A DNA stretch of 64,000 nt from Treponema sp. OMZ 790 (lineage in GTDB: Bacteria; Spirochaetota; Spirochaetia; Treponematales; Treponemataceae). How positions within the stretch are numbered: the first letter of the stretch is position 1; the number at the start of each line of letters is the position of its first letter. The stretch is taken from positions 1,116,001-1,180,000 of the forward strand of contig NZ_CP051201.1 of assembly GCF_024181285.1 (NCBI RefSeq), given 5' to 3'. The translations under genes and the position numbers were made by a program. Below are positions 1 to 64,000 of the stretch, piece by piece. Below the pieces are notes generated by a model. It ran no database searches, was not told the origin of the DNA, and saw only the letters and a list, made by a program, of their open reading frames with translations.

Positions 1-4
1 ATTT

Positions 5-994
5 ATGGAATTAAAGATAAAAAAAATATTGTTTTTTTTATTTTCTCTCTTTTTTTTGCATAGCTTAACGGCTCAAGATTCCTTGCCTCAAAATATTCAA
101 AAGATTATAAAAAACGGTTTCACAAAAAAAACTCCTCGTGAAGTTTCTTCATTTATTGAAGCCGAAATAAAAAAAATATCTTCAAATGCGGAAAAAATTA
201 TAGCCCTTTCGGTTTTAGCCGACTATGAAGAAAGATTCGACTTATTTTCTCGAGCCGGAAAACACTATCTTGAAGCTGCAGAACTTTCTCCCGAAGCCGG
301 AAAAAAAACTCTTTTAACCAAGGCTCTCGGAGCCTTTCTTTTGGCTGACAACATAACCGATGCTTCCGAACTTTGCAGCAGCCGCTTATTACCGTCGGTT
401 AATGAACCTTTTTCAAAAGACGATATAAAAATCCTCACATTTTTTGAATGGTTAAAATTGAAATCTGAAGAAGATGCAGCTCTTACAAACATAAAAAAAT
501 ATGTTGTAGATTCAAGATTTAAAGAATTTCATCCGGCACTTCTTTTAAGCCTTTGGTGGGTAGATGGGGATAAAAAGGCTGAAAATACTCTTTTAAAAAA
601 ATTTCCTAACAGCATTGAAGCAGGTGTTGTAAGAGGCGATACAATTTTAAGTCCTAAAACTTTCTGGTATTTGATGCCGAGGAATATTGCATTAAAAGAA
701 ACAGATGCAGAAGATGAGGATAAACCGATAGGTAAGACTCAAGGAACCGTACAATCCCAAGAATCCCAAGGAAATTTTTCCGCCAAATTTTATCAGACCG
801 GTTTTTTTAAAAAAGAAAATTTTGCAAAGGGGCTTTCAGATGAGCTTAAAAAGAAAGGTTTTACCGTACTTATAAAAAAAGAAGAACGCGGAGATGAAAC
901 TTTTTTTTCGGTTTTGGTAAAAGATGACGGTAAGGGAGATATGGTTATACGCTTAAAAAGTGAGGGTTATGAAGCAGTTCCTATCTTTGATTAG
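5..994 (+). CDS. Secreted SPOR-domain protein with helical repeat region
   Basis: The 329-residue product begins with a lysine-rich n-region and a hydrophobic stretch ending near LTAQ (about residue 24), a plausible Sec signal peptide. Residues ~25-210 are alpha-helical and TPR-like. Residues ~255-329 (FSAKFYQTGFFKKENF through to the end) have the length and beta-alpha-beta pattern of a SPOR domain, which in characterised proteins binds denuded peptidoglycan glycan strands. I infer a periplasmic cell-wall or division-associated protein. The ATG lies only 4 bases inside the window, so its ribosome binding site cannot be judged. The 3' end overlaps the convergent TPR gene by 4 bp. Confidence 0.75.
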   Translation: MELKIKKILFFLFSLFFLHSLTAQDSLPQNIQKIIKNGFTKKTPREVSSFIEAEIKKISSNAEKIIALSVLADYEERFDLFSRAGKHYLEAAELSPEAGKKTLLTKALGAFLLADNITDASELCSSRLLPSVNEPFSKDDIKILTFFEWLKLKSEEDAALTNIKKYVVDSRFKEFHPALLLSLWWVDGDKKAENTLLKKFPNSIEAGVVRGDTILSPKTFWYLMPRNIALKETDAEDEDKPIGKTQGTVQSQESQGNFSAKFYQTGFFKKENFAKGLSDELKKKGFTVLIKKEERGDETFFSVLVKDDGKGDMVIRLKSEGYEAVPIFD

Positions 995-1614
995 TTCTTT
1001 TTCTTATTTGTGTCAGCTTTTACTTCTTTTTTGATCTCAGGCGGATTTAAAAGTCTTTCGATTTCTTTTTCCAGTTCACTAATAGTTTTTTTGTCGTCAT
1101 CTTGTGTAAATTTTTCTTTTGATTCGTCGAGAAGTTCTTTTGCTTCTTCATATTTTTTTACGATAATTAAAAGCCTCACATAATTAAAAAAATATTCGGG
1201 AGTTTCTTTATCTTCCAAATAAATCTTTTCATAAATTAAAAGAGCTTTTTCTTCATTACCGGAAGATGCCAGGGCATAGGCATAGGCTGTAGATATTTTT
1301 ATGTTTTCGGGAGCTTTTTTGTAAAGAGGTTCAATATATTTTAGGCAAGAATCCCAATCTTTTTGAAGAGCATAAACTTGAGCCAGATTATATTGGACCG
1401 CATTTTTATATTTTTCCGACCTTTCGGCTTTAAGATAATAATCTACAGCCTTAGAATAGTTTTTTATCTCCGTATAGCCTTGAGCAATTGAAAAATACTC
1501 TCCTGCAAGGTCTTCTTCAACGGAGCCCTTTGCAAAAGCTTTTGAAAACGAAATAAAAAAGAAGACTCCCAAAAAAAGTATAAAAATATTTTTTTTCATT
1601 TTTTTACCCATCAT
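991..1614 (-). CDS. Exported TPR protein
   Basis: The 207-residue protein has an N-terminal basic segment and hydrophobic core (ILFLGVFFFISFSKAFA) that looks like a cleavable signal peptide. Residues ~35-170 contain repeated amphipathic helix pairs of TPR type (for example GYTEIKNYSKAVDYYLKAE and YNLAQVYALQKDWDSCLKYI). The C-terminus is very lysine-rich. TPR arrays scaffold protein-protein contacts, and a periplasmic adaptor role is inferred. The start could also be the ATG five codons in (1599). It lies just downstream of the uracil phosphoribosyltransferase-like gene on the same strand with a 9-bp gap, so the two are probably co-transcribed. Confidence 0.75.
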   Translation of the reverse strand: MMGKKMKKNIFILFLGVFFFISFSKAFAKGSVEEDLAGEYFSIAQGYTEIKNYSKAVDYYLKAERSEKYKNAVQYNLAQVYALQKDWDSCLKYIEPLYKKAPENIKISTAYAYALASSGNEEKALLIYEKIYLEDKETPEYFFNYVRLLIIVKKYEEAKELLDESKEKFTQDDDKKTISELEKEIERLLNPPEIKKEVKADTNKKKN

Positions 1615-1623
1615 AAAAACTCT

Positions 1624-2685
1624 TTAGTTTCCTAAAACGGTTTTCTCTATCTGTCTTAATTGAGAGCGGTATAACCCCGAAATATTTGAGCCGTAATCTG
1701 CAAGGAGCTGAATGATGTTTCGAGGTGTTTCATCAGTGTCGTTTCCGTTTATTCTGTCTCCTGCATCGCCCAAGCCCGGCATTATATAGGCCGAGGTGTT
1801 TAGGGCAGGATCCATCCAAAGGGTGTAGAGGGTACAATTATCCAAGGCACGCACAATACGCAAAGCTCCCTTTAAGGCAGAAATTACATGGAAGCAGCTT
1901 ATGGATTTCGGCTTTATACCCAATTTTTTTAAATGCTTTACAACTGTTACAAGACTTCCTCCGGTAGCATTCATAGGATCGGCAAAAATAAGATCTTTGC
2001 CGTCCAATTCTTTTAAGTTAAAATATGACCTATCCAAATCAAGGATGTACTGCATATCATCTTCTTTGCGGGAATCATCCCTTTTAATCTTAAAGAGGGC
2101 AAAGGGGGTTACATAGCCGTGAGAAGAATATTCTTCGATTTCTTTTGAAAGAATCATTGAAGGGAGAAGGGCTCCTCTCAACATAACGCACATAACTGTG
2201 TTTTCGATTTTATGGTCGATATCGGTTATTTTGTGAACGGCATAGTTTTGCACCGGATCGGTAACAGGAGTTTTTACTACAAGATAGTTTTTCTTATCTT
2301 TTTGGTGCCCCTTATAAGCAAGTTTAAAAAGCATTTCAAAAGAACGCTGGGTGTAATATAGGAATTCGCTGTGTTCCGTCTTTATAGAGCGGAGCTTTGC
2401 AATAACTCTTGAAGCCTCGGCATGACTTTCGTGTTCCGTATCGAAGGAAAAAACTTTAAGTTGCGGGATTTCCTTGCAGATATTTTGCATAAGATGTCCC
2501 ATCTCGGTATAGAGCCTTATAACCTCTTCCTTGGCCTTTTTCTTCTTTTCTCCGTTCTCCTTTTCTAAAACCTTAAAATTTTCAATAGCTTCCCGGTAAA
2601 GAGCATTCATTTCGTTAAGATGCCTTAGATCGTCTTCAGTTAAATACCCGTCAAGAGCTTCAGCTCCCATAATTACCTTACCCAT
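1624..2685 (-). CDS. upp: Uracil phosphoribosyltransferase-like protein with N-terminal extension
   Basis: Uracil phosphoribosyltransferases convert uracil and PRPP to UMP. The C-terminal ~200 residues carry the family hallmarks: the PRPP loop DPMNATGGS (about residue 235, DPMLATGGS in the family) and the uracil-binding PGLGDAGDR segment (about residue 303). At 353 residues it is about 145 longer than the usual ~210-residue enzyme. The extra N-terminus is charged and helical with no clear domain, so substrate preference is not certain. The ATG is preceded by AGGAG. The untranslated region upstream contains the hairpin repeats listed at 2747-2873, which would lie in its mRNA leader or in the 3' region of the upstream glycosylase transcript. 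Confidence 0.8.
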
Positions 2686-2746
2686 ATCGGCTCCTAATTT
2701 ACAATCAGGGAAGTATAAAAGAAAATCTGTAAAAATTCAAGTACTC

Positions 2747-2873
2747 GCTGAAAATCTGATATCCGTGTCCGATTTTTCAGCTTAGAGTTTGTGGCAAGCA
2801 CAAACTCTTGAAGTTGGGAACCACCGGCATCCGTGCCGGCTCGGGAATGTACATCCGTGTCCGATTTTTCAGC
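2747..2873. repeat. Cluster of intergenic hairpin repeats (element C)
   Basis: Three stem-loops lie head to tail: 2747-2781 (arms GCTGAAAATC and GATTTTTCAGC), 2784-2808 (AGAGTTTGTG / CACAAACTCT, 5-nt loop) and 2824-2839 (CCGGCA / TGCCGG, loop TCCG). A 21-nt word starting ATCCGTGTCC and ending TTCAGC occurs twice, at 2761-2781 and 2853-2873. The cluster fills the space between the glycosylase stop and the uracil phosphoribosyltransferase start. The same modules recur at 3668-3725. Confidence 0.8.
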
Positions 2874-2882
2874 ATGGTAAGA

Positions 2883-3545
2883 TTACTTATTATTTTTTAG
2901 TATATATTTATATAGTGCTTTTTTTATATCTATTGATATATTTGCTACATTTTTTCTTGCAGGAGTATGTAATGGGACAACACGGATTGATCTTCCTTTA
3001 AAAGTATAATAATAGATATTTATTTTTTTACCTTGCTCTTCATGAGTTTCCGGTTTATTGTTTTTATCTTGTTTTAAAATGGCATCGTCAGTTTCTACAT
3101 AATATTTTTTAAAAAATTTTTTGTACATGTCTTTGGAAGTAAGTACGATTGTATCAATACCTTTATATTTATCAAGAAGGGAGTTAAGATCGTTAGTTTC
3201 CATAACTTCAAGGTTTTTATCTGAATTATTATTTTCAGTTCGTATTGCTTTTTTGACAATATCTGTTATGCCTATATTGTGTTTTTCCAATACTTCTTTT
3301 TTTTCTTTTATTGTCTTTAATGAATTTTCTTTACAACATAAAGCATATTCTATTAATTCCCAAAATTCGTTACGCTTATTGCCGTAATACCAATCTTCTT
3401 TGTCATTCTCTTTATTAGGATCCGTAAAATCTTTTCCCGGAAAGGTGCCCAATATTAGTGTCTTTGTGTTTTTAGAGACGAAGGGTTCAAACGGATGTAC
3501 ATGTTCTGTGCTGCTATTTAAAGCAGAATTGTTTTTGTTGTTCAT
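2883..3545 (-). CDS. DNA-deoxyinosine / uracil-DNA glycosylase family protein
   Basis: The 220-residue product resembles the UDG superfamily group containing hypoxanthine-DNA glycosylases. Motif 1 is LILGTFPG (residues ~31-38), followed by WYYGNKRNEFWELI (~52-66), matching the family pattern GS-P...YY-N--N-FW, with the conserved Asn used by that group. A later segment, HTPARKN near residue 197, corresponds to the third (loop) motif. The predicted role is excision of deaminated bases in base-excision repair. The start is supported by AAGGA a few bases upstream of the ATG. The leader upstream (3546-3727) contains hairpin repeats. Substrate choice (hypoxanthine or uracil) cannot be read from sequence alone. 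Confidence 0.7.
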   Translation of the reverse strand: MNNKNNSALNSSTEHVHPFEPFVSKNTKTLILGTFPGKDFTDPNKENDKEDWYYGNKRNEFWELIEYALCCKENSLKTIKEKKEVLEKHNIGITDIVKKAIRTENNNSDKNLEVMETNDLNSLLDKYKGIDTIVLTSKDMYKKFFKKYYVETDDAILKQDKNNKPETHEEQGKKINIYYYTFKGRSIRVVPLHTPARKNVANISIDIKKALYKYILKNNK

Positions 3546-3667
3546 AAAATTTTCCTTAAAATATAATTTTTCCGCTTTTTGCGATTGCCCTTATAAATTG
3601 CGGAAAGTTTTATAAGGGCAGTTTAATTATTTACCAAAGGCCAGAATATCCGTGGTTCCATATTTGG

Positions 3668-3725
3668 CGAGTTTTCGGCAGAAAACTCGAAGCTCAAAAT
3701 CTGACAAGGATGTCCGATTTTGAGC
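3668..3725. repeat. Hairpin repeats related to element C (element D)
   Basis: Two adjacent stem-loops: 3668-3689 (CGAGTTTTC / GAAAACTCG, loop GGCA) and 3692-3725 (GCTCAAAATC / GATTTTGAGC, 14-nt loop TGACAAGGATGTCC). The second has the same layout as 2747-2781 but with paired changes (GCTGA/TCAGC becomes GCTCA/TGAGC), so the stem is kept while the sequence changes. A further hairpin with arms GCCCTTATAAA and TTTTATAAGGGC lies at about 3590-3622. Confidence 0.75.
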
Positions 3726-3727
3726 GG

Positions 3728-6344
3728 TTAAAAGCCTGCTAGACAACAAACTCTACTATTGTAGTACTTGAAGCGGTAGTCCACACCGCCATAGTCGAAA
3801 TAGACTCGCCACGCGACATCATAGTCGTAGGAACCCTGAGACGACGACCAAAAGGACGAAGTGCCGAGACTTAAATCAGCATAGGAGTTTCCAAGACCGT
3901 GTATTTTTGCAAGGCTCTCATTGATTGTCTCGCGGTTCTTATACACCTCGCACAACTCCGCAAGACTCGGCATATACCACTTGATATCCGCCCCTGCCAA
4001 AACAGTACTATATGTAGTGTTATACCGGTTTACCCAGTCAAAGGCAGGATAGTTTTCTGCTGCATTTGCCGTACCGTCAGGGTCAATACTGCATATATAA
4101 TGCCAGTTATCGCTTCCGTCAAGGTCTCCGGTAAATGTTGCTGTGGAAGCAGCTCCGCTTCCTTCAGCAGAGGGTGTACAGATTATACCTTCAAACTTCG
4201 TCTTATAGCCGGTACTTCCATTCTTTGCCCACATTAAACCTGACGGGCCTATATGGAGGGCGATACCCAGAGCTGATCCATAGCAGTTTAGCCCTGCAAT
4301 AATTGCAACATGAGGATTGCTTGAGTCTATCGCGGTATAGCTGTCTTTATCGACAAGAGTTTTATCCGCAAGCACGATTTTACCTACAGTGTACTCGCTA
4401 TAGTCTTTTACACTAAAGGTGCCGTTCAGACTTTGACTTCCGCTTGTAGTTGTTACGGTATAATCTCCTGCCTGTCCGGGGATTATCAGTTCTACTGTAA
4501 GCTCAGTATCGCTTAGGATGCTAACGGTAGAACCGTTTGTAATTGAAGGTTTATCTGTACAGCTTAAGGTAAAGTTACTCGGAGTTACGCCCGGAGCCTT
4601 AAAGTTTGTTCCCCTTACCCTCGCAATAAGCTTTGAGTCTTCCTTTGAGGTTCCGGCTTTAGGGATATAAAAGGAGGTAAATTTAGGAGCTCCATATACC
4701 TGTATTGTAGGATTGATTATGTTTTGTCCGTAATTGTATGACAGATTAGAATAGATTTCCTTCTGTTCCTTATCTCCAAAAAATACCTTAGCTATAAAGA
4801 CTCCTTCTTTTTGGGGTACGGGGATATCCGCTTTAAAGTCTGAGACAATTCCTGCCTCTTGAGTCCTTGCATCAATGGATATCTCACCTCCTTCTATTAC
4901 GCCTTCACTATTTTTATGCCTCCTGCAACTGCAAGATTTGCTCCTGTTATGGTAATCTTTGTCTTGGTTTCACCAGTTACCTCAGTTGAAGCTATACTTT
5001 TTAAGCTTAATTCGGGCTGTGCGGTAAGCCTTGCTTCTTTTGTGATTACAAAGCTTTCCGTTACAGGAGAATAATTTCCGCAAAGCTTTATCTTTACCGT
5101 ATACCTTTTACCTTCAAAACTTGCATCATTGGATGAAATAAGGGGAGCTGTAAGGTCCACAGAGGCTTGATTATTTCCCGTATTTATGGATGTAACCGTT
5201 ACAAGACTTCCCTGTAAGGCTCCTTCCTCATCAAAAATACCGGCCTTTACTGTAGTATCGGTTTGACTTGATATGAGGTTGAAGTTTGAACCTGTAATGG
5301 TAAGTCTTATCGTAAGATCGGGATCATTGTATGCAAGATGTTTACGGTTTAAAAGTATCGCAGTAAGGGAGGACTCATGGAGGCGGTAAGGGAGATTTTT
5401 GCTTCTTCGCCCTTGTTTCCTGCTCTGTCTACAGTCTTAAGGGTGAATTCATATTCCGATCCGTCAGGTTCAATATTTTCAATCGTAAAGCTTGTTTCGG
5501 TTTTGACCTGCTCCGTTACGATCGGCGTTCCGCCCTTTTTGTAACTTACAAGATAGTGGGAAAAATCGGTATCTATAGAAGCATCCCAGTTTAAGCTTAT
5601 TATTTGGGTACCCGAATTGTAGTATGCTCTAAGACTTTTAACCTTTGAAGGAGCTGTCTTGTCTATATTGCTAATCTCAATAATTTCAACTTCTCTTCTG
5701 CCCTCATTGTCCTGAACACCCACGGAATACTTAGAGTTTTCGCTTACCTCAAAACTATTACCGGTAATTGTTGTTCCGCTTGCCAAAACGTCTTTTGCAC
5801 TGTGTACGCCTTTTTTCCATTTTGCAGTTTTTACCGATGTACTTGAAGTTAGGCTGATGGTAACATTTCCGTTCGTAGGAGCTGTAGGATTTTGCGTCAG
5901 GTTAAGGGTCATAGGGGAACCTGCCGGTCTGGGACTTTTTTTTATGCTTGTCCCCTTACTTTTGTTAAGGCTTGTGTCGATTGTCTTAACTGTAAATGTG
6001 TATTCCGTACCTTCCGTAAGGTTTTCTACAATAAAACTACCTTCTTTACTCTTTTCAGCCGAAAGATAAACGGCATTGGCAAGGGTTCCTGCCGCAGGGC
6101 TTGCTGTAATTTCTACCTGATACAAATCCTCATCACTAGGATTTTTCCAGCTTAAACTTACCTTACCGCTGCCGGCAACTGCTTTAAGTTCCGTAACTTC
6201 GGCGGGCGGAACCTTGTCCCCAAGTTTTACCTCAGGCTTTTGCGGACAGCCTGTAAATAAGAGACCCGCAACCACCAACAATGCAGTAATAAATACTGCC
6301 CGATTTAAGAATTTCTTCTTAATTTTTAAATTAGTTTTTTCCAT
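3728..6344 (-). pseudogene. Large surface lipoprotein with fibronectin III-like domains, two frameshifts
   Basis: The reading begins with a lipoprotein signal (AVFITALLVVAGLLFTGC, Cys near residue 33) and two fibronectin type III-like repeats (residues ~40-130 and ~230-320). It continues through Ig/TIG-like segments and ends in a C-terminal domain with FWSSSQGSYDYDVAWRVYF, which resembles the DUF1566/paralogous-domain ends of treponemal surface proteins. The frame opened at 6344 terminates at 5349, but the adjacent frame continues the same protein from about 5365 down to 4897, and a third frame continues from about 4910 to 3728. Restoring one base at a CCC run near 5367 and one A at an AAAAA run near 4912 gives a single open frame of about 870 residues. 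A strong promoter is at 6712-6740. It is a broken gene, a phase-variable gene, or one affected by sequencing error. Confidence 0.75.
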
Positions 6345-6711
6345 AACTAATTTTCTCCTTTTAAAGAAATTAATTTATATAAAAGGGAACCTCTAAAAAC
6401 TTCAGTTTTTTAGAGGTTTTCCTTAAATTTAACTTGCGATGTTTTTCATAAGTCATTAATACATAAAGGCTTATGAAAAACTCGACGGGCATATCTAAAA
6501 ACCTAACAAAGTTTTTAGATTGAGAAAAAAAATTATTTGTAAAATCAAAACTTATATGATAAAAACAAAATAAGCAGTTAGAGATATTAGAACTAATAGA
6601 GAAAATGGGGGAGGGTAAACTCAGGCTAACATTTTTTGTTTCTTTACAAAGCCTAAAAAGGGAAGGCAAAGAAACTAATGTTAAACACAAAAAATACTTA
6701 ACCATGTGAAA
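6345..6711 (-). promoter_or_regulatory. Long hairpin-rich leader of the lipoprotein gene
   Basis: The ~360-nt 5' untranslated region after the promoter contains several inverted repeats in the transcribed direction. These include TTTTCATAAG with CTTATGAAAA (about 6438-6475), TCTAAAAAC with GTTTTTAGA (6494-6519) and a terminator-like stem around 6387-6417 (ACCTCTAAAAA / TTTTTAGAGGT type) followed by T residues. The last stem sits about 25 nt before the AAAGGAG ribosome site, so attenuation or a protein-binding switch is possible. No convincing coding region is seen here. Confidence 0.5.
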
Positions 6712-6740
6712 ATAATAGTCTAAAAACTGCAAGATGTCAA
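6712..6740 (-). promoter_or_regulatory. Sigma-70 promoter for the lipoprotein gene
   Basis: On the minus strand TTGACA (6735-6740) and TATTAT (6712-6717) are separated by exactly 17 bp. The predicted start of transcription is near 6705, about 360 nt upstream of the lipoprotein start codon. Confidence 0.65.
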
Positions 6741-6780
6741 GACTACTATAAAAATGACATAAAAATATCGAAGTATAAAA

Positions 6781-7602
6781 TTAAAAAGGTTTATCGAGCT
6801 GCAATGAATGGGATATGTCGTAGATAAATCCGTTGTTTTGACAATACGCCTCTATGTCTTTTTCAATTTTTTTGCTTGGGCCGTATTCCAGTAAATAGAC
6901 GGTAAATCCGTAGGTTTTACATTTATCCAGATAGGCAAAAAAATACTCTCTGTCTTCTATGGGTTTTACTCCAAATGTATTATTCTTAAAATTTATTTCG
7001 GTAAATACGCTTTCCTGATTGATTCCGTTTACGATTCCTTTAAGAGCATTTTGCTTCATTGCTTGACTTATAAAAGTATCTCCGCCGTTTATTATAATAG
7101 GTTTATTTTCTTTATGTATTTCATGTAAAAGAGTCATAAGTCCCCGATATATTTCGGGTGTTTGATAATGATAATAGATGTCGGCATTATCAAGAAAAAA
7201 ACCGTCTATGCCTTTTTGAGATAAGAGCCGTGCTTTGTCCTTTATTCTTTTTTGCCATCTTTTGTCCGCAACATTTATCCATTTTTCTTCATCCCAATTT
7301 TCATAGTCGCCTAAAGCTATATCTTCAAACGCTTCATAATCATCGCGGAATGTTTCGATAGAGCCGATGTTTAAATAAGAAAATATATTAACATTTCCGT
7401 TTTTGTGAAGCTGTTCTATATCTTTTTTAGAAAAAAATTCAGCATCAATTACCAGTGTTTTTATTCCTTTAAGATTTACCGCTTTGTCGGAGACCATACC
7501 TATCAGTACTTTATACTCTTTGTTGTTTTCTGCCGCCATGCCTTTTATTACAATAATCGTAAAAAAAATCAAAACCATGTAAAGATATTTTGTGTTTTTC
7601 AT
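6781..7602 (-). CDS. Secreted GH114-like (TM1410 family) putative glycosidase
   Basis: The 273-residue product has an N-terminal signal peptide (YMVLIFFTIIVIKGMAA). The mature part matches the TM1410/GH114 alpha-beta barrel pattern: FSYLNIGSIETFRDDYEAF after strand 2, a WQKRIKDKARLLSQKGIDGFFLDNADIY segment with the acidic pair DGFFLDN at about residue 137, and TVYLLEYGPS late in the barrel. The GH114 family includes endo-alpha-1,4-polygalactosaminidases, and substrate in treponemes is unknown. The ATG is preceded by AAGGAG. The gene stands alone between the lipoprotein and the methyltransferase, both on the same strand. Confidence 0.75.
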   Translation of the reverse strand: MKNTKYLYMVLIFFTIIVIKGMAAENNKEYKVLIGMVSDKAVNLKGIKTLVIDAEFFSKKDIEQLHKNGNVNIFSYLNIGSIETFRDDYEAFEDIALGDYENWDEEKWINVADKRWQKRIKDKARLLSQKGIDGFFLDNADIYYHYQTPEIYRGLMTLLHEIHKENKPIIINGGDTFISQAMKQNALKGIVNGINQESVFTEINFKNNTFGVKPIEDREYFFAYLDKCKTYGFTVYLLEYGPSKKIEKDIEAYCQNNGFIYDISHSLQLDKPF

Positions 7603-7638
7603 AAACTGCTCCTTATCAAAATGAGAATATTATATCTC

Positions 7639-8358
7639 TTATTTATTTGCTGTGTATACTACGGCATAATCTTCTGCACGGCTTTCCGTAAAGCTGTAAT
7701 CAGAATATGCTGAAACGGATTTGAATCCTGCCTGCTTAAATAAGGCTAAAAGCATTTGCCTCTTAAGTGGATGTAATACCGTAAAATCCGAACCAACGGT
7801 ACTGCACAGCTTATCGGTAAATTCTATAGTAAATCTGATATCCCCGTCAGGTAAAAAATCATAGTGCCGCTTAAAAATAAAATCTTTCGTTTCTTTATCT
7901 TTAAAGTTCATTTTTTTATCAGCAAGGATGCGGTCATAATTGAGAACTTCAACAATAAAGATGCCGTGTTCCTCTAATGACCCATACACGGAACTAAAAA
8001 AACGGCGGAGAATATCTTCATCACGCAAATGCGGAAGCGTATTACCGAAACACAACACTCCCTTAAATTTACCGAACTGCATAATATCGGCGATATCTGC
8101 ATGATAGAACATAAGTTCACCTGTTTTGCGGATACACGAAGCTTTCTTTTCTGCAATTCCAATCATCTTTGCATTTAAGTCGAGTCCGCATATATTATAT
8201 CCCTTTTGATATAAACCCATTGCAAGTTCACCGGTTGCACAGCCTGCATCGCACAATCTGCCCGGCAACGGACAAAGGTGTTGTATAAATTCAAGTTTTT
8301 CCGTTTCAAGCGGAAAAAGGTCGCTGTAATGTTCTGCAATTAAATCGTATACATTCAT
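7639..8358 (-). CDS. Class I SAM-dependent methyltransferase
   Basis: The 239-residue protein carries a Rossmann methyltransferase core. Motif I is RLCDAGCATGELAMGL (about residues 34-50), followed by the acidic ICGLDLNAKMI strand (motif II), DIADI (motif III) and CFGNTLPHL (motif IV). A C-terminal half with beta strands completes the fold. The substrate cannot be deduced. The start is supported by AAGGA 8 nt upstream. The promoter on the minus strand (TTGATA-17-TATACT, 8420-8448) overlaps a GATAAC element like those at the tetR, nitroreductase and MATE promoters, which suggests control by the divergent TetR regulator. Confidence 0.8.
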   Translation of the reverse strand: MNVYDLIAEHYSDLFPLETEKLEFIQHLCPLPGRLCDAGCATGELAMGLYQKGYNICGLDLNAKMIGIAEKKASCIRKTGELMFYHADIADIMQFGKFKGVLCFGNTLPHLRDEDILRRFFSSVYGSLEEHGIFIVEVLNYDRILADKKMNFKDKETKDFIFKRHYDFLPDGDIRFTIEFTDKLCSTVGSDFTVLHPLKRQMLLALFKQAGFKSVSAYSDYSFTESRAEDYAVVYTANK

Positions 8359-8419
8359 AGTTTTTCCTTATAAAAGTAATCAGCATTGGTAATAGTTTTT
8401 TAGTAAAATATATAGGCTT

Positions 8420-8448
8420 AGTATACGGTTAAGTGCTATGGTTATCAA
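8420..8448 (-). promoter_or_regulatory. Methyltransferase promoter overlapped by GATAAC element
   Basis: Minus-strand TTGATA (8443-8448) and TATACT (8420-8425) are spaced 17 bp apart. The start of the word GATAACCATAGCAC (8433-8446, minus strand) lies on the -35 and runs into the spacer, resembling the putative TetR operators elsewhere in the cluster. Confidence 0.5.
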
Positions 8449-8467
8449 GCGGTAAAAATTTTTCCTA

Positions 8468-8510
8468 TTGACAAAGTTTTTTCTTTAAATATACTGGTAA
8501 CATAGTTATC
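8468..8510 (+). promoter_or_regulatory. tetR promoter and putative autoregulatory operator
   Basis: TTGACA (8468-8473) and TATACT (8490-8495) have a 16-bp spacer. Immediately downstream lies the imperfect dyad GGTAACATAGTTATC (8496-8510), covering the expected transcription start. This is the usual position for a TetR-family autorepression site. Confidence 0.55.
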
Positions 8511-8522
8511 AAGGCAGAAAAT

Positions 8523-9149
8523 ATGAATACCGGAACTTACGCACAAACACACGAAACGATTCTCAAAAATGGCAAAGAACTTTTTTTGAAGGAAGGCTTT
8601 GAGCGTGCCAATTTGCGTGAAATATGCAGGCTTTCAGGCGTTACTACAGGCGGATTTTACCGGCACTTTAAGGATAAGGCCGACCTTTTTTCCGCATTGG
8701 TGGAGCCTGCGGTTCAAGGCTTGTTGGAGCAATATTCCGCCTCCGAAAAATTGTGCTTCGGAGTGCTTGAAGAAGGCGGCATAGAGGAAATATGGAAGGT
8801 TTCGGCTGAAGCCCTTGAAGATTTTGTCTCTTATATTTTCGACAATCTTGAAGCTTTTAAACTGGTTCTATGCTGTGCATCCGGTACCAAATATGCCGAT
8901 TTTACCGATTGGATGGTAAAGCGGGAAATGAAGGATATGTATAAAACCTACGAACTGCTTGAAAAAAAAGGTATTGCCGTCCGCCGGCTTCCCGAAAAAG
9001 AATTGCACATGCTTACCCATGCGTATTTTTCCTGTATCTTTGAAACCGTGCTGCATAACTTTTCAAAAAAAGCCGCCTTACAGTCAACGAAAACTTTGGC
9101 AGAATTTTTTTCCGCCGGCTGGAGGAAGGTTTTCGGGGTGGAGGATTAA
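8523..9149 (+). CDS. TetR/AcrR family transcriptional regulator
   Basis: The 208-residue protein has the typical TetR size. The N-terminal helix-turn-helix is clear: residues ~10-55 contain ETILKNGKELFLKEGFERAN, then REICRLSGVTTGGFYRHFKD, the recognition-helix region. The C-terminal ligand-binding domain is diverse as expected. It is transcribed divergently from the methyltransferase and lies upstream of Nudix, nitroreductase, radical SAM and MATE genes on the same strand. Shared dyads in the promoters of those genes suggest it is the local repressor of a drug or xenobiotic response. The inducer is unknown. The ribosome site is weak (AAGGCAG, 6 nt before ATG). Confidence 0.85.
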   Translation: MNTGTYAQTHETILKNGKELFLKEGFERANLREICRLSGVTTGGFYRHFKDKADLFSALVEPAVQGLLEQYSASEKLCFGVLEEGGIEEIWKVSAEALEDFVSYIFDNLEAFKLVLCCASGTKYADFTDWMVKREMKDMYKTYELLEKKGIAVRRLPEKELHMLTHAYFSCIFETVLHNFSKKAALQSTKTLAEFFSAGWRKVFGVED

Positions 9150-9216
9150 AAGGACGGAATACCGATTAACAAATTGTTTCCTAAAAACAGAAACATAGAA
9201 GGAAAGAGATAGTACT

Positions 9217-9765
9217 TTGAGACAAAACTTTATGAATAATGAATTTGAAATTGAACTGCAAGATACTGAATGGCAGTTTTCTTATATCGATCATGATAGA
9301 GAAATTGTAAGAGCTATTGTAATTGATAATAATGAAAATTATTATTTTGTAAGAGTGCAAAGAGACGATGATTTTGGTAAAGTAACACTGATTGAAACTG
9401 CAGGCGGCGGTGTTGAACCTAATGAAAATTTAGAAGATGCAATTAGAAGAGAACTTAAAGAAGAATTGGGTGCGGAAGTTGAAATTCTTTCTAAAATAGG
9501 AGTTGTCAGTGATTACTATAATTTAATTCACAGGCATAATCTGAACAATTATTATCTTTGCAGAGTAAAATTTTTCGGCGATAAGAATATGACGCAAACA
9601 GAAATTGATGACTTTCATTTATCTACCTTAAAGTTACGTTATGAAGAAGCTGTAGATGAATATAAGAAATACTCAAACAGCAGGTTAGGAAAACTCATTG
9701 CAAATAGAGAGATTCCGATCCTTATGAGAGCAAAAAAGATGATTGTTGAAAATCCCATATTTTGA
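9217..9765 (+). CDS. Nudix hydrolase, copy 1
   Basis: The 182-residue product has the complete Nudix box G-x5-E-x7-REUxEExGU at residues ~65-87 (GVEPNENLEDAIRRELKEEL), so it should hydrolyse a nucleoside diphosphate linked to another moiety. It is nearly identical to the gene at 11864-12421, differing at only about ten residues. The duplicated DNA starts at TGAGACAAAAC (9218) and ends near 9760. The reading frame can begin at TTG 9217 or ATG 9232; the latter begins with MNNEFEIEL. An AAGGAAAGAG stretch lies upstream of the TTG. Substrate is unknown. Confidence 0.8.
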   Translation: MRQNFMNNEFEIELQDTEWQFSYIDHDREIVRAIVIDNNENYYFVRVQRDDDFGKVTLIETAGGGVEPNENLEDAIRRELKEELGAEVEILSKIGVVSDYYNLIHRHNLNNYYLCRVKFFGDKNMTQTEIDDFHLSTLKLRYEEAVDEYKKYSNSRLGKLIANREIPILMRAKKMIVENPIF

Positions 9766-9805
9766 TAAACAGGATATTTTTACTACAAAACATTTTCCCA
9801 TCCTC

Positions 9806-9848
9806 TTGACCTTTTTTCTTATTTTAGATAACATTGTTAGCATATAAT
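9806..9848 (+). promoter_or_regulatory. Nitroreductase operon promoter with TetR-like operator
   Basis: TTGACC (9806-9811) is followed by TAACAT at 17 bp; a perfect TATAAT also occurs at 9843-9848. The word GATAACATTGTTAGCAT (9827-9843) lies over the core promoter and contains a GATAAC-N3-GTTA dyad shared with the tetR and MATE promoters. Its surroundings (CATCCTCTTGAC...TTTTAGATAACA) match the MATE promoter closely, so the two arose by duplication or are kept by common regulation. Confidence 0.55.
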
Positions 9849-9878
9849 GCTATCATAAATGCTTTTATATAAGGAGGC

Positions 9879-10019
9879 ATGTTGAAGCTTCAGGTGCAAA
9901 TAGAACCTTCCGCTTCAACTAGAGTTTTGTGTAAACACAAAACTCTCATCATTATATGCACTTTCTCATTGACATTGCGAAAGTGCGTAAAAAATTATAT
10001 TCGCAATTCTTATTCGTAA
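9879..10019 (+). CDS. Possible 46-residue leader ORF in the nitroreductase leader
   Basis: An ATG preceded by AAGGAGG (9871-9877) opens a 46-codon frame that ends at 10019. It lies entirely inside the hairpin-rich leader between the promoter and the nitroreductase gene, and several of its codons form stem arms. The predicted peptide has no recognisable domain. The good ribosome site argues for translation, but the sequence may be dictated by the RNA structure. It could be a leader peptide, a gene remnant, or nothing. Confidence 0.25.
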   Translation: MLKLQVQIEPSASTRVLCKHKTLIIICTFSLTLRKCVKNYIRNSYS

Positions 10020-10091
10020 TCCGCTTTAGCGGATATGTACAATAAATTTCTTTGCAGAACAGAGCTGATAAGCTCTGATGAATTGCTCATC
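9881..10091 (+). repeat. Hairpin array in nitroreductase leader (element B)
   Basis: Consecutive inverted repeats are visible: GTTGAAGC/GCTTCAAC (9881 to about 9919), AGAGTTTTGTGT-AA-ACACAAAACTCT (9921-9946), GCACTTTC/GAAAGTGC (9958-9986), ATCCGCT-TT-AGCGGAT (10019-10034), CAGAGCT-GATA-AGCTCTG (10060-10077) and GATGA-ATTGC-TCATC (10077-10091). The last is followed by a T run and then the AGGAGG of the nitroreductase. The stretch 9766-10113 holds no convincing gene other than the small leader ORF. Confidence 0.7.
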
Positions 10092-10113
10092 TAATTTTTT
10101 TAGGAGGTGTTGT

Positions 10114-10635
10114 ATGAACACATTTTTGGAACTCGCCAAAAGCAGACATTCGGTGAGAAGTTATGAAAAGCGCGCTGTTGAGGCGGAAAAGCTTAACAGT
10201 ATTTTGGAAGCGGGGCGTATTGCTCCTACGGCGGCAAATATGCAGCCCTGCCGTTTTCTTGTTTTAAATGACGAGGCGGCGATGAGTAAGCTGCAAAAGG
10301 CATGTACTCCGCACGGGGCACCGCTTGCCATTGTGGTATGCGCCGACAAAAAAGCGGCGTGGGTTCGTCCTTTTGATAAGGCAAGTATGGCGGATATTGA
10401 CACAAGTATCGCTACTGACCACATGATGATGTGCGCTCAAGATATGGGGCTTTCAAGCTGTTGGATTACTTATTTTAAGCCCGATGTAGTGCGTACCGAA
10501 TTCAATATTCCCGATGATTTGGTTCCGGTAAACATTTTGGTTATCGGTTACGGAAAAGAAGCGGCAAAATCGCCTGACCGCTATGACGATGAGCGGAATC
10601 CGATGGACATGATAGTTCAATACTCATCATTTTAG
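10114..10635 (+). CDS. Nitroreductase family NAD(P)H/FMN oxidoreductase
   Basis: The 173-residue protein is a compact nitroreductase. It begins FLELAKSRHSVRSYEKRAV, with the family SRrSvR FMN-phosphate-binding segment (residues ~8-15). APTAANMQPCRF (about 36-47) is the flavin-contact loop and CAQDMGLSSCW (about 107-118) is the conserved GL-S-CW motif. Such enzymes reduce nitro groups or quinones using NAD(P)H and bound FMN. AGGAGG at 10103-10108 fixes the start at 10114 rather than the in-frame codon at 10078. It is followed 9 bp later by the radical SAM gene, so an operon is likely. Its promoter carries the putative TetR operator. Confidence 0.85.
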   Translation: MNTFLELAKSRHSVRSYEKRAVEAEKLNSILEAGRIAPTAANMQPCRFLVLNDEAAMSKLQKACTPHGAPLAIVVCADKKAAWVRPFDKASMADIDTSIATDHMMMCAQDMGLSSCWITYFKPDVVRTEFNIPDDLVPVNILVIGYGKEAAKSPDRYDDERNPMDMIVQYSSF

Positions 10636-10644
10636 AAAAACAAG

Positions 10645-11664
10645 ATGATAGATGTTGAACTCGGTCCTATAAGACCGCCGTCGGAACATCAAAGCCTCTT
10701 GTTGCGTTTGACAAGAGGCTGTTCTTGGAACAGATGTTTTTTTTGCGGATTGTATAAGAGGATGCGCTTTTCGGTGCGTTCTACCGAAGAGGTTATAGGC
10801 GATATAAAAAAATATGCCGCTTATTACGGGGAGCGCGCAAGTTTTTTTAAATCCTGCTTTTTGCAGGACGGAGATGCCTTTAATATTCCGGCAAAGGATT
10901 TGCTTTCGATATTGCATACACTTAAAAAGTATTTTCCGGCACTGCAAGCGGTTACTACTTATGCCCGTTGTGACAGCATTTTGAAAAAGACCGAAAACGA
11001 ATTACAAGCTCTTTGCGAGGCGGGCTTAAATCACTTGTATCGAGGAATTGAAACGGGCTCGGACACGATATTGCAAAAAATCAACAAGGGGATAACCGCA
11101 GAGCAAATTGTAAAATCGGGCTTGGCAGCTAAGAAAGCCGGCATGACATTATCGGAATTTACCTTGCTCGGAATCGGCGGTAAATCTCTTTCCGAAGAAA
11201 ATGCAATCGAAACGGCTAAGGTAATCAATGCCGTTAATCCCGAATTTATCCGCGTACATCACACGGCATTTAAACCGAATACAAAATTGGGGCGGGATGT
11301 CGAAAAAGGATTATTCGATTTGCAATCGGAAGAGGAAATGGTTTGTGAGCAAAAATTTTTTATCGAGCAGCTTACCGATATTACAAGTTATTATGTGAAT
11401 GAGCATATTGTAAACTTACTATTGGAAGTGCGGGGAAAACTGCCTGAAGATAAAAATACAATGCTTGCAATTATCGACTCGTACCTTTCGATGAGTGCGG
11501 AAGATAAACTTAATTTTGCCGTCGGAAGAAGATTGGGATATTACTATTACCTCAAAGATATGCAAAACGAAGCCGAAAACACCGCCGTTACAAAGTACAT
11601 AAAAGAAAACCCTAATACCGACTTTGCCTTATTTTGTAATGAGTGCAGAGCCAAGATGATATAG
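10645..11664 (+). CDS. Radical SAM protein
   Basis: The 339-residue protein has the iron-sulphur-binding cysteines in GCSWNRCFFCG (about residues 25-36), spaced C-x4-C-x2-C, a variant seen in a subset of COG1032-type radical SAM proteins instead of the usual C-x3-C-x2-C. Downstream motifs for SAM binding include LYRGIETGSDTIL (about 131-143, the GxIxGxxE-like strand) and SEFTLLGIGG (about 171-180). The enzyme should cleave SAM to a 5'-deoxyadenosyl radical; the substrate is unknown. It starts 9 bp after the nitroreductase stop with little ribosome-site signal, which implies translational coupling. Confidence 0.85.
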   Translation: MIDVELGPIRPPSEHQSLLLRLTRGCSWNRCFFCGLYKRMRFSVRSTEEVIGDIKKYAAYYGERASFFKSCFLQDGDAFNIPAKDLLSILHTLKKYFPALQAVTTYARCDSILKKTENELQALCEAGLNHLYRGIETGSDTILQKINKGITAEQIVKSGLAAKKAGMTLSEFTLLGIGGKSLSEENAIETAKVINAVNPEFIRVHHTAFKPNTKLGRDVEKGLFDLQSEEEMVCEQKFFIEQLTDITSYYVNEHIVNLLLEVRGKLPEDKNTMLAIIDSYLSMSAEDKLNFAVGRRLGYYYYLKDMQNEAENTAVTKYIKENPNTDFALFCNECRAKMI

Positions 11665-11863
11665 AAAAAGGGATCAATTTTTAATTATGAATGCTTAATG
11701 AGGAATTGGGGCCCTTTAATGAAGGATACAATATCTATAAAATATGTACCGTTGTTGTAGCAAATTTATTAAACAAGATTATCATGTGCGGCATTCATTA
11801 ATTGACGCAAGTAGGAATAAATGGCATAATAAATGAAAAGAACCGGCGAATTTAAATTTTTTA

Positions 11864-12421
11864 ATGAGACAAAACTTTATGAATAATGAATTTGAAATTG
11901 AACTGCAAGATACCGAGTGGGAGCTCACTTATATTGATCATGATAGAGAAATTGTACGGGCTATTATAATTGATAATAATGAAAATTATTATTTTGTAAG
12001 AGTACAAAGAGATGATACTTTCGGAAAAATGACACTGATTGAGACGGCAGGCGGCGGTGTTGAACCTAATGAAAATTTAGAAGATGCAATTAGAAGAGAG
12101 CTTAAAGAAGAATTGGGTGCGGAAGTTGATATTCTTTCTAAAATAGGCGTTGTCAGTGATTACTATAATTTAATTCACAGGCATAATCTGAACAATTATT
12201 ATCTTTGCAGAGTAAAATCTTTTGGTGATAAGAATATGACGCAAACAGAAATTGATGACTTTCATTTATCTACCTTAAAATTACGTTATGAAGAAGCTGT
12301 AGACGAATATAAGAAATACTCAAACAGCCAATTGGGAAAACTCATTGCAAATAGAGAGATTCCGATACTTATGCGGGCAAAAAAGATGATTATTGAAAAT
12401 CCGATTTTTTTGGAAATATAA
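11864..12421 (+). CDS. Nudix hydrolase, copy 2
   Basis: The 185-residue product is almost the same as the protein at 9217-9765, with substitutions at about ten positions (for example QFS to ELT near residue 20 and KFF to KSF near residue 118), and ends in three different residues (LEI). The Nudix box is intact at residues ~65-87. Here the first codon is ATG where copy 1 has TTG. The homology stops at about 12410, and directly beyond it, on the opposite strand, lies the start of a VapC-type toxin gene cut off by this junction. The 200 bp before the gene holds nothing recognisable. Confidence 0.8.
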   Translation: MRQNFMNNEFEIELQDTEWELTYIDHDREIVRAIIIDNNENYYFVRVQRDDTFGKMTLIETAGGGVEPNENLEDAIRRELKEELGAEVDILSKIGVVSDYYNLIHRHNLNNYYLCRVKSFGDKNMTQTEIDDFHLSTLKLRYEEAVDEYKKYSNSQLGKLIANREIPILMRAKKMIIENPIFLEI

Positions 12422-12495
12422 GGTTTCATACAGGGATTACCGGCAAGCAGATAAATTAAAGCATTTGTATCAGCTAAAAAATCAGTTCCACTCAT
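12422..12495 (-). pseudogene. Truncated VapC-like PIN-domain toxin
   Basis: On the minus strand, MSGTDFLADTNALIYLLAGN (start 12495) is the classic first strand of a PIN-domain ribonuclease, with the first catalytic aspartate in LADTN. It overlaps the end of the antitoxin gene by 14 bp as in intact vapBC operons. Homology ends after roughly 25 residues at the edge of the Nudix copy 2 segment, and the remaining PIN acidic residues are missing. The toxin is therefore presumably inactive. Confidence 0.6.
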
Positions 12496-12691
12496 TCCGC
12501 ATTTCCTTCTGTATTTTCAATGCATCTTGATGAAATTTTAGTGAACCGAAATATTTTGATAAATCCGTATGTTTTTCTTTTTCGGCTGATTGATTATATC
12601 TATAAAGAATATATTGGACATAATTCTGTATATCGGCAAGGCATTCTTGCGGAACCGTTTTTATTTGTTCAACTAATGTTTCATAAACCAT
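12482..12691 (-). CDS. VapB-like (DUF2281-type) antitoxin
   Basis: The ~69-residue protein starts at 12691 (MVYETLVEQIKTVPQECLAD), supported by GGGAGAAA upstream, rather than at the earlier in-frame codon at 12733. The N-terminal helix and ADIQNYVQYILYRY segment resemble DUF2281-type antitoxins that pair with PIN toxins; the C-terminal tail (LKFHQDALKIQKEMRNEW) would be the toxin-wrapping part. The following vapC-like gene is cut short, so the antitoxin appears orphaned. Confidence 0.55.
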   Translation of the reverse strand: MVYETLVEQIKTVPQECLADIQNYVQYILYRYNQSAEKEKHTDLSKYFGSLKFHQDALKIQKEMRNEWN

Positions 12692-12794
12692 ATATTTCTC
12701 CCTAATTAAGTATATCAAAGGAAGTTTCTTCAAACTACATTACTATATCATTTATTGCCGAATATTTCTACTACTACAAAGTCCCTCCATCCTC

Positions 12795-12847
12795 TTGACT
12801 TTTTTCCTGTTTTAGATAACAATGCCAGCATACAATGTTATCTAAAA
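12795..12847 (+). promoter_or_regulatory. MATE gene promoter with 12-bp inverted repeat operator
   Basis: TTGACT (12795-12800) precedes a perfect inverted repeat TTTTAGATAACA (12810-12821) / TGTTATCTAAAA (12836-12847) separated by 14 bp. GATAACAATGCCAGCAT inside it aligns with the elements upstream of tetR and the nitroreductase. TAACAA at 16 bp spacing, or TACAAT at 12831-12836, could serve as -10. The position suggests repression by the local TetR protein. Confidence 0.6.
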
Positions 12848-12865
12848 ATCATGAGAGGGAATAAA

Positions 12866-14197
12866 ATGAACCAAGATATGAAAACACAATTATTGACAAA
12901 AAGCCCGATGGAACTGCTTTTTAAGTTGGCGGTTCCCGGAATAGTCGGTATGGTCGTTATCGGGCTGTACCCGTTTATGGACGGAGTATTTGCCGGAAGG
13001 ATTATCGGAGACTATGCGATGTCTGCAATCAGTATCTCGATGTCGCTGACGCTGATAAACGGAGCGGTGTCGGCCTTGCTCGGAGTCGGAAGTGCGTCCA
13101 TTTTGTCGCGGGCAATCGGCAAAGGTGATACGGAAACGGTAGATAAAATTTTCGGCAATGTTTGTTATTGGGTGCTGCTTTTTTCGGCAGTGATTACGGC
13201 GACGGGTGTGCTTGCCGCTCCCTATTTTTTGGAGATGGTGGGAGCAAAGGGAGCGATTAAAGATTTCGGCGTGCGGTATTTGCGGATTGTATTTTTAGGT
13301 TCGGTGTTCGTAAACTTTGCTCAAACCGGAAATATGACCATGCGCGGCGAGGGTGCTTTAAAGCAATCCATGCTCATTATGGGAGCGGGAGCTCTTTTGA
13401 ATATCGTGCTGGATCCGATTTTTATGCTCCTGATGGGGGACTACGCAATTGAGGGAGCTGCGGCTGCTACGGTGATCTCGCAAATTGTGCAGGCGGTTTT
13501 AACCCTGCGGTATTTTGCGAAAAAAAGCCCCTTTGTCAAAATACACAAAATTAAAAAGTATAAAGAAATTTACCGTGAAATGTTTGGCATCGGAAGCTCG
13601 GCTATGCTCATGCAGCTTTTGTTTGCAGTGCAGCAAACGGTTTTGTTCAAGCAGGCGTTTACCTTCGGCGGCGATAACTGGGGGATTTTAATGTCCGCTA
13701 CAATGCGGCTATACATGTTTTCGTTTATTCCGCTGTGGGGTATGAGTCAGGGCTTACAGCCGGTTATCGGGGCGAACTACGGAGCCAAGCAGTACGAAAG
13801 AGTGCGGGAAACGATGAAGCTTTTTATGTACGGGGCAACGCTTCTTGCGGCTCTCTCGTGGGTTCCGGCAATGCTTTTTTCCGAAACTCTCTTGTCGATC
13901 TTCAATGTGCGCCCCGAGATTATTGCAGCAGGCAGTATCAATTTCAAACTGTTTTATTCCACATTTATTTTATACGGCATTATGATTATGACGCTTACCT
14001 TTTTTCAATCAATAGGAGATGCCAAAAAAGCGGGAGCTATCGTCCTCTTGCGCCAGCTCATTCTCTTTGTGCCTGCAATGCTGATTTTGCCTGAGCTGTT
14101 TGGAAGCCTTGCCGTCTGGTGGGCGGAACCTGCCGTTGATTTTACAATGATACTCATCGGCTTTATCATGCAGCAAAGGGTGTTATGGAGGTTATGA
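12866..14197 (+). CDS. MATE family multidrug exporter
   Basis: The 443-residue membrane protein has about twelve hydrophobic segments and an internal two-half repeat, as in MATE transporters, which export cationic drugs by Na+ or H+ antiport. The N-terminal LLFKLAVPGIVGMVVIGLYPFMDGVFAG and the GVGSASILSRAIG loop (about residue 70) are family-like, and the second half contains MSQGLQPVIGANYGAKQYER, the conserved Q-P-GxNYGA motif. GAGAGGGA at 12852-12860 fixes the start at 12866, not at the upstream in-frame codon. Its base composition is richer in GC than the following defence islet. A strong dyad operator lies just upstream. Confidence 0.9.
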   Translation: MNQDMKTQLLTKSPMELLFKLAVPGIVGMVVIGLYPFMDGVFAGRIIGDYAMSAISISMSLTLINGAVSALLGVGSASILSRAIGKGDTETVDKIFGNVCYWVLLFSAVITATGVLAAPYFLEMVGAKGAIKDFGVRYLRIVFLGSVFVNFAQTGNMTMRGEGALKQSMLIMGAGALLNIVLDPIFMLLMGDYAIEGAAAATVISQIVQAVLTLRYFAKKSPFVKIHKIKKYKEIYREMFGIGSSAMLMQLLFAVQQTVLFKQAFTFGGDNWGILMSATMRLYMFSFIPLWGMSQGLQPVIGANYGAKQYERVRETMKLFMYGATLLAALSWVPAMLFSETLLSIFNVRPEIIAAGSINFKLFYSTFILYGIMIMTLTFFQSIGDAKKAGAIVLLRQLILFVPAMLILPELFGSLAVWWAEPAVDFTMILIGFIMQQRVLWRL

Positions 14198-14241
14198 TAT
14201 AGTGTCATTTATTGAGTATTTCATAATAAGAAGGTACCTAG

Positions 14242-14270
14242 TTGGAAAATGTGAACACTTGTGGTATAAT
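14242..14270 (+). promoter_or_regulatory. Extended -10 promoter for the RloC-like gene
   Basis: TTGGAA (14242-14247), 17 bp, then TATAAT (14265-14270) with a TGG just upstream (TG-n-TATAAT). The predicted start is near 14277. This places the first in-frame TTG at 14242 within the promoter and supports translation from 14329. Confidence 0.6.
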
Positions 14271-14328
14271 ACATATTATTAAGTATAATTTAAATGAAAT
14301 TGCAGTATCTGACAAAAAGGAGAATAGA

Positions 14329-16476
14329 ATGACTATTTCAAAATTAAAACGAGAAAATATTTTTTGCAATGATTTCAAAGATTTAAAAGTAAATAACGAA
14401 ATTCAATTTAGTAAAAATGGTGTTGCAGTAATTTATGGACCAAACGGAACAGGAAAGACTAGTCTTGCAATGGTTTTGGCTCAAGAAAAAAATACTGAAT
14501 ATACAGTTCAATTTAACGGTAAAATGTATACGGAACAAGATAATTCATTTGTTCATATAATCCATGATCAAAATGGAAGAAACATAATCGAAGGATCAAC
14601 CGAAGATTTTATTCTTGGAGATAATATAAAAAGAGAGTATGAGTTAAAAAAAGATCTAGATAGCGGTTTTGACTCATTGTATTCTAATTTAATTAATATT
14701 CTCAAAGAAAGATATGGAATTTCAATAAAATCATCAATTTTTTTAAATTTTATATCTGATAATTTATTAAAAAATTATATATCCGACTTAGCAAATAGCA
14801 AACAAAAAGGAAAAAATATTTCAAGAGATGAATTTTTAAATCATTTTTCAAGTAAAAACTTAAAAGAAATTAATAAATCTTTTGATGAAGAAAAATTTTC
14901 TTTTTTTGTTGAAGATCTAAGAAGTAAGAATTCTTGTTTAAAAGCACTTGAAAAAGTAGTAATCGATTCTTTCTGCAAAGAGGATGAATATGAAAAAATT
15001 GAACAAACCGATGATGCTGTAAGAATTCTTGAAAAATATAAAGAAATTCATAATTGTATTGTTTGTGATACACAGATTGACTATAATATCTTATTAACCA
15101 GAAAAAAAGAACAAAATAAGCATATCCTTGCATCTTTATCCCAAAATTCACGCAATATAATTGAAAATATTATTAATATAATTCCTATAACAGATAAATT
15201 TAATATCAAACAAATCCTTGTAGATGTTTTCAAAACCGGCAATCTTGATGAATTACATGCACTAATTTCAGAGATAAATTTATATAAAAACTATTATAAC
15301 ACTCTCCTTGAAAATACTTTTATTGAAAATATAAAAAATTCAAAATTGTTAGACATTCATACGGAATACTCTCAAATAATTTCGGAAAAACTTGAATTTG
15401 AGGATGAAGATGTTCTTTTTATTGAAAAATTCCTCAATAGTTGCCTTGAAAGAAAAATATCTTTATCACGTGATGAAAATAAAAATATTCGTTTATTGCT
15501 TGGCAACGAAGAATTTCTAAACCAATCACGTACTGATTTAATGTTAAGTAATGGGGAACAAAATTTTTTATCACTTTCATTTGAACTTCTGAAAGCAAAA
15601 AAAACAGATAAAGAATTAATAATTTTAGATGACCCTATTTCAAGTTTTGATTCCATTTATAAAAATAAAATTGCTTATGCAATACTTAAATTTCTCAATA
15701 ATAAGAAATCACTGATATTAACTCATAATACTGATTTAATAAAATTATTGGAACACCAAGCAAAAGCCTGTTTTACTTTATATTATATGAACAATACGGT
15801 AGGAGAAAATAATGGCTTTTTACACATAAATGAAAATGAAATAAAAATATTATTATATATTCCTAATTTAATAAATGTTTTCAGGACAGAGATTAAACAA
15901 GAAATTATAGATGAAAAAGCGTTTCTCATATCTATTATTCCTTTTATGAGGGGGTATTGTTTGTTAATAAATGACAATGAAAACAAAGACAAGCTTACAA
16001 AATTAATGCATGGGTACGAAACTGAATGTGAAGAATTATCAAAAATATATAATACCGTATTTTCAACCGAAATAATTGAAAATAAATACACAATATCAGC
16101 TTGTGATATTCTTAATTATGATGTTAACAATTTACAAATAATAAAAAATGATAATTACCCACTTCTTTCTAAAACATTAATTCATTCCTTTACATATCTG
16201 TATTTACGAATGGTTGTAGAAAAAAAACTTGTTGATAAATTTTCTATAAATGTAAAAAAATATGATATGCTTAGCAGTATAATTAATTATTCTTTTTCTG
16301 AAAATACAAAGGTTAATATTGAAAATAGAGTTTTCTTTTTATCAAAAAAAACACTATTAAATGAATTTAACCATTTTGAAATGGATATGAATATTTTTCA
16401 ACCTGCTATAGATATTACAAATTTTGCATTAAAAAAAGAAAAAGAAGATATTATTACAAAACTTGCATCGTTATAA
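14329..16476 (+). CDS. RloC/PrrC-like ATPase, candidate anticodon nuclease
   Basis: The 715-residue protein starts after AAGGAGA. Walker A is GPNGTGKT (residues 37-44). A CxxC zinc-hook-like pair (CIVC, 243-246) lies in a helical insert, an ABC-type signature LSNGEQNFLSL occurs near residue 408, Walker B is LIILDDP (431-437) and an H-loop-like LTHN follows near residue 466. This arrangement, with the hook between the ATPase halves and DDPISSFD after Walker B, is that of AAA_13/RloC/PrrC proteins. The C-terminus has R627-x3-E631 (LRMVVEKKL) and H682 in NEFNHFE, which could be the R-E-H active-site triad of PrrC-type tRNA anticodon nucleases; this assignment is inference. GC content is far below the MATE gene. 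A reverse transcriptase gene follows 185 bp downstream, suggesting a defence islet. Confidence 0.65.
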   Translation: MTISKLKRENIFCNDFKDLKVNNEIQFSKNGVAVIYGPNGTGKTSLAMVLAQEKNTEYTVQFNGKMYTEQDNSFVHIIHDQNGRNIIEGSTEDFILGDNIKREYELKKDLDSGFDSLYSNLINILKERYGISIKSSIFLNFISDNLLKNYISDLANSKQKGKNISRDEFLNHFSSKNLKEINKSFDEEKFSFFVEDLRSKNSCLKALEKVVIDSFCKEDEYEKIEQTDDAVRILEKYKEIHNCIVCDTQIDYNILLTRKKEQNKHILASLSQNSRNIIENIINIIPITDKFNIKQILVDVFKTGNLDELHALISEINLYKNYYNTLLENTFIENIKNSKLLDIHTEYSQIISEKLEFEDEDVLFIEKFLNSCLERKISLSRDENKNIRLLLGNEEFLNQSRTDLMLSNGEQNFLSLSFELLKAKKTDKELIILDDPISSFDSIYKNKIAYAILKFLNNKKSLILTHNTDLIKLLEHQAKACFTLYYMNNTVGENNGFLHINENEIKILLYIPNLINVFRTEIKQEIIDEKAFLISIIPFMRGYCLLINDNENKDKLTKLMHGYETECEELSKIYNTVFSTEIIENKYTISACDILNYDVNNLQIIKNDNYPLLSKTLIHSFTYLYLRMVVEKKLVDKFSINVKKYDMLSSIINYSFSENTKVNIENRVFFLSKKTLLNEFNHFEMDMNIFQPAIDITNFALKKEKEDIITKLASL

Positions 16477-16618
16477 GCAAAGATAGTTTAATTTTCTTTG
16501 AGATTTGATTATAAAAACTGATAGAGCTGACTATTGTAAATAACTACTTTTTGATGTAAGTTTTGTGATTATTTTTAAGTAAATGTTAATAGATATAAAT
16601 GCAGTTTAAAATTCTGCG

Positions 16619-16627
16619 TGGTATAGT
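16619..16627 (+). promoter_or_regulatory. Possible extended -10 element before the reverse transcriptase
   Basis: TGG-TATAGT (16619-16627) resembles the TGG-TATAAT of the RloC-like promoter. The -35 region is poor. It would start transcription about 30 nt before the reverse transcriptase start codon. Confidence 0.35.
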
Positions 16628-16661
16628 ATTAAATAATGATATATGTGGTAGGAGCTATAAT

Positions 16662-18235
16662 ATGGAAATACATGAGGCTATAAACCTAGCAATTGATAAC
16701 ATTATTATTGAGGGGCTTAATGATATTTATCCAAATGTTTTTGAAGTGTCTTTGCTCAAGGATATTAATTTTAGAGAAAAGATAATTGAAGCTACTATTC
16801 ATAAAATAAAAAAAAATACAATAACAGAGATGGATTTTCAACCTCTTCAATATTCATATTTTCCTAAAAAAGAAGCTTTTGATTTTCGAAAAGCTGCTTC
16901 CATACAACCGTGGGATTTAATAAAATATATGTCTCTTGTGCTTTTATGTGCAGAGGAAATTGAAAGTAAAAGACCTGCAAAAGATAAGAATATTGTTTTT
17001 TCTTATCGGTTTTATCCCAAAGATGGACGATTGTTTGATACAAATTATGATTATAAAGCATTTCAAAAAAATCTTTCTGATAAGATAAAAGAAAAAAGAT
17101 ATAAGATTTATATAAAGGCTGATATTGCAAATTATTATGATAGACTTAATCTACATCGTCTTGAAAATATTCTTTTATCTTATTGTAGCAATAAGACAAT
17201 TGTTAAGTTGATAAATCAGTTGTTATTATTTTGGTCTAACAGAGATTCTTATGGCTTGCCCGTTGGTTCAAATCCAAGCAGAATTCTTGCAGAGGCGGAA
17301 TTAATTGAAGTCGACAATTATCTTTTATCAAAGAAAATAGATTTTATAAGATTTGTAGATGATTACAGAATATTTGCAAATGATGCAAAAGAAGCTCATT
17401 ACTATTTAAATTTATTTATTGCACGTTTATCATTGGAGGGATTATCTGTAAATACAGGGAAAACCTCAATTGAAAAAACAAAAGAATATCAAGGAGAAAC
17501 TAAGACGGTATCTACCATTGAAGTAATTGATACCTCTCATGTAAAAAAAATAAGGGCGAAAATCCAACTCGATTAATTGTAGGTTATTCCGGCCTAATCC
17601 CTACGAAATATCGGCAACCAACTCAATCTGAAATAAGTATGTACCAAACAATGGAAGTTACAGAAATTAAAAGTAAAATAGCAGGGGAAGAAATTATAAA
17701 ACCAGAAATTATTAGAGATTTCGTAAAATATATAGCTATTAACAATGCTTGGAAATTATTAGACACATTATTGGATATAATGGATAAATTTCCTCAGTTT
17801 ATCCCGTATATTTGTGATATGATAATAAAAAAACAGAATACATTATCAGAAAATGCAAAACATAAAATTAAAGATAAATTTTTGTCTATAATTCAAAGTT
17901 CAAAATCTTATCCGGAATATATTTATTTATCTGCTGTAACAATATTGACAGAAAAACAATTTCTTTCTAAAAATGAAGTATTAAATTTTTATAGAGACTT
18001 AAGACGTTCAACTGGTGCATTCATTGGTAGATATACAATAGATAGACTTGAAAAATTCTTAACACGAGGCGAAATATTGGAAATAAGGAATGAATTCCAT
18101 CAAGTTGGATTGTGGGAAAAACGTTCTATTATTAAAATATCAAAGGAAAAATTGGATGAAGAAGAAAGCAGGCCATGGTTGAAAAATATCAAAAGTTCAA
18201 TAAAAATCGATCCGTTTTCAGAGTTTTTGCTTTGA
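16662..18235 (+). pseudogene. Defence-type reverse transcriptase, frame broken at an A8 run
   Basis: The start at 16662 has GTAGGAG upstream. Visible RT motifs are ADIANYYDRL (catalytic Asp near residue 154), GLPVGSNPSRILAEAEL (motif B), FIRFVDDYRIFA (catalytic Asp pair at 233-234) and LSLEGLSVNTGKT (motif D). There is no maturase or HNH region, so it is not a group II intron; the VDDYRIF style matches Abi/DRT-like 'unknown group' RTs. The first frame stops at 17576, but another frame continues straight through RLIVGYSGLIPTKYRQPT and a helical ~200-residue C-terminal domain to 18235. One extra A at the A8 tract 17543-17550 would join them into about 524 residues. It could be inactivated, phase-variable, made by slippage, or a sequencing error. 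Confidence 0.7.
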
Positions 18236-18391
18236 TTTATTACTTTTAACAAAATTTTCCAATCAAATATTATAATTTATGCAATATATTTTAAATGTCA
18301 ATAATATTTACACGCTCTCATGTGTTGAAAAAGGATAAATTCATCAAATGGATTATAAAAGAAAATCTAAAAAGAATAGACTGATAACATT

Positions 18392-18431
18392 AGATAGAGC
18401 ATTAATATAAAATATTAAAATCTGTCTATCT
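18392..18431 (+). other. Stem-loop downstream of the reverse transcriptase
   Basis: A nested inverted repeat, AGATAGA (18392-18398) with TCTATCT (18425-18431) around TTAATAT (18402-18408) / ATATTAA (18412-18418), lies in the 267-bp gap after the reverse transcriptase. It could be a terminator or part of a structured RNA; nothing else is recognised in 18236-18502. Confidence 0.3.
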
Positions 18432-18502
18432 TGATTTTATTAACTTAATGTACAATAATTTACTAAACAAATACAATTTTAATAAGAACAAGGATATCTC
18501 CC

Positions 18503-18676
18503 ATGCCCACAACCAACCTCACTCGTTTAAAAGAAATATCCAGAAGACCCAAAGAATCACTTGAAGCAATCGGCACAGACGACATTGCATTCATACAAGA
18601 CTTTCTTACCTGTAAAACAATGCGTATCTACAGTGCCGGAGCCATCAGAATAATGGAAAACAATTTGACCTTCTAA
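18503..18676 (+). pseudogene. Short N-terminal fragment resembling a small alarmone synthetase
   Basis: A 57-codon frame (MPTTNLTRLKEISRRPKESL...) with AAGGA about 9 nt upstream. Its second half, AFIQDFLTCKTMRIYSAGAI, is reminiscent of the N-terminal helices of RelA/SpoT-type small alarmone synthetases, after which the synthetase domain would follow; instead it runs into a repetitive tract (from about 18655). I suggest a truncated remnant, at low confidence, since no catalytic motif remains. Confidence 0.3.
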
Positions 18677-18768
18677 CTTTGATATTTTACATTTGAAGTT
18701 TGCCATTCGAACTTCAAAATTTAACATTTGACCTTCGACCTTCTACATTTGTACTTCCCCATCTTCTC
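18655..18768. repeat. TTCGAC/ACTTC-rich degenerate repeat tract
   Basis: The segment is built from variants of short words such as TTGACCTTC, CATTTG, TTCGACC and GTACTTCC. It includes an inverted repeat TTTGAAGTT / AACTTCAAA. The same word set occurs in a second tract at 28511-28625, so it looks like a dispersed low-complexity repeat rather than coding sequence. Confidence 0.45.
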
Positions 18769-18804
18769 TAAACCCTTTTTTAATGCTATAATCTTATCTA
18801 TAAA

Positions 18805-19896
18805 ATGAAACTGGATTTATATATAGATAAAGACGGACAAAAACTAAGATGCGGATATACTACGGGGAGCTGTGCGGCGGCGGCGGCTAAGGCGGCGGCT
18901 TTGATTTTGGGCGGTGAAACTATGACCTCGGTTAAAATCGATACGCCTGCAGGGGTCGTACTTGACCTTCCTGTAGAGCATTGCCGCTCGTATAAAGACA
19001 AGAACGGGACAGCTATTGGAGAAGCTGCCGTTCAAAAAGATGCGGGGGACGACCCTGACAGCACCGACGGCATCTACATCCATGCTCGGGTCTCTTATAG
19101 AAACGATGGGAAGGTTCTCATTGACGGTGGAGAGGGTATAGGAAGAATTACCAAAAAAGGTCTTTTCGGAGAAGTAGGGGAGGCTGCCATTAATCCCGTA
19201 CCCCGTCAAATGATAGAAAAAGAAATTTTAAATGTTTCAAAAAGGGGCTTCAATGTAGAAATTTTCAGTCCTCAAGGAGCCGAAATCGGCAAAAAAACCT
19301 TTAATAAAAATATCGGTGTTGAAGGCGGCATCTCTATTATCGGCACAAAGGGCATAGTCTATCCTATGAGCGAGGATGCTATCAAAAAAACCATCTATCT
19401 TGAAATAGACGCAATACTACAAAATTCCGAAAAAAAAGAAATTCTCTTAGTACCGGGAAACTACGGGGAAGGCCTTAAAGAAAAACTAAAAAACATAATA
19501 GACCTTCCTACCGTAAAAATGTCAAACTATATAGGAGATAGTTTAAGCTATGCCTATTCCAAAGGCTTTAAAACCATGACTTTGCTCGGCCATATCGGTA
19601 AATTTGCCAAACTTTCCATAGGTATTTTTAACACTCATAACCGCAGTGCAGATACCCGCATGGAGGCCTTTGTATACTACCTTGCCATGCAGGGGGCAGA
19701 CAAAAAAACAATCGAAACCGTCAATTCCTTTTTAACGGCTGAAGAAGCCTTCAATTTTCTTGTTGAAAACAAGATGGAAAACCTCATCAAAGCCATGGAA
19801 AGAGGGGCCGAAGAAAGAATCAAAAAATATCTCAAGGATGAAAGCCTTTCAATAAGGGTTTTAATCTACTCGATGAAATATGGTCTCCTAGAATAA
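18805..19896 (+). CDS. cbiD: Cobalt-precorrin-5B C1-methyltransferase
   Basis: CbiD methylates C1 of cobalt-precorrin-5B in the anaerobic cobalamin pathway. The 363-residue length is right and the N-terminal GYTTGSCAAAAAKAA motif (residues ~18-32) is diagnostic. Later conserved elements include VGEAAINPVPRQMI (about 126-139), VPGNYGEGL (about 216) and LLGHIGKFAKLSIGIFNTHNRSAD (about 257-280). No other corrin-ring gene is in the window, so this may be a stranded gene or part of a pathway encoded elsewhere. It is convergent with the ABC-F gene, with only a 2-bp gap between stop codons. Confidence 0.9.
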   Translation: MKLDLYIDKDGQKLRCGYTTGSCAAAAAKAAALILGGETMTSVKIDTPAGVVLDLPVEHCRSYKDKNGTAIGEAAVQKDAGDDPDSTDGIYIHARVSYRNDGKVLIDGGEGIGRITKKGLFGEVGEAAINPVPRQMIEKEILNVSKRGFNVEIFSPQGAEIGKKTFNKNIGVEGGISIIGTKGIVYPMSEDAIKKTIYLEIDAILQNSEKKEILLVPGNYGEGLKEKLKNIIDLPTVKMSNYIGDSLSYAYSKGFKTMTLLGHIGKFAKLSIGIFNTHNRSADTRMEAFVYYLAMQGADKKTIETVNSFLTAEEAFNFLVENKMENLIKAMERGAEERIKKYLKDESLSIRVLIYSMKYGLLE

Positions 19897-19898
19897 AG

Positions 19899-21551
19899 TT
19901 AAATCTGCATTTTTTTGGTATTGCCGTATAGTTCTTCACGCAGCTTTTTTACATGTTCGTCTTTTATATAGTCATCAAAATTCATCATCCTGTCGATTAT
20001 GCCGTTGGGCGTAATTTCGATAATCCTGTTTGCGATTGAAGAAATAAATTCGTGGTCATGGGAGTTAAAAAGAATAACTCCGGGAAATTCCACGAGGGCA
20101 TCGTTTAAGCTCGTAATGGCTTCAAGGTCAAGGTGGTTTGTAGGCTCGTCGAGGATTAAAACATTAGCTCCCGAAAGCATGAGCTTACTCAATATACAGC
20201 GCACCTTTTCGCCTCCCGATAGAACATTTACGGGCTTTAAGGACTCGTCGCCAGAAAAAAGCATTCGGCCTAAAAAGCCCCTTACATAGGCATCATCTTG
20301 GTCGGGAGAATATTGTTTAAGCCATTCCGTGATATTTAAATCGTTATTAAAATACTCGGCATTATCCTTATTAAGATATGCATGGGTTACTGTCTGTCCC
20401 CAATAAACATCTCCCGAATCCGGAGTTAATTTTCCGGTTAAAATATCGAAGAGGGCTGTTTTGGAATTATGCTCTTGTCCTACAAAGGCTATCTTATCGG
20501 TTCTGTTTACCGTAAAAGAAAAATCGTTTAAAAGTTGAATTCCTTTTTCTTCTGAAGTGTCAGGTGTCTTATAAGAAATTTTTTCGGTACGGACAACATT
20601 GTTTCCGATTTCACGATTGGGTTTAAAATGAACATAAGGAAATTTACGGCTTGTAACTTCTATTTCTTCTAAGGCAAGTTTATCGTATACCTTTTTTCGG
20701 CTGGTTGCCTGACGGCTCTTTGCTGCATTCGAGGCGAAGCGTAAGATAAACTCTCTTAAATCCTTCATCTTTTCTTCCCGTTTCTTTTGCTGATCCTTGG
20801 CCTGCCTTTGCATAATCCTGCTCATCTGGTACCAGAAATCGTAGTTACCCGAATACATGCGGATTTTGCCGTAGTCGATGTCGCAGACATGGGTACAAAC
20901 AGTATTTAAAAAATGCCTGTCGTGAGAAACAACAATTATAATATTGGGGAATTCGATTAAAAATTCTTCAAGCCAGGCTATGGATTCAAGGTCTAAACCG
21001 TTTGTCGGTTCGTCCAAAAGAAGAATATCGGGGGTTCCAAAAATAGCCTGAGCAAGCAAGACCCGAACCTTTTGGCCTTCGTCGAGTTCGCTCATCATTC
21101 TGTCATGATAATTTTCATCAAGGCCCAAACCTGAAAGAATCTGCTCTATTTGATTTTCAGCTTCCCAGCCGTTTAAATCGGCAAATTCGGCCTCCAACTC
21201 CGAAGCCCGTATTCCGTCTTCTTCACTAAAATTTTCTTTTGCATAAATGGCTTCTCTTTCATTTCGAACATTGTAGAGCTTAGGATAGCCCATAAAAACC
21301 GTGTCTTTTACGCTGTACTCATCAAAGGCAAAGTGATCCTGTCTTAAAACTGCCATACGCTCTCCGGGGGTGATACTGAACTCACCCGAATCGTGCTCCA
21401 ATTCTCCCGAAAGAACCTTTAGAAAAGTAGACTTTCCGGCTCCGTTTGCCCCGATAATTCCGTAGCAGTTTCCTTTCGTAAATTTTAAATTGACATCCTT
21501 AAAAAGCGGCCTGTCGCCGAACTTTAAACTTAAATCGCTTACTGTAATCAT
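19899..21551 (-). CDS. ABC-F family ATPase, YbiT/YkpA-like
   Basis: The 550-residue protein has two ATP-binding domains and no membrane segments, the mark of ABC-F ribosome-associated factors. The first Walker A is GANGAGKS (residues ~34-41), with DEGQKVRVLLAQ in place of LSGGQ, then LLLDEP, and SHDRHFLN as H-loop. A charged linker follows (about 245-300). The second domain has LSGGEKVR and LILDEP, but its P-loop reads GQEHNSKT, lacking the usual GxGK glycines. Similarity is greatest to the YbiT group. Members act on the ribosomal E site; the exact role here (translation fidelity or antibiotic protection) is not known. Confidence 0.85.
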   Translation of the reverse strand: MITVSDLSLKFGDRPLFKDVNLKFTKGNCYGIIGANGAGKSTFLKVLSGELEHDSGEFSITPGERMAVLRQDHFAFDEYSVKDTVFMGYPKLYNVRNEREAIYAKENFSEEDGIRASELEAEFADLNGWEAENQIEQILSGLGLDENYHDRMMSELDEGQKVRVLLAQAIFGTPDILLLDEPTNGLDLESIAWLEEFLIEFPNIIIVVSHDRHFLNTVCTHVCDIDYGKIRMYSGNYDFWYQMSRIMQRQAKDQQKKREEKMKDLREFILRFASNAAKSRQATSRKKVYDKLALEEIEVTSRKFPYVHFKPNREIGNNVVRTEKISYKTPDTSEEKGIQLLNDFSFTVNRTDKIAFVGQEHNSKTALFDILTGKLTPDSGDVYWGQTVTHAYLNKDNAEYFNNDLNITEWLKQYSPDQDDAYVRGFLGRMLFSGDESLKPVNVLSGGEKVRCILSKLMLSGANVLILDEPTNHLDLEAITSLNDALVEFPGVILFNSHDHEFISSIANRIIEITPNGIIDRMMNFDDYIKDEHVKKLREELYGNTKKMQI

Positions 21552-21606
21552 AAGCTACGATAATACAATAAAGAGGATAAAATGTCAATCAATTCAATTT
21601 TTGGTA

Positions 21607-22461
21607 TTAAGTCAATTTTGAAGATGAAGAGCCCGACCAGCCGAGCTTTGACCTTAGGGCCTTGTAAAAATTGTCGGGAGAGCAGCCGGCCATTTTTACC
21701 TTATTGGGAGACTCGCTTATTATGATTTCATCATCCTCTTGTAATGAAACCATCTCCTGTCCGTCAATTGAAACGATGGTATCTTTTGCCCTTGTGGGAA
21801 GAACTTTTATCTTCATCTGCCCTGATGAGGGGAGAACTAAGGGGCGGTTCGACAAGGAGAAGGGTGAAATGGGTGTTAAAACAAAGGCCGAGACATCCGG
21901 ATCCAAGATAGGTCCTCCTGAGGCTGCCGAGTAGGCAGTCGAGCCTGTAGGGGTCGAAACGATGACTCCGTCAGCCCTAAAAATCCCGAATGAAATTCCG
22001 TTAAACGAAATATCCAGGTTTATCAGCTTTGCTATGCCTGAACCCGAAACAACAATATCGTTTAAGGCCTCATATGTTGCAATTTCTTTATTTTCCCGCC
22101 TTATCGAAGCTGAAAGAAGCATCCTTTCATGTAAGGCTTCTTTTCCGTTTAAAAGGCGTAAAAGTTCGCCTTCCCATTCCTTGGGTTCAATATTTGCAAT
22201 GAAGCCGAACCTCCCTAAGTTTATAGGAAAAACCGGAATATGCCGCGGAGCACTATAACGGGCCGTAAATAAAACCGTACCGTCTCCGCCAAGGCTTATT
22301 GCAAGGTCATAGTCTTCATTTAATTTAGGAGAATGGGAGATGCCGTCATATTTGTATACAAAAGAATCGATTCCCTTTGCCGATAAAAAAGCTTCGATTT
22401 CTTTACAAATCTTTTTTGCATTTGGTTTTTCGACACTTAAAACAATAAGGGCTTTTTTCAA
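21607..22461 (-). CDS. nadK: NAD kinase
   Basis: NAD kinase phosphorylates NAD+ to NADP+. The 284-residue protein contains the family GGDG motif (LGGDGTVLFTAR, about residues 57-68), NLGRFGFIA (about 81-89), a GDGxxVSTPTGSTAYSAASGGP equivalent (about 163-186, with DGVIVSTPTGSTAYS visible) and TPISPFSLSNRPLVLP (about 195-210). All the substrate-binding segments are present. The start codon is TTG, preceded by AAGGAAT. It is followed on the same strand by the ABC-F gene and preceded by the DegT-type gene. Confidence 0.9.
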   Translation of the reverse strand: MKKALIVLSVEKPNAKKICKEIEAFLSAKGIDSFVYKYDGISHSPKLNEDYDLAISLGGDGTVLFTARYSAPRHIPVFPINLGRFGFIANIEPKEWEGELLRLLNGKEALHERMLLSASIRRENKEIATYEALNDIVVSGSGIAKLINLDISFNGISFGIFRADGVIVSTPTGSTAYSAASGGPILDPDVSAFVLTPISPFSLSNRPLVLPSSGQMKIKVLPTRAKDTIVSIDGQEMVSLQEDDEIIISESPNKVKMAGCSPDNFYKALRSKLGWSGSSSSKLT

Positions 22462-22506
22462 AATTCACATTCCTTAAAACTTTGGAAGCCTAATTTTATA
22501 AAAAAA

Positions 22507-23532
22507 TTAGGGCAGGGTAGCCAGTACTCTGGCAATCTCGGCCGACTTTTTTGCTCCCAATCTCGGATAGAGCGGAAAAAGCACACATCTTAGTAAAAGA
22601 GAAGACGCATTTATAAGGATTTCCTGATTTTCTTTTAAATACTCGACAGTCGAATTTTTAAAAGCAAGCTCTATATCTATATCCTTTTTTGCCGCATATT
22701 TTTGTACATCCGAAACTCCCGAATTCAAAATAACGGGAAAAGAATAAACAGGATTTACCGTATCTTCTTTTTGGGCTATCGTTTTATGCTTTCCCTGCAT
22801 CAAAGAGCGTACATAGGACTCATGCATTTCCTTACGCTGCTCCATGTTCTTTGCCATCTGTTTTAGCTGAACAAAGGCCAGGGAGGCATTTATATCGGGC
22901 AATTGGTCTGTAATAGGGGCTTCATCGTAGAGTTTTTTTAAGACTATTGCGTTTCTTCTTTCGGGAGCCAATAATACGGCGCCGCCCCCTCCGGTTAAAA
23001 TATCTTTTTCTTCCAGTCCCAAGATAGAAAAAATCCCCATGCTGCCTGCATATTTTTCCTTATATGCCGCCCCTGCACTTTGCGAAATATCTTCTATTAC
23101 GGGAATGTTTAAGTTTAATATCTTTTCTATGTCGGGTAAAAAACCCAAAGTCTCATGCAGAACAAGTGCTCTTCCCCCTGTTTGTACGGCATTTTCAAGG
23201 CTTTCAAAAGAAGGAAAAACGGAGTCGGCTTCTACATCAAGTACAATGGGCTTATAGCCTTGGCGGTTTAACTCGACATACTGCCAAGAGGGCGCCAAAC
23301 TTGAGATAATAACCGATGAACCTGATTCAAGGTTTAAGGCTTTTAAGGCGTATGTTAAGGCTATTGCAGGGCTTCTTAAAGCGGCGGCTCCGGCTGTTTG
23401 AAAAACTTCACAAACCTGCTTAATAAGCTTTTGATTCATCTCGCCGGGGCCTATTTTTTCCTCGACCATACACGTAAGAACTGCATCCATTTCGGAGCGT
23501 CTTATAGTGGAACTGTAAACGGGTATTTTCAT
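22507..23532 (-). CDS. DegT/DnrJ/EryC1/StrS-type PLP aminotransferase
   Basis: The 341-residue product has the fold-type I pattern of sugar aminotransferases. AALRSPAIALTYALKAL near residue 53 matches the PLP-phosphate loop, VIEDISQSAGAAY (about 144) contains the pyridine-binding Asp, and EKDILTGGGGA (about 172-182) carries the Schiff-base lysine in the K-x4-G-x-GG context. Such enzymes aminate keto-sugar nucleotides for surface polysaccharide. Sequence away from these motifs is divergent, and no other sugar-nucleotide gene is adjacent, so the substrate is uncertain. It sits in a same-strand run aspS-trpS-cheW-this gene-nadK. Confidence 0.75.
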   Translation of the reverse strand: MKIPVYSSTIRRSEMDAVLTCMVEEKIGPGEMNQKLIKQVCEVFQTAGAAALRSPAIALTYALKALNLESGSSVIISSLAPSWQYVELNRQGYKPIVLDVEADSVFPSFESLENAVQTGGRALVLHETLGFLPDIEKILNLNIPVIEDISQSAGAAYKEKYAGSMGIFSILGLEEKDILTGGGGAVLLAPERRNAIVLKKLYDEAPITDQLPDINASLAFVQLKQMAKNMEQRKEMHESYVRSLMQGKHKTIAQKEDTVNPVYSFPVILNSGVSDVQKYAAKKDIDIELAFKNSTVEYLKENQEILINASSLLLRCVLFPLYPRLGAKKSAEIARVLATLP

Positions 23533-23537
23533 AATTT

Positions 23538-24044
23538 TTATAAATTGGTAATCTTTTGTAATTCTTTCGGATTAAAGAGCCTGTGAATGTCCAAAATTAT
23601 TAAATATCCCGGATCTCGGCGGACAACGCCGTTAATGTATTCCGCTCCGATACCTGCTATCATTTGAGGCGGAGGTTGTATTTCTTCTTTTTTTACATCG
23701 ACGACACGGGCAACCCTGTCGATTATGATACCGATTTTGTTGTTTTCAACCTTTATGATTATAAAGCCGCCTAAAAATTCATCCCCTGCATCCAAAGAAG
23801 CTTTTTTTATGTGAAATCTCTTGTGAAGACTTATTACCGGGATAATCTCACTTCTTAGGTTAAAAATTCCTTCGACATAATACGGAGCATTGGGAATCGG
23901 TCTTACATCTTGAACCCTGACTATTTGGTCAACATCCATAATTTCTACACCGTAAAGCTCTTCTCCAAGTTGGAATGTAACTAATTTTAAAAGGTTATCA
24001 TTTTCAACCTTGGCCTTTTTATTAAGGCCTCCTGCATTTGCCAT
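23538..24044 (-). CDS. cheW: Chemotaxis coupling protein CheW
   Basis: CheW links methyl-accepting receptors to the CheA kinase. The 168-residue protein has the CheW beta-barrel signature: LVTFQLGEELYGVEIMDVDQIVR (residues ~20-43), IPNAPYYVEGIFNLRSEIIPVISL (about 52-75, with the conserved G-xNLRG-like turn) and VARVVDVKKEEIQPPP (about 114-129). GGAGGAAGG lies upstream of the ATG. No other chemotaxis gene is close, which is normal for treponemes with several CheW proteins. Confidence 0.9.
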   Translation of the reverse strand: MANAGGLNKKAKVENDNLLKLVTFQLGEELYGVEIMDVDQIVRVQDVRPIPNAPYYVEGIFNLRSEIIPVISLHKRFHIKKASLDAGDEFLGGFIIIKVENNKIGIIIDRVARVVDVKKEEIQPPPQMIAGIGAEYINGVVRRDPGYLIILDIHRLFNPKELQKITNL

Positions 24045-24117
24045 ATAGTTCCTTCCTCCAATATCTTATGATATTACCACACATACATATAAAATTCAAG
24101 TGGAAAATGGAGTTTTG

Positions 24118-25176
24118 TCAATTTTTTATCATTCCTTCAAAATAGTTTATTTTCATTGCAGAGCGTACCGAATGAGTTGTGGCAGTTGCCTTTTCCCTAG
24201 CTTTTTTGGTGCCCTCAATCAGGATTTGATACACCGAAGGGAGGTCTTTTTGAAAGGCTTCCCTTTTTTCCCTGATGGGTCTAAGTTCTTCCTGTAAAAT
24301 ATTGTTTAAGAATTTTTTTATTTTAACGTCGCCGAGACCGCCTTTTTGGTAATGTTCTTTTACCTCGTCCAAGCACGAATAATCGCTCCAGAATTCCGGG
24401 AAGTGCTCGTTTCGGGTAAAGGCATCGAGATAGGTAAAGACGGGGTTTCCTTCAACCTTTCCGGGATCTTCCACACGGAGATGATTCGGGTCGGTAAACA
24501 TTCCCATTACCTTCTTTTTGATTTCTTCGGGGCTGTCAGAAATATATATACAGTTACCGAGCGACTTACTCATCTTAGCCTTTCCGTCCGTTCCGGGAAG
24601 CCGTCCGCAAGTCTTGTTCGAGGGCAAAAGCTCCTTAGGCTCTACCAAGGTTTCCCCGTAAAGGGAATTAAAGGAGCGGACAATTTCTCGGGTCTGCTCA
24701 ATCATCGGCATTTGGTCTTCGCCTACGGGAACCGTATTTGCCAAAAAGGCGGTAATATCGGCTGCCTGACTGATAGGGTAGGTTAAAAAACCTACAGGGA
24801 TACCTGCATTAAAGCCCCGCATTTTAATCTCATTTTTTACCGTCGGATTCCGCTCAAGGCGGGCAAGGGTTACAAGGTTCATATAATAAAAGGTAAGCTC
24901 GCAAAGCTCAGGAATTTGAGTCTGCACAAGGATTGTCGATTTTTGAGGATCTATTCCGCAAGCAAGATAGTCCAAGGTAACTTCAACAACGCTTGTCCTA
25001 ACCTTTTCAAGATTATCCGCATTGTCGGTCGTAGCCTGTGCATCCGCAATCATAATATAAATTTCGTCGTATTTACCCGAATTTTGCAAGGCAACCCTGT
25101 TTTTTAATGAACCGACATAGTGCCCTATATGAAGTTTTCCTGTGGGTCTATCCCCGGTCAAAATAATGTTTTTCAT
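24118..25176 (-). CDS. trpS: Tryptophanyl-tRNA synthetase
   Basis: The 352-residue class I synthetase charges tRNA-Trp. The HIGH-type motif is [13 protein letters not shown] (residues ~12-24) and the KMSKS loop is intact (AKMSKSLGN, about 201-209). DAQATTDNA near residue 46 and [12 protein letters not shown] (about 150-161) match the tryptophan-binding region. AAGGA precedes the ATG. The gene lies 9 bp after aspS on the same strand, so both synthetases are probably co-transcribed. Confidence 0.95.
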
Positions 25177-25185
25177 CTAAAGTCC

Positions 25186-26958
25186 TTACCCATTAATTGC
25201 CAAATGCAATTCATCCAGCTGTTTTTGGTCCACTTCGCCGGGGCTGCCGTCCATGGGGCTTACCGCAAAGGAGTTTTTCGGGAAGGCAATTACTTCTTTT
25301 ATCGAACTTTCGCCTGCCATAATCATAACTATTCGGTCAAGACCGGGAGCAATGCCTCCGTGGGGAGGAGCTCCGTATTTAAAGGCTTCGGTTAAAAAGC
25401 CGAATTTCTTTTCTGCCTCGCTTTCATCAAAGCCTACAATTTTAAAAATACGCTTTTGAAGTTCGGGATTGTGGATTCTTATGGAGCCTGATGCTACCTC
25501 ATATCCGTTTAAAACCAGGTCGTAAAGGTCGCCTTTTACGGGTTCGGGATTTTCTTCCATCGTTGCAAGATATTTTTCCTGAGGAGATGAGAACATGTGA
25601 TGAGCCGGATCCCACTTGTTTTCTTCCTCGTTCCATTCAAAGAGGGGGAAGTCTACAATCCAGACAAATTTAAACTCGGCGGGGTTTAAAAGTCCCAAAT
25701 CTTTTCCTAGCTTGCTTCTGACTGCCCCTAAGGCTGTGCAGGCAATCTTGTACTTATCGGCTACAAATAGAATTAAGTCTCCCTTTTCGGCTCCGAGTTT
25801 TGAGCAAACCTCTTTTTCCTTTCCTTCAAAGAATTTGGAAATACCTCCTTCGAATTTTGCTCCTTGTTCCGTTACCTTAATCCAAGCCAAGCCCTTAGCC
25901 TTGTATATTTTTGCTGCGGCTTCAAGTTCTTCAATCTTTTTGCGGCTGTAGGCTTCGGCCTGTCCCTTTACTACCAAGGCTTTGACGGCTCCGCCTGAAG
26001 AAAGAGCATCTTTAAAAACCGCAAAGTTTCCGATTTCTGCCATAAAGGCGGCGTCCTGCATCTTCATTTCAAAACGCAAATCGGGTTTATCCGTGCCGTA
26101 AATATCGATAGCCTCGTCATAGCTAAGCCGTTCGAAGTTTTCAGGAAGCTCAACATTTATGCTCTTTTTAAAAGCATACTGCATCATGCCCTCGGTCAAA
26201 GTTAAAACATCTTCGCGGGAGGCAAAACTCATTTCAATATCTATTTGAGTGAATTCGGGCTGCCTGTCGCCGCGGGCGTCTTCATCGCGGTAGCAGCGCG
26301 CAATTTGAAAATATTTATCAAAGCCCGAAACCATTAAAATCTGTTTATAAATTTGCGGAGATTGAGGGAGGGCATAGAATTTTCCGGGGTAAAGGCGAGA
26401 GGGAACGAGATAGTCGCGCGCGCCCTCCGGCGTGGACTTAATAAAGGTCGGCGTTTCAATTTCCAAAAATTCTTTTGAGGTTAAAAACTCCCGCACCGCA
26501 AAGGCGAATTTGGAGCGCAAAATAATATGCTCCTGCATAGACTTTGAGCGCAAATCCAAATACCTGTATTTAAGACGCAAATCCTCGTTTGCGTTTGTTT
26601 TTTCGTCAATTTGAAAGGGAAGCACCTCGCTTTTTGAAAGCACTTCAATCTTTAATGCCTTAACCTCGATTTCTCCTGTTGCCATTTCCCTGTTTATCAT
26701 GGAATCGGGGCGCAGCCGTACAAGCCCCTCAACGGCAATACAAAATTCCTGCTTGAGGCTTACCGCAAGGGCCTTTAATTCTTCGCTTGCATCATCGTCC
26801 ACAACAACTTGGGTCAAACCGTAACGGTCGCGTAAATTTAAAAAAGTAATACCGCCGTGATCCCTCTTTCGGTGAATCCAGCCGTTTAAAACAACAGTTT
26901 TTCCTGCAAAATCCTTGTTTAAGCCGCCGCAGGTTACGGTTCTTTGCATTTTTTCCAT
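25186..26958 (-). CDS. aspS: Aspartyl-tRNA synthetase
   Basis: The ~590-residue class II synthetase has the bacterial domain order: N-terminal OB anticodon-binding domain (VVLNGWIHRKRDHGGITFLNLRDRYG, residues ~20-46), class II motif 2 with RCYRDEDARGDRQPEFTQID (about 213-232), the bacterial GAD insert (about 290-410) and motif 3 APGLDRIVM (about 545-553). The start is taken at ATG 26958, two codons inside a longer TTG-opened frame; ATG 26946 is also possible. No obvious ribosome site is seen. It could charge tRNA-Asn too if asparaginyl-tRNA synthetase is absent, but this cannot be judged here. Confidence 0.95.
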   Translation of the reverse strand: MEKMQRTVTCGGLNKDFAGKTVVLNGWIHRKRDHGGITFLNLRDRYGLTQVVVDDDASEELKALAVSLKQEFCIAVEGLVRLRPDSMINREMATGEIEVKALKIEVLSKSEVLPFQIDEKTNANEDLRLKYRYLDLRSKSMQEHIILRSKFAFAVREFLTSKEFLEIETPTFIKSTPEGARDYLVPSRLYPGKFYALPQSPQIYKQILMVSGFDKYFQIARCYRDEDARGDRQPEFTQIDIEMSFASREDVLTLTEGMMQYAFKKSINVELPENFERLSYDEAIDIYGTDKPDLRFEMKMQDAAFMAEIGNFAVFKDALSSGGAVKALVVKGQAEAYSRKKIEELEAAAKIYKAKGLAWIKVTEQGAKFEGGISKFFEGKEKEVCSKLGAEKGDLILFVADKYKIACTALGAVRSKLGKDLGLLNPAEFKFVWIVDFPLFEWNEEENKWDPAHHMFSSPQEKYLATMEENPEPVKGDLYDLVLNGYEVASGSIRIHNPELQKRIFKIVGFDESEAEKKFGFLTEAFKYGAPPHGGIAPGLDRIVMIMAGESSIKEVIAFPKNSFAVSPMDGSPGEVDQKQLDELHLAING

Positions 26959-27082
26959 AATCAAATATTATAGTTAAAATACAAAAGCTGTGCAATAGGG
27001 AGAAAATTATAAACATTTAGTATAAATTATAATAGGTCTTGTAAAAGCTTTTTATTTAGTTTATTATCAAAAAGGAGTTTTT

Positions 27083-27736
27083 ATGAAAAAAATTATTATT
27101 CTAATTATGCTTGTTGTCTTATGTTTGACTTGCACAGGCTGCATAGATATTGTACAGCATATAACCCGTCTGCCTGACGGATCCGAGCAAAATACAATAA
27201 GAATAACTGTTTCTAAAATGATTTTTGCTCTTGTGGCAGGAAGCTCTTTCAATGAAGATAAAAATTATGAAGAATTTTTTAATGATAAAGAAATTAAAGA
27301 GCTTATTGATATTCCGGAGTTGAGCCCTTTTTCGGCGAAAATATCAAAAATAAATGATCCGATTGATATTGGCTACTTAATAGACATGAATATCAATTAC
27401 AATGATAAAAATATTCTAAAAAAAATAAATTCCCAAGACTCAATAGATTTTATTCCAAAATACACAGGTGAAAAAGCAATAATTAATTTGACTGCTTTTT
27501 CAGAAAAATCAAATGAAAAACCTAATAATGATGAAGCCGCTATGGCATTACTGGCATCAGGAAAATATAGATTATTAATAAGTAAATCCTGTATAAAAAA
27601 TATCAGCAAGGTAGTTCTTAAAAATGATAAGGAAGAACTTGATTATACATTTTTAGATTTATATGACCAATTTTTAATTGAAATTCCTATACCTATACTT
27701 TTTTCCGAAAAGGTAGTTTTGGAAATATATTTTTAA
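27083..27736 (+). CDS. Hypothetical lipoprotein
   Basis: The 217-residue protein has a lipobox (LTCTGC, Cys near residue 19) after a typical hydrophobic signal. The rest is beta-rich with no motif I recognise; VQHITRLPDGSEQNTIRITVSK at the start resembles the opening strands of LppM-like or DUF-type lipoproteins but is not diagnostic. AAAAGGAG precedes the ATG. It is monocistronic between aspS and the Rpn pseudogene. Likely anchored in the inner or outer membrane. Confidence 0.65.
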   Translation: MKKIIILIMLVVLCLTCTGCIDIVQHITRLPDGSEQNTIRITVSKMIFALVAGSSFNEDKNYEEFFNDKEIKELIDIPELSPFSAKISKINDPIDIGYLIDMNINYNDKNILKKINSQDSIDFIPKYTGEKAIINLTAFSEKSNEKPNNDEAAMALLASGKYRLLISKSCIKNISKVVLKNDKEELDYTFLDLYDQFLIEIPIPILFSEKVVLEIYF

Positions 27737-27769
27737 AAAAGATTAAATTTTTTTAAAAAAATTTTACTC

Positions 27770-27798
27770 TTGACTTCAAATAATCTCTACAATAATTA
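27770..27798 (+). promoter_or_regulatory. Promoter of the Rpn-family pseudogene
   Basis: TTGACT (27770-27775) and TAATTA (27793-27798) have 17-bp spacing; a start site would fall near 27805, before GGAGAG and the ATG at 27848. Confidence 0.45.
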
Positions 27799-27847
27799 TA
27801 AAAGGGGAAATTTTTTCTTCTTTAAAAAATTATTGGAGAGATGAAAT

Positions 27848-28381
27848 ATGGAAAAACTTTTTAAAATTACCCTCCGTAATGACTACGCATTTAAGAGAGT
27901 ATTTTGGAGCAGAAGAAAACAAGGATATTCTACAGGACTTTCCGGAATGTATACTGGATATTCCGCCTGAAAATATTGCAGGATTGGAGCTCGTGGATAA
28001 GGAGTTTCATAAAGATAAGATGTACACTGAAAACTTAAAAACAGGAGAAGTATATACAAAATTACCTAGATGTATTACAATAAACATAGTAGGTGAAGGG
28101 TTTAATCTTAACTCGCTTATTCACAGTGAGTATAATGTAGTTGAAAAGCATTTAAACGACATACTTTCCGATGAACTTGAAATCCACTTTTTAAACTTAG
28201 CCAAGGTAAAAGAGCAAGAAGAAAATGTCGAACATGATGAAAAGAAAAAGAAACTTTATAACCGGCTAAGGTTTATCAAAATAAGCTTGAAACTGCCAGA
28301 CTGATGAGGAATGAAAATCTTGGAATTGACTTAATTTCAAAGATTACCGGCCTCAGCGAAGAAGAGGTGGAGAAACTGTAA
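27848..28381 (+). pseudogene. Rpn/PD-(D/E)XK nuclease family relic
   Basis: The opening MEKLFKITLRNDYAFKRVF and the later VYTKLPRCITINIVGEGFNL are typical of the PD-(D/E)XK 'nuclease family transposase' (Rpn-like) proteins common in treponemes. The frame that starts at 27848 breaks at a TTTT run near 27902. A second frame runs 27905-28304, and the family's usual C-terminus (LISKITGLSEEEVEKL) is in the first frame again, ending 28381. Joining them gives only about 177 residues against nearly 300 in the family. The part between VDKEFHKD and KMYTENL lacks the ~40-residue stretch that normally carries the catalytic D...ExQ, so it is a dead remnant. Confidence 0.7.
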
Positions 28382-28436
28382 ATTAGGAGAGGGCATTACT
28401 AAATTGGTTATTAAGACTTTTAAAAATCCCTTCGCA

Positions 28437-28472
28437 GCCTTTGCGTTCCTTGCGGTTAATTTCCTCACAGAT
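28437..28472 (-). repeat. AACCGCAAGGAACGCAAAGG-type repeat
   Basis: On the minus strand the words TTAACCGCAAGG, AACGCAAAGG and GCTGCGAAGGG follow each other. They resemble the widespread AACCGCAAAG/ACGCAAAGG intergenic repeat seen in many bacteria. The assignment is by eye. Confidence 0.35.
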
Positions 28473-28510
28473 TTTTTATCTTGACATTTTGCAGTTTGTA
28501 GAGTACAAAG

Positions 28511-28625
28511 AGAGAAGTTCAAAGTACGAAGGTCGAAGAGCGATGTTCGACATTCGTACTTCCAATCGTTCGACATTCGTAATTTCCGACATTTGCACTT
28601 CGCCCTTTCTTTCATTCGCACTTCC
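28511..28625. repeat. TTCGACATTCGTACTTC-type repeat tract with 15-bp stem
   Basis: The tract repeats GTTCGACATTCGTA (28545-28558 and 28568-28581) and variants such as CCGACATTTGCACTTC. AAGTACGAA-G-GTCGAA (28522-28537) pairs with TTCGAC-A-TTCGTACTT (28546-28561) around an 8-nt loop, with one mismatch. The 28382-28651 gap contains no gene. The same word family appears at 18655-18768. Confidence 0.5.
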
Positions 28626-28651
28626 CATGGGAAACTTAACCGGCTAATATT

Positions 28652-29404
28652 TTAAAATTCCAACTCAAAAACAATATTCACTTCCGCTGAAACTTCAATT
28701 TGCCCCATAGGCGAAAAATTTCCGTCTGAGGACTCATCGTAGGCTTGTTTCATGTTTTGAACAGCATAGGCTCCTGTATACCCGCGGGGTGACATTCCTG
28801 ACGGGTTTTCGCTTATGCTTATTATCTTGCCTAGAGAAAGAGGTTTCCCTCCGTTAGAAGCCGCCTTACAAAGGAGGTTAGCTTTTTCTTCAGCCGCTTT
28901 TACGGCTGTAACCCTTGCCTCGTCCATCAGTTTTCTCATGTCGGCAACAGAAAAACCCACATTGTAAATTCTATCTACGCCTGTGTTTAAAAGATCCGTT
29001 AAAAAAACTTCGTAATCTTCGATTTTTGTAAGAAGAACTGCTATATTTTGGACAACCTCGTAGCCGTCAAAATATTCATTACCGTTGTCTCTGTACCTGT
29101 ATCTGGGGTTAATATTTACGCGTTCAATACTGATATTTTTTTGCTCAATTTTATACTTTTCAAAAAGCTCTTTTAATTTTAAAATAGCAACATCGTTTTT
29201 ATTTTTTGCTTCAGATAAATCCTTATCCTTTGAAAAAACCGAAAACGAAATCGAAACCTGATCGGGGGATTTTAAAATTGCGGAGCGTCCTGTAACGCTT
29301 ATAAAACGAGCTTCGTTTGCTGCAGGACTACATGCATTAAATAAAATAAAACTTATATATAAAACTCCGATAAGTCTTATACTTTTGATAATAGAATTTT
29401 TCAT
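28652..29404 (-). CDS. SIMPL-domain (DUF541) lipoprotein
   Basis: The 250-residue product has a lipoprotein signal (LYISFILFNAC, Cys near residue 25) followed by a SIMPL/DUF541 domain. Typical features are ISVTGRSAILKSPDQVSISFSV at the start, AILKLKELFEKYKIEQKNIS in the middle and ARVTAVKAAEEKANLLCKAA (about 166-185), ending in EVSAEVNIVFELEF. These proteins are periplasmic or outer-membrane oligomers of poorly known function. The ATG has GGAGG upstream. It is divergent from glgA across a 324-bp region. Confidence 0.85.
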   Translation of the reverse strand: MKNSIIKSIRLIGVLYISFILFNACSPAANEARFISVTGRSAILKSPDQVSISFSVFSKDKDLSEAKNKNDVAILKLKELFEKYKIEQKNISIERVNINPRYRYRDNGNEYFDGYEVVQNIAVLLTKIEDYEVFLTDLLNTGVDRIYNVGFSVADMRKLMDEARVTAVKAAEEKANLLCKAASNGGKPLSLGKIISISENPSGMSPRGYTGAYAVQNMKQAYDESSDGNFSPMGQIEVSAEVNIVFELEF

Positions 29405-29533
29405 AAAGCCTCCGAATTTGCACTTGCAAAAAGGTAAAAAAACTTTGTAAGTAGTATACTAAAAATAACAAAATTTTGCCCGATAAAGTTACGATTTTTT
29501 ATTTTTAGTCTTTTAAAATCGATAAAACTATGC

Positions 29534-29539
29534 TATCAT
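29534..29539 (+). promoter_or_regulatory. Probable glgA -10 element
   Basis: TATCAT with an upstream TG (TGCTATCAT) forms an extended -10; the -35 (TTTTAA, 17 bp upstream) is weak. Transcription would start near 29546, giving a leader of about 183 nt made almost wholly of the hairpin array. Confidence 0.4.
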
Positions 29540-29548
29540 TTACATAGG

Positions 29549-29722
29549 AAAAAGTTTTTATGGAGTTATAATAAACAGCTCGGTAGGAATTCTACCTCGC
29601 TGTTTATTTTCGAGTTTGCCTTTCAGGCAAACATCGTTATATTGTATGCGGTTTGAGAACAAACCGCTTGAAAAAACTTTTTGTAAGGATTTGATAAATC
29701 CTTACAAAAAGTTTTTATGGAG
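29549..29722 (+). repeat. Hairpin array bounded by 17-nt direct repeats in the glgA leader (element A)
   Basis: The word AAAAAGTTTTTATGGAG occurs at 29549-29565 and 29706-29722. Between lie four perfect or near-perfect stem-loops: ATAAACAGC/GCTGTTTAT with an inner GGTAG/CTACC (29571-29607), GTTTGCC-TTTCA-GGCAAAC with outer CGA/TCG (29611-29636), GCGGTTTG-AGAA-CAAACCGC (29648-29667), and a 21-bp perfect stem with a 3-nt loop (29672-29716) ending in a T run directly before the glgA ribosome site. The region 29405-29548 otherwise holds promoters and nothing coding. Confidence 0.75.
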
Positions 29723-29728
29723 GAACTT

Positions 29729-31204
29729 ATGAAAATAATGATGGTCACAAGTGAACTTGTTCCTTTTGCAAAAGTAGGAGGATTGGCTGATGCGGTTACC
29801 GCATTATCTACAGCATTAGCAAAAAAAGGGCACGACGTCAGAATCGTAATGCCTCGTTATTATAAGATAGATAGAAAAAACTTAAAACAAATTCCCGGAG
29901 CAATGGCCGTTCATCTCGGCGGTTATGAACATTGGGTAGGAGTGTATGAATCTGTTTTGCCTTCTTCAAAGGTAAAGGTTTATTTTATAGACCATGAACA
30001 AGCATTCGGAAGAGACGGTGTTTATGGGGCTTATTTTGAACCCGATTTTTCCGATAATCCAAAAAGATTTTCTCTTTTAGCCCATGCCGCCTTCCAAGTT
30101 TGTAGAAAACAGGCGTGGATTCCCGACATTGTGCATGCCCATGATTGGGCTACAGGATTAGTGCCCGTACTTTTACGCTTTACCGAAAAAAATACCGAAT
30201 TTAAAAATACTGCAAGCATTTTTACTATTCATAATATGGGATATCAGGGTGTTTATTCTAAAGAAACTTTCCCCGATACAGGCCTTGATTGGAGCGATTT
30301 TTATAATACGGGTTTTGAAGACTGGGATAGAATAAACTTTTTAAAAGCAGCTATTGTTTCATCCGATATGCTTACCACAGTATCTCCTACTTATGCAGAA
30401 GAAATCAAACGCCCCGAATTCGGTTTTAGAATGGACGGAATCTTGCGTTACAGAGAAAAAGATTTAACGGGAATTTTAAACGGAGTAGATACCTCAATCT
30501 GGAATCCTGCAAAGGATGAATATATTCCCTACAGATATACTTCCAAAAACCTTGAAGAAAAGGAAAAAAATAAGACGGTTTTACAGGAAAGAATGGGACT
30601 TGAAACAGATCCGTCCATTCCCGTCTTTGGAATGATAAGCCGATTGGTTGATCAAAAAGGAATTTCCGAGCTTTTCGGTCCAATGTACGGCTCGGCCTTT
30701 AAGATATGCTCCGATATAAAACTTCAAATGGTTGTGTTAGGGGCAGGAGAAGCTTGGTGCGAAAAAGAACTTCATTTTCTTTCCCAAAGATTGCCGAACT
30801 TTAGGTGTTACATAGGTTATGATGAAGAATTAAGCCATCTAATTGAAGCAGGAAGCGATTTTTTCTTGATGCCCTCAAGATATGAACCTTGCGGCTTGAA
30901 CCAAATGTATTCTCTTCTTTACGGAACCCTGCCCATAGTCCGAAAAACAGGAGGCCTTGCAGACACGATAGAAAACTACAATGAAGAAACCGGAGATGGA
31001 ACGGGTTTTGTGCTTGAATACTTGAGCCCTCAAAGCATCTATGATACGGTCGGCTGGGCAACTTATGCATGGTATAATAAAAAAGATCATATAAAAAAGA
31101 TGAGAACCAAGGCCATGGGTAAAAAGTTCGGATGGACCATAGCTGCGGAAAAATATCTAAAAGTATATGCCGATGCTATTGAAAAAAAAACGTCCATAAT
31201 ATAG
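29729..31204 (+). CDS. glgA: Glycogen synthase (ADP-glucose type)
   Basis: GlgA transfers glucose from ADP-glucose to growing alpha-1,4-glucan. The ~491-residue protein carries the ADP-glucose-binding KVGGLADAV motif (near residue 15, KxGG), HDWATGLVPVLLR (about 138), FTIHNMGYQG (about 165) and the C-terminal GT5 motif FLMPSRYEPCGLNQMYSL (about 379-396) with its catalytic Glu. GGAGG at 29719-29723 supports the start at 29729 rather than the ATG at 29717. The leader ends in a terminator-like stem right before this ribosome site, so expression is likely controlled at attenuation or translation. Confidence 0.9.
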   Translation: MKIMMVTSELVPFAKVGGLADAVTALSTALAKKGHDVRIVMPRYYKIDRKNLKQIPGAMAVHLGGYEHWVGVYESVLPSSKVKVYFIDHEQAFGRDGVYGAYFEPDFSDNPKRFSLLAHAAFQVCRKQAWIPDIVHAHDWATGLVPVLLRFTEKNTEFKNTASIFTIHNMGYQGVYSKETFPDTGLDWSDFYNTGFEDWDRINFLKAAIVSSDMLTTVSPTYAEEIKRPEFGFRMDGILRYREKDLTGILNGVDTSIWNPAKDEYIPYRYTSKNLEEKEKNKTVLQERMGLETDPSIPVFGMISRLVDQKGISELFGPMYGSAFKICSDIKLQMVVLGAGEAWCEKELHFLSQRLPNFRCYIGYDEELSHLIEAGSDFFLMPSRYEPCGLNQMYSLLYGTLPIVRKTGGLADTIENYNEETGDGTGFVLEYLSPQSIYDTVGWATYAWYNKKDHIKKMRTKAMGKKFGWTIAAEKYLKVYADAIEKKTSII

Positions 31205-31245
31205 ACTAAAGAAAAAAGAGGAGGAGGTCTTTACACCTTATTTCT

Positions 31246-31767
31246 ATGATAAAATATGTAACTTCATTTTTTAAAGCAATCAATGCAAATGCTCATCCGG
31301 GAGATATCGCTCATGCAGCGGCTCTGGGGCTTTTTTTGGCAATATTACCGAAAAATAATTTAACCTTTACTTTTTTATTTTTTTTATCGGTGTTTATCAG
31401 AATCAACAAAGGAGCTTTTTTTATATCCTTTATCTTGTTCGGCTTTATAACCCCATTTATGGATGTATTGATAAATAATATCGGCTTTTGGGCAGTTCAA
31501 CTTGCTTTTTTACGACCCGTTTTTATTGCTTTGGAAAACATTCCCTTTGTAGCTCTTTTTAAGCTTTCAAATACAATGGTCTTGGGCGGCATAATTTGGG
31601 GACTTATACTGTATATTCCTGTATACATCTTAACAAGAATTATAACAGCAAAATATCGAAAATATATGCAGCCTTCTGTAGGTAATGTAAAGGGTGCCGG
31701 TTTTTTGGGTAAGATACCGATTCTCCGTCACTTAACAAAAATTTCTGATATAAAGGACAACTTTTAA
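31246..31767 (+). CDS. TIGR03546 family membrane protein
   Basis: The 173-residue integral membrane protein has three to four hydrophobic segments. It begins FFKAINANAHPGDIAHAAALGLFLAILPKNNLTF, a pattern diagnostic of the TIGR03546 family (DUF2062-like), which is always found beside a TIGR03545 protein, as here. AGGAGG is present upstream. Function is unknown; the pair is typical of spirochetes and some other Gram-negative-type bacteria. It is separated from the next gene by a single base, so the two are translated together. Confidence 0.85.
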   Translation: MIKYVTSFFKAINANAHPGDIAHAAALGLFLAILPKNNLTFTFLFFLSVFIRINKGAFFISFILFGFITPFMDVLINNIGFWAVQLAFLRPVFIALENIPFVALFKLSNTMVLGGIIWGLILYIPVYILTRIITAKYRKYMQPSVGNVKGAGFLGKIPILRHLTKISDIKDNF

Positions 31768-31768
31768 T

Positions 31769-34018
31769 ATGACAGATAAAAATAACGAAACATTGCAAAA
31801 AGATGAATTAAAAGCCGCCAAGAAGGCTGCCAAAGGAGCTAAAAAGCTCGAAAAGGTAAAAAAACTTTTTAAAAAACGCTACACCAAACGAGCCCTTAAT
31901 CGAAAAATTTACAAAAAGATCTTTATTCCGGCGGATAAAGATTTTATCCAAGGTTTTATAGTTTCAAGCATTGATGAAAAAACAAATAAAGAATATTTCG
32001 AATTCGATAAAACAAAGATAAACGATAAAACTCAACTAAAGCGAATAAACAAAATAGCTTTGGAAATAGGCAGGCAAAAGGGAAGGGTGAATATTCCTGC
32101 TGTGTTAGGTGCTTTGGCTTGCGTTTTTGCAGTTTTGTTTTTTGTATATATTTTTAGAAATGTATTGGCAAAAAAAATAGTTGTAGGAACTTCCGAGGCC
32201 GCCTTCGGTGCAAAATGCGAGGTTAGCCTTGTAGACTTCGATTTATTTAAAACCCGATTTAGAATTCAAGGATATAAGGTTGCAAACAAAAATCAGCCCA
32301 TGCGTAATTTATTTGAGATTAAAAATATAGACTTTTATTTTAATCTTTTGGAATTAAGCCGCGGAAAATTTGTTGCAGAAAATATGGCTATAGAAGGTTT
32401 TACATGGAATACGGCACGGAAAACCTCAGGAGCCTTACCGCCTAAAAAACAAAAACCTGTCGATCCCAATAAAAAACCTAATCCCATTACCGAACTTATA
32501 AATGATGAAGTTAAAAAGGTACAATCGCAAATATCGGTAGACAGCGGTTTAAAAGCCGTTCAAGACCAAATAGATCCGAGAAAAATTCTTGAACGAGAAA
32601 AAGCGGCCTTTAAAACTCCGGAAATTACAGAGAAAATAATAAACTCCGTAGACCCGATGGCTCAAAAATGGATTAAGACTAAAGATGATGTAGAAAAGCA
32701 AGTTGTAGATACGGTTGAAGCTGTTCAAAAATTAATAGCCATAGATATAAATAAAATTAATGATGTAAAACAGCTGCAAGAGTTAATCGAAATTATTCAA
32801 AAAGTGGTTAAAACAGGACAAGATGATTTCAATTTGGCAAACCGCCTTTTTATCGATGTTCAAAACGATATTAAAGATGTTGACCGCATGGCACGGGATG
32901 CAGGTGCTGCGGTTAAAAACGATATAAACCGCTTAAATAAAATCGCAGGGCAAATCAAGTCCATAAATGTCGACACCGGAAAAAAACTTATTGCTGATCT
33001 TATAAATACCTTTATAATAAATACCCTTGGTGTATATTATCCTTATTTTGCACAAGGAATGGCTCTTTTACAAAATTCACAAAAACAGCCTAAACAAGAA
33101 AAAGAGCTTACATTGGCTCAAAAATCAAGGGCTATGGAACGCCTTCCCGGTAATACTTTTATATTCGGAAAAGATTCTGTTCCGACATTTTTAATCCGAA
33201 ATATTTCGCTTTCGGGTCATCATCCTGAAAAGGATGTATTTGAAATCGGAGGAACCGCAAAGGCTATAACCAACGATTACGACAAACTGGGTGCTCCGCT
33301 TACAATCAATTTAAATGCAGCCCATGGAAAATTAAAGGAAACTGCAGAGGGTATAATAGATTTGCGTTCTTATACCAAAGAGCTGGTTGATACGGGCTTT
33401 ACCTTTGAAGGCTTGGACATGGATATACCTTCGCCTGCAGATGCCGTTCCTTCTCTTACAGGCGTATTAAAAACAGGAGGCGGTGTAAAGGTCTCTAAAA
33501 ATAAGGATGTGGTTATAGATGCAAATATGGAAATTATGAAAAGCGTTCTTACCGTTCAAAAGTTTGAACCGGCCTTCGTTTTTGAAATCTATCAAAATGT
33601 TCTATCCGATATTAAAAATATAAACGTAAAAACTCTTCTTACAATAAATAGGGGTGAAAGATTTAAGCTCGATGTGGATACCGATGTCGATAATCAAATT
33701 GCTGCAGCCTTAAAAAAAGAATTTGCAAGGCAGGTTGAAAAGGTAAAAGCTGAGCTTATACGACAGGGGCAAAAATGGCTCGATGAACAAAAAGAAAATT
33801 ACAAAAAAGAAATAGATGCTTTTATGTCGGCAGCAAATAAGGCTAAAAAACTTCTTGATGACGTAAAAAACTACGAAAAAATATTGGACAAGAAAAAGGC
33901 TGAAGCCGAAAAACGCATAAAAGATATTGCTGCTGGCAAGATAAAAGATGTTCAAAATGAGGTAAAAAAAGAAGCCGAGAATAAGGTAAAAGATATCTTT
34001 AAAGGATTCGGGTTTTAA
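31769..34018 (+). CDS. TIGR03545 family protein, large coiled-coil envelope protein
   Basis: The 749-residue protein has a lysine-rich cytoplasmic start, one transmembrane segment at about residues 112-132 (ALACVFAVLFFVYIF), and a long periplasmic region. Residues ~135-215 look like an AsmA-like strand-rich segment (CEVSLVDFDLFKTRFRIQGYKVANK); 250-430 and 650-745 are helical and charged. This matches TIGR03545, the obligate partner of the upstream TIGR03546 gene. An envelope lipid-transfer or assembly role by AsmA-like analogy is inference only. The stop TAA overlaps the ATG of the NFACT gene by one base. Confidence 0.8.
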   Translation: MTDKNNETLQKDELKAAKKAAKGAKKLEKVKKLFKKRYTKRALNRKIYKKIFIPADKDFIQGFIVSSIDEKTNKEYFEFDKTKINDKTQLKRINKIALEIGRQKGRVNIPAVLGALACVFAVLFFVYIFRNVLAKKIVVGTSEAAFGAKCEVSLVDFDLFKTRFRIQGYKVANKNQPMRNLFEIKNIDFYFNLLELSRGKFVAENMAIEGFTWNTARKTSGALPPKKQKPVDPNKKPNPITELINDEVKKVQSQISVDSGLKAVQDQIDPRKILEREKAAFKTPEITEKIINSVDPMAQKWIKTKDDVEKQVVDTVEAVQKLIAIDINKINDVKQLQELIEIIQKVVKTGQDDFNLANRLFIDVQNDIKDVDRMARDAGAAVKNDINRLNKIAGQIKSINVDTGKKLIADLINTFIINTLGVYYPYFAQGMALLQNSQKQPKQEKELTLAQKSRAMERLPGNTFIFGKDSVPTFLIRNISLSGHHPEKDVFEIGGTAKAITNDYDKLGAPLTINLNAAHGKLKETAEGIIDLRSYTKELVDTGFTFEGLDMDIPSPADAVPSLTGVLKTGGGVKVSKNKDVVIDANMEIMKSVLTVQKFEPAFVFEIYQNVLSDIKNINVKTLLTINRGERFKLDVDTDVDNQIAAALKKEFARQVEKVKAELIRQGQKWLDEQKENYKKEIDAFMSAANKAKKLLDDVKNYEKILDKKKAEAEKRIKDIAAGKIKDVQNEVKKEAENKVKDIFKGFGF

Positions 34019-35433
34019 TGTCCTTAAACAATAAAGAAATTGACCTCATTCTTGATGAACTAAAATTAGAAGGCTGGTTTATTCAAAAAATAAGTCAGCC
34101 CTCTTATACAACCTTAGTTTTTTATCTTTATAAAGATAAACCTTTGACTCTTTTTATTTCTCTTGAAGCCGGTGCATGCAGACTTCATTCTACACGCAAA
34201 AAAATTCCTAAATCCGATAAACCGATGCGTTTTATGGAACTTTTGAAATCCCGAATCAAGGGCGGGAAAATCATAAAGGCCGAACAATTAAACGAGGATA
34301 GGATTATCCGTTTTCACATTGCAAGCGGGGTGGGGCTGTTTTTTCTGTATTTTAGAATATGGAGCGGGGCCGCAAACATAGTTTTGACCGATGAAAATGA
34401 TCTTATAATAGACGCATTTTACCGGCGCCCAAAACGAGGAGAGATTTCCGGAGGGACATGGATAACTCCTGATCCGCAAAAAATAAAAAAACAAGATTAT
34501 TCCGTTCGAGAGTATGATAAAACAAAAAGTTTTAACGAGGCTGTCGAAGAGTGGTATATAAATAATGCTCCTCGAGTTTCTAAAGATGCCTTATTGGCAG
34601 AAGCCGAAAATATTTATGGTTCTAAAATTGTAAGAATCGAAAAAGCTCTTTTAAGACTGAAGGCGAAAAGGGAAGAATTTTTAAATGCTCAAAGCTTAAA
34701 AAACGCAGGAGATTTGCTTTTTTCAAACCTGCATCTGATAAAAAAAGGAATGAATTTTGTTGAGCTTGAAGATTACACAAAAAACGGCACAAAAATAAGT
34801 ATCAGCTTGGATCCTTTAAAAACGCCTCAAGAAAATGCGAATCTCTACTACGAAAAATATAAAAAAGCAGTTTCAGGTTTGGATGCCTTGGAAGAAGATA
34901 TTCTGTCGGCAGAAAAAGAAATAGAAAAACTAAAAGAAAAGATAGAAAAAATTAAAACTGAAGAAAATCCGTATTTAATTCAAAAAATTCTTCAAAAAGA
35001 AAAAATCCCTGTTCAGCAAAAAACTAAAAACACAAAATCGGCTCCGGGTTTAAAATTCTTTTGTGACGGTTGGACTATTTTGGTAGGCCGCACGGCCGCC
35101 GAAAACGATGAGCTTTTACGGCATTTTGTTAAGGGGGCAGACCTTTGGCTTCATACAAGGGATTATGCAGGCGGCTATGTCTTTATAAAGGCTAGGGCAG
35201 GGAAGAGTATCCCATTGCCTGTTTTGATTAAGGCCGGAAACCTTGCTGTCTTTTATTCAAAGGCAAGAAAAAATGCACAAGCCGATCTATATACCACTCA
35301 GGTAAAATATCTGCGGAGGGCAAAAAACGCACCCAAAGGAACTGTTCTTCCGGCCCAAGAAAAAAATCTTTCCATAAAATTGGATGAAAAAATCTTAAAA
35401 CAGTTGGAAGAAGAAAAAATATCGGTTTTATAG
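34018..35433 (+). CDS. NFACT family protein, RqcH-like
   Basis: The 471-residue protein has an NFACT-N-like N-terminal half, a coiled-coil segment (about 285-325, EKEIEKLKEKIEKIK) and a C-terminal NFACT-R domain beginning WTILVGRTAAENDELLRHF, with DLWLHTRDYAGGYVFIKA (about 377-394). RqcH proteins of this family recognise peptidyl-tRNA on split 50S subunits and add alanine tails. This one is shorter than the ~570-residue Bacillus enzyme. Whether it keeps tailing activity or is a fibronectin-binding-like paralogue is not clear. It is the last gene of the three-gene operon, convergent with the phosphodiesterase with a 6-bp overlap. Confidence 0.8.
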   Translation: MSLNNKEIDLILDELKLEGWFIQKISQPSYTTLVFYLYKDKPLTLFISLEAGACRLHSTRKKIPKSDKPMRFMELLKSRIKGGKIIKAEQLNEDRIIRFHIASGVGLFFLYFRIWSGAANIVLTDENDLIIDAFYRRPKRGEISGGTWITPDPQKIKKQDYSVREYDKTKSFNEAVEEWYINNAPRVSKDALLAEAENIYGSKIVRIEKALLRLKAKREEFLNAQSLKNAGDLLFSNLHLIKKGMNFVELEDYTKNGTKISISLDPLKTPQENANLYYEKYKKAVSGLDALEEDILSAEKEIEKLKEKIEKIKTEENPYLIQKILQKEKIPVQQKTKNTKSAPGLKFFCDGWTILVGRTAAENDELLRHFVKGADLWLHTRDYAGGYVFIKARAGKSIPLPVLIKAGNLAVFYSKARKNAQADLYTTQVKYLRRAKNAPKGTVLPAQEKNLSIKLDEKILKQLEEEKISVL

Positions 35434-36081
35434 GTTTATAAATTCTACTGAGGGATTTGCATTTTTACTCATTGTTAAAATTCCGTAACTTTTATTGGAG
35501 CTCATTCGCGGTCTTGATGCTGAGCCGGGATTTATAAAAAACATACCGTTTACTTCTTTTATCATAGGTACATGTGTATGCCCAAAAATGCAAACCTGAC
35601 ACGAATGCTTTACTGCAAAATTTGAAAGAGTGTTCAGTTCAAAGTCGACATAGAATTCGTGTCCGTGCGTTAAAAGAATTTTTTTTCCGCATACTTCCAA
35701 AAAAATAATTTCAAAAAATTCCAAAAGCTGTTCCGGATTTTTTTTAAACCCGAAGCCCGTTTTTCCCGCATCCAAATTTAAGACATATTTTTTTGAATCG
35801 CAATTCCCCATGACAAGAGCTGCTACAGGAGGCATGCATTCCATCAATTCTTTTTCGTATTGTGAAATTGTTATATAATTTAAAAAATCTGCAAGGCCGT
35901 CTCCCGAAAACAACACAGCATCCGACTTTTTTCCTTCACGGCATAAGATATTAATTATCGTATCCGCATTACCGTGTGTATCCGAAATCAAAATAAGACG
36001 GGCACTGTCCGCGTATTTTAGTTTTTTAAGAGTTTCAGGGGAAGCAAAAATTCCTTTATCAAAGTGCTCCAACGAGTTCAC
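35428..36081 (-). CDS. YfcE/MJ0936-type metallophosphoesterase
   Basis: The 217-residue protein has all the calcineurin-like phosphodiesterase motifs: LILISDTHGN (D-x-H, residues ~30-39), FSGDGLADF (GD, about 58), VMGNCDS (GNCD, about 90), LTHGHEFY (GH, about 137) and FGHTHVPM (GHTH, about 163-170). A two-metal site is therefore intact. Such enzymes hydrolyse phosphodiesters, with in-vivo substrate unknown. It follows the lipoprotein gene on the same strand with a 3-bp gap, and is convergent with the NFACT gene. Confidence 0.85.
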   Translation of the reverse strand: MNSLEHFDKGIFASPETLKKLKYADSARLILISDTHGNADTIINILCREGKKSDAVLFSGDGLADFLNYITISQYEKELMECMPPVAALVMGNCDSKKYVLNLDAGKTGFGFKKNPEQLLEFFEIIFLEVCGKKILLTHGHEFYVDFELNTLSNFAVKHSCQVCIFGHTHVPMIKEVNGMFFINPGSASRPRMSSNKSYGILTMSKNANPSVEFINL

Positions 36082-36084
36082 AAT

Positions 36085-36936
36085 TTATGCACCCCCTTCA
36101 AGGTTGTCAGGATTTATAATTCCGTCATTTTCCGTTTCATTTTCTTCCGATTTTTCTTGATTGTCCGAGTTGCCTTCTTGATTTTCTTCAGTGTCTTTGT
36201 AAATTAAAAGATATCTATGCGATTGAAGTCCCGTATCGGAATCGGTATACGGTTTTATTATATAATGATTAGGAAATAGGTCTTTACCCAATATGGTTTG
36301 TGCAGTAAAAAAAGCTTGTTGAAATTCTTCTATTGGGAATATTTTTATCTGTTTATTGTGTGCATTTATATCCTCACCGGCAAAAATTGCTGCAACAAGC
36401 AAGAGCATAACCTCATTGTCACTTATTAAAAAATCTTTTTCTTCATTTAACAATTCTTTAGGAATTTGAAAATCGACTACAATGTCTGAAGCGGCTTCTA
36501 AAGGGAGTATTTCATCCATCGGTAAAAGGCTTATTATCGTAAGATTAGGATTTTTCTCTGCCGCATTAATGAGATATTTTCCGCCGTCTTCCGGAATACC
36601 TATTGAAATAAGAATTGTAGTTTTTTGTTCTTCAATTTTTTCATTTATCATTCTGAGACGAGGAAGTTTGCTTTTTTTTACCATGTCGGAATAGGGTAAA
36701 ACTTGAACATGAGAATCAGAGCTGCCCAAACCATATTCGTTTTCAAGATATTTTAAGATATCTTTCCGTTCATGATAATCTTTTCCAAGCACGATGAGTA
36801 TATTGTTTTTGATAATTCTTTTGGGTTTTATTTTTTCGTAAACAACTTCTTTTTCTTTATTGTTATTACACGAAATAAAGAAAAACGTGAAAAGTAAGCT
36901 TATAAAAATTAAGAAAATTAAAAGTTTTTTTTTCAT
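36085..36936 (-). CDS. Lipoprotein with periplasmic-binding-like fold
   Basis: The 283-residue protein has a lipobox (FFISC, Cys near 23). The mature part shows alternating strands and helices (ILIVLGKDYHERKDILKYLE, TTILISIGIPEDGGKYLINAA, LTIISLLPMDEIL, ASDIVVDFQI) that resemble DUF3798/BMP-type substrate-binding lipoproteins, though without a diagnostic motif. The C-terminal 30 residues are acidic and probably disordered. A ligand-sensing role is inferred. It is likely co-transcribed with the phosphodiesterase downstream. Confidence 0.55.
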   Translation of the reverse strand: MKKKLLIFLIFISLLFTFFFISCNNNKEKEVVYEKIKPKRIIKNNILIVLGKDYHERKDILKYLENEYGLGSSDSHVQVLPYSDMVKKSKLPRLRMINEKIEEQKTTILISIGIPEDGGKYLINAAEKNPNLTIISLLPMDEILPLEAASDIVVDFQIPKELLNEEKDFLISDNEVMLLLVAAIFAGEDINAHNKQIKIFPIEEFQQAFFTAQTILGKDLFPNHYIIKPYTDSDTGLQSHRYLLIYKDTEENQEGNSDNQEKSEENETENDGIINPDNLEGGA

Positions 36937-37172
36937 AAATAATTTTTCCTTTTTTTGTCTTTAAGTTTTAGTTTAAAAGGATATAAAAAGTATATCAAAA
37001 TTTTATGGTAAAGGAAAGAGGAGGCGAAAAGATTTTAATGTTCTTTTCTTTAATTTTCCATTAAATACCCCGAATAAGTAGACAGAACATACATTATAGG
37101 AAGTTTTATAAAGGCTTTTTTTGTAAGAACGGTTTGGATATTTATTTTTTAAGTTTTTATACTTGAGCCCTT

Positions 37173-37473
37173 TTACTTTTTTATCCTTTTCAGCTGCCAA
37201 GAATAAACCTTAAAAGGAACAAAATCAGGATATAGATCTACAATATTATCCACTATTTTTGTATCTTCTTTTGTAACAACTTCCTTATAACCGATTATTT
37301 CTTGAAACCCGTCAGGCATTTTTATTAATTGAACTCTGCCGATAAAATATCCCGGATGATTTTTTTTTGTAAAAGCAAGCAGCTATGTCGTCTTCTACTT
37401 TAAACGAATAATTTTGAGAATATATCCCCAAAACACACAAAATAAATAAAATTGATATAAAATATTTACGCAT
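37173..37473 (-). pseudogene. Small secreted protein, frame broken at an A9 run
   Basis: On the minus strand ATG 37473 (with GGAGG upstream) opens a signal-peptide-like start (RKYFISILFILCVLGIYSQ). The frame stops early after an A9 tract, while the next frame continues a coherent sequence, HPGYFIGRVQLIKMPDG..., to a stop at 37173. With A8 instead of A9 the gene would encode about 99 residues. No family is recognised. It is a frameshifted gene or contains a sequencing error. The 37174-37200 stretch of a different frame has no gene-like character. Confidence 0.6.
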
Positions 37474-37496
37474 TTTTTTCCTCCATGTTTTTTATT

Positions 37497-38852
37497 TTAT
37501 ATAAGGTTTGCCCTAAAGGTTTTCCCTTTTAGTTCTTTTAATTCTGCATAGGCAAAATTCCCTATCAAACTTTCAGGCGGATTGCCTTGGATTACGGCCA
37601 TTTCTCCTTGTTCGGTGTGCCCGAAAAGCTCGGAACTGTCATTCCTTGAATGGGATTCAACCAAGATATCGGCCTTTTTGCCCAGCTTAGCCTTCATCTT
37701 TTTTGCCGTAATTTTTAGCTGTAAGTCAATAACTCGCCCGAGTCTTTCTATTTTTATTTCTTCAGGAATTCTGTCAGGATAATTAAAGGCCCTTGTTCCT
37801 TCACGCGGATTATAATGATACATAAAGGCTGAATCGAATTCTACTTCATGCATCAAGTCTAATGTAGCTTTTACATCATCTTCAGTCTCTCCGGGAAAGC
37901 CCATCAAAATATCCGTACTCAAGGCTATGTCGGGAATGGTTTCTTTTAGACGTTTTATTCTGTTTTTATAGTGTTCTATAGTGTAAATCCTGTTCATTTT
38001 TTTTAAAATTGCATCGGAGCCGTGCTGGACAGGAAGATGAACAAGTTTGCAAAGTCTTTTTTCTGCAGCGATTGTGTCGATTAAGGCATCGGACATATCC
38101 TTAGGATGGCTTGACATAAAGCGTATCCATCTTATCATATCGGTTTTGTCTGCCTCTCTTGCTATAAGGCGTAAAAGCTCGGGAAAATTTATCAGACTCC
38201 CCTCCCCGTCTTCTCCTTTGTATGAGTTTACGTTTTGGCCGAGCAGGGTAATTTCTCTTACTCCCCTTGATGAAAGTTCGGTAATTTCATGCAAGATTTC
38301 ATTTACCGGACGGGAAACCTCCCTGCCCCGAACATAGGGCACGATACAATAGGTGCAAAAATTATTACAGCCGTTCATAATCGGCACATAGCTTTGAAAA
38401 GATTTAGGTGAATGAGAAAGAGGAGCAAAATAATAATTGGATGAAGGCTTTTCTTCGATATTGTTGCTTGCAAACTCGGCCATATAGCTTGAATCTTTGA
38501 ATCTAGCTTCAATTTCATCAAAAATTTGCGGCAGAAGGTTCCGCTCAAACATTCCGACAACATAATCGATAAGGGGAAATTCTTCCTGTATTTCGGTATA
38601 AAGTCTTTCAGCCATGCAGCCGATCAAAAGCACAAAAAATTTTCTCTTTTTTTTCAAACCGGAAAAATGTCCTAATCTTCCTAGAACTCTGTTTTCGGCA
38701 GTTATACGCACGGAACAAGTATTGATTATAAGCAAATCGCAGTGCTCGGCATCGGATGCAGCTGTCCATTTTTTTTCAAGTAAAATTTGTTCCATTGATG
38801 AGGATTCAGCCTGATTCATTTGGCAGCCGTAGGTTTCAAAAAAGTAAGTCAT
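37497..38852 (-). CDS. miaB: tRNA-2-methylthio-N6-isopentenyladenosine synthase
   Basis: MiaB methylthiolates A37 of tRNAs reading UNN codons. The 451-residue protein has the UPF0004 domain with FETYGCQMNQAES (first cluster Cys), NTCSVR and LIGCMAER, then the radical SAM C-x3-C-x2-C in GCNNFCTYCIVPYVRGRE (about residues 149-166), and a C-terminal TRAM domain (about 380-445). All six cluster cysteines are present. It is preceded by lipA on the same strand, an interesting pairing of two radical SAM enzymes. Confidence 0.95.
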   Translation of the reverse strand: MTYFFETYGCQMNQAESSSMEQILLEKKWTAASDAEHCDLLIINTCSVRITAENRVLGRLGHFSGLKKKRKFFVLLIGCMAERLYTEIQEEFPLIDYVVGMFERNLLPQIFDEIEARFKDSSYMAEFASNNIEEKPSSNYYFAPLSHSPKSFQSYVPIMNGCNNFCTYCIVPYVRGREVSRPVNEILHEITELSSRGVREITLLGQNVNSYKGEDGEGSLINFPELLRLIAREADKTDMIRWIRFMSSHPKDMSDALIDTIAAEKRLCKLVHLPVQHGSDAILKKMNRIYTIEHYKNRIKRLKETIPDIALSTDILMGFPGETEDDVKATLDLMHEVEFDSAFMYHYNPREGTRAFNYPDRIPEEIKIERLGRVIDLQLKITAKKMKAKLGKKADILVESHSRNDSSELFGHTEQGEMAVIQGNPPESLIGNFAYAELKELKGKTFRANLI

Positions 38853-38897
38853 AAATTCCGAATATTTTAAAGCAGAATAAGAAAAATGTCCATAGGG

Positions 38898-39755
38898 CTA
38901 GCTAAGTACGTGTCTTTCGGCATGGTAACTTGAGCGCACAAGGGGGCCGCTCTCAACAAAGGAAAACCCCTTTTCTAAGCCTATTTTTTCATACTCTTCA
39001 AAGGTTTCGGGTCTTATATATTCTTTAACTTCTATATTTTTAGTAGATGGCCTTAGATATTGGCCAATGGTCATAACTTTACAATTTATTTTGCGCAAAT
39101 CGTCCATGGTTTCCAAAATCTCATCCCTTGTTTCACCAAGGCCCAACATAATACCGGATTTACATACCAGTCCTGATTCTGCAATTTGCTTTAAAACCTT
39201 AAGAGAGGTCTCGTATGTAGCCCTGCTTCTTACATGGGGTGAAAGACGGCGCACTGTTTCAAGGTTATGAGAAATAACTTCAGGTTTTGCTTCGATAATC
39301 ATTGATACCAAATCTTCATGGCCTTGAAAATCAGGGATTAAAACTTCCATCGTGACATTAGGAGTTCTTTCTTTTACGGCTTTTATAACCTTTACCCAGT
39401 GAGAGGCTCCGAAATCTTTTATATCATCCCTGTCTACCGAGGTTAAAACTACGTGTTTTAATTTTAAGGCTTCAACGGATTGAGCTATTTCCATAGGTTC
39501 ATTTGGGTTTAGAGGTAAGGGATGACCTGTAGGTACATTACAAAATTTACATGCACGCGTACAGATATTCCCGCAAATCATAAAGGTTGCAGTTCCGCAC
39601 CTCCAACATTCTCCCTGATTAGGGCATTTTCCGCTGGTACAGATAGTATTTAATTTATGTATTTTAATCGTGTTCGACACTTCCTGCGAAAGTGCTCCGC
39701 TGGGAAGTTTTATTTTTAACCAATCAGGTTTTCTTTGATTACAAGTCATACACAA
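38898..39755 (-). CDS. lipA: Lipoyl synthase
   Basis: LipA inserts sulphur at C6 and C8 of octanoyl groups. The 285-residue protein carries both cluster motifs: C-x4-C-x5-C in CTSGKCPNQGEC (residues ~35-46) and C-x3-C-x2-C in CTRACKFCNV (about 65-74), plus the C-terminal RSSYHAE that binds the auxiliary cluster. It lies divergent to lplA, so lipoate synthesis and lipoate attachment are encoded together. Confidence 0.95.
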   Translation of the reverse strand: MCMTCNQRKPDWLKIKLPSGALSQEVSNTIKIHKLNTICTSGKCPNQGECWRCGTATFMICGNICTRACKFCNVPTGHPLPLNPNEPMEIAQSVEALKLKHVVLTSVDRDDIKDFGASHWVKVIKAVKERTPNVTMEVLIPDFQGHEDLVSMIIEAKPEVISHNLETVRRLSPHVRSRATYETSLKVLKQIAESGLVCKSGIMLGLGETRDEILETMDDLRKINCKVMTIGQYLRPSTKNIEVKEYIRPETFEEYEKIGLEKGFSFVESGPLVRSSYHAERHVLS

Positions 39756-39840
39756 ATCCCCTAAAATTTATTTTCTTCTTTAATTATATTTCAAAACAGT
39801 AAAAAGGTCTAGACGGTTAAAAATATGTTTTTTAATACTC

Positions 39841-39868
39841 TTGCATATTTTTTTTTTTTAATTATAAT
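39841..39868 (+). promoter_or_regulatory. lplA promoter, start site close to the ATG
   Basis: TTGCAT (39841-39846) and TATAAT (39863-39868) are 16 bp apart, over an uninterrupted T run. A start seven bases after the -10 is 39875, the A of the lplA ATG; no ribosome site is visible, so a leaderless transcript is suggested. Confidence 0.5.
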
Positions 39869-39874
39869 ATTTTT

Positions 39875-40870
39875 ATGAAATACATAGTTAACAATTCGCA
39901 TGACCCTGAATATAATATGGCTTTTGAAGAATATTGTTTTAGAAATCTGCCTTTGGAAGATGAAGAATATGTTTTTTTGTGGAGTAACAACCCCACTATT
40001 CTTTTAGGTAAAAATCAAAATACCTATCAGGAAATAAACGAAAAATATATAAATGAAAACGGAATAAAGGTAGTAAGACGCATTACGGGCGGAGGCGCTA
40101 TCTATCAAGACCTTGAAAATATAAACTTTTCTTTTGTCACAAAAACAAAGGGAAACGAAAAAATCGATTTTAAAAAATATTATATTCCTATTGTAAATGC
40201 GCTAAAAAAAATCGGCGTTGATGCGGAACTTTCAGGAAGAAACGATGTTACGATTGACGGGCAAAAATGTATAGGGGCATCTCAATCGGTATGGCAGGGA
40301 CGAGTTTTAAGCGACGGCTCCATTCTTTTTAATGTTGAAATGGACGCTCTTTCCAAGGCCTTGACAGTACGAAAAGAAAAACTTGAATCGAAGGGCGTAA
40401 AAAGTGTCCGCTCAAGGGTTACAAACATAAAGCCCTATTTAAAAAGAGATATTACCGTAGACCAATTTAAAGATGAACTTTTAAAAGCTATCTTTGAAGT
40501 TGAAAACCAAGAGCCTGTAGAATATAAGCTTTCGGAAGAAGAACTTAAAGGTGTGATGAAGATTTATGAGGAAAGGTTTTCCCGCAAAGAATGGAACTAT
40601 GGAGCTTCTCCCAAGGCCGAATATTCCCACTATGAGAGATTTCCTATAGGCAGTATCGAAATCTTTTTTAATGTCGAAAAAATGAAAATAAATTCTTTAA
40701 AAATTCACGGGGATTTTTTCGGTACGGCCGATAAGGGAGATATTGAAGAACTTTTAAACGGCTGTGAGTATTCTGAAAGTGTTTTAACCAAAAAATTATC
40801 GGATGTCGATTTAACACCCTACTTCGGAAACATAGAAAAAGAAGCTTTTATAGGAATGTTTTTTAAGTAA
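39875..40870 (+). CDS. lplA: Lipoate-protein ligase
   Basis: LplA activates lipoate with ATP and attaches it to E2 or GcvH lysines. The 331-residue protein has RRITGGGAIYQDLENINFSF (about residues 68-87), the lipoyl-AMP binding loop, and GRNDVTIDGQKCIGASQ (about 120-136) including the adenylation lysine. A C-terminal accessory domain (about 240-331) is present, consistent with a complete two-domain ligase. The gene lacks a ribosome site and may be leaderless. It is followed by a strong bidirectional terminator at 40930-40964. Confidence 0.9.
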   Translation: MKYIVNNSHDPEYNMAFEEYCFRNLPLEDEEYVFLWSNNPTILLGKNQNTYQEINEKYINENGIKVVRRITGGGAIYQDLENINFSFVTKTKGNEKIDFKKYYIPIVNALKKIGVDAELSGRNDVTIDGQKCIGASQSVWQGRVLSDGSILFNVEMDALSKALTVRKEKLESKGVKSVRSRVTNIKPYLKRDITVDQFKDELLKAIFEVENQEPVEYKLSEEELKGVMKIYEERFSRKEWNYGASPKAEYSHYERFPIGSIEIFFNVEKMKINSLKIHGDFFGTADKGDIEELLNGCEYSESVLTKKLSDVDLTPYFGNIEKEAFIGMFFK

Positions 40871-40929
40871 CTGTTTTAAATTATGCAAAAATTGACTTAA
40901 GCAAAAAGTGATTAAAAATTTGATTTGTC

Positions 40930-40964
40930 AAAAAAAGCACCGATTAAAAACCGGTGCTTTTTTT
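40930..40964. terminator. Bidirectional rho-independent terminator
   Basis: AAAAAAGCACCG and CGGTGCTTTTTTT-type arms around an 8-9 nt A-rich loop give a GC stem with flanking A and T runs. It separates the convergent lplA and oppF genes and can terminate both. Confidence 0.85.
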
Positions 40965-40978
40965 ATTAAAACTAAGCC

Positions 40979-41929
40979 TTATTTTAAATGACAGGCTACA
41001 AAGTGGCCGTTTCCTCTATCTTCAAGGTCAGGACGAGTTTCTGTACAGATGGGCATCTTGTGGGCACATCTTCCGCAAAATACGCAGCCCTTAGGCGGAT
41101 CAATGGGACTTGGAACGTCTCCGGGGAGAATTATTCTTTCCCTCTTTAAACCGTACTTTGGAATAGGAATTGCAGAAAGTAAGGCCTTTGTATATGGATG
41201 AATGGGATTTGAAAATATCGATTTATAATCGGTTATTTCAACTATTTTTCCTAAATACATAACAGCAATCCTGTCGCTTATGTGTTTAACTACACTCAAA
41301 TTGTGTGATATGAACAAATAAGTAAGCCCCAATTCTTTTTGAAGCTCTGCTAAGAGGTTCAATATTTGTGCTTGAATACTTACATCCAAGGCAGAAACGG
41401 GCTCGTCCATAACGATGAATTTAGGCTTTAGGGAGAGAGCCCGGGCAATACCTATGCGCTGCCTTCTTCCTCCATCCAATTCATGAGGGTAGGAGTCTTC
41501 AAGGCGTTCTTCCAATCCTACAATGTTCATAACCTCTTTTACTCTTTTTTGTACTTCGGCTTTTGTTTTATAGGCCTTGTTTACGTAAAGGTAGTCCGCA
41601 ATGAGCTCAAAGGTGTTTAATCGAGGATTTAATGAAGAATAAGGATCCTGAAAAACAATCTGCATATCCTGTCTCATCATCCTCTTATCCTTGCGGCTTT
41701 TATATTCAAGGGTATTATTCCCTTCAAATATTACTTCACCTGAGGTAGGTTCATGCAATCTTAAAATTGCCCTGCCTGCCGTAGATTTTCCGCAGCCTGA
41801 TTCGCCCACAAGGCCTAATGTTTCCCCCTTGTTTATGCTGAAACTTATATCGTCTACAGCATGAAGGAGGCCTTTTTTTGTGGTAAAATATTTTTTTAAG
41901 TTTTTAACTTCAAGAATTGTACCGCTCAT
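40979..41929 (-). CDS. oppF: Oligopeptide ABC transporter ATPase OppF
   Basis: The 316-residue ATP-binding subunit has Walker A GESGCGKS (about residue 40), Q-loop QDPYSSLNP, signature YPHELDGGRRQRIGIARAL (a DGG variant common in DppF/OppF), Walker B FIVMDEP and H-loop SHNL. The C-terminal oligopeptide-binding extension includes GCVFCGRCAHKMPICTETRPDLEDRG with several cysteines, typical of OppF/OppD (in some homologues these bind an Fe-S cluster). Its start overlaps oppD by 4 bp. It pairs with OppD to power peptide import. Confidence 0.9.
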   Translation of the reverse strand: MSGTILEVKNLKKYFTTKKGLLHAVDDISFSINKGETLGLVGESGCGKSTAGRAILRLHEPTSGEVIFEGNNTLEYKSRKDKRMMRQDMQIVFQDPYSSLNPRLNTFELIADYLYVNKAYKTKAEVQKRVKEVMNIVGLEERLEDSYPHELDGGRRQRIGIARALSLKPKFIVMDEPVSALDVSIQAQILNLLAELQKELGLTYLFISHNLSVVKHISDRIAVMYLGKIVEITDYKSIFSNPIHPYTKALLSAIPIPKYGLKRERIILPGDVPSPIDPPKGCVFCGRCAHKMPICTETRPDLEDRGNGHFVACHLK

Positions 41930-42900
41930 TTTTCACCCCCTTTGTCAAATAAAAAGCATGAAACGCAGTGGGAATCATCCAAATCAATCATCTTAGGAAC
42001 TTCACATTTACATCTTTCGGTTGCAAACTCGCACCTCGGATGAAATTTACAGCCTGTAGGAAGATCTACAGGGTTAGGAGGAGCACCCTTGATAACATGT
42101 AAGCTCTCTTCATCGGCATCCAGTGTAGGAATTGAAGCAAACAAGCCTTTTGTATAAGGATGTTTCGGATCGGTGTAAAGTTTTTCGACAGTACCGTATT
42201 CGATAACCGAACCTGCATACATAATTGCAACATGGTCGCAGATTTCGGCAACAATTCCCAAATCGTGGGTTATCATAATCATCGAGGTATTATACTTGTT
42301 TTGAAGCTCAATCATAAGTTCCAAAACCTGAGCCTGAATTGTAACATCCAAGGCTGTTGTAGGCTCGTCTGCAATGATTAGCATAGGATTACAGGCAAGG
42401 GCCATGGCAATTACAACCCTCTGCTTCATTCCGCCTGAAAACTGGTGCGGATAATCGTTGATTCTTTCCCTCTTTATGCCGACCGTTTCAAGCATTTGAG
42501 CCGTTTTTTCTTTTAGTTCTTCTTTTTTTAAGTTTTGATGAAGGGCTAAAACTTCGGCAATCTGCTCGCCTACAGTCATAACAGGGTTTAAGGAGGTCAT
42601 CGGATCTTGAAATATCATCGAAATTTTATTTCCGCGTATTTCCTGCATTTCTTTTTCGGTTTTGCTTAAGATATCTTCTCCGTCAAAAGAAATTTTACCG
42701 CTCATTATTTTTCCCGGAGGATTCGGTACAAGCCGCATAATTCCTAAGGCTGTGGTGGTTTTTCCCGCTCCAGTTTCGCCTACAAAGCCAAGGGTTTCAC
42801 CCTTTCCCAGTTTTAAGTTTAAATTGTTTACGGCTTTTGTTTCTCCTGCTTCGGTTATATAGTAAATACTTAAATCTTCAATGTTTAATAATTCTTCCAT
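41926..42900 (-). CDS. oppD: Oligopeptide ABC transporter ATPase OppD
   Basis: The 324-residue ATPase has Walker A GETGAGKT (about residue 40), Q-loop [10 protein letters not shown], signature FSGGMKQRV, Walker B LIIADEP and H-loop THDL. The conserved C-terminal extension has [19 protein letters not shown]. Order oppA-oppB-oppC-oppD-oppF on the minus strand is the standard arrangement. A short 12-bp gap separates it from oppC. Confidence 0.9.
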
Positions 42901-42912
42901 AAAAAGCCGTCC

Positions 42913-43779
42913 TTATCGTTTTAATTTTGGATCAAGAGCATCGCGCAAACCGTCACCCAAAACGTTGAGGGCAAAGATTGTAATAACAATGGCGAGTCCG
43001 GGGAATAAGGTTAGATGAGAGTAGCTTCTTATATAAGCTCTTCCTCCCGAAAGCATGGCTCCCCATTCGGGAGTCGGAGGCTCAAGGCCGAGACCGATAA
43101 AACTTAAACCCGCTGCATTCAATATTGCATAGGCAACACCCAAGGTCGCTTGAACAATTATGGGCGCCATACAGTTGGGAATTATGTGTTTGAAGATAAT
43201 TCTAAAATCTGAAGAGCCCCCTGCCCTAGCCGCTTCGATAAATTCCATATCTACTATGGACATAACCGCCGAACGGACTATTTTTGCATAGCCGGGAATT
43301 CCTGCAATACCTACTGCAATCATCAAATTCCCAAGGCCGGGGCCTAAAGAAGCAACTATGGCTATCGCAAGAAGGATATCCGGAATAGCCTGCAAAACAT
43401 CTATAAAGCGCATTAAGGTTGTATCGACTCTTCCTCCGAAGTAGCCTGTAACGGCTCCGATAAAAGAACCTACAATCAAGGCTATACCTACGGATATAAA
43501 ACCTACCTTTAACGAAATTCTTGCACCGTAAATAACACGGCTTAAAATGTCGCGTCCGAACTCGTCCTGTCCAAAAGGATGGGCTGCACTCGGGCCTGCA
43601 AATTGGTTATCCAAATCGGTACCGTCAAAGGTATAGGGGGCTACAAAGTCTGCAAACACAGCCATTAAAACCAAAACTATAATTATAAACAAGCCCACCA
43701 TGGCAAGCCTATTTTTACTCATTCTATGAAAAACGCCTCTAAAGCCGTTCAATTTTTTTCTGTCTTTTATTGTTTTCAT
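42913..43779 (-). CDS. oppC: Oligopeptide ABC transporter permease OppC
   Basis: The 288-residue permease has about six membrane segments after an N-terminal cytoplasmic tail. PHPFGQDEFGRDILSRVIYGARISL (AHPFGQDEFGRD, about residue 87) and the EAA loop EAARAGGSSDFRIIFKHIIPN (about 179-199) are OppC/DppC signatures. It forms the channel with OppB. Separated from oppB by 12 bp. Confidence 0.9.
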   Translation of the reverse strand: MKTIKDRKKLNGFRGVFHRMSKNRLAMVGLFIIIVLVLMAVFADFVAPYTFDGTDLDNQFAGPSAAHPFGQDEFGRDILSRVIYGARISLKVGFISVGIALIVGSFIGAVTGYFGGRVDTTLMRFIDVLQAIPDILLAIAIVASLGPGLGNLMIAVGIAGIPGYAKIVRSAVMSIVDMEFIEAARAGGSSDFRIIFKHIIPNCMAPIIVQATLGVAYAILNAAGLSFIGLGLEPPTPEWGAMLSGGRAYIRSYSHLTLFPGLAIVITIFALNVLGDGLRDALDPKLKR

Positions 43780-43791
43780 CTTGCCGGTCTC

Positions 43792-44721
43792 CTATGTATA
43801 TTGAGTTTTAATTCTCGGATCGACATAGGTATAAAGTATATCGACGATTAAATTTACGATTGCAAATGTTACGGCAACAAATAAAACGCATCCTAAAACA
43901 ACAGGGGCATCACGCAATTTAATGGAGTCAATCATGAGCCGTCCTATTCCGGGAATGGAAAATATAATTTCGGTCATAACAGCACCGCCCATCAATTGTC
44001 CGAATTGGATACCGACAATCGTTATAACGGGAATAAGAGAGTTACCCAATGCATGTTTAAAAATAACTATCTTTTCTTTTTGCCCCTTTGCCCTGGCTGT
44101 TCTTATATAATCTTGACGGATCGTTTCAAGCATACTTGAACGGGTCATTCGTGTTAAGACTGCAACAGATTGAGCTCCCAGAGCCAAAGCAGGCAAGACC
44201 ATGTGCTTAAAGCCTGAAAATCCCGATGAGGGGAACCAGCCTAACTTTACCGAAAATAAAAGAATCATCAAAAGTCCCAGCCAAAAAACCGGCATCGATA
44301 AGCCGATTAAGGCAAAGACCATCGTTATATGATCAAAAACGGAATATTGTTTTATAGCCGATATGATACCCAAAGGAATCCCAAGGCATATTGCAACTAT
44401 GGTTGAAGCTACGGCTAATCTTATGGTGGCACCTACACGGGCTCCTATTTCTAAAACGACCGGCTGCTCTGTGATGTAGGATTCACCCAGGCTTCCTTTA
44501 AAAACAATATTTTTTAAATAGCGTCCGAACTGGACTAAAAATGGATCGTTTAAGCCCATTTTTTCTCTGAGCTTTAAAACTTCTTCAGGCGATGCATTTG
44601 TTCCTAACTTATTCCGCACAGGATCGCCCGGTGTAAAATATAAAAGCGAAAATACTATAACCGATACACCGAACATTACAGGAATCAATAGAAGAATTCG
44701 CCTTATTATATATTTAAGCAT
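43792..44721 (-). CDS. oppB: Oligopeptide ABC transporter permease OppB
   Basis: The 309-residue permease starts MLKYIIRRILLLIPVMFGVSV and contains FTPGDPVRNKLG (about residue 30) and the EAA-like loop YIRTARAKGQKEKIVIFKHALGN (about 204-226), hallmarks of OppB/DppB. Five to six membrane segments are visible. Between oppA and oppB lies a terminator-like hairpin (44745-44778), so the permease and ATPase genes are probably expressed by partial read-through. Confidence 0.9.
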   Translation of the reverse strand: MLKYIIRRILLLIPVMFGVSVIVFSLLYFTPGDPVRNKLGTNASPEEVLKLREKMGLNDPFLVQFGRYLKNIVFKGSLGESYITEQPVVLEIGARVGATIRLAVASTIVAICLGIPLGIISAIKQYSVFDHITMVFALIGLSMPVFWLGLLMILLFSVKLGWFPSSGFSGFKHMVLPALALGAQSVAVLTRMTRSSMLETIRQDYIRTARAKGQKEKIVIFKHALGNSLIPVITIVGIQFGQLMGGAVMTEIIFSIPGIGRLMIDSIKLRDAPVVLGCVLFVAVTFAIVNLIVDILYTYVDPRIKTQYT

Positions 44722-44744
44722 ACTACAACCTCTAGAATAAAATA

Positions 44745-44778
44745 AGCCGAACTTTAAATCAAGTTTTAAAGTTCGGCT
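44745..44778 (-). terminator. Intra-operon attenuator between oppA and oppB
   Basis: A perfect 14-bp stem (arms AGCCGAACTTTAAA and TTTAAAGTTCGGCT) with a 6-nt loop lies between the oppA stop and the oppB start. The following run has few T residues, so it may act as a processing or mRNA-stabilising structure for oppA as well as a partial terminator. Confidence 0.6.
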
Positions 44779-44791
44779 ATTGAATTTTTAA

Positions 44792-46324
44792 TTATTTATC
44801 GGCGGGTTTGATATTTCCCAAAAAGTGATGACCTAACGGGGATAAACGTAAACCTGTGATATTGCTTCTGATTCCTGCAGCTTGTTCACCGTTATATTGG
44901 AAAATAGCCGGTGTTAAATACATAATTCTTTCCTGAATCTGCTCGTAAACCTTAGCTCTTTCGGGTCCGTCTAAAACTCGGCGTCCTTTAATGATAAGTT
45001 CGTCAAGTTCAGGATCGCTTAAGAAAACATAGTTTCCGCCCGGACCTCTCGAAATTGAATGGAAACATGGATAAACAACCATATCGGGATCGGGTGTATC
45101 CGAAGACCAACCGATTTCAAATAACTGCTGCTCGCCTTTTTCCAACATTTCAATGTATTTTGACCATTCAAGAACTTCGATAGAAAGATCAATACCTACA
45201 TCCTTAAACTGTTCTTTCATGATAACGGCCATATCGATTCTTTCTGTTCTTTCATTTGTTGAAAGCCGAATTTTTAACCCGTTTTCATACCCGGCTTCTT
45301 TTAACAGCTTTTTAGCCTTTTCTACATCCCTCGGAATAGGCTTTAGTTTATTTGCAATTGAATAGCGGATAGCAGGTGCATAGGGGCCCGATGCAGTTCG
45401 GCCCAAGCCCTTCCAAACAGCCTTTACTATCTGATCTGTATCAACGGCACAGGCAATAGCCTGTCTGACTCTGACATCATCAAGAGGCGGCTTACCGCAG
45501 TTCATTCCCATGTATTGGGTTAAATAGTCAAAGCTTCTGATAAGTTTGATTTCGTTGTTTCCATTAAATCGATCCAAATCATTGGGAGAAACATCGTATA
45601 CGATATCTGCTCCGCCTGATTCAAGCTCAATAATACGGTTAGTAGGTTCCGGTATAATTCGGAATTCTAGGTACTTGTAATAGGGTTTTTTACCTTGATA
45701 TCCTTCATATCTTTCAAACTTTATTTTATCCGATTTTGTATGACTTATAAATTTATATGGACCTGTTCCTATGGGGTTTCGTGCATATTGATCTCCTGCT
45801 GCTTCAACAGCTTTTTTATTTACTATGTGAGCTGATGAATGGCAAAGGGCCGTTAAAATACCGGCATAAGGAGCCTTCATTTTGAATTTTACCGTATAGT
45901 CATCAACAGATTTGATAGTATCGGGATCTATATCCGAAAATATGTGGGCAACAGCAGGAGATGCACAAGCTCTTAAATAGCTGAATACTACATCATCTGC
46001 TTTAAGCTCTTCTCCATTGTGGAATTTTACTCCCTTCCTCAAATAGAAAGTATATTCCATTCCGTCGGCAGAAATGTCGTATTTTTCGGCCAGAGCAGGA
46101 ACAACCTCATTATCCGGAGTAATTGCGATTAAACCTTCATACATTTGCATCATTGCATTTGCAGAATATGAGTCGTTTTGGGCACTTGGATCCATTGTTA
46201 TGGCATCACTGGACATAGCAACAATCAATGTCTGAGATCTAACGTCATTGGCTTCTCCTCCGCAAGAAATGATAAATGATGAAAGCATCACCATCAAAAC
46301 AAAAATACCAAAAAACTTCTTCAT
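44792..46324 (-). CDS. oppA: Peptide-binding lipoprotein OppA
   Basis: The ~510-residue solute-binding lipoprotein has a lipobox (SSFIISC, Cys near 21), then the family 5 pattern: SDAITMDPSAQNDSYSANAMMQMYEGL, YTFYLRKGVKFHNGEELKADDVVFSY (about 84-110) and NPIGTGPYKF (about 160). AGGAGG upstream of ATG 46324 fixes the start inside a longer frame. A good promoter lies at 46366-46394. OppA captures peptides in the periplasm and hands them to OppBC. Confidence 0.95.
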   Translation of the reverse strand: MKKFFGIFVLMVMLSSFIISCGGEANDVRSQTLIVAMSSDAITMDPSAQNDSYSANAMMQMYEGLIAITPDNEVVPALAEKYDISADGMEYTFYLRKGVKFHNGEELKADDVVFSYLRACASPAVAHIFSDIDPDTIKSVDDYTVKFKMKAPYAGILTALCHSSAHIVNKKAVEAAGDQYARNPIGTGPYKFISHTKSDKIKFERYEGYQGKKPYYKYLEFRIIPEPTNRIIELESGGADIVYDVSPNDLDRFNGNNEIKLIRSFDYLTQYMGMNCGKPPLDDVRVRQAIACAVDTDQIVKAVWKGLGRTASGPYAPAIRYSIANKLKPIPRDVEKAKKLLKEAGYENGLKIRLSTNERTERIDMAVIMKEQFKDVGIDLSIEVLEWSKYIEMLEKGEQQLFEIGWSSDTPDPDMVVYPCFHSISRGPGGNYVFLSDPELDELIIKGRRVLDGPERAKVYEQIQERIMYLTPAIFQYNGEQAAGIRSNITGLRLSPLGHHFLGNIKPADK

Positions 46325-46365
46325 TATACACCTCCTAAAGTGCATTTAACAATACGTATACAATA

Positions 46366-46394
46366 ATTCTAGCACCGAGGTTTTGATTTGTCAA
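46366..46394 (-). promoter_or_regulatory. opp operon promoter
   Basis: Minus-strand TTGACA (46389-46394) and TAGAAT (46366-46371) with a 17-bp spacer give a near-consensus promoter; transcription would start about 35 nt before oppA. Confidence 0.7.
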
Positions 46395-46410
46395 CGTTTA
46401 AGAGAAAAAA

Positions 46411-48102
46411 TTATGTATTTTTCTTCTTTTTTCTCTTTTCTTTTAGATTTCCTTTTTCAAGCAAGAGAGTTTTAGTAGGTATATCGCAGACTTCAAAATC
46501 ACCAAAATATTGAATGGCTCCGGGGAATCTATAGACGGTTTCGACAGCCCATTTATCCCGATTTTTTTCGTAAGTTTTAAAGGGCTTGCCTTTTAAGTCT
46601 ACTACGGATTTTTTTATAACGGGGGTCATCTTACCCTTTCTTCTTTCCATATTCATCATCATGGAAAGAGGCACGCCGCAGGGAAGCCAATAATCGACAT
46701 CATCGGTTAAGTTTTGAACCGATGCTATATAGCCCGAAAAACCGTTAACGGCCAATAAAAATGCTGTAAAACCTAAGGTATAACAATAATCGGAATCGAA
46801 GTTTGAAGGAAATGCGGAGCGTCCCTCATAACCGAAAAAGTGAGCATAGGTGCTGAATCGTCCTTCAAACCTTCCATCTTTTTTCATTTCGGTTATTTTT
46901 CTGGTAACCAAATCTATCAAAAGTTTTTCCGTTTCAATTCTGGAAACTTGAACGTTTCCATGAGGATCGCGGTCCATTAAAAGCTGTAAAGATATGTTTT
47001 CAGGGAGGCTGTCAAAAAGTGTAAAGGATTTTTTTGACATGTGTTTTTGAAGCCAAGAATGTTTGCCCGAAAAAGTTTTTAGTTTTGAAAAAGCTGAGGC
47101 CTTTCCTGCCATAAGATCGTTTATTTCTTCGATCAATTCATCCATTTCAGGGATAAATTCTATAATTCCTTCAGGAACTAAAATAACCCCGAAGTTTTCG
47201 CCTTTTTTGGATCTTTTTACAATGATATCTACAATGTAATCCGTAACCTGCTGCAAGGTAACTTTTTTTTCGGCCAATTCTTCACCTATTAAACAGATAT
47301 TAGGTTGAGTTTTTAAAGCACATTCAAGGGCAATGTGACTGGCAGACCTTCCCATGAGTTTTATAAAATGCCAATACTTATGGGCGGAATTTACGTCGCG
47401 GCAAATGTTTCCGATTAGTTCCGAATAGAGTTTTGTTGCAGTGTCAAAACCGAAGGAGGTTTCTATATATTCATTTTTTAGATCTCCATCAATAGTCTTA
47501 GGAACTCCTATAACCTTGGTATTTAATTTTGCCTGAATAAAATATTTTGCCAAAAAAGCGGCATTTGTATTTGAATCATCTCCGCCTATTATTATAAGAG
47601 CATCCAGCTTCAATTTTTTTACGTTTTGAATTGACCTTGCAACCTGCTCCTCAGTTTCGATCTTTGTTCTGCCTGAGCCGATTATGTCGAAACCGCCCGT
47701 ATTTCTGTATTTATCGATTAAGGCTTTTTTGATTTCAACATATTTACCCTTTACCAAACCTTCGGGGCCGCTTAAAAAACCGTAAAGTTTCGAATTAGGA
47801 TTACCTTTTTTTAAGGCATCAAAAAGTCCTGAAATTACATTATGTCCTCCGGGAGCCTGCCCTCCTGAAAGGATTACGCCGAATTTTAAAGGCTTGTGCT
47901 CCAATTCGGATTTTCCTTTTACAAATTTGATAATAGGCATTCCGTAAGTATTCGGGAATATTTCTTTTAGTTCCTCCTGATTAGATTGTGCATAAGCAGC
48001 CTTTCCGATTTCAGGCTTAATCAAACTCAAAGGTTCCGCAAATACTTTTGGGATTTTCGGTTTGTAATTGTAGCGCAATCTCTGCATTGTGGATTCATTC
48101 AT
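46411..48102 (-). CDS. pfp: Pyrophosphate-dependent phosphofructokinase, long form
   Basis: The 563-residue protein phosphorylates fructose 6-phosphate with PPi. GVILSGGQAPGGHN (about residues 74-87), GGDDSNTNAAFLA (about 175) with Asp in place of the Gly of ATP-PFK, and VPKTIDGDLKNEYIETSFGFDTATK (about 200-224) with Lys in the PKTIDGD-x-K position are the PPi-type discriminators. The length and C-terminal half match the plant/spirochete long class. The PPi-linked glycolytic step is characteristic of treponemes. RecR lies just upstream on the same strand, 11 bp away. Confidence 0.95.
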   Translation of the reverse strand: MNESTMQRLRYNYKPKIPKVFAEPLSLIKPEIGKAAYAQSNQEELKEIFPNTYGMPIIKFVKGKSELEHKPLKFGVILSGGQAPGGHNVISGLFDALKKGNPNSKLYGFLSGPEGLVKGKYVEIKKALIDKYRNTGGFDIIGSGRTKIETEEQVARSIQNVKKLKLDALIIIGGDDSNTNAAFLAKYFIQAKLNTKVIGVPKTIDGDLKNEYIETSFGFDTATKLYSELIGNICRDVNSAHKYWHFIKLMGRSASHIALECALKTQPNICLIGEELAEKKVTLQQVTDYIVDIIVKRSKKGENFGVILVPEGIIEFIPEMDELIEEINDLMAGKASAFSKLKTFSGKHSWLQKHMSKKSFTLFDSLPENISLQLLMDRDPHGNVQVSRIETEKLLIDLVTRKITEMKKDGRFEGRFSTYAHFFGYEGRSAFPSNFDSDYCYTLGFTAFLLAVNGFSGYIASVQNLTDDVDYWLPCGVPLSMMMNMERRKGKMTPVIKKSVVDLKGKPFKTYEKNRDKWAVETVYRFPGAIQYFGDFEVCDIPTKTLLLEKGNLKEKRKKKKNT

Positions 48103-48113
48103 TTTTTACTCCT

Positions 48114-48701
48114 TTAAAATTTAATGCGGCCGTTTAAACTTCTTGCAAGTGTTAAGCGGTCGGCATATTCCAAATCGCCTCCGACAGGTAAACCTGAGGC
48201 AAGTCTGGTTATATTTACAGGTAAGTCCTGCAATATTTTTTGAATATATAAGGCTGTAGTATCACCTTCAATTGTGGGGTTAGTAGCAAGGATAACTTCG
48301 GTAATTCCGCCTTCGTGAATGCGTCTAATAAGCTCGCTTATATGTAATTGATCGGGGCCTATACCTTCAAGAGGAGCTATGAGTCCTCCCAAAACATGAA
48401 ACAAGCCTCGGTATTCGGGAATTGAAGAAATCGTATTTACATCCTGAGGAAAACCTACCACGCAGATAGCGGTTCTATCTCTTGTCTCATCTGCACAAAT
48501 ATTGCAAATATCTTCTTCAGTGTAAGAACCGCATATTTTGCATGGATGAATTTTTTCGTGTAAGGTTGAAACGGCTTCAGCTAAACGCATAGCATCAGCC
48601 GGGCCTTGCTTCAAAAGATGATAAGCAATGCGGGCAGCACTTTTATGCCCGATACCCGGCAGGCGGGAAAATGAATCTATAACGGCATCAAGGGCATTCA
48701 T
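48114..48701 (-). CDS. recR: Recombination protein RecR
   Basis: The 195-residue protein has the RecR domain order: helix-hairpin-helix (LPGIGHKSAARIAYHLL, residues ~14-30), zinc finger C-x2-C-x8-C-x2-C (CKICGSYTEEDICNIC, about 54-69) and TOPRIM (ICVVGFPQDVNTI, then EVILATNPTIEGDTTALYI). With RecO and RecF it loads RecA at gaps. AAGGAGGGGG precedes the ATG. It follows the ybaB gene, the usual recR partner. Confidence 0.95.
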   Translation of the reverse strand: MNALDAVIDSFSRLPGIGHKSAARIAYHLLKQGPADAMRLAEAVSTLHEKIHPCKICGSYTEEDICNICADETRDRTAICVVGFPQDVNTISSIPEYRGLFHVLGGLIAPLEGIGPDQLHISELIRRIHEGGITEVILATNPTIEGDTTALYIQKILQDLPVNITRLASGLPVGGDLEYADRLTLARSLNGRIKF

Positions 48702-48718
48702 TCCGGCTTACCCCCTCC

Positions 48719-49024
48719 TTAAAAAGGCAGGCCGCCTGCAAGATTTGCAAGGGGCCCCAGTTTATTTTGTAAAAGCTCTTTTAATTTTGCAACAGCATCA
48801 TTATGAGCAGCCCTGATTAAATCTTGGAGCATGGGTACATCCCTGTTATCAACAGCTATTGGATCAAGAAAAATAGACTCAACTTCAAAACTGCCCCTTA
48901 GCCTTATTTTGACAAGGCCTCCTCCGGAAGCACCTTCAACAACTTCTTGATCTAGGTCAGCTTTAAGATTAGCAATTTTTTCTTGGATTTCTTTTGCATT
49001 TTTCATAATATCAAAAGGATTCAA
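48719..49024 (-). CDS. YbaB/EbfC family nucleoid-associated protein
   Basis: The 101-residue protein has the EbfC fold pattern: MKNAKEIQEKIANLKADLDQ helix, VEGASGGGLVKIRLRGSFEVESIFLDP strands and a C-terminal helix. It probably binds DNA as a dimer and its gene next to recR is conserved across bacteria. The start codon appears to be TTG with GGAGTG upstream. Confidence 0.9.
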   Translation of the reverse strand: MNPFDIMKNAKEIQEKIANLKADLDQEVVEGASGGGLVKIRLRGSFEVESIFLDPIAVDNRDVPMLQDLIRAAHNDAVAKLKELLQNKLGPLANLAGGLPF

Positions 49025-49121
49025 TTTGCACTCCTCATAAATACTTTTTATTTATAGTAAGTAATAACTATAGATTAACATTTTTTTATAAATAATACAA
49101 GTACGGATTTTATAAATACCT

Positions 49122-49718
49122 TTACAAATCTTTTATGGAAAAAGATTTTCTTTGGATAGGACTGTATCCGTTAAGCCTGATAGCTTGTACATGAGCCTTT
49201 GTTGCATAGCCTTTATGCTTTTCATATCCGTATTCGGGATAAAACCATGAATAACGGGTCATAATTCTATCCCTTGCAGTCTTAGCCAAAATAGAAGCTG
49301 CCATAACTTCATGTACTGAATCATCGGCCTTTACGACAGCCTTAATCGAAGAACAATTTTTTATATTAGGAATAGAATTACCGTCAACAATTATATCAGG
49401 CTCTTCAAATTTTATATTTTGAATTTTACAATATTCTTTAAGTTTTATATAAAGATCATCATAGGCTCTTTCCATAGCCAAAAAAGTTGCCTGAAGTATA
49501 TTTATTTCATCTATTTCGTAATTGGATGCCCGGCCTATTCCCCAAATTACCGAAGGATTGGAATATAATATTTTACGTACCGATTCTCGTTTTTTTTCGC
49601 TGAGTTTTTTTGAATCTTTTAAAATAGAAAAAACAAAATTATCCGGAAGAATTACAGCGGCTGCCGTAACAGGGCCCGCAAGAGGCCCCCTGCCCGCTTC
49701 ATCAATACCGCAAAACAT
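49122..49718 (-). CDS. rnhB: Ribonuclease HII
   Basis: RNase HII cuts RNA in RNA-DNA hybrids, including single ribonucleotides. The 198-residue protein has GIDEAGRGPLAGPV (Asp-Glu, residues ~4-17), IVDGNS (about 110) and ASILAKTARDRIM (about 137-149), supplying the D-E-D-D metal site. The ATG overlaps the stop of the upstream large envelope gene (TAATG), so translation is coupled. Confidence 0.95.
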   Translation of the reverse strand: MFCGIDEAGRGPLAGPVTAAAVILPDNFVFSILKDSKKLSEKKRESVRKILYSNPSVIWGIGRASNYEIDEINILQATFLAMERAYDDLYIKLKEYCKIQNIKFEEPDIIVDGNSIPNIKNCSSIKAVVKADDSVHEVMAASILAKTARDRIMTRYSWFYPEYGYEKHKGYATKAHVQAIRLNGYSPIQRKSFSIKDL

Positions 49719-51922
49719 TAAGGCTCCCTCTCAATGGATTTTAAAAACCCGCGGACAAGCGGATTAAATTTAATATCCAATTTTGAATTTTTATTATACC
49801 ATACAGCCGTATCTTTATTTTGTGCCGTTTCAGGTAAACGAATTAAATTTAAACGGCCTAAAGATATTTCGGAATTCCATGCTTCTAAAAATCTGGCTGT
49901 AAAACCTGAATTAAAAGAAGCATTTATGTTATCAAGTTCTATTATGGAATTTGAAGATGAAATTGCAGCAACCGAAAATCCTGTACCTTCAAATTCAAGA
50001 TTTTGAAAAACAGCCGATGAATTATTTAAATTAAATATAAGACAATATCTTTTTTGATCCGATATTATCTTGGAGTCGGATATATCCAAATGGGAGTAAA
50101 AAGAGTTTAGCACCGCTCCGCCTTCAAAGGCTTGTATTTTTACGTTGTTAAGTTTTATGCCTGCCTTATCCGCATAAATTATAGGAACTTCCCTAGGCTC
50201 TTCAAGTCTTTCTCTTCTAAAAATATTGCAGTTCTCGACTTCAAAATTTGCACCGATTACGACAAAGCCCGAATTTTTAGAAAAATGAATCGAGGTTTTT
50301 TGTGCAGCCGAAGTAATTTTTATATTGCGTGTAATAAGTACAGCTTCATTTAAAATACAGTCTCCCCTTATATAAATTTTCCATTTTTCGGAACCTGTCT
50401 CATTTTTTTTTGAAAGTGAAACCCTATTTATATATTTGACTGCCTCATAGATAGTTGAAAAAGGCTTTGACGGATTTCCGTCAGGATTTTTTACCTTGGA
50501 ATTATTATCAACATATACGGCGTTTCTGTCTATTGTAAATTCTTTTTTTATGCCGGCGCTTCTATTACCGGCTTCATCCTTACTGTAAATATTTACCGAA
50601 TAGACGGTTTTTTCTCCTATAACTCCCGTCAAAATAATTTCTCCATTTGATGAAGTAAAAATAGGCGGTTCAATCTCCGTTATTATACGGTTATCGGAAG
50701 GAGTCTTAATTTTTATTTTTACACTTGAATTTGTAGCAGATAACGGCGGATTAAAAGAAACTTCAGGTATTTCGGGCGGCAGCTTATCTATAGTAAAAGA
50801 AGTTTGAAAATCGCCATGAAAAATTCCGTCATAAAAGGCTTTTATTTTAACGTCAAAAAAACGTTCTTCCTTTAGTCCCAAATCGAAAGTATAGGAAGCG
50901 TCTTTTTTAAATTTGAAAGAATTCATTGTAGGATCGATATAAGCACAACCGTCTCCTGTTTCAAAAAAATAATCGTACCGTTCATCATCAAACTTAAGTT
51001 CTATATTTCTGTTTACAGGTGCTGCAGGAACCGGAGAGAGTGAAGGTTTTTTCGGTAATGATATTCCGTTTATTTTTCCTTCCTTTGTTTTTGTCCAATA
51101 GAACACGCAATCTTTACTTCTATCAATGAACACCGGCCCGTCATATATATTTAAAAGATGTGAAATTTCAGGAGACGGTTCTTCTTTTTCTTTTATCAAA
51201 TAATAAACCGGTAAATCGGAGTTAAATTCCAAAAAATACCAATTTAAGATATTGTACTCGGAATTTTTTTCAAATAAGTTTTCATCAAGTGCGGTTTCCG
51301 GTATTTTAGGAGAAGAGAGCCCTGAGGGTGAAACTTCATATTTTACTATCTTTTCATCAACACTGCCCGATTCGGAAACGGCCTTTATTCTAAGCTCCAC
51401 TTCTCCTTCTTTTTCAAGCCTTATAGGCCCTGTGTATAAAAGACCGAATTCCTGAGGGTCGCTTCCGTCAACGGAATAGATAATTTGAGTTCCGGGAGGA
51501 GTTTTAATGATAAGCTGTTGTGCCTCATTCCAAACCCCTTCTTTCGGACTTAAAACATTTAAAAGTTTTTTTTGTTCAGGCCGTTCAACTACCAAATGAA
51601 AAGGTTTACTCATTTTTCCGGACGAAGATTGAGCCCAAATGCAGAGATGTGTTCCAAAAACAAAAAAAAGATTTTCATCTTTTGGTATTTTTCCGTTTGA
51701 ATATAAATCTGCAAACGGATTAAAAGATCTGTAAAAGACGGAAACAATTTCTTCATCTTTAGGTTCAGGATATTTTACGGTCAGACTGACGCCGTCTTTT
51801 TGATAGTCTTGTTTTATTTCAAGCTCATCCAATTCATAGCAACTTATTTTAAAAGAAAAACAGAAAAACAGAGTTATGATAAAACCGATTTTTAAGATGC
51901 TATGAATCTTCATTTTTTTCAA
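49718..51922 (-). CDS. Exported protein with CHB_HEX_C repeats and parallel beta-helix
   Basis: The 734-residue protein has a signal peptide (FIITLFFCFSFKISCY). Residues ~140-200 contain IIYSVDGSDPQEFGLLYTGPIRL, a chitobiase/hexosaminidase C-terminal-like Ig domain, and further Ig-like segments follow to ~480. From about 480 onward NPSKPFSTIYEAVKYIN and IYIRGDCILNEAVLITRNIKITS are DUF1565/pectin-lyase-like right-handed beta-helix repeats. A surface or outer-membrane-associated adhesive role is inferred. The frame may start at TTG 51922 or ATG 51913. It overlaps the phosphoribosyltransferase gene by 4 bp. Confidence 0.65.
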   Translation of the reverse strand: MKKMKIHSILKIGFIITLFFCFSFKISCYELDELEIKQDYQKDGVSLTVKYPEPKDEEIVSVFYRSFNPFADLYSNGKIPKDENLFFVFGTHLCIWAQSSSGKMSKPFHLVVERPEQKKLLNVLSPKEGVWNEAQQLIIKTPPGTQIIYSVDGSDPQEFGLLYTGPIRLEKEGEVELRIKAVSESGSVDEKIVKYEVSPSGLSSPKIPETALDENLFEKNSEYNILNWYFLEFNSDLPVYYLIKEKEEPSPEISHLLNIYDGPVFIDRSKDCVFYWTKTKEGKINGISLPKKPSLSPVPAAPVNRNIELKFDDERYDYFFETGDGCAYIDPTMNSFKFKKDASYTFDLGLKEERFFDVKIKAFYDGIFHGDFQTSFTIDKLPPEIPEVSFNPPLSATNSSVKIKIKTPSDNRIITEIEPPIFTSSNGEIILTGVIGEKTVYSVNIYSKDEAGNRSAGIKKEFTIDRNAVYVDNNSKVKNPDGNPSKPFSTIYEAVKYINRVSLSKKNETGSEKWKIYIRGDCILNEAVLITRNIKITSAAQKTSIHFSKNSGFVVIGANFEVENCNIFRRERLEEPREVPIIYADKAGIKLNNVKIQAFEGGAVLNSFYSHLDISDSKIISDQKRYCLIFNLNNSSAVFQNLEFEGTGFSVAAISSSNSIIELDNINASFNSGFTARFLEAWNSEISLGRLNLIRLPETAQNKDTAVWYNKNSKLDIKFNPLVRGFLKSIEREP

Positions 51923-52521
51923 TTTATTATTCCTTTAAAGACTTCTCTTAAAGCAGGATTGTTTGAATAATAATTTTCTTCAAGCTCTGCACTCGAAAGA
52001 CCAACTAATTCATGACTCATATAATGAATCCAAAGATTATCTTCTTCGGTACGTATATCGTGTTTTCGGCACCAATAATCCGGATGATATTCATATTGCT
52101 CATTTTTGTTATGGAAATACTTATAATCATGGACTGCAATTTTTATATTTTCTCTTTTTAATCCTTGTTTAACCAAATAAGCTACAAGATAATTTACAGT
52201 AGCTCCCGAATCAAAGATATCATCCACCAATAAAACGGAAGCATCTGTTTTTAATTTACTCGGCGGAAACGTCCAACCATCCAAAATAACTTCCGAGTTA
52301 TTATGTACACCCGAATATGAGTGCGCAACAACAGTCGAATATAAAATCTTTTTTTTGTCTTTATAGGCTATCTTAAAAAACTCGCTTATTACATTTGCTA
52401 AATATGCACCTCCCCTCATGGAGGCATAGATAATATCGGGAATATATCCTTCGTCATACATCTTTCTTGCAAGAATGAGGCCGTTATCTCTTACTGTGTT
52501 GTAGCTTAAAAATTCTTTCAT
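51919..52521 (-). CDS. Phosphoribosyltransferase
   Basis: The 200-residue protein has the PRPP-binding motif VLLVDDIFDSGATVNYL (residues ~97-113) and an upstream IIYASMRGGAYLANVISEFF loop (about 30-49), as in hypoxanthine or xanthine phosphoribosyltransferases. The C-terminal half (WCRKHDIRTEEDNLWIHYMSHE) resembles XGPRT-like proteins. It should salvage a purine base to its nucleotide, with the base unassigned. Confidence 0.8.
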   Translation of the reverse strand: MKEFLSYNTVRDNGLILARKMYDEGYIPDIIYASMRGGAYLANVISEFFKIAYKDKKKILYSTVVAHSYSGVHNNSEVILDGWTFPPSKLKTDASVLLVDDIFDSGATVNYLVAYLVKQGLKRENIKIAVHDYKYFHNKNEQYEYHPDYWCRKHDIRTEEDNLWIHYMSHELVGLSSAELEENYYSNNPALREVFKGIIN

Positions 52522-52586
52522 AAAATCCTCGTGATAGATAGAAGATTATATCATGTTACGGCATATTTTTCAATATATTTTTTATT

Positions 52587-53699
52587 TTATTTTTTTAGAA
52601 GAGAATCTATATAATCGATGGTTTGACAAGCCGTGTTTTCCCAATTATATCGTTTTACCCATTCCAAACCTTTTTCAATCATTTCTTTTCTTTTTGCCGT
52701 GTTTGCATCGCAATCAATTAAAACAGAAATAGCTTCTGCAATTTCTTCCGGTTTTTTTGAGTCGAAAAATAAAGCAGAATCTCCTGCAATTTCGGGAAGG
52801 GCGCCTGCTTTTGCACAAGCTACCGGAACGCCGCATGCCATGGCTTCAATAATGGGTAGGCCTACGCCTTCGATCATCGATGGAAAAACACAAAGGTCTG
52901 CCGACGAATAAAGATGGGGAAGACTTTCATGAGGAAAATATCCTGTAAGCAAAATATCCGAGGAAAAACCGGACTGCAATACTGCATTATGGACGGCTTC
53001 GGAATTATCGCCGTCGGAGCCTGCAATTACAAGACGATGAGAAGAACCTGTTTGCTTTTTAAATAAGGCAAATGCTTTTATCAATTCTACATGGCATTTT
53101 TGCGGATGTGTTATGCGGGAAGCATAAATTATATAAGGCTTTTGAATGGCAAAGGGTTGAATTAAAACCTTGTCTTCATCGTTTGTAATGGGTTTAAAAA
53201 GAGAACAATCAATACCATTGTATATAACTTTTATATTGGAATCGGAAACACCGAATTGGGCTAAATCGGTTTGAATATATTTTGTGGGGCTTATAATACC
53301 TGAAGCGCTTTTAAGAGTACGCTTTAGCCCCATCTTCGCAATCATTCCCAAATCTGCCGATAAAAGACTTTGAATAATCAAAATTGACGGAACTGTAAAA
53401 GCCGGAGGTAAAAGCTCTACACCGCCCGGATAAATAACGGCATCATACCTTTGTTTTTTTATAAAAGAGTTTAAATTTTTAAAATGCCAGAGTTTTTCCG
53501 AAAATTTTGTATCGGAAATATCAATTCCTGCAAAAGAAACATAATCTATATCGGACGTATAAGTATACTTGTCAAGTTCCGGACCGAAAAGCTCGAATTC
53601 GTAATCATTTTTGGGCAAATTTTTTACAAGAGAAAGTATATAAGAGCCTATACCTGAGCGCCCGTGATCACATCCGAATGCATCAACTCCAATTTTCAA
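52587..53699 (-). CDS. Glycosyltransferase family 4
   Basis: The 370-residue protein is a GT-B retaining transferase. The N-terminus MKIGVDAFGCDHGRSGIGSYILSL is a typical donor/acceptor loop start and the C-terminal EX7E motif lies in ADLCVFPSMIEGVGLPIIEAMACG (about residues 268-291). YIIYASRITHPQKCHVELIKAF (about 190-211) is the sugar-nucleotide-binding strand. It probably acts on lipid-linked surface glycan or LOS-like glycolipid; the sugar is unknown. It stands in a same-strand run with the phosphoribosyltransferase and mltG. Confidence 0.8.
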   Translation of the reverse strand: MKIGVDAFGCDHGRSGIGSYILSLVKNLPKNDYEFELFGPELDKYTYTSDIDYVSFAGIDISDTKFSEKLWHFKNLNSFIKKQRYDAVIYPGGVELLPPAFTVPSILIIQSLLSADLGMIAKMGLKRTLKSASGIISPTKYIQTDLAQFGVSDSNIKVIYNGIDCSLFKPITNDEDKVLIQPFAIQKPYIIYASRITHPQKCHVELIKAFALFKKQTGSSHRLVIAGSDGDNSEAVHNAVLQSGFSSDILLTGYFPHESLPHLYSSADLCVFPSMIEGVGLPIIEAMACGVPVACAKAGALPEIAGDSALFFDSKKPEEIAEAISVLIDCDANTAKRKEMIEKGLEWVKRYNWENTACQTIDYIDSLLKK

Positions 53700-53772
53700 A
53701 ATAAATTCCTCCGAGCATAAGGATTATATCACAAATAATAATTTTATGCTATAAGTGCTTAAAATTTAAGCC

Positions 53773-54798
53773 TTATTGTCCTGCCGCTTTTTTTAACAAT
53801 AAAGTATTTCCTGCCCTATTATGCTCTTGAACGGTTTTGTTAAAAATGTGTTTTCCCGTATCTGGATCTATCAGTCTAAAATAAAAATAATCCGTATTTG
53901 CAGGATTGCAGGCTGCATTCAAAGCCGTAAACCCGGGATTTGAAATAGGTCCCGGCGGAAGACCTGCATGAATATAGGTATTGTATGGATTTTGGATTTC
54001 CAGATCTTCGAAAAATAACCGCTTGGGATGTTTTTTATTTTTAATTTCGGTAATTATGTATTCAACTGTTGCACATGACTGTAGTCCCATATTTATTTTA
54101 AGACGGTTTGTAAAAACACTTGAAATTATAGGAGCTTCTTCAGGCAGTTGATATTCTCTTTCGATAATGCTGGCTAAAATTACTTTTTTATGGATATCCG
54201 AAAACTCTTTAGGAAAATTCGGAATGGAGACCGTCTTTTCGAAAAAAGTTTTTATAATCATCTTTATCATCATTTCAGGAGTGTCTTCCTCCCCGAAAAA
54301 GTAAGTATCCGGATATAAAAAACCTTCTGCCGTATCTGCTTTAATACCGTTTTGTGCTAAAAATTCCGGATCTGAGATTATGTTTATAAATTCTTCTGCT
54401 TTTATAAGTCCTGCATTATCAAAAATTTGAGCCGTCTTTTTTAAGGTTAATCCTTCAGGTATCGTAAGTTTTTTAAGAGCTTGAGAGCCTTGTGTAAGTT
54501 TATGCAAAATATCCTGTGTAGTCATTTCGGAGTTTATTTGATACGTCCCTGCCCTTAGGTTAAGTTTCTTTAGGCGGACATAGGCATAAGCATAGAGCTC
54601 CGAGCGTATAAGGTTTTTAGCTTTTAAATCGCTTATAATTGTTTTTGCAGCACTTCCTCGGCTTACTTTAAATGTCACAACAGACTCATAAAAATCCGAT
54701 GGAGGATTATTCAGTTCTAAAATCCCAAAAAAAGCTCCGGCCGCAATAAAAGCGGCTGCACACAAGATTACAATAATAATCTTTGATTTATTTTTCAT
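53773..54798 (-). CDS. mltG: Endolytic transglycosylase MltG
   Basis: MltG cleaves nascent peptidoglycan glycan strands. The ~341-residue protein has one N-terminal membrane segment, a LysM-like region, TIPEGLTLKKTAQIF (about 95), and the YceG catalytic part with ILASIIEREYQLPEEAPIISSVF (catalytic Glu near residue 213) and LQSCATVEYI. NPYNTYIHAGLPPGPISNPG (about 267-286) is the family signature. AAGGA about 10 nt upstream supports ATG 54798. Confidence 0.9.
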   Translation of the reverse strand: MKNKSKIIIVILCAAAFIAAGAFFGILELNNPPSDFYESVVTFKVSRGSAAKTIISDLKAKNLIRSELYAYAYVRLKKLNLRAGTYQINSEMTTQDILHKLTQGSQALKKLTIPEGLTLKKTAQIFDNAGLIKAEEFINIISDPEFLAQNGIKADTAEGFLYPDTYFFGEEDTPEMMIKMIIKTFFEKTVSIPNFPKEFSDIHKKVILASIIEREYQLPEEAPIISSVFTNRLKINMGLQSCATVEYIITEIKNKKHPKRLFFEDLEIQNPYNTYIHAGLPPGPISNPGFTALNAACNPANTDYFYFRLIDPDTGKHIFNKTVQEHNRAGNTLLLKKAAGQ

Positions 54799-54818
54799 AT
54801 ACAAAATTCCTTAATTTA

Positions 54819-55010
54819 TTATAAACAGGCTTTTTCGAAAAATGCCTCAGCCTCTCCTATAGTCATTTTTCCGTACACATAAGACTCTGCAAAATCGGAC
54901 AAAGGTTCCAAGGCTTTAGGAAGAGAATCGGCATTTTTTCTGAGATACAAAGCCAATTGTTTTAATTCCTTATCCGAAAACAAATATGACAGGGATTCGG
55001 TTTCACTCAT
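54819..55010 (-). CDS. Small helical protein downstream of MBL-fold hydrolase
   Basis: The 63-residue protein is predicted to be all helical and acidic (SYLFSDKELKQLALYLRKNA). It overlaps the MBL-fold gene by 4 bp (ATGA), which argues for coupled translation and a real gene. I do not recognise the family. Confidence 0.6.
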   Translation of the reverse strand: MSETESLSYLFSDKELKQLALYLRKNADSLPKALEPLSDFAESYVYGKMTIGEAEAFFEKACL

Positions 55011-55969
55011 ATTAAAAAAGACCTGCCTTCTTGAGCAATAAAAATTTCAATATCGGGTGCGCGTGAACAATCCCTATACCAATCAGCGGTCTGTTTGAGT
55101 GAAAATACCTTTTTATCTTGATAAGTAGGTTCATGATGAAAAAGAGCAATGCTTTTTATTTTCCAGCCGGCTGCAAAGTCTATTGCAACGGAAAAAGTCG
55201 AATGCCCCCACCCTTCCTTTTGGATTGAGTCCGTAAGAGTGTATTGAGCGTCTATTATCAGCATCTCGGCATCGGTATAAAATTCGGCGTTTTGTTCGTT
55301 TCTTTCAAAATCACGCGGACGAAGTTCCGTATCGGTGGAATAGATTATTTTTTTTCCGTTTTCGATTACGGAATAAGCAGTGCATCCTCCCGGATGACGC
55401 ACTCTATGCCAGCCTATTTTTGTATCGCCTATTTCGACATATTTTTGATCAGGTTCTATATATTTAAATTCAAAAGAAGCACCGAAGCCGTCTTCTCCAA
55501 GCATCGAAATCGGAAAATACGGGTATTTCATTTGGTCTTCTAAAAATTCCTTTGCTTTTTTTCGGGTACTGTATACTATAATCTTGTTTCGAGGATCGTA
55601 AGCAGGATTAAAAAAAGGAAGACCTTGAATATGGTCCCAATGGAAATGCGAAAAAAATAAATGATAGGTTGTGTTTTTTCCGTAATCAGGCCTTTTCATT
55701 AAATCTATGCCTAACTCTCTTATCCCTGTTCCGGCATCAAAAATCAGATGCTCCCCTTCATTTGTTTCAACTTCAACACAGGAAGTATTAGAGCCTATGG
55801 TGCCGAAAAGCCATTTAGGCAGAGAGGCTAAAAAACGCTCCCTTGAATCCTGACTTTCAAGGTCCTTTAGAGTTATTCTTTGAACTACTGCTGCAATTTT
55901 ACTTTGAACTTGCGCCGGCGTAAGCGGAGCCGGAAGCGAGCCTCTAACACCCCAAAATTTTACAAGCAT
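55007..55969 (-). CDS. MBL-fold metallohydrolase, PhnP/phosphodiesterase-like
   Basis: The 320-residue protein has the metallo-beta-lactamase HxHxDH motif FSHFHWDHIQGLPFF (about residues 107-121), an upstream GTGIREL loop, HPGGCTAYSV (about 194) and a late STDTELRP aspartate (about 211). It resembles cAMP/RNase Z-like phosphodiesterases of the COG1235 type. The substrate is not certain. A 63-residue gene is translationally coupled downstream. Confidence 0.8.
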   Translation of the reverse strand: MLVKFWGVRGSLPAPLTPAQVQSKIAAVVQRITLKDLESQDSRERFLASLPKWLFGTIGSNTSCVEVETNEGEHLIFDAGTGIRELGIDLMKRPDYGKNTTYHLFFSHFHWDHIQGLPFFNPAYDPRNKIIVYSTRKKAKEFLEDQMKYPYFPISMLGEDGFGASFEFKYIEPDQKYVEIGDTKIGWHRVRHPGGCTAYSVIENGKKIIYSTDTELRPRDFERNEQNAEFYTDAEMLIIDAQYTLTDSIQKEGWGHSTFSVAIDFAAGWKIKSIALFHHEPTYQDKKVFSLKQTADWYRDCSRAPDIEIFIAQEGRSFLI

Positions 55970-55986
55970 AAAATTATTCCTTAAAC

Positions 55987-56433
55987 TTAATCTACTCTCC
56001 GCTTAATACAGGGCTCAGCCTTTCGCCTTGTAAGAATTTTTTCAATTTTTTCGGCAGAATAAAATTCACCTTTTCCCATGCCGGGACAATATTGGGCATT
56101 TATATCCCACATATCTTTTGAACTTAAAACCGAATTCCAAAAAGGAAAGTCCGAACATTGTCGAGGTCTTGCAGTATAAGCCTTACATCCCTCATCCCAA
56201 AGTATACAGTCATAATTGGATTTTTCCTTTAAAGATAGGTATTCAAAACCGTCCTCTTTAGGAACCCAGCGGCAATACACTTTTATAAATTCGTCTTTCT
56301 GCATAGCTGTCCATTCCAATAATCTTAAAAGATCATGTTCGGACAAAAACACAAATCCCGGATCAAATCGGCAACAGGCCGAACATCTTGTGCATGAAAA
56401 ATGTAAACCGTCTTTCCAGAATTTATTATTCAT
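55987..56433 (-). CDS. YkgJ family cysteine-cluster protein
   Basis: The ~148-residue protein begins FWKDGLHFSCTRCSACCRFDPGFV, with the YkgJ C-x2-C-x2-CC cluster, and later has YDCILWDEGCKAYTARPRQCSDFPFW, the second cysteine set. The family is thought to bind zinc or an Fe-S centre. Start at 56433 is chosen because the preceding 17 codons overlap the tRNA terminator hairpin region. Function is unknown. Confidence 0.8.
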   Translation of the reverse strand: MNNKFWKDGLHFSCTRCSACCRFDPGFVFLSEHDLLRLLEWTAMQKDEFIKVYCRWVPKEDGFEYLSLKEKSNYDCILWDEGCKAYTARPRQCSDFPFWNSVLSSKDMWDINAQYCPGMGKGEFYSAEKIEKILTRRKAEPCIKRRVD

Positions 56434-56450
56434 AAATAATAGTATAAAAC

Positions 56451-56503
56451 AAAAAAGGGATTGTTTCAAGATCTTTTTTATCAAAAGATTTAAAACAATC
56501 CCT
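56451..56503 (-). terminator. Rho-independent terminator after tRNA-Tyr
   Basis: Minus-strand GGGATTGTTTT-type arm pairs with AAACAATCCC (56457-56503), with an inner ATCTTTT/AAAAGAT stem, followed by a run of six T residues. It ends the tRNA-Thr/tRNA-Tyr transcript just before the cysteine-cluster gene. Confidence 0.75.
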
Positions 56504-56507
56504 AAAA

Positions 56508-56589
56508 TGGGGAGTCAAGGATTCGGACCTTGGAAGGCATAGCCAACAGATTTACAGTCTGCCCCCTTTGACCGCTCGGGAAACTCCCC
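56508..56589 (-). tRNA. tRNA-Tyr (GTA)
   Basis: Read on the minus strand, the 7-bp acceptor stem GGGGAGT/ACTCCCC, D-arm, anticodon arm with CAGACTGTAAATCTG (anticodon GTA), a long variable arm of class II type, and a T-arm with TCCGAATCC. CCA is not encoded. Confidence 0.95.
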
Positions 56590-56595
56590 ATAAAA

Positions 56596-56670
56596 AGCCA
56601 ACTTAGGGATTCGAACCCTAGACCCCGAGATTACAAATCACGTGCTCTGGACCAGCTGAGCTAAGTTGGC
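56596..56670 (-). tRNA. tRNA-Thr (TGT)
   Basis: Read on the minus strand, GCCAACT/AGTTGGC acceptor stem, TAGCTCAGCTGG D-arm, anticodon loop TTTGTAA (anticodon TGT), and GGTTCGAATCC T-loop. It lies 6 bp before tRNA-Tyr; the two are likely one transcript from the promoter at 56687-56715. Confidence 0.95.
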
Positions 56671-56686
56671 ATAGACAACAAAGGGG

Positions 56687-56715
56687 AGTTTACTCGATAA
56701 ACCGAATTTTGTCAA
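56687..56715 (-). promoter_or_regulatory. tRNA operon promoter
   Basis: Minus-strand TTGACA (56710-56715) and TAAACT (56687-56692) with 17-bp spacing, placing transcription start about 10 nt before tRNA-Thr. Confidence 0.6.
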
Positions 56716-56772
56716 GAGGTTTTAATGAAAATTTTAGATAATTTTTAGGGTATCGTGTAAAAACCGATGTTT

Positions 56773-57384
56773 TTAGAGTCCGCCTCTTATAAATTTGATT
56801 TCTCCGTTTGACTCCGCATATAAAAGATATTCGGTATCGGGTTTAAAATTACGCAAAATGACGGTTTTTATCTTTGCAGAAGAAAAGAGTTTTAAAAGAT
56901 AAGGGGAAAATACCGTATATCCATAAAGCTCTTTTATAAGAGCTTTTTCTTCTTTTGAAAAAAAAGTATAGTCATAAATTGCAGGAAAGCCGCCGCGGTT
57001 ATAATAATTAAAGAGGTTTAAACCCGTTCCTTGTTTTGATTCATCCGAAAAAATTCTATACGGAAAAACTATTGGACCTGTCTTAAATGTAAAAACTATG
57101 CATTCCAAATTAAGTTCTTGTCCATGCCATGCCCTTTCATAACTATTTATGAGCTCTCCTTTGGGTGTAAAAAAAGAAATAACGGCGCTTACCGTTTCGG
57201 TATTTTGTCCGAAAGTTTTTATTACGGTACCGGTATTGTATACGGTAAAACCGGACTCGGAGATTTGTTTTTCGATGGAATTTAATTTATCTGCATAAAA
57301 ATCTGCAGCTCCGAAAATTAAAAAAAACAAAAATGAGACGGATAAAAAAATAATCAAAAATCTTTTTTTTCTTTTTAAAAGCAA
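56773..57384 (-). CDS. Hypothetical membrane-anchored protein
   Basis: The 203-residue protein starts with LLKRKKRFLIIFLSVSFLFFLIFGAADFYA, a signal anchor or signal peptide, then a beta-rich periplasmic domain with no recognised motif. The start codon is TTG with GAAGG upstream, and the start lies 3 bp after the ligA stop, so it is the second gene of that operon. Confidence 0.55.
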   Translation of the reverse strand: MLLKRKKRFLIIFLSVSFLFFLIFGAADFYADKLNSIEKQISESGFTVYNTGTVIKTFGQNTETVSAVISFFTPKGELINSYERAWHGQELNLECIVFTFKTGPIVFPYRIFSDESKQGTGLNLFNYYNRGGFPAIYDYTFFSKEEKALIKELYGYTVFSPYLLKLFSSAKIKTVILRNFKPDTEYLLYAESNGEIKFIRGGL

Positions 57385-57386
57385 AG

Positions 57387-59333
57387 TTATACCTTCCCGA
57401 TGAGTTTTAAAAATGCTTCTTCGGTTATGATAGCTGTTCCCAATTCTTGGGCTTTTTTGTTTTTAGATGAACCCGAATCGGGGGTATTGGTTACAAGATA
57501 ACTTAGGCCCTTTACAACGGAGGATTTTACTGTTCCGCCCTTCTCTTTTACCAAGACTTCAGCTTGAGCTCTCTTCATCGTATTAAGCTCCCCTGTAAAG
57601 CAAAAACTCAAACCCTTTAAAACGGCTCCTTCTTCAGCTGAAAGGGGGGGCTTAATTTTTATAAAGCCCTTATCGATTAATCCTGTCATCTCATCTTTTA
57701 AGATCGAAAGATTGGTTACCAATGTACGGGATAGTACCTGCCCGAACTGATAAACATTTGCAAAATCTTCTTCTGAGGCTTTAAGAAGTTTATCCAAATC
57801 ATCAAAACCGGCTTCTTCAAGCTTTTCGACCATGGTTTCGCCGATTCCTTCTATATCAAAGCCTGCAATAAATTTAGTTAAGCTTATTTCTTTTTTGGAA
57901 TGAAGGGCCTTATAGACCTTTTCGGCAGAGAGCTTTCCCATGCGGTCTATAGCCGCCAATTCTTCAATGCTGAGGGTGTATAGGTCAGTAATGGAATTGA
58001 CACGTCCCATATCAAAAAGCCTTTTTATGAGGGTAATGCCGAAATCTCTTATGTCGAGAACGCTTATCCATTTTTCGATTCGGTGATGAATAAGCTTAGG
58101 ACAGCTCATATTGGGGCAATAAAGCCTCGTTCCCTCATTGGTAAGGGGGGTACCGCAGACAGAGCAGGTATCGGGATATTCTATTTCTTTAGCATCCGGA
58201 GGGTTATCTGCAAGGCCTTCTATTTTAGGAATTATCTCCCCCCTCTTGGTTACCACTACATGGCTTCCGATTTTCAAGTTGAGGGCCTTGATTATGTTCG
58301 GGTTTGCAAGACTTGCTCTTTTTACCGTAGTGCCTGCAAGGCGTACCGGCTCGATAAGGGCTATTGGGGTATAGGTTGCCCCCGACTCGCTCCATTCGAT
58401 TTCTTTTAAAATGGTAACGGCTTCTTCTAGGCTGAACTTAAAGGCGATCTGCTTTTCGGGGCGGGCTCTTTTCATGTCATCAGGATCGATTGTATCGTTT
58501 TTTATTACAAGGCCGTCTATATCGTAGTCCAAGGAAGGACGGATATCCATAACATGGGCCCTGTATTCTATTACCTCATCAATGCTTTTACAGTATTTTA
58601 CTTCAACACAAGTAAATCCCGCTTCTTTAAGCCAATCGAGTTTTTCGGATTCGGTTTTAAATGGGGCTTCTCCCGTAAAGGGGCGGCCTATGCTTCCTTG
58701 GACGGCATCATAGGCAAAGAGGTTTAAGTGCTCGCACATTTCCCCGGTCTTTTTTTTCATAAGCCCGTTTGCGGCATTTCGGCAATTAGCCTTATCCTTA
58801 AAGTATTTTTGATGAACGGAGCGGAGCATTATAACCTCGCACCTTATTCCTCCCGAAAAGGGTTTACCCCCATCGGCACCGGAACTGCCTTTTACTGAGA
58901 TGTTTTTTATGAGACCCTTCATTTTAAGCACATTCTCGGTTATATCGTCTCCGATTTTTCCGTCGCCTCTGGTAACTGCACGCACAAAGCGGCCTTCTTC
59001 ATATTGAAGCTCAAGGCTCGCTCCGTCCATTTTATATTGCACGATATATTCTTTAAAGGGCATCTTTAAGGCCCAGGCTTCAAAAGAAGGCGGATCGGCA
59101 GCCTTTTCCTGGCTTCCCATTGGAATGATGTGTTCGGACTTTGGAAAACCGTCGGTAGACTCCAAAGGAACGGTAAAAAAAAGTTTATTTTGAGGATCCA
59201 GTTCCCTTAACTCGTCCCAAAGAGCATCGAATTCCGCATCCGAAATTTCAGGCTGGGCATTATAATAAAGGTCTTGATGCCTTTTAATAGTTTTTTCAAG
59301 GTCTAAAATTCTTTTTTCTTCAGTTGTTGACAT
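57387..59333 (-). CDS. ligA: NAD-dependent DNA ligase
   Basis: LigA seals nicks using NAD+. The 648-residue protein has the adenylation K-x-DG motif (YKMDGASLEL, near residue 100), nucleotidyltransferase strands (GGIRCEVI, DGLVIKND), an OB domain, the zinc finger CSVCGTPLTNEGTRLYCPNMSC (about 394-415), helix-hairpin-helix repeats (about 440-560) and a C-terminal BRCT domain (about 575-648). Everything essential is present. Confidence 0.95.
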   Translation of the reverse strand: MSTTEEKRILDLEKTIKRHQDLYYNAQPEISDAEFDALWDELRELDPQNKLFFTVPLESTDGFPKSEHIIPMGSQEKAADPPSFEAWALKMPFKEYIVQYKMDGASLELQYEEGRFVRAVTRGDGKIGDDITENVLKMKGLIKNISVKGSSGADGGKPFSGGIRCEVIMLRSVHQKYFKDKANCRNAANGLMKKKTGEMCEHLNLFAYDAVQGSIGRPFTGEAPFKTESEKLDWLKEAGFTCVEVKYCKSIDEVIEYRAHVMDIRPSLDYDIDGLVIKNDTIDPDDMKRARPEKQIAFKFSLEEAVTILKEIEWSESGATYTPIALIEPVRLAGTTVKRASLANPNIIKALNLKIGSHVVVTKRGEIIPKIEGLADNPPDAKEIEYPDTCSVCGTPLTNEGTRLYCPNMSCPKLIHHRIEKWISVLDIRDFGITLIKRLFDMGRVNSITDLYTLSIEELAAIDRMGKLSAEKVYKALHSKKEISLTKFIAGFDIEGIGETMVEKLEEAGFDDLDKLLKASEEDFANVYQFGQVLSRTLVTNLSILKDEMTGLIDKGFIKIKPPLSAEEGAVLKGLSFCFTGELNTMKRAQAEVLVKEKGGTVKSSVVKGLSYLVTNTPDSGSSKNKKAQELGTAIITEEAFLKLIGKV

Positions 59334-59443
59334 ATTTATTTGCTCACCATTGTTTTTAGCATTATATCACAACAGCATATAAAAATAAAGTATACTTTAA
59401 AATCAATTGCCAATTTTACTCTTTTGTGATATATTGTGAGGTA

Positions 59444-60478
59444 ATGAGTGAATTAAAAAAGCGGCTTGAAAATATCGAAAAGACTCTTGATTTATTTTTA
59501 CCCGAAAATGTAACATCCTCTTGGATTTCTCAAAGTTTCGGCGAATTAAATGCAAATTTGTCCGATGACTTTTTTTTAAATATAATTAACCCTGTAAGGG
59601 ATTTGGTAAAGAGAGGCGGAAAAAGGTGGAGGCCCCTTCTATGTGTGCTTTCATGTGAATTGGCCGAAGGCGATCCCGAAAAGGCCTACCCCCTTACCCC
59701 CCTCATAGAGTTTTGCCATACGGCAAGCCTTGTTCATGACGATATAGAAGACAAGTCCGAGACCCGCAGAGGGGCTCCGGCTGCTCACATAAAATACGGG
59801 CTTGATACGGCCTTAAATTCAGCCTCATGGCTCTATTTTGAAGCCCTTAATCCCCTGATCAATTACAAGACATCCGAATCGGTAAGGGCCGGAATATACT
59901 CGCTTTATTCTCAAAATTTAAGAAGGCTTCACTTAGGGCAGTCGATGGATATAGGCTGGCATTCAAATCCCGATATCATTCCGTCCATCGATCAATACAT
60001 AACAATGATAAGCCTAAAAACCGGCTCGCTTGCAAAACTGGCAGGAGAGTTGGGATTCATAGCTGCCGATAAGTCTATGAATGAGGTTTTGGAATACGGA
60101 AAACTTATGACCGATATGGGAATAGGTTTTCAGATATTGGATGATGTCAAAAATATTACCGAAGGAAATGCAGGTAAAAAGCGCGGAGACGACATAATCG
60201 AAGGCAAAAAAAGCCTACCGGTAATTTTTTATGCAGAAGAAAATCCTCAAGGCGCCGAAAAAATAAAGCTTTTATTTAAACAGGCAGCCAAGGAAGGAAT
60301 AGATTCTCCGGCTGTAGAAGAGTGTATTTCGGCTATTTCTTCTTCAAGGGCCGTAAAAAGGGCCGAAGATTACGGTAAAAAGATTGTAGAAGCTTCATTG
60401 ATAAAGCTTCAAAATAATTACAAACAAAACGAAGCAAAAGAACTTATCTTCGATTTGTTTAACATGATATTGAGGTAG
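59444..60478 (+). CDS. Polyprenyl diphosphate synthase
   Basis: The ~344-residue trans-prenyltransferase elongates allylic diphosphates with IPP. The first aspartate motif is HDDIEDKSETRRG (about 100-112, preceded by TASLV) and RGGKRWRPLLCVLSCELAE (about 47-65) holds the RPLL loop. The second motif, FQILDDVKN (about 223-231), has Asn where the standard DDxxD ends in Asp. Chain length cannot be told. GAGGT precedes ATG 59444, chosen over an earlier TTG-type start. Confidence 0.85.
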   Translation: MSELKKRLENIEKTLDLFLPENVTSSWISQSFGELNANLSDDFFLNIINPVRDLVKRGGKRWRPLLCVLSCELAEGDPEKAYPLTPLIEFCHTASLVHDDIEDKSETRRGAPAAHIKYGLDTALNSASWLYFEALNPLINYKTSESVRAGIYSLYSQNLRRLHLGQSMDIGWHSNPDIIPSIDQYITMISLKTGSLAKLAGELGFIAADKSMNEVLEYGKLMTDMGIGFQILDDVKNITEGNAGKKRGDDIIEGKKSLPVIFYAEENPQGAEKIKLLFKQAAKEGIDSPAVEECISAISSSRAVKRAEDYGKKIVEASLIKLQNNYKQNEAKELIFDLFNMILR

Positions 60479-60481
60479 AAA

Positions 60482-61006
60482 ATGCAAGAATCGGCTCAAT
60501 TTTTTAACGATACGGGAGTCAGCATGTCGATGCAGGGGTTTCATAACGAAGCCATAGCCTGCTTAAAAAAAGGACTTGCCCTTGAACCGGACAACAGCCT
60601 CATGTGGCTTAACCTCGGTTTAAGCTATTATGCGGCCAAAAGACAAAACGACAGTAAATTTGCCCTTTTTCAATCTTTAAAATACAATCCCTACGAGGCA
60701 GATGCTTGGGATTCTTTAGGCCTTGTTTTGTTTGAAACCGGAGACATCGATCAGGCCGAAAGAGCCTTTGAAAGCGCCTTAAAACTTGAACCCGAAAACG
60801 GCCGTGTTTGGAACAATTACGGAACGGTTTTATTTAACAAGGAAAACTATAAGGCTGCAAGAAGAGCCTTTGAATCGGCCGTTACCCTTGACCCCGAAAT
60901 GGGAGATGCTGTATTTAATTTGCGTGATACCTATCTTGAATTGGGTATGGATAATTTAGCCGAAAAATGCAATAAGATTTTAAAAGAAATGGATTATCAA
61001 GAATAA
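60482..61006 (+). CDS. TPR protein
   Basis: The 174-residue protein has four clear TPR units: HNEAIACLKKGLALEPDNSLMWLNLGLSYY, ...QSLKYNPYEADAWDSLGLVLFE, ...AERAFESALKLEPENGRVWNNYGTVL and ...ARRAFESAVTLDPEMGDAVFNL. No signal peptide, so cytoplasmic. It starts 3 bp after the polyprenyl synthase stop and precedes the YmdB-like gene by one base, suggesting one operon. Confidence 0.8.
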   Translation: MQESAQFFNDTGVSMSMQGFHNEAIACLKKGLALEPDNSLMWLNLGLSYYAAKRQNDSKFALFQSLKYNPYEADAWDSLGLVLFETGDIDQAERAFESALKLEPENGRVWNNYGTVLFNKENYKAARRAFESAVTLDPEMGDAVFNLRDTYLELGMDNLAEKCNKILKEMDYQE

Positions 61007-61007
61007 A

Positions 61008-61811
61008 ATGAATATTCTATATATTGCTGAAATTACAGGCAAAGCAGGAGTACGTCTTATAAAAACACAACTTTCAAATCTAAAAGAAAAATATAAGGCT
61101 GATTTTGTTATTGCCAATGCAAACTCTGCTACAGGCTCAGGAGGCCTTGGAAAGCAGCATGCCGTATACCTAAAAAAATTAGGCATTGACTGTATAACCT
61201 CAGGGGACTTAATCTTTCAAAAAAAAGACTTGGTGGATTACCTTCCTAAAACGCCCCATGTGCTGCGCCCATTTAATTTACCTTCGGAATCTCCCGGCCG
61301 CGGATGGAAAATTTTTAGTTTAAAAATAAATAAAAAAATAGCCGTTGTTTCTGCTATCGGAAGAATAGGCAGACATAAAATTATGGCGGAAAATCCATTT
61401 ACTGAAACCGAAAAACTTGTTTCCCAATTAAAAGAAGAAACCGACCATATCTTTGTAGATTTTTCTTCATTTGCAACTGCCGAAAAGCAAGCCCTTGGTT
61501 TTTTACTTTCAGGAAAGGTTTCAGCCATTGTAGGCTCGGGTACAAAAGTACAGACAGCCGATGAATGTATTTTAGAAAATAAAACCGCCTATATAACAGA
61601 TGCAGGCAGAACGGGGAGCCTTAATTCTGTCGGAGGCTATTCAATTGAAGATAAGATAAGGGAGTACCGAACATGTCTTCCTGATTTTGGGAAGGATGCA
61701 TGGGCTCGGCCTACTCTTCAAGGGCTCTTTATAAAAACGGATAATGACGGAAACGCTATAGAAATAAAAAGAATTTTTGAGGAGTCAGAACTTTGCAAAG
61801 ACACGGAATAG
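61008..61811 (+). CDS. YmdB/TIGR00282-family protein lacking metal ligands
   Basis: The 267-residue protein aligns end to end with the YmdB metallophosphodiesterases: ILYIAEITGKAGVRLI for ILFIGDVVGSPGR, ANANSATGSGGLG for INGENAAHGKG, TSGDLIFQKKDL for TMGNHTWDKKEI, VDFSSFATAEKQALG for IDFHAEATSEKLALG and VGSGTKVQTAD for VGTHTHVQTAD. The catalytic Asp, Glu, Asn and the three His are all changed, so dinuclear metal chemistry should be lost while the scaffold is retained. The gene overlaps the RseC-like gene downstream by 19 bp. Confidence 0.75.
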   Translation: MNILYIAEITGKAGVRLIKTQLSNLKEKYKADFVIANANSATGSGGLGKQHAVYLKKLGIDCITSGDLIFQKKDLVDYLPKTPHVLRPFNLPSESPGRGWKIFSLKINKKIAVVSAIGRIGRHKIMAENPFTETEKLVSQLKEETDHIFVDFSSFATAEKQALGFLLSGKVSAIVGSGTKVQTADECILENKTAYITDAGRTGSLNSVGGYSIEDKIREYRTCLPDFGKDAWARPTLQGLFIKTDNDGNAIEIKRIFEESELCKDTE

Positions 61812-62278
61812 TTACCTCAGTATGGACTGATAAAAATATGGAAAAGATAAACATAGATTTGGATAATTCCCAAACTGAAGAGTCCTGCGCTATAAAACAA
61901 AAAGATTGCTATGCGGTAAAAAGCTGTGCAACATGCGGAGGTTGCGGCTTTGCCGGAAAAAACAAGGAAACAGGTCTTTTAGCCGTAAGCGGAAATAAGA
62001 TTACTGCCTTAAACAAAAGCGGTAAAAGTTTAAAAAAAGGAGACCCGGTTATTGTCGAAATTAAGGAAAATCAAACAAGACTTCAAGCCCTTTCTTCGGT
62101 TATCCTTCCTATCCTCCTCGCATTTATTTTAAGCTTAAGCTCTTACCTCTTTTTTCACACCGAAAAAGCAATTGTAGGCGGTCTTTTTTTAGGGCTCATA
62201 ATAGGAACAGCCCTAGCCTTCCTATTAAAAAATAAAATGGGAGATAAGGCCCTGCCTCAAGTAATAGGCCGCCTGTAG
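61793..62278 (+). CDS. RseC/SoxR-reducing-system family membrane protein
   Basis: The 161-residue protein has a RseC-like start (RHGIVTSVWTDKNMEKINID), a cysteine set CAIKQKDCYAVKSCATCGGC (about residues 31-50), and two membrane segments around 105-125 and 128-145. RseC proteins modulate redox control in electron-transfer complexes. The best start is TTG 61793, with GAGGAG 14 nt upstream; a later ATG exists at 61838. It ends the group that starts at the polyprenyl synthase. Confidence 0.7.
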   Translation: MQRHGIVTSVWTDKNMEKINIDLDNSQTEESCAIKQKDCYAVKSCATCGGCGFAGKNKETGLLAVSGNKITALNKSGKSLKKGDPVIVEIKENQTRLQALSSVILPILLAFILSLSSYLFFHTEKAIVGGLFLGLIIGTALAFLLKNKMGDKALPQVIGRL

Positions 62279-62312
62279 GTTCATTAATCAGGCAGCCTAA
62301 ACCGATTTTTAC

Positions 62313-63758
62313 TTACGGATTGAATACTCCGGGCTGGGGAGCCCTGATTCTTACCAAGGCTGTAAAGGCATCGGAGTTTAGACTCATAAATTCTTCTATC
62401 GAAGTTTCTTTTCCGCTTTCATATACATCGATATGAAAATTCCCGAAAACATCAAAATAAGGAAAAAAGGCTGCAATATGGTGATACTGACGCAAAGGAG
62501 GATTTCCTTTTTCCCGGCTTACGGCTCCAAGATAAAAATGGCCGGGCTCACTTATTGCAAGATAATAAAGAAGAGCTTGTAAATAGGGAGTTTGATAGCC
62601 GGCAGTTTTCTCGTATCCTTTAAACGAAGCAAAATCCTGCTTCATATTTTTTTGTCTTATGGGAGGCACAAGGGCAAAGGGTTCTATCATAACGTCAACA
62701 CCTGAGACTATCGGTTTTATTGTGCGCTTTACGTTTAAGCTTAAAGCTGCGGCCGCCAGATTGCGTATCCATTCAAGCCCGAAATGCAAGTCTTTATCCT
62801 TATATGGTTTTGTAAAATAAGTATCGGGTACATCGGTTTTAGTTCTAAGACTCTTAATAAAAATACCCTGCCCTGCTATCGGCCTAATCATTCCGTCTAC
62901 TATCCATTTTGCAAAACCTGAACAGTTTACTCCGCCTTTTACGTCTTTAAGTCTTTGATCCGGTCTAATGGCTTTAACAATATCGTCCTCAGTTTGAGCC
63001 CTTCCATCCGTTAAATGGACCGGTTTACCGAATTCGTCAAAACCGCCGTCTTCAATAAATACCAATGTTTTTAATCTGTCTCTGATGGTATCGGAAGCAG
63101 CTTCTACACCGTTATAAAAAATCGGAGGGTTAAATATATCCCATGGAAGCATTTCTTTTGTAATAGAGCGTAATTCTAAAAGAGAAAGATAATATAAATT
63201 TTCGAACGGAATACCAACTGATATATCTTTTCGTACATAGGCATTAAACAGGCAAATACTTATAAGAGAACGCCCCTTAACCTGAGCCGGTCTTATACTC
63301 AAATAAAGCTCAGGATTTTCACGAGGATAAATTTTAATACACTCAAGAGCTCCGGTTTCATAATTTCTATATAAAATCCATGTTCCCTGCGGAACCTTTT
63401 CGAGATTTGAAAACTCGGTATCTATAGGGCTTATAACTACGGCAAGGAGATTTTTTTCTTTTAGATATACGGGCCTTACTTTAAAAAGATTTCCGGCAGA
63501 ATCCGCCTCAATTTGTAAATGATTGGTTGCAATTTCTTCAGGCTTTTCTAAAAGCCATGATCTTGCTATATCTCTTCTAATCAAGGCAGAGTCGGGTACT
63601 CTTTCAAGCGGAACAAGAGGAATAATACCGTTATCCCCTTGCGAATAAGAGTCTTCATAGGATATATCTATTTTTTCATCTCCGTAAACGGAACAAAGAA
63701 CGAAAAACAAAAGAAAAACATATTTTTTAAGTTTTAAATTAAAGCTGCCCATATTCAC
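62313..63758 (-). CDS. Secreted NlpC/P60-like protein of unknown substrate
   Basis: The 481-residue product has a signal peptide (FLLFFVLCSVYG). In the middle, GVNCSGFAKWIVDGM (about residues 278-292) has the NlpC/P60 Cys-Ser-Gly-F core, and RQYHHIAAFFPYFDVF (about 425-440) supplies a candidate catalytic His. Spacing between the two is much longer than in standard NlpC domains. It might process a cell-wall or surface substrate. The frame opens at 63758, with ATG 63752 as an alternative. Confidence 0.5.
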   Translation of the reverse strand: MNMGSFNLKLKKYVFLLFFVLCSVYGDEKIDISYEDSYSQGDNGIIPLVPLERVPDSALIRRDIARSWLLEKPEEIATNHLQIEADSAGNLFKVRPVYLKEKNLLAVVISPIDTEFSNLEKVPQGTWILYRNYETGALECIKIYPRENPELYLSIRPAQVKGRSLISICLFNAYVRKDISVGIPFENLYYLSLLELRSITKEMLPWDIFNPPIFYNGVEAASDTIRDRLKTLVFIEDGGFDEFGKPVHLTDGRAQTEDDIVKAIRPDQRLKDVKGGVNCSGFAKWIVDGMIRPIAGQGIFIKSLRTKTDVPDTYFTKPYKDKDLHFGLEWIRNLAAAALSLNVKRTIKPIVSGVDVMIEPFALVPPIRQKNMKQDFASFKGYEKTAGYQTPYLQALLYYLAISEPGHFYLGAVSREKGNPPLRQYHHIAAFFPYFDVFGNFHIDVYESGKETSIEEFMSLNSDAFTALVRIRAPQPGVFNP

Positions 63759-63800
63759 AGTATCGGATAAATAGAGGATGAACTTAACAGGATATGTTTA

Positions 63801-63992
63801 TCAATCCGCCTCTCTTGCAATTTGGCATACGAGTTCAATATCATTTGCAAAATAATCATCGTCCATATCGATAGTTGCAGCATAGGAATTATAAAACAAA
63901 TGATGGCTGCGGCTGTCCCATGAAATTATATAACGCTTATCCGTTTCTATTTTGTTCGGTCTAAATATTTTACGAGCGAAAGTTTTTTTCAT
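63801..63992 (-). CDS. Small hypothetical protein
   Basis: A 63-residue protein (MKKTFARKIFRPNKIETD...) runs from 63992 to 63801, close to the window edge. The central RYIISWDSRSHHLFYNSYAATIDM and the acidic end are unlike any family I recognise. The upstream sequence before the ATG is only 8 bases here, so its promoter and ribosome site are not visible. Confidence 0.4.
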   Translation of the reverse strand: MKKTFARKIFRPNKIETDKRYIISWDSRSHHLFYNSYAATIDMDDDYFANDIELVCQIAREAD

Positions 63993-64000
63993 TGTGTCCA

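What the first reader, a model, noticed from the sequence alone, without database searches (positions are those of the whole stretch)
14242..18235. RloC/PrrC-like ATPase next to a non-intron reverse transcriptase: candidate defence system
A zinc-hook ATPase with a possible anticodon-nuclease C-terminus is followed, with similar extended -10 promoters and much lower GC than the flanking genes, by a reverse transcriptase of Abi/DRT style that has a helical C-terminal domain. Either could be an antiphage gene; the pair, with a 185-bp spacer that could hold a small RNA, is a combination I do not recognise as a named system.
Basis: partly seen in the sequence, partly recalled or inferred. Interest (0 to 1): 0.75.

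Follow-up and report, generated by a model that had tools for sequence, protein, structure and literature searches.

The report
Two phage-defence genes sharing a hotspot
A spirochaete carries, side by side, a probable tRNA-cutting suicide ATPase and a damaged DNA-making reverse transcriptase, which look like two separate anti-virus genes parked in a genome spot that related strains fill with other anti-virus genes.

Summary
At 14329-16476 lies an intact RloC/PrrC-like ABC-ATPase with an invariant CxxC hook and R-x3-E-x50-H triad (78 of 78 aligned sequences, window included). At 16662-18235 lies a UG7/DRT8 reverse transcriptase, split here into two frames; an intact 524-aa copy exists in Treponema sp. 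OMZ 788. The interpretation of one paired system is not supported: 0 of 47 ATPase loci hold such an RT, 0 of 6 DRT8 loci hold the ATPase, one of 35 ATPase genomes has a DRT8 RT (other contig), and none of 392 Spirochaetota has strong matches to both. Both genes fill a 4.3-kb, 25% GC insert between MatE and cbiD. In relatives this junction or the neighbouring one holds Hachiman, an AbiL-like ATPase pair, a candidate defence helicase or a TIR fragment. Best reading: two independent defence genes in a hotspot, a stand-alone RloC-like ribotoxin (predicted to stop translation when phage damage is sensed) and a Class 1, probably untemplated DNA-making DRT8. The ATPase family is widespread and deserves testing in its own right.

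The parts
14199..18500 (.). insert between conserved blocks (MatE ... cbiD side), 25.2% GC, holding exactly the two genes
   Evidence: blastn synteny with six related genomes; GC
14262..14271 (+). extended -10 promoter-like site before the ATPase
14329..16476 (+). RloC/PrrC-like ABC-ATPase with predicted C-terminal ribonuclease domain, 715 aa, intact
14434..14463 (+). Walker A (YGPNGTGKTS)
   Evidence: alignments A2 and A4
15055..15066 (+). CxxC zinc-hook motif (CIVC)
   Evidence: both Cys invariant in 78 of 78 sequences
15544..15567 (+). ABC signature (LSNGEQNF)
15616..15651 (+). Walker B / D-loop (LIILDDPISSFD)
16207..16221 (+). R656 and E660 of the predicted anticodon-nuclease triad
   Evidence: 78 of 78 sequences
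16372..16374 (+). H711 of the predicted triad
   Evidence: 78 of 78 sequences
16477..16661 (+). 185-bp spacer; no Rfam match, folds no better than shuffles; holds an extended -10 site at 16619
16662..17576 (+). DRT8 (UG7) reverse transcriptase, part 1: RT domain with catalytic Asp residues, own stop
   Evidence: PADLOC Drt8 6.8e-94; PF00078
17639..18235 (+). DRT8 reverse transcriptase, part 2: helical repeat domain in another frame (that frame is open from before 17540)
   Evidence: PADLOC Drt8 1.3e-28, profile 303-484 of 493
12755..14197 (+). flanking core gene: MatE transporter
18503..18679 (+). remnant of a HEAT-repeat gene that is whole (208 aa) in a relative; marks the right edge of the insert
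18805..19896 (+). flanking core gene: cbiD

Best explanation
Two independent anti-phage genes share one insert in a defence hotspot of a Treponema denticola-group chromosome. (1) The ATPase is a stand-alone RloC-like ribotoxin. Its Rad50-like ABC head, closed by a CxxC zinc hook, is inferred to sense phage-caused DNA damage or DNA ends and to release the C-terminal R-E-H nuclease, which cuts host tRNA anticodon loops and stops translation, so the infected cell dies before phage are made. (2) The RT is a UG7/DRT8 enzyme of the Class 1 type (RT plus helical repeat domain), inferred to make protein-primed, untemplated DNA in an oligomer, as AbiK and Abi-P2 do, and so to abort infection. In this window its frame is broken, so only the ATPase looks functional here. 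Shown by computation: motifs, families, fold class, broken frame, hotspot, lack of conserved linkage in the samples seen. Inferred: tRNA as substrate, the trigger, the DNA product.
For: ATPase: AAA_13 39.1 bits over cut-off 36. RloC motif set present; C272, C275, R656, E660, H711 invariant in 78 of 78. Permuting letters among the 24 invariant C-terminal columns gives the R-x3-E-x36-52-H pattern in 1.2% of 200,000 trials. Foldseek's top rows include SMC, Rad50 and PARIS AriA chains. A phage-type integrase lies within 6 kb in at least 5 of 35 loci, and an integrase beside it in three viral contigs (named by PHROGs in L103); type III Mod/Res relatives lie close in 3 of 35. RT: Drt8 far ahead of every other listed model, 6.8e-94 against 6.3e-37; the model of P0001 matches DRT6, DRT4, AbiK and Abi-P2 over nearly the whole length. 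Independence. Hotspot.
Confidence: 0.75

Rival explanations
1. One two-gene system: the RT (or its DNA product) keeps the RloC-like nuclease silent until phage attack, as retron msDNA and RT keep PtuAB silent in retron-Eco7.
For: Adjacent, same strand, same insert and low GC, similar extended -10 sites. RT plus ABC-ATPase effector that depletes a tRNA is known from retron-Eco7 (PMC11555353, passages). A distant DRT8 RT follows an OLD/AriA-like ATPase by 95 bp in L114.
Against: 0 of 47 ATPase loci with the RT, 0 of 6 distinct DRT8 loci with the ATPase. Among 35 ATPase genomes one DRT8 RT, on another contig. 0 of 392 Spirochaetota genomes with strong matches to both; two (G095, G424) have weak matches to both. 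No structured RNA in the spacer. The RT is broken while the nuclease is intact, which is unexpected if the RT were its antidote.
Confidence: 0.06
2. The ATPase is a DNA-directed ABC sensor or nuclease (Rad50, PARIS AriA or OLD-like) without anticodon-nuclease activity; the R-E-H pattern is structural.
For: Fold matches are to ABC, SMC, Rad50 and AriA heads only; the HEPN Rx4-6H spacing is not met; the best PADLOC hits are the unnamed candidates PDC-S06 and PDC-S46.
Against: R-x3-E-x50-H lies inside the RloC definition (X36-52) and all three residues never vary in 78 sequences down to about 40% identity.
Confidence: 0.3
3. Degraded genomic debris: two decaying mobile genes with no function.
For: The RT is split; a HEAT gene beside it is truncated; the ATPase copy in G323 has stop codons inside.
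Against: The ATPase here is full length with all invariant residues; both RT pieces are 99.6-99.7% identical to an intact copy, so the break is recent or an assembly error.
Confidence: 0.1

Closest known systems
RloC anticodon nuclease (Geobacillus kaustophilus and others)
   Same: ABC head split by an insert with CxxC, C-terminal R-x3-E-x36-52-H, usually without a linked R-M system, some copies in type I/III R-M loci (PMC2610378, passages)
   Different: here Asn precedes the His in 78 of 78, where in RloC Ser often does, within an almost invariant K-T-L-x-N-E-F-N-H block; no tRNA cleavage shown; no direct alignment to a canonical RloC was possible
PrrC anticodon nuclease
   Same: ATPase plus R-E-H triad
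   Different: PrrC has no zinc-hook insert and is silenced by a linked type I R-M enzyme
PARIS AriA, Rad50 and SMC ATPases
   Same: ABC head fold
   Different: Rad50 and SbcC lack the C-terminal triad region; PARIS uses a separate AriB nuclease (abstract in the listing; that AriA lacks such a domain is recalled)
DRT8 (UG7 reverse transcriptase)
   Same: PADLOC Drt8 profile over both parts; same class for L109, L110, L114, L115, L055 and L153
   Different: window copy is split; mechanism of DRT8 not established in print
AbiK, Abi-P2, DRT4, DRT6
   Same: RT domain plus helical solenoid over nearly the full length
   Different: about 12-20% identity in the structural alignments; DNA synthesis not tested here
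Retron-Eco7 (RT + msDNA + PtuA ATPase + PtuB)
   Same: an RT genetically tied to an ABC-ATPase effector pair that depletes a tRNA
   Different: RT not of retron class, no msr/msd found, no PtuB; the ATPase here carries its own predicted nuclease domain

Membership tests
RloC | ABC ATPase motifs (Walker A, signature, Walker B/D-loop, switch His) as in Rad50/PrrC | tested here: met
   most motif residues invariant or nearly so in A2 and A4, H495 invariant; AAA_13 above cut-off; ABC/Rad50/SMC/AriA head matches
RloC | CxxC zinc hook inside a helical insert that splits the ATPase domain | tested here: met
   C272/C275 in 78 of 78; insert mostly helical in the model; zinc binding and coiled-coil pairing not tested
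RloC | C-terminal R-X3-E-X36-52-H triad | tested here: met
   R656-E660-H711 (X50), 78 of 78; permutation control 1.2%; definition from PMC2610378
RloC | tRNA anticodon cleavage, wobble-nucleotide excision, Zn response | not testable with these tools
   needs protein and tRNA
RloC | sequence homology to canonical RloC proteins | not tested
   no verified RloC sequence was at hand; only the shared AAA_13 model
HEPN superfamily | Rx4-6H motif before the catalytic His | tested here: not met
   positions H-5 to H-7 are L/I, L, T in 78 sequences; Lys at H-8, Arg/Lys at H-9; motif from PMC3710099
DRT8 (UG7) | best match to the UG7/Drt8 RT profile | tested here: met
   6.8e-94 for part 1, next UG21 6.3e-37; 1.3e-28 for part 2; that Drt8 is UG7 is recalled
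DRT8 (UG7) | RT catalytic Asp residues | tested here: met
   D154, D233, D234 invariant in A5, present in part 1 of the window
DRT8 (UG7) | Class 1 architecture: RT plus helical repeat domain | tested here: met
   model of intact homologue P0001, helices 322-523; near full-length matches to DRT6, DRT4, AbiK, Abi-P2
DRT8 (UG7) | intact reading frame in the window | tested here: not met
   two frames; intact copy exists elsewhere
DRT8 (UG7) | any obligatory partner gene assigned to DRT8 in print | not tested
   the original survey is not held; a review table names Cap17 with DRT8
Retron | retron-class RT with adjacent msr/msd RNA | tested here: not met
   the 25 PADLOC hits shown of 51 are DRT/UG or generic RT models; no Rfam match; spacer fold z +0.72
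Group II intron | maturase-type RT with intron RNA | tested here: not met
   group II model 57.3 bits against cut-off 300; no Rfam match
ATPase-RT two-gene system | conserved adjacency or co-occurrence | tested here: not met
   0 of 47 ATPase loci, 0 of 6 distinct DRT8 loci, 1 of 35 genomes (other contig), 0 of 392 Spirochaetota with strong matches to both

The most novel reading that the evidence does not exclude
DRT8 reverse transcriptases recruit different ABC-ATPase toxins as partners: here an RloC-like ribotoxin, in genome G1103 an OLD/AriA-like ATPase 95 bp upstream (L114). The RT or its DNA product would guard the ATPase toxin, which would make a non-retron counterpart of retron-PtuAB.
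Probability: 0.06. Interest if true: 0.75.

Novelty: new member of a known kind. Interest (0 to 1): 0.4.

Why it matters
It corrects a tempting reading: closeness of two defence genes is not a system when the site is a hotspot. It also marks a roughly 717-aa RloC-like family, found from spirochaetes and cyanobacteria to Vibrio and prophages with strictly invariant hook and triad, whose best PADLOC matches are unnamed candidates, and a junction (TetR / MatE / cbiD) in treponemes where further defence genes can be looked for.

Tried and rejected
Group II intron, retron and ncRNA-type DRT readings: rejected. Relatives in plasmids, phage records and E. coli genomes: no ATPase match (one search used the DNA of the L103 homologue); the RT finds 11 plasmid records, all below 60% identity, and no phage record; of the 11 I opened two Caballeronia records, which are one locus (19,523 of 19,524 positions alike) with a DRT8 RT and no ATPase, and left nine unopened. 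No RT in viral contigs. Searches of 391 genomes of one class (query P0074) and 369 of another (query P0079) at E 1e-30 gave 0 and 1; the tool warns that an empty answer shows nothing, so co-occurrence could not be measured from the RT side with numbers. The genera of G217 and G323 were not those of the window; the family search found the right group. PDB fold search did not show a nuclease for the ATPase's C-terminal domain; the ABC head fills the list, so this is no evidence either way. The original UG/DRT survey is not held. A paper search for anticodon nuclease, reverse transcriptase, ATPase and antiphage together listed four papers: retron-Eco7, a P2/P4 hotspot paper and two reviews; I saw passages of the first two and only the listing of the reviews, and none of what I saw describes this pair. 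That is a search of one open library only.
Full report
What is there. The window carries an intact ATPase gene (14329-16476, 715 aa; the listed ORF from TTG 14242 is longer) and, 185 bp on, a reverse transcriptase whose two halves lie in different frames (16662-17576 and 17639-18235). The two halves are 99.7% and 99.6% identical to one 524-aa protein, P0001, named by NCBI as from Treponema sp. OMZ 788. cbiD beside the insert is 94-96% identical in five genomes of one spirochaete family. I infer that the host is a Treponema of the T. denticola group; no whole genome is held for the window.

Its settings. In 47 loci from genome contigs (35 covering most of the protein, L001-L035; 12 weak partial matches) no neighbour gene is general among the 35. 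At least five of the 35 have a phage-type integrase within the 6 kb examined on each side (L006, L008, L009, L021, L025). Three (L019, L020, L033) have type III Mod and Res relatives by mutual blastp, and L016 the same helicase neighbour as L020 and L033 (PADLOC names were obtained for L033 and L016 only). Three viral contigs hold it next to an integrase (L103-L105). In L103, the one scanned with PHROGs, integrase, repressor and tail genes are named; P2-like is my label from recall of the gene order. P2-like prophages are known to carry antiviral hotspots (PMC9122126, passages).

Is the pair a system? From the ATPase side: 0 of 47 loci show the RT by tblastn at E 0.01, with the window as positive control. 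Of the 35 long loci, 19 have at least 3 kb on both sides (table). In the 35 whole genomes behind them, 5 have some match to the RT at E 0.001; one (G028) has a DRT8 RT, 26% identical, on a 147-kb contig while its ATPase lies on a 78.6-kb contig; the other four (E 5.7e-6 or weaker) were not classified. In 392 Spirochaetota genomes, 24 have any RT match and 79 any ATPase match at E 0.001; strong ones are 3 (G126, G369, G393) and 4 (G323, G025, G421, G217), with no genome in both sets; two genomes (G095, G424) have weak matches to both. From the RT side: 0 of 6 distinct DRT8 loci hold the ATPase: L109, L110, L114, L115 and L153 with about 9-10 kb flanks, L055 with 2.2 kb in all (L154 is a near copy of L153 and not counted). 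The closest of them, L109 (79% identical RT), has a PIN gene and a SAP-domain gene as neighbours. L114 does have another ABC-ATPase, OLD/AriA-like, 95 bp upstream of its DRT8 RT on the same strand, which is why I keep a small probability for ATPase-RT partnership.

The site. In six related genomes I compared the region around cbiD. Four (G066, G161, G054, G208) keep both MatE and cbiD; G200 keeps cbiD and other blocks but shows no MatE match; in G374 only cbiD and a 195-bp stretch align. In the MatE-cbiD junction G066 has an AAA protein plus DUF3226 protein (PDC-M38A/B, the first also AbiLi-like), G161 a TIR fragment (PDC-S66/ThsB-like) plus transporter-type genes, G054 a NUDIX gene plus transporter-type genes, and G208 only a NUDIX gene. 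G200 has NUDIX and transporter-type genes before cbiD. In the TetR-MatE junction G066 has Hachiman HamA/HamB, G208 the candidate helicase PDC-S28, and G054 a ResIII-type helicase with weak defence matches (the transporter, TetR and NUDIX names in relatives are by synteny or by sight). The window fills the MatE-cbiD junction with ATPase and RT. None of the six genomes has a strong ATPase or RT match (all six were among the 392). This is what a hotspot with exchangeable cargo looks like, and it explains the adjacency without a joint system. Not all cargo is defence: transporter genes are as common there.

Spacer and promoters. The 185-bp spacer folds no better than shuffles (z +0.72) and has no Rfam match. 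Both genes have a TGGTATARTA site at a plausible distance, so each may be transcribed on its own; no terminator-like site was found between them.

Mechanism and verdict. I commit to two independent abortive-infection genes: an RloC-like ribotoxin, intact, and a Class 1 DRT8, broken in this copy or mis-assembled. Tool-supported: family, motifs, fold class, broken frame, hotspot, lack of conserved linkage in the samples seen. Inferred: tRNA substrate, trigger by DNA damage, untemplated DNA product. The ATPase works like RloC on the motif evidence; I file it as an RloC-like protein, not as a proven RloC, because no canonical sequence was aligned and the activity is untested.

Noticed in passing
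window 8523-18805 and L137-L141: TetR / MatE / cbiD neighbourhood of related treponeme genomes acts as a hotspot: Hachiman, AbiL-like ATPase pair, PDC-S28 helicase, ResIII helicase, TIR fragment and transporter clusters occur at the two junctions.
   Followed up: partly
window 9217-9765 and 11864-12421: Two NUDIX-like genes; their DNA is 92% identical over a 300-nt direct repeat 2.6 kb apart.
   Followed up: no
window 9811-9859 and 12799-12847: Near-palindromic 49-nt repeat (82% identical copies) downstream of the first NUDIX gene and near the start of the MatE ORF; could be an operator, a small mobile repeat or a terminator.
   Followed up: no
window 18503-18679: Truncated HEAT-repeat gene; a relative (L137:14393-15019) has it whole (208 aa) before cbiD.
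   Followed up: partly
L016, L019, L020, L033: A subgroup of the ATPase family sits with type III Mod/Res relatives (L019, L020, L033) and with an HKD-Snf2 helicase and a neighbour gene (L016, L020, L033), identified as DUF4391 in L020 and L033; looks like a conserved composite defence locus.
   Followed up: partly
L114:7261-10714: DRT8 RT 95 bp downstream of an OLD/AriA-like ABC-ATPase on the same strand.
   Followed up: partly
L109:9311-10855: DRT8 RT of G126 is 79% identical to P0001 only from residue 64-66 on; its N-terminus differs, so it may be truncated or recombined.
   Followed up: no
L115:9176-14456: DRT8 RT beside a HerA-SIR2 pair in G028.
   Followed up: no
L153:9001-10572 (and near copy L154): DRT8 RT on Caballeronia megaplasmids, records without usable annotation, beside what look by sight like integrase/transposase genes.
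   Followed up: partly
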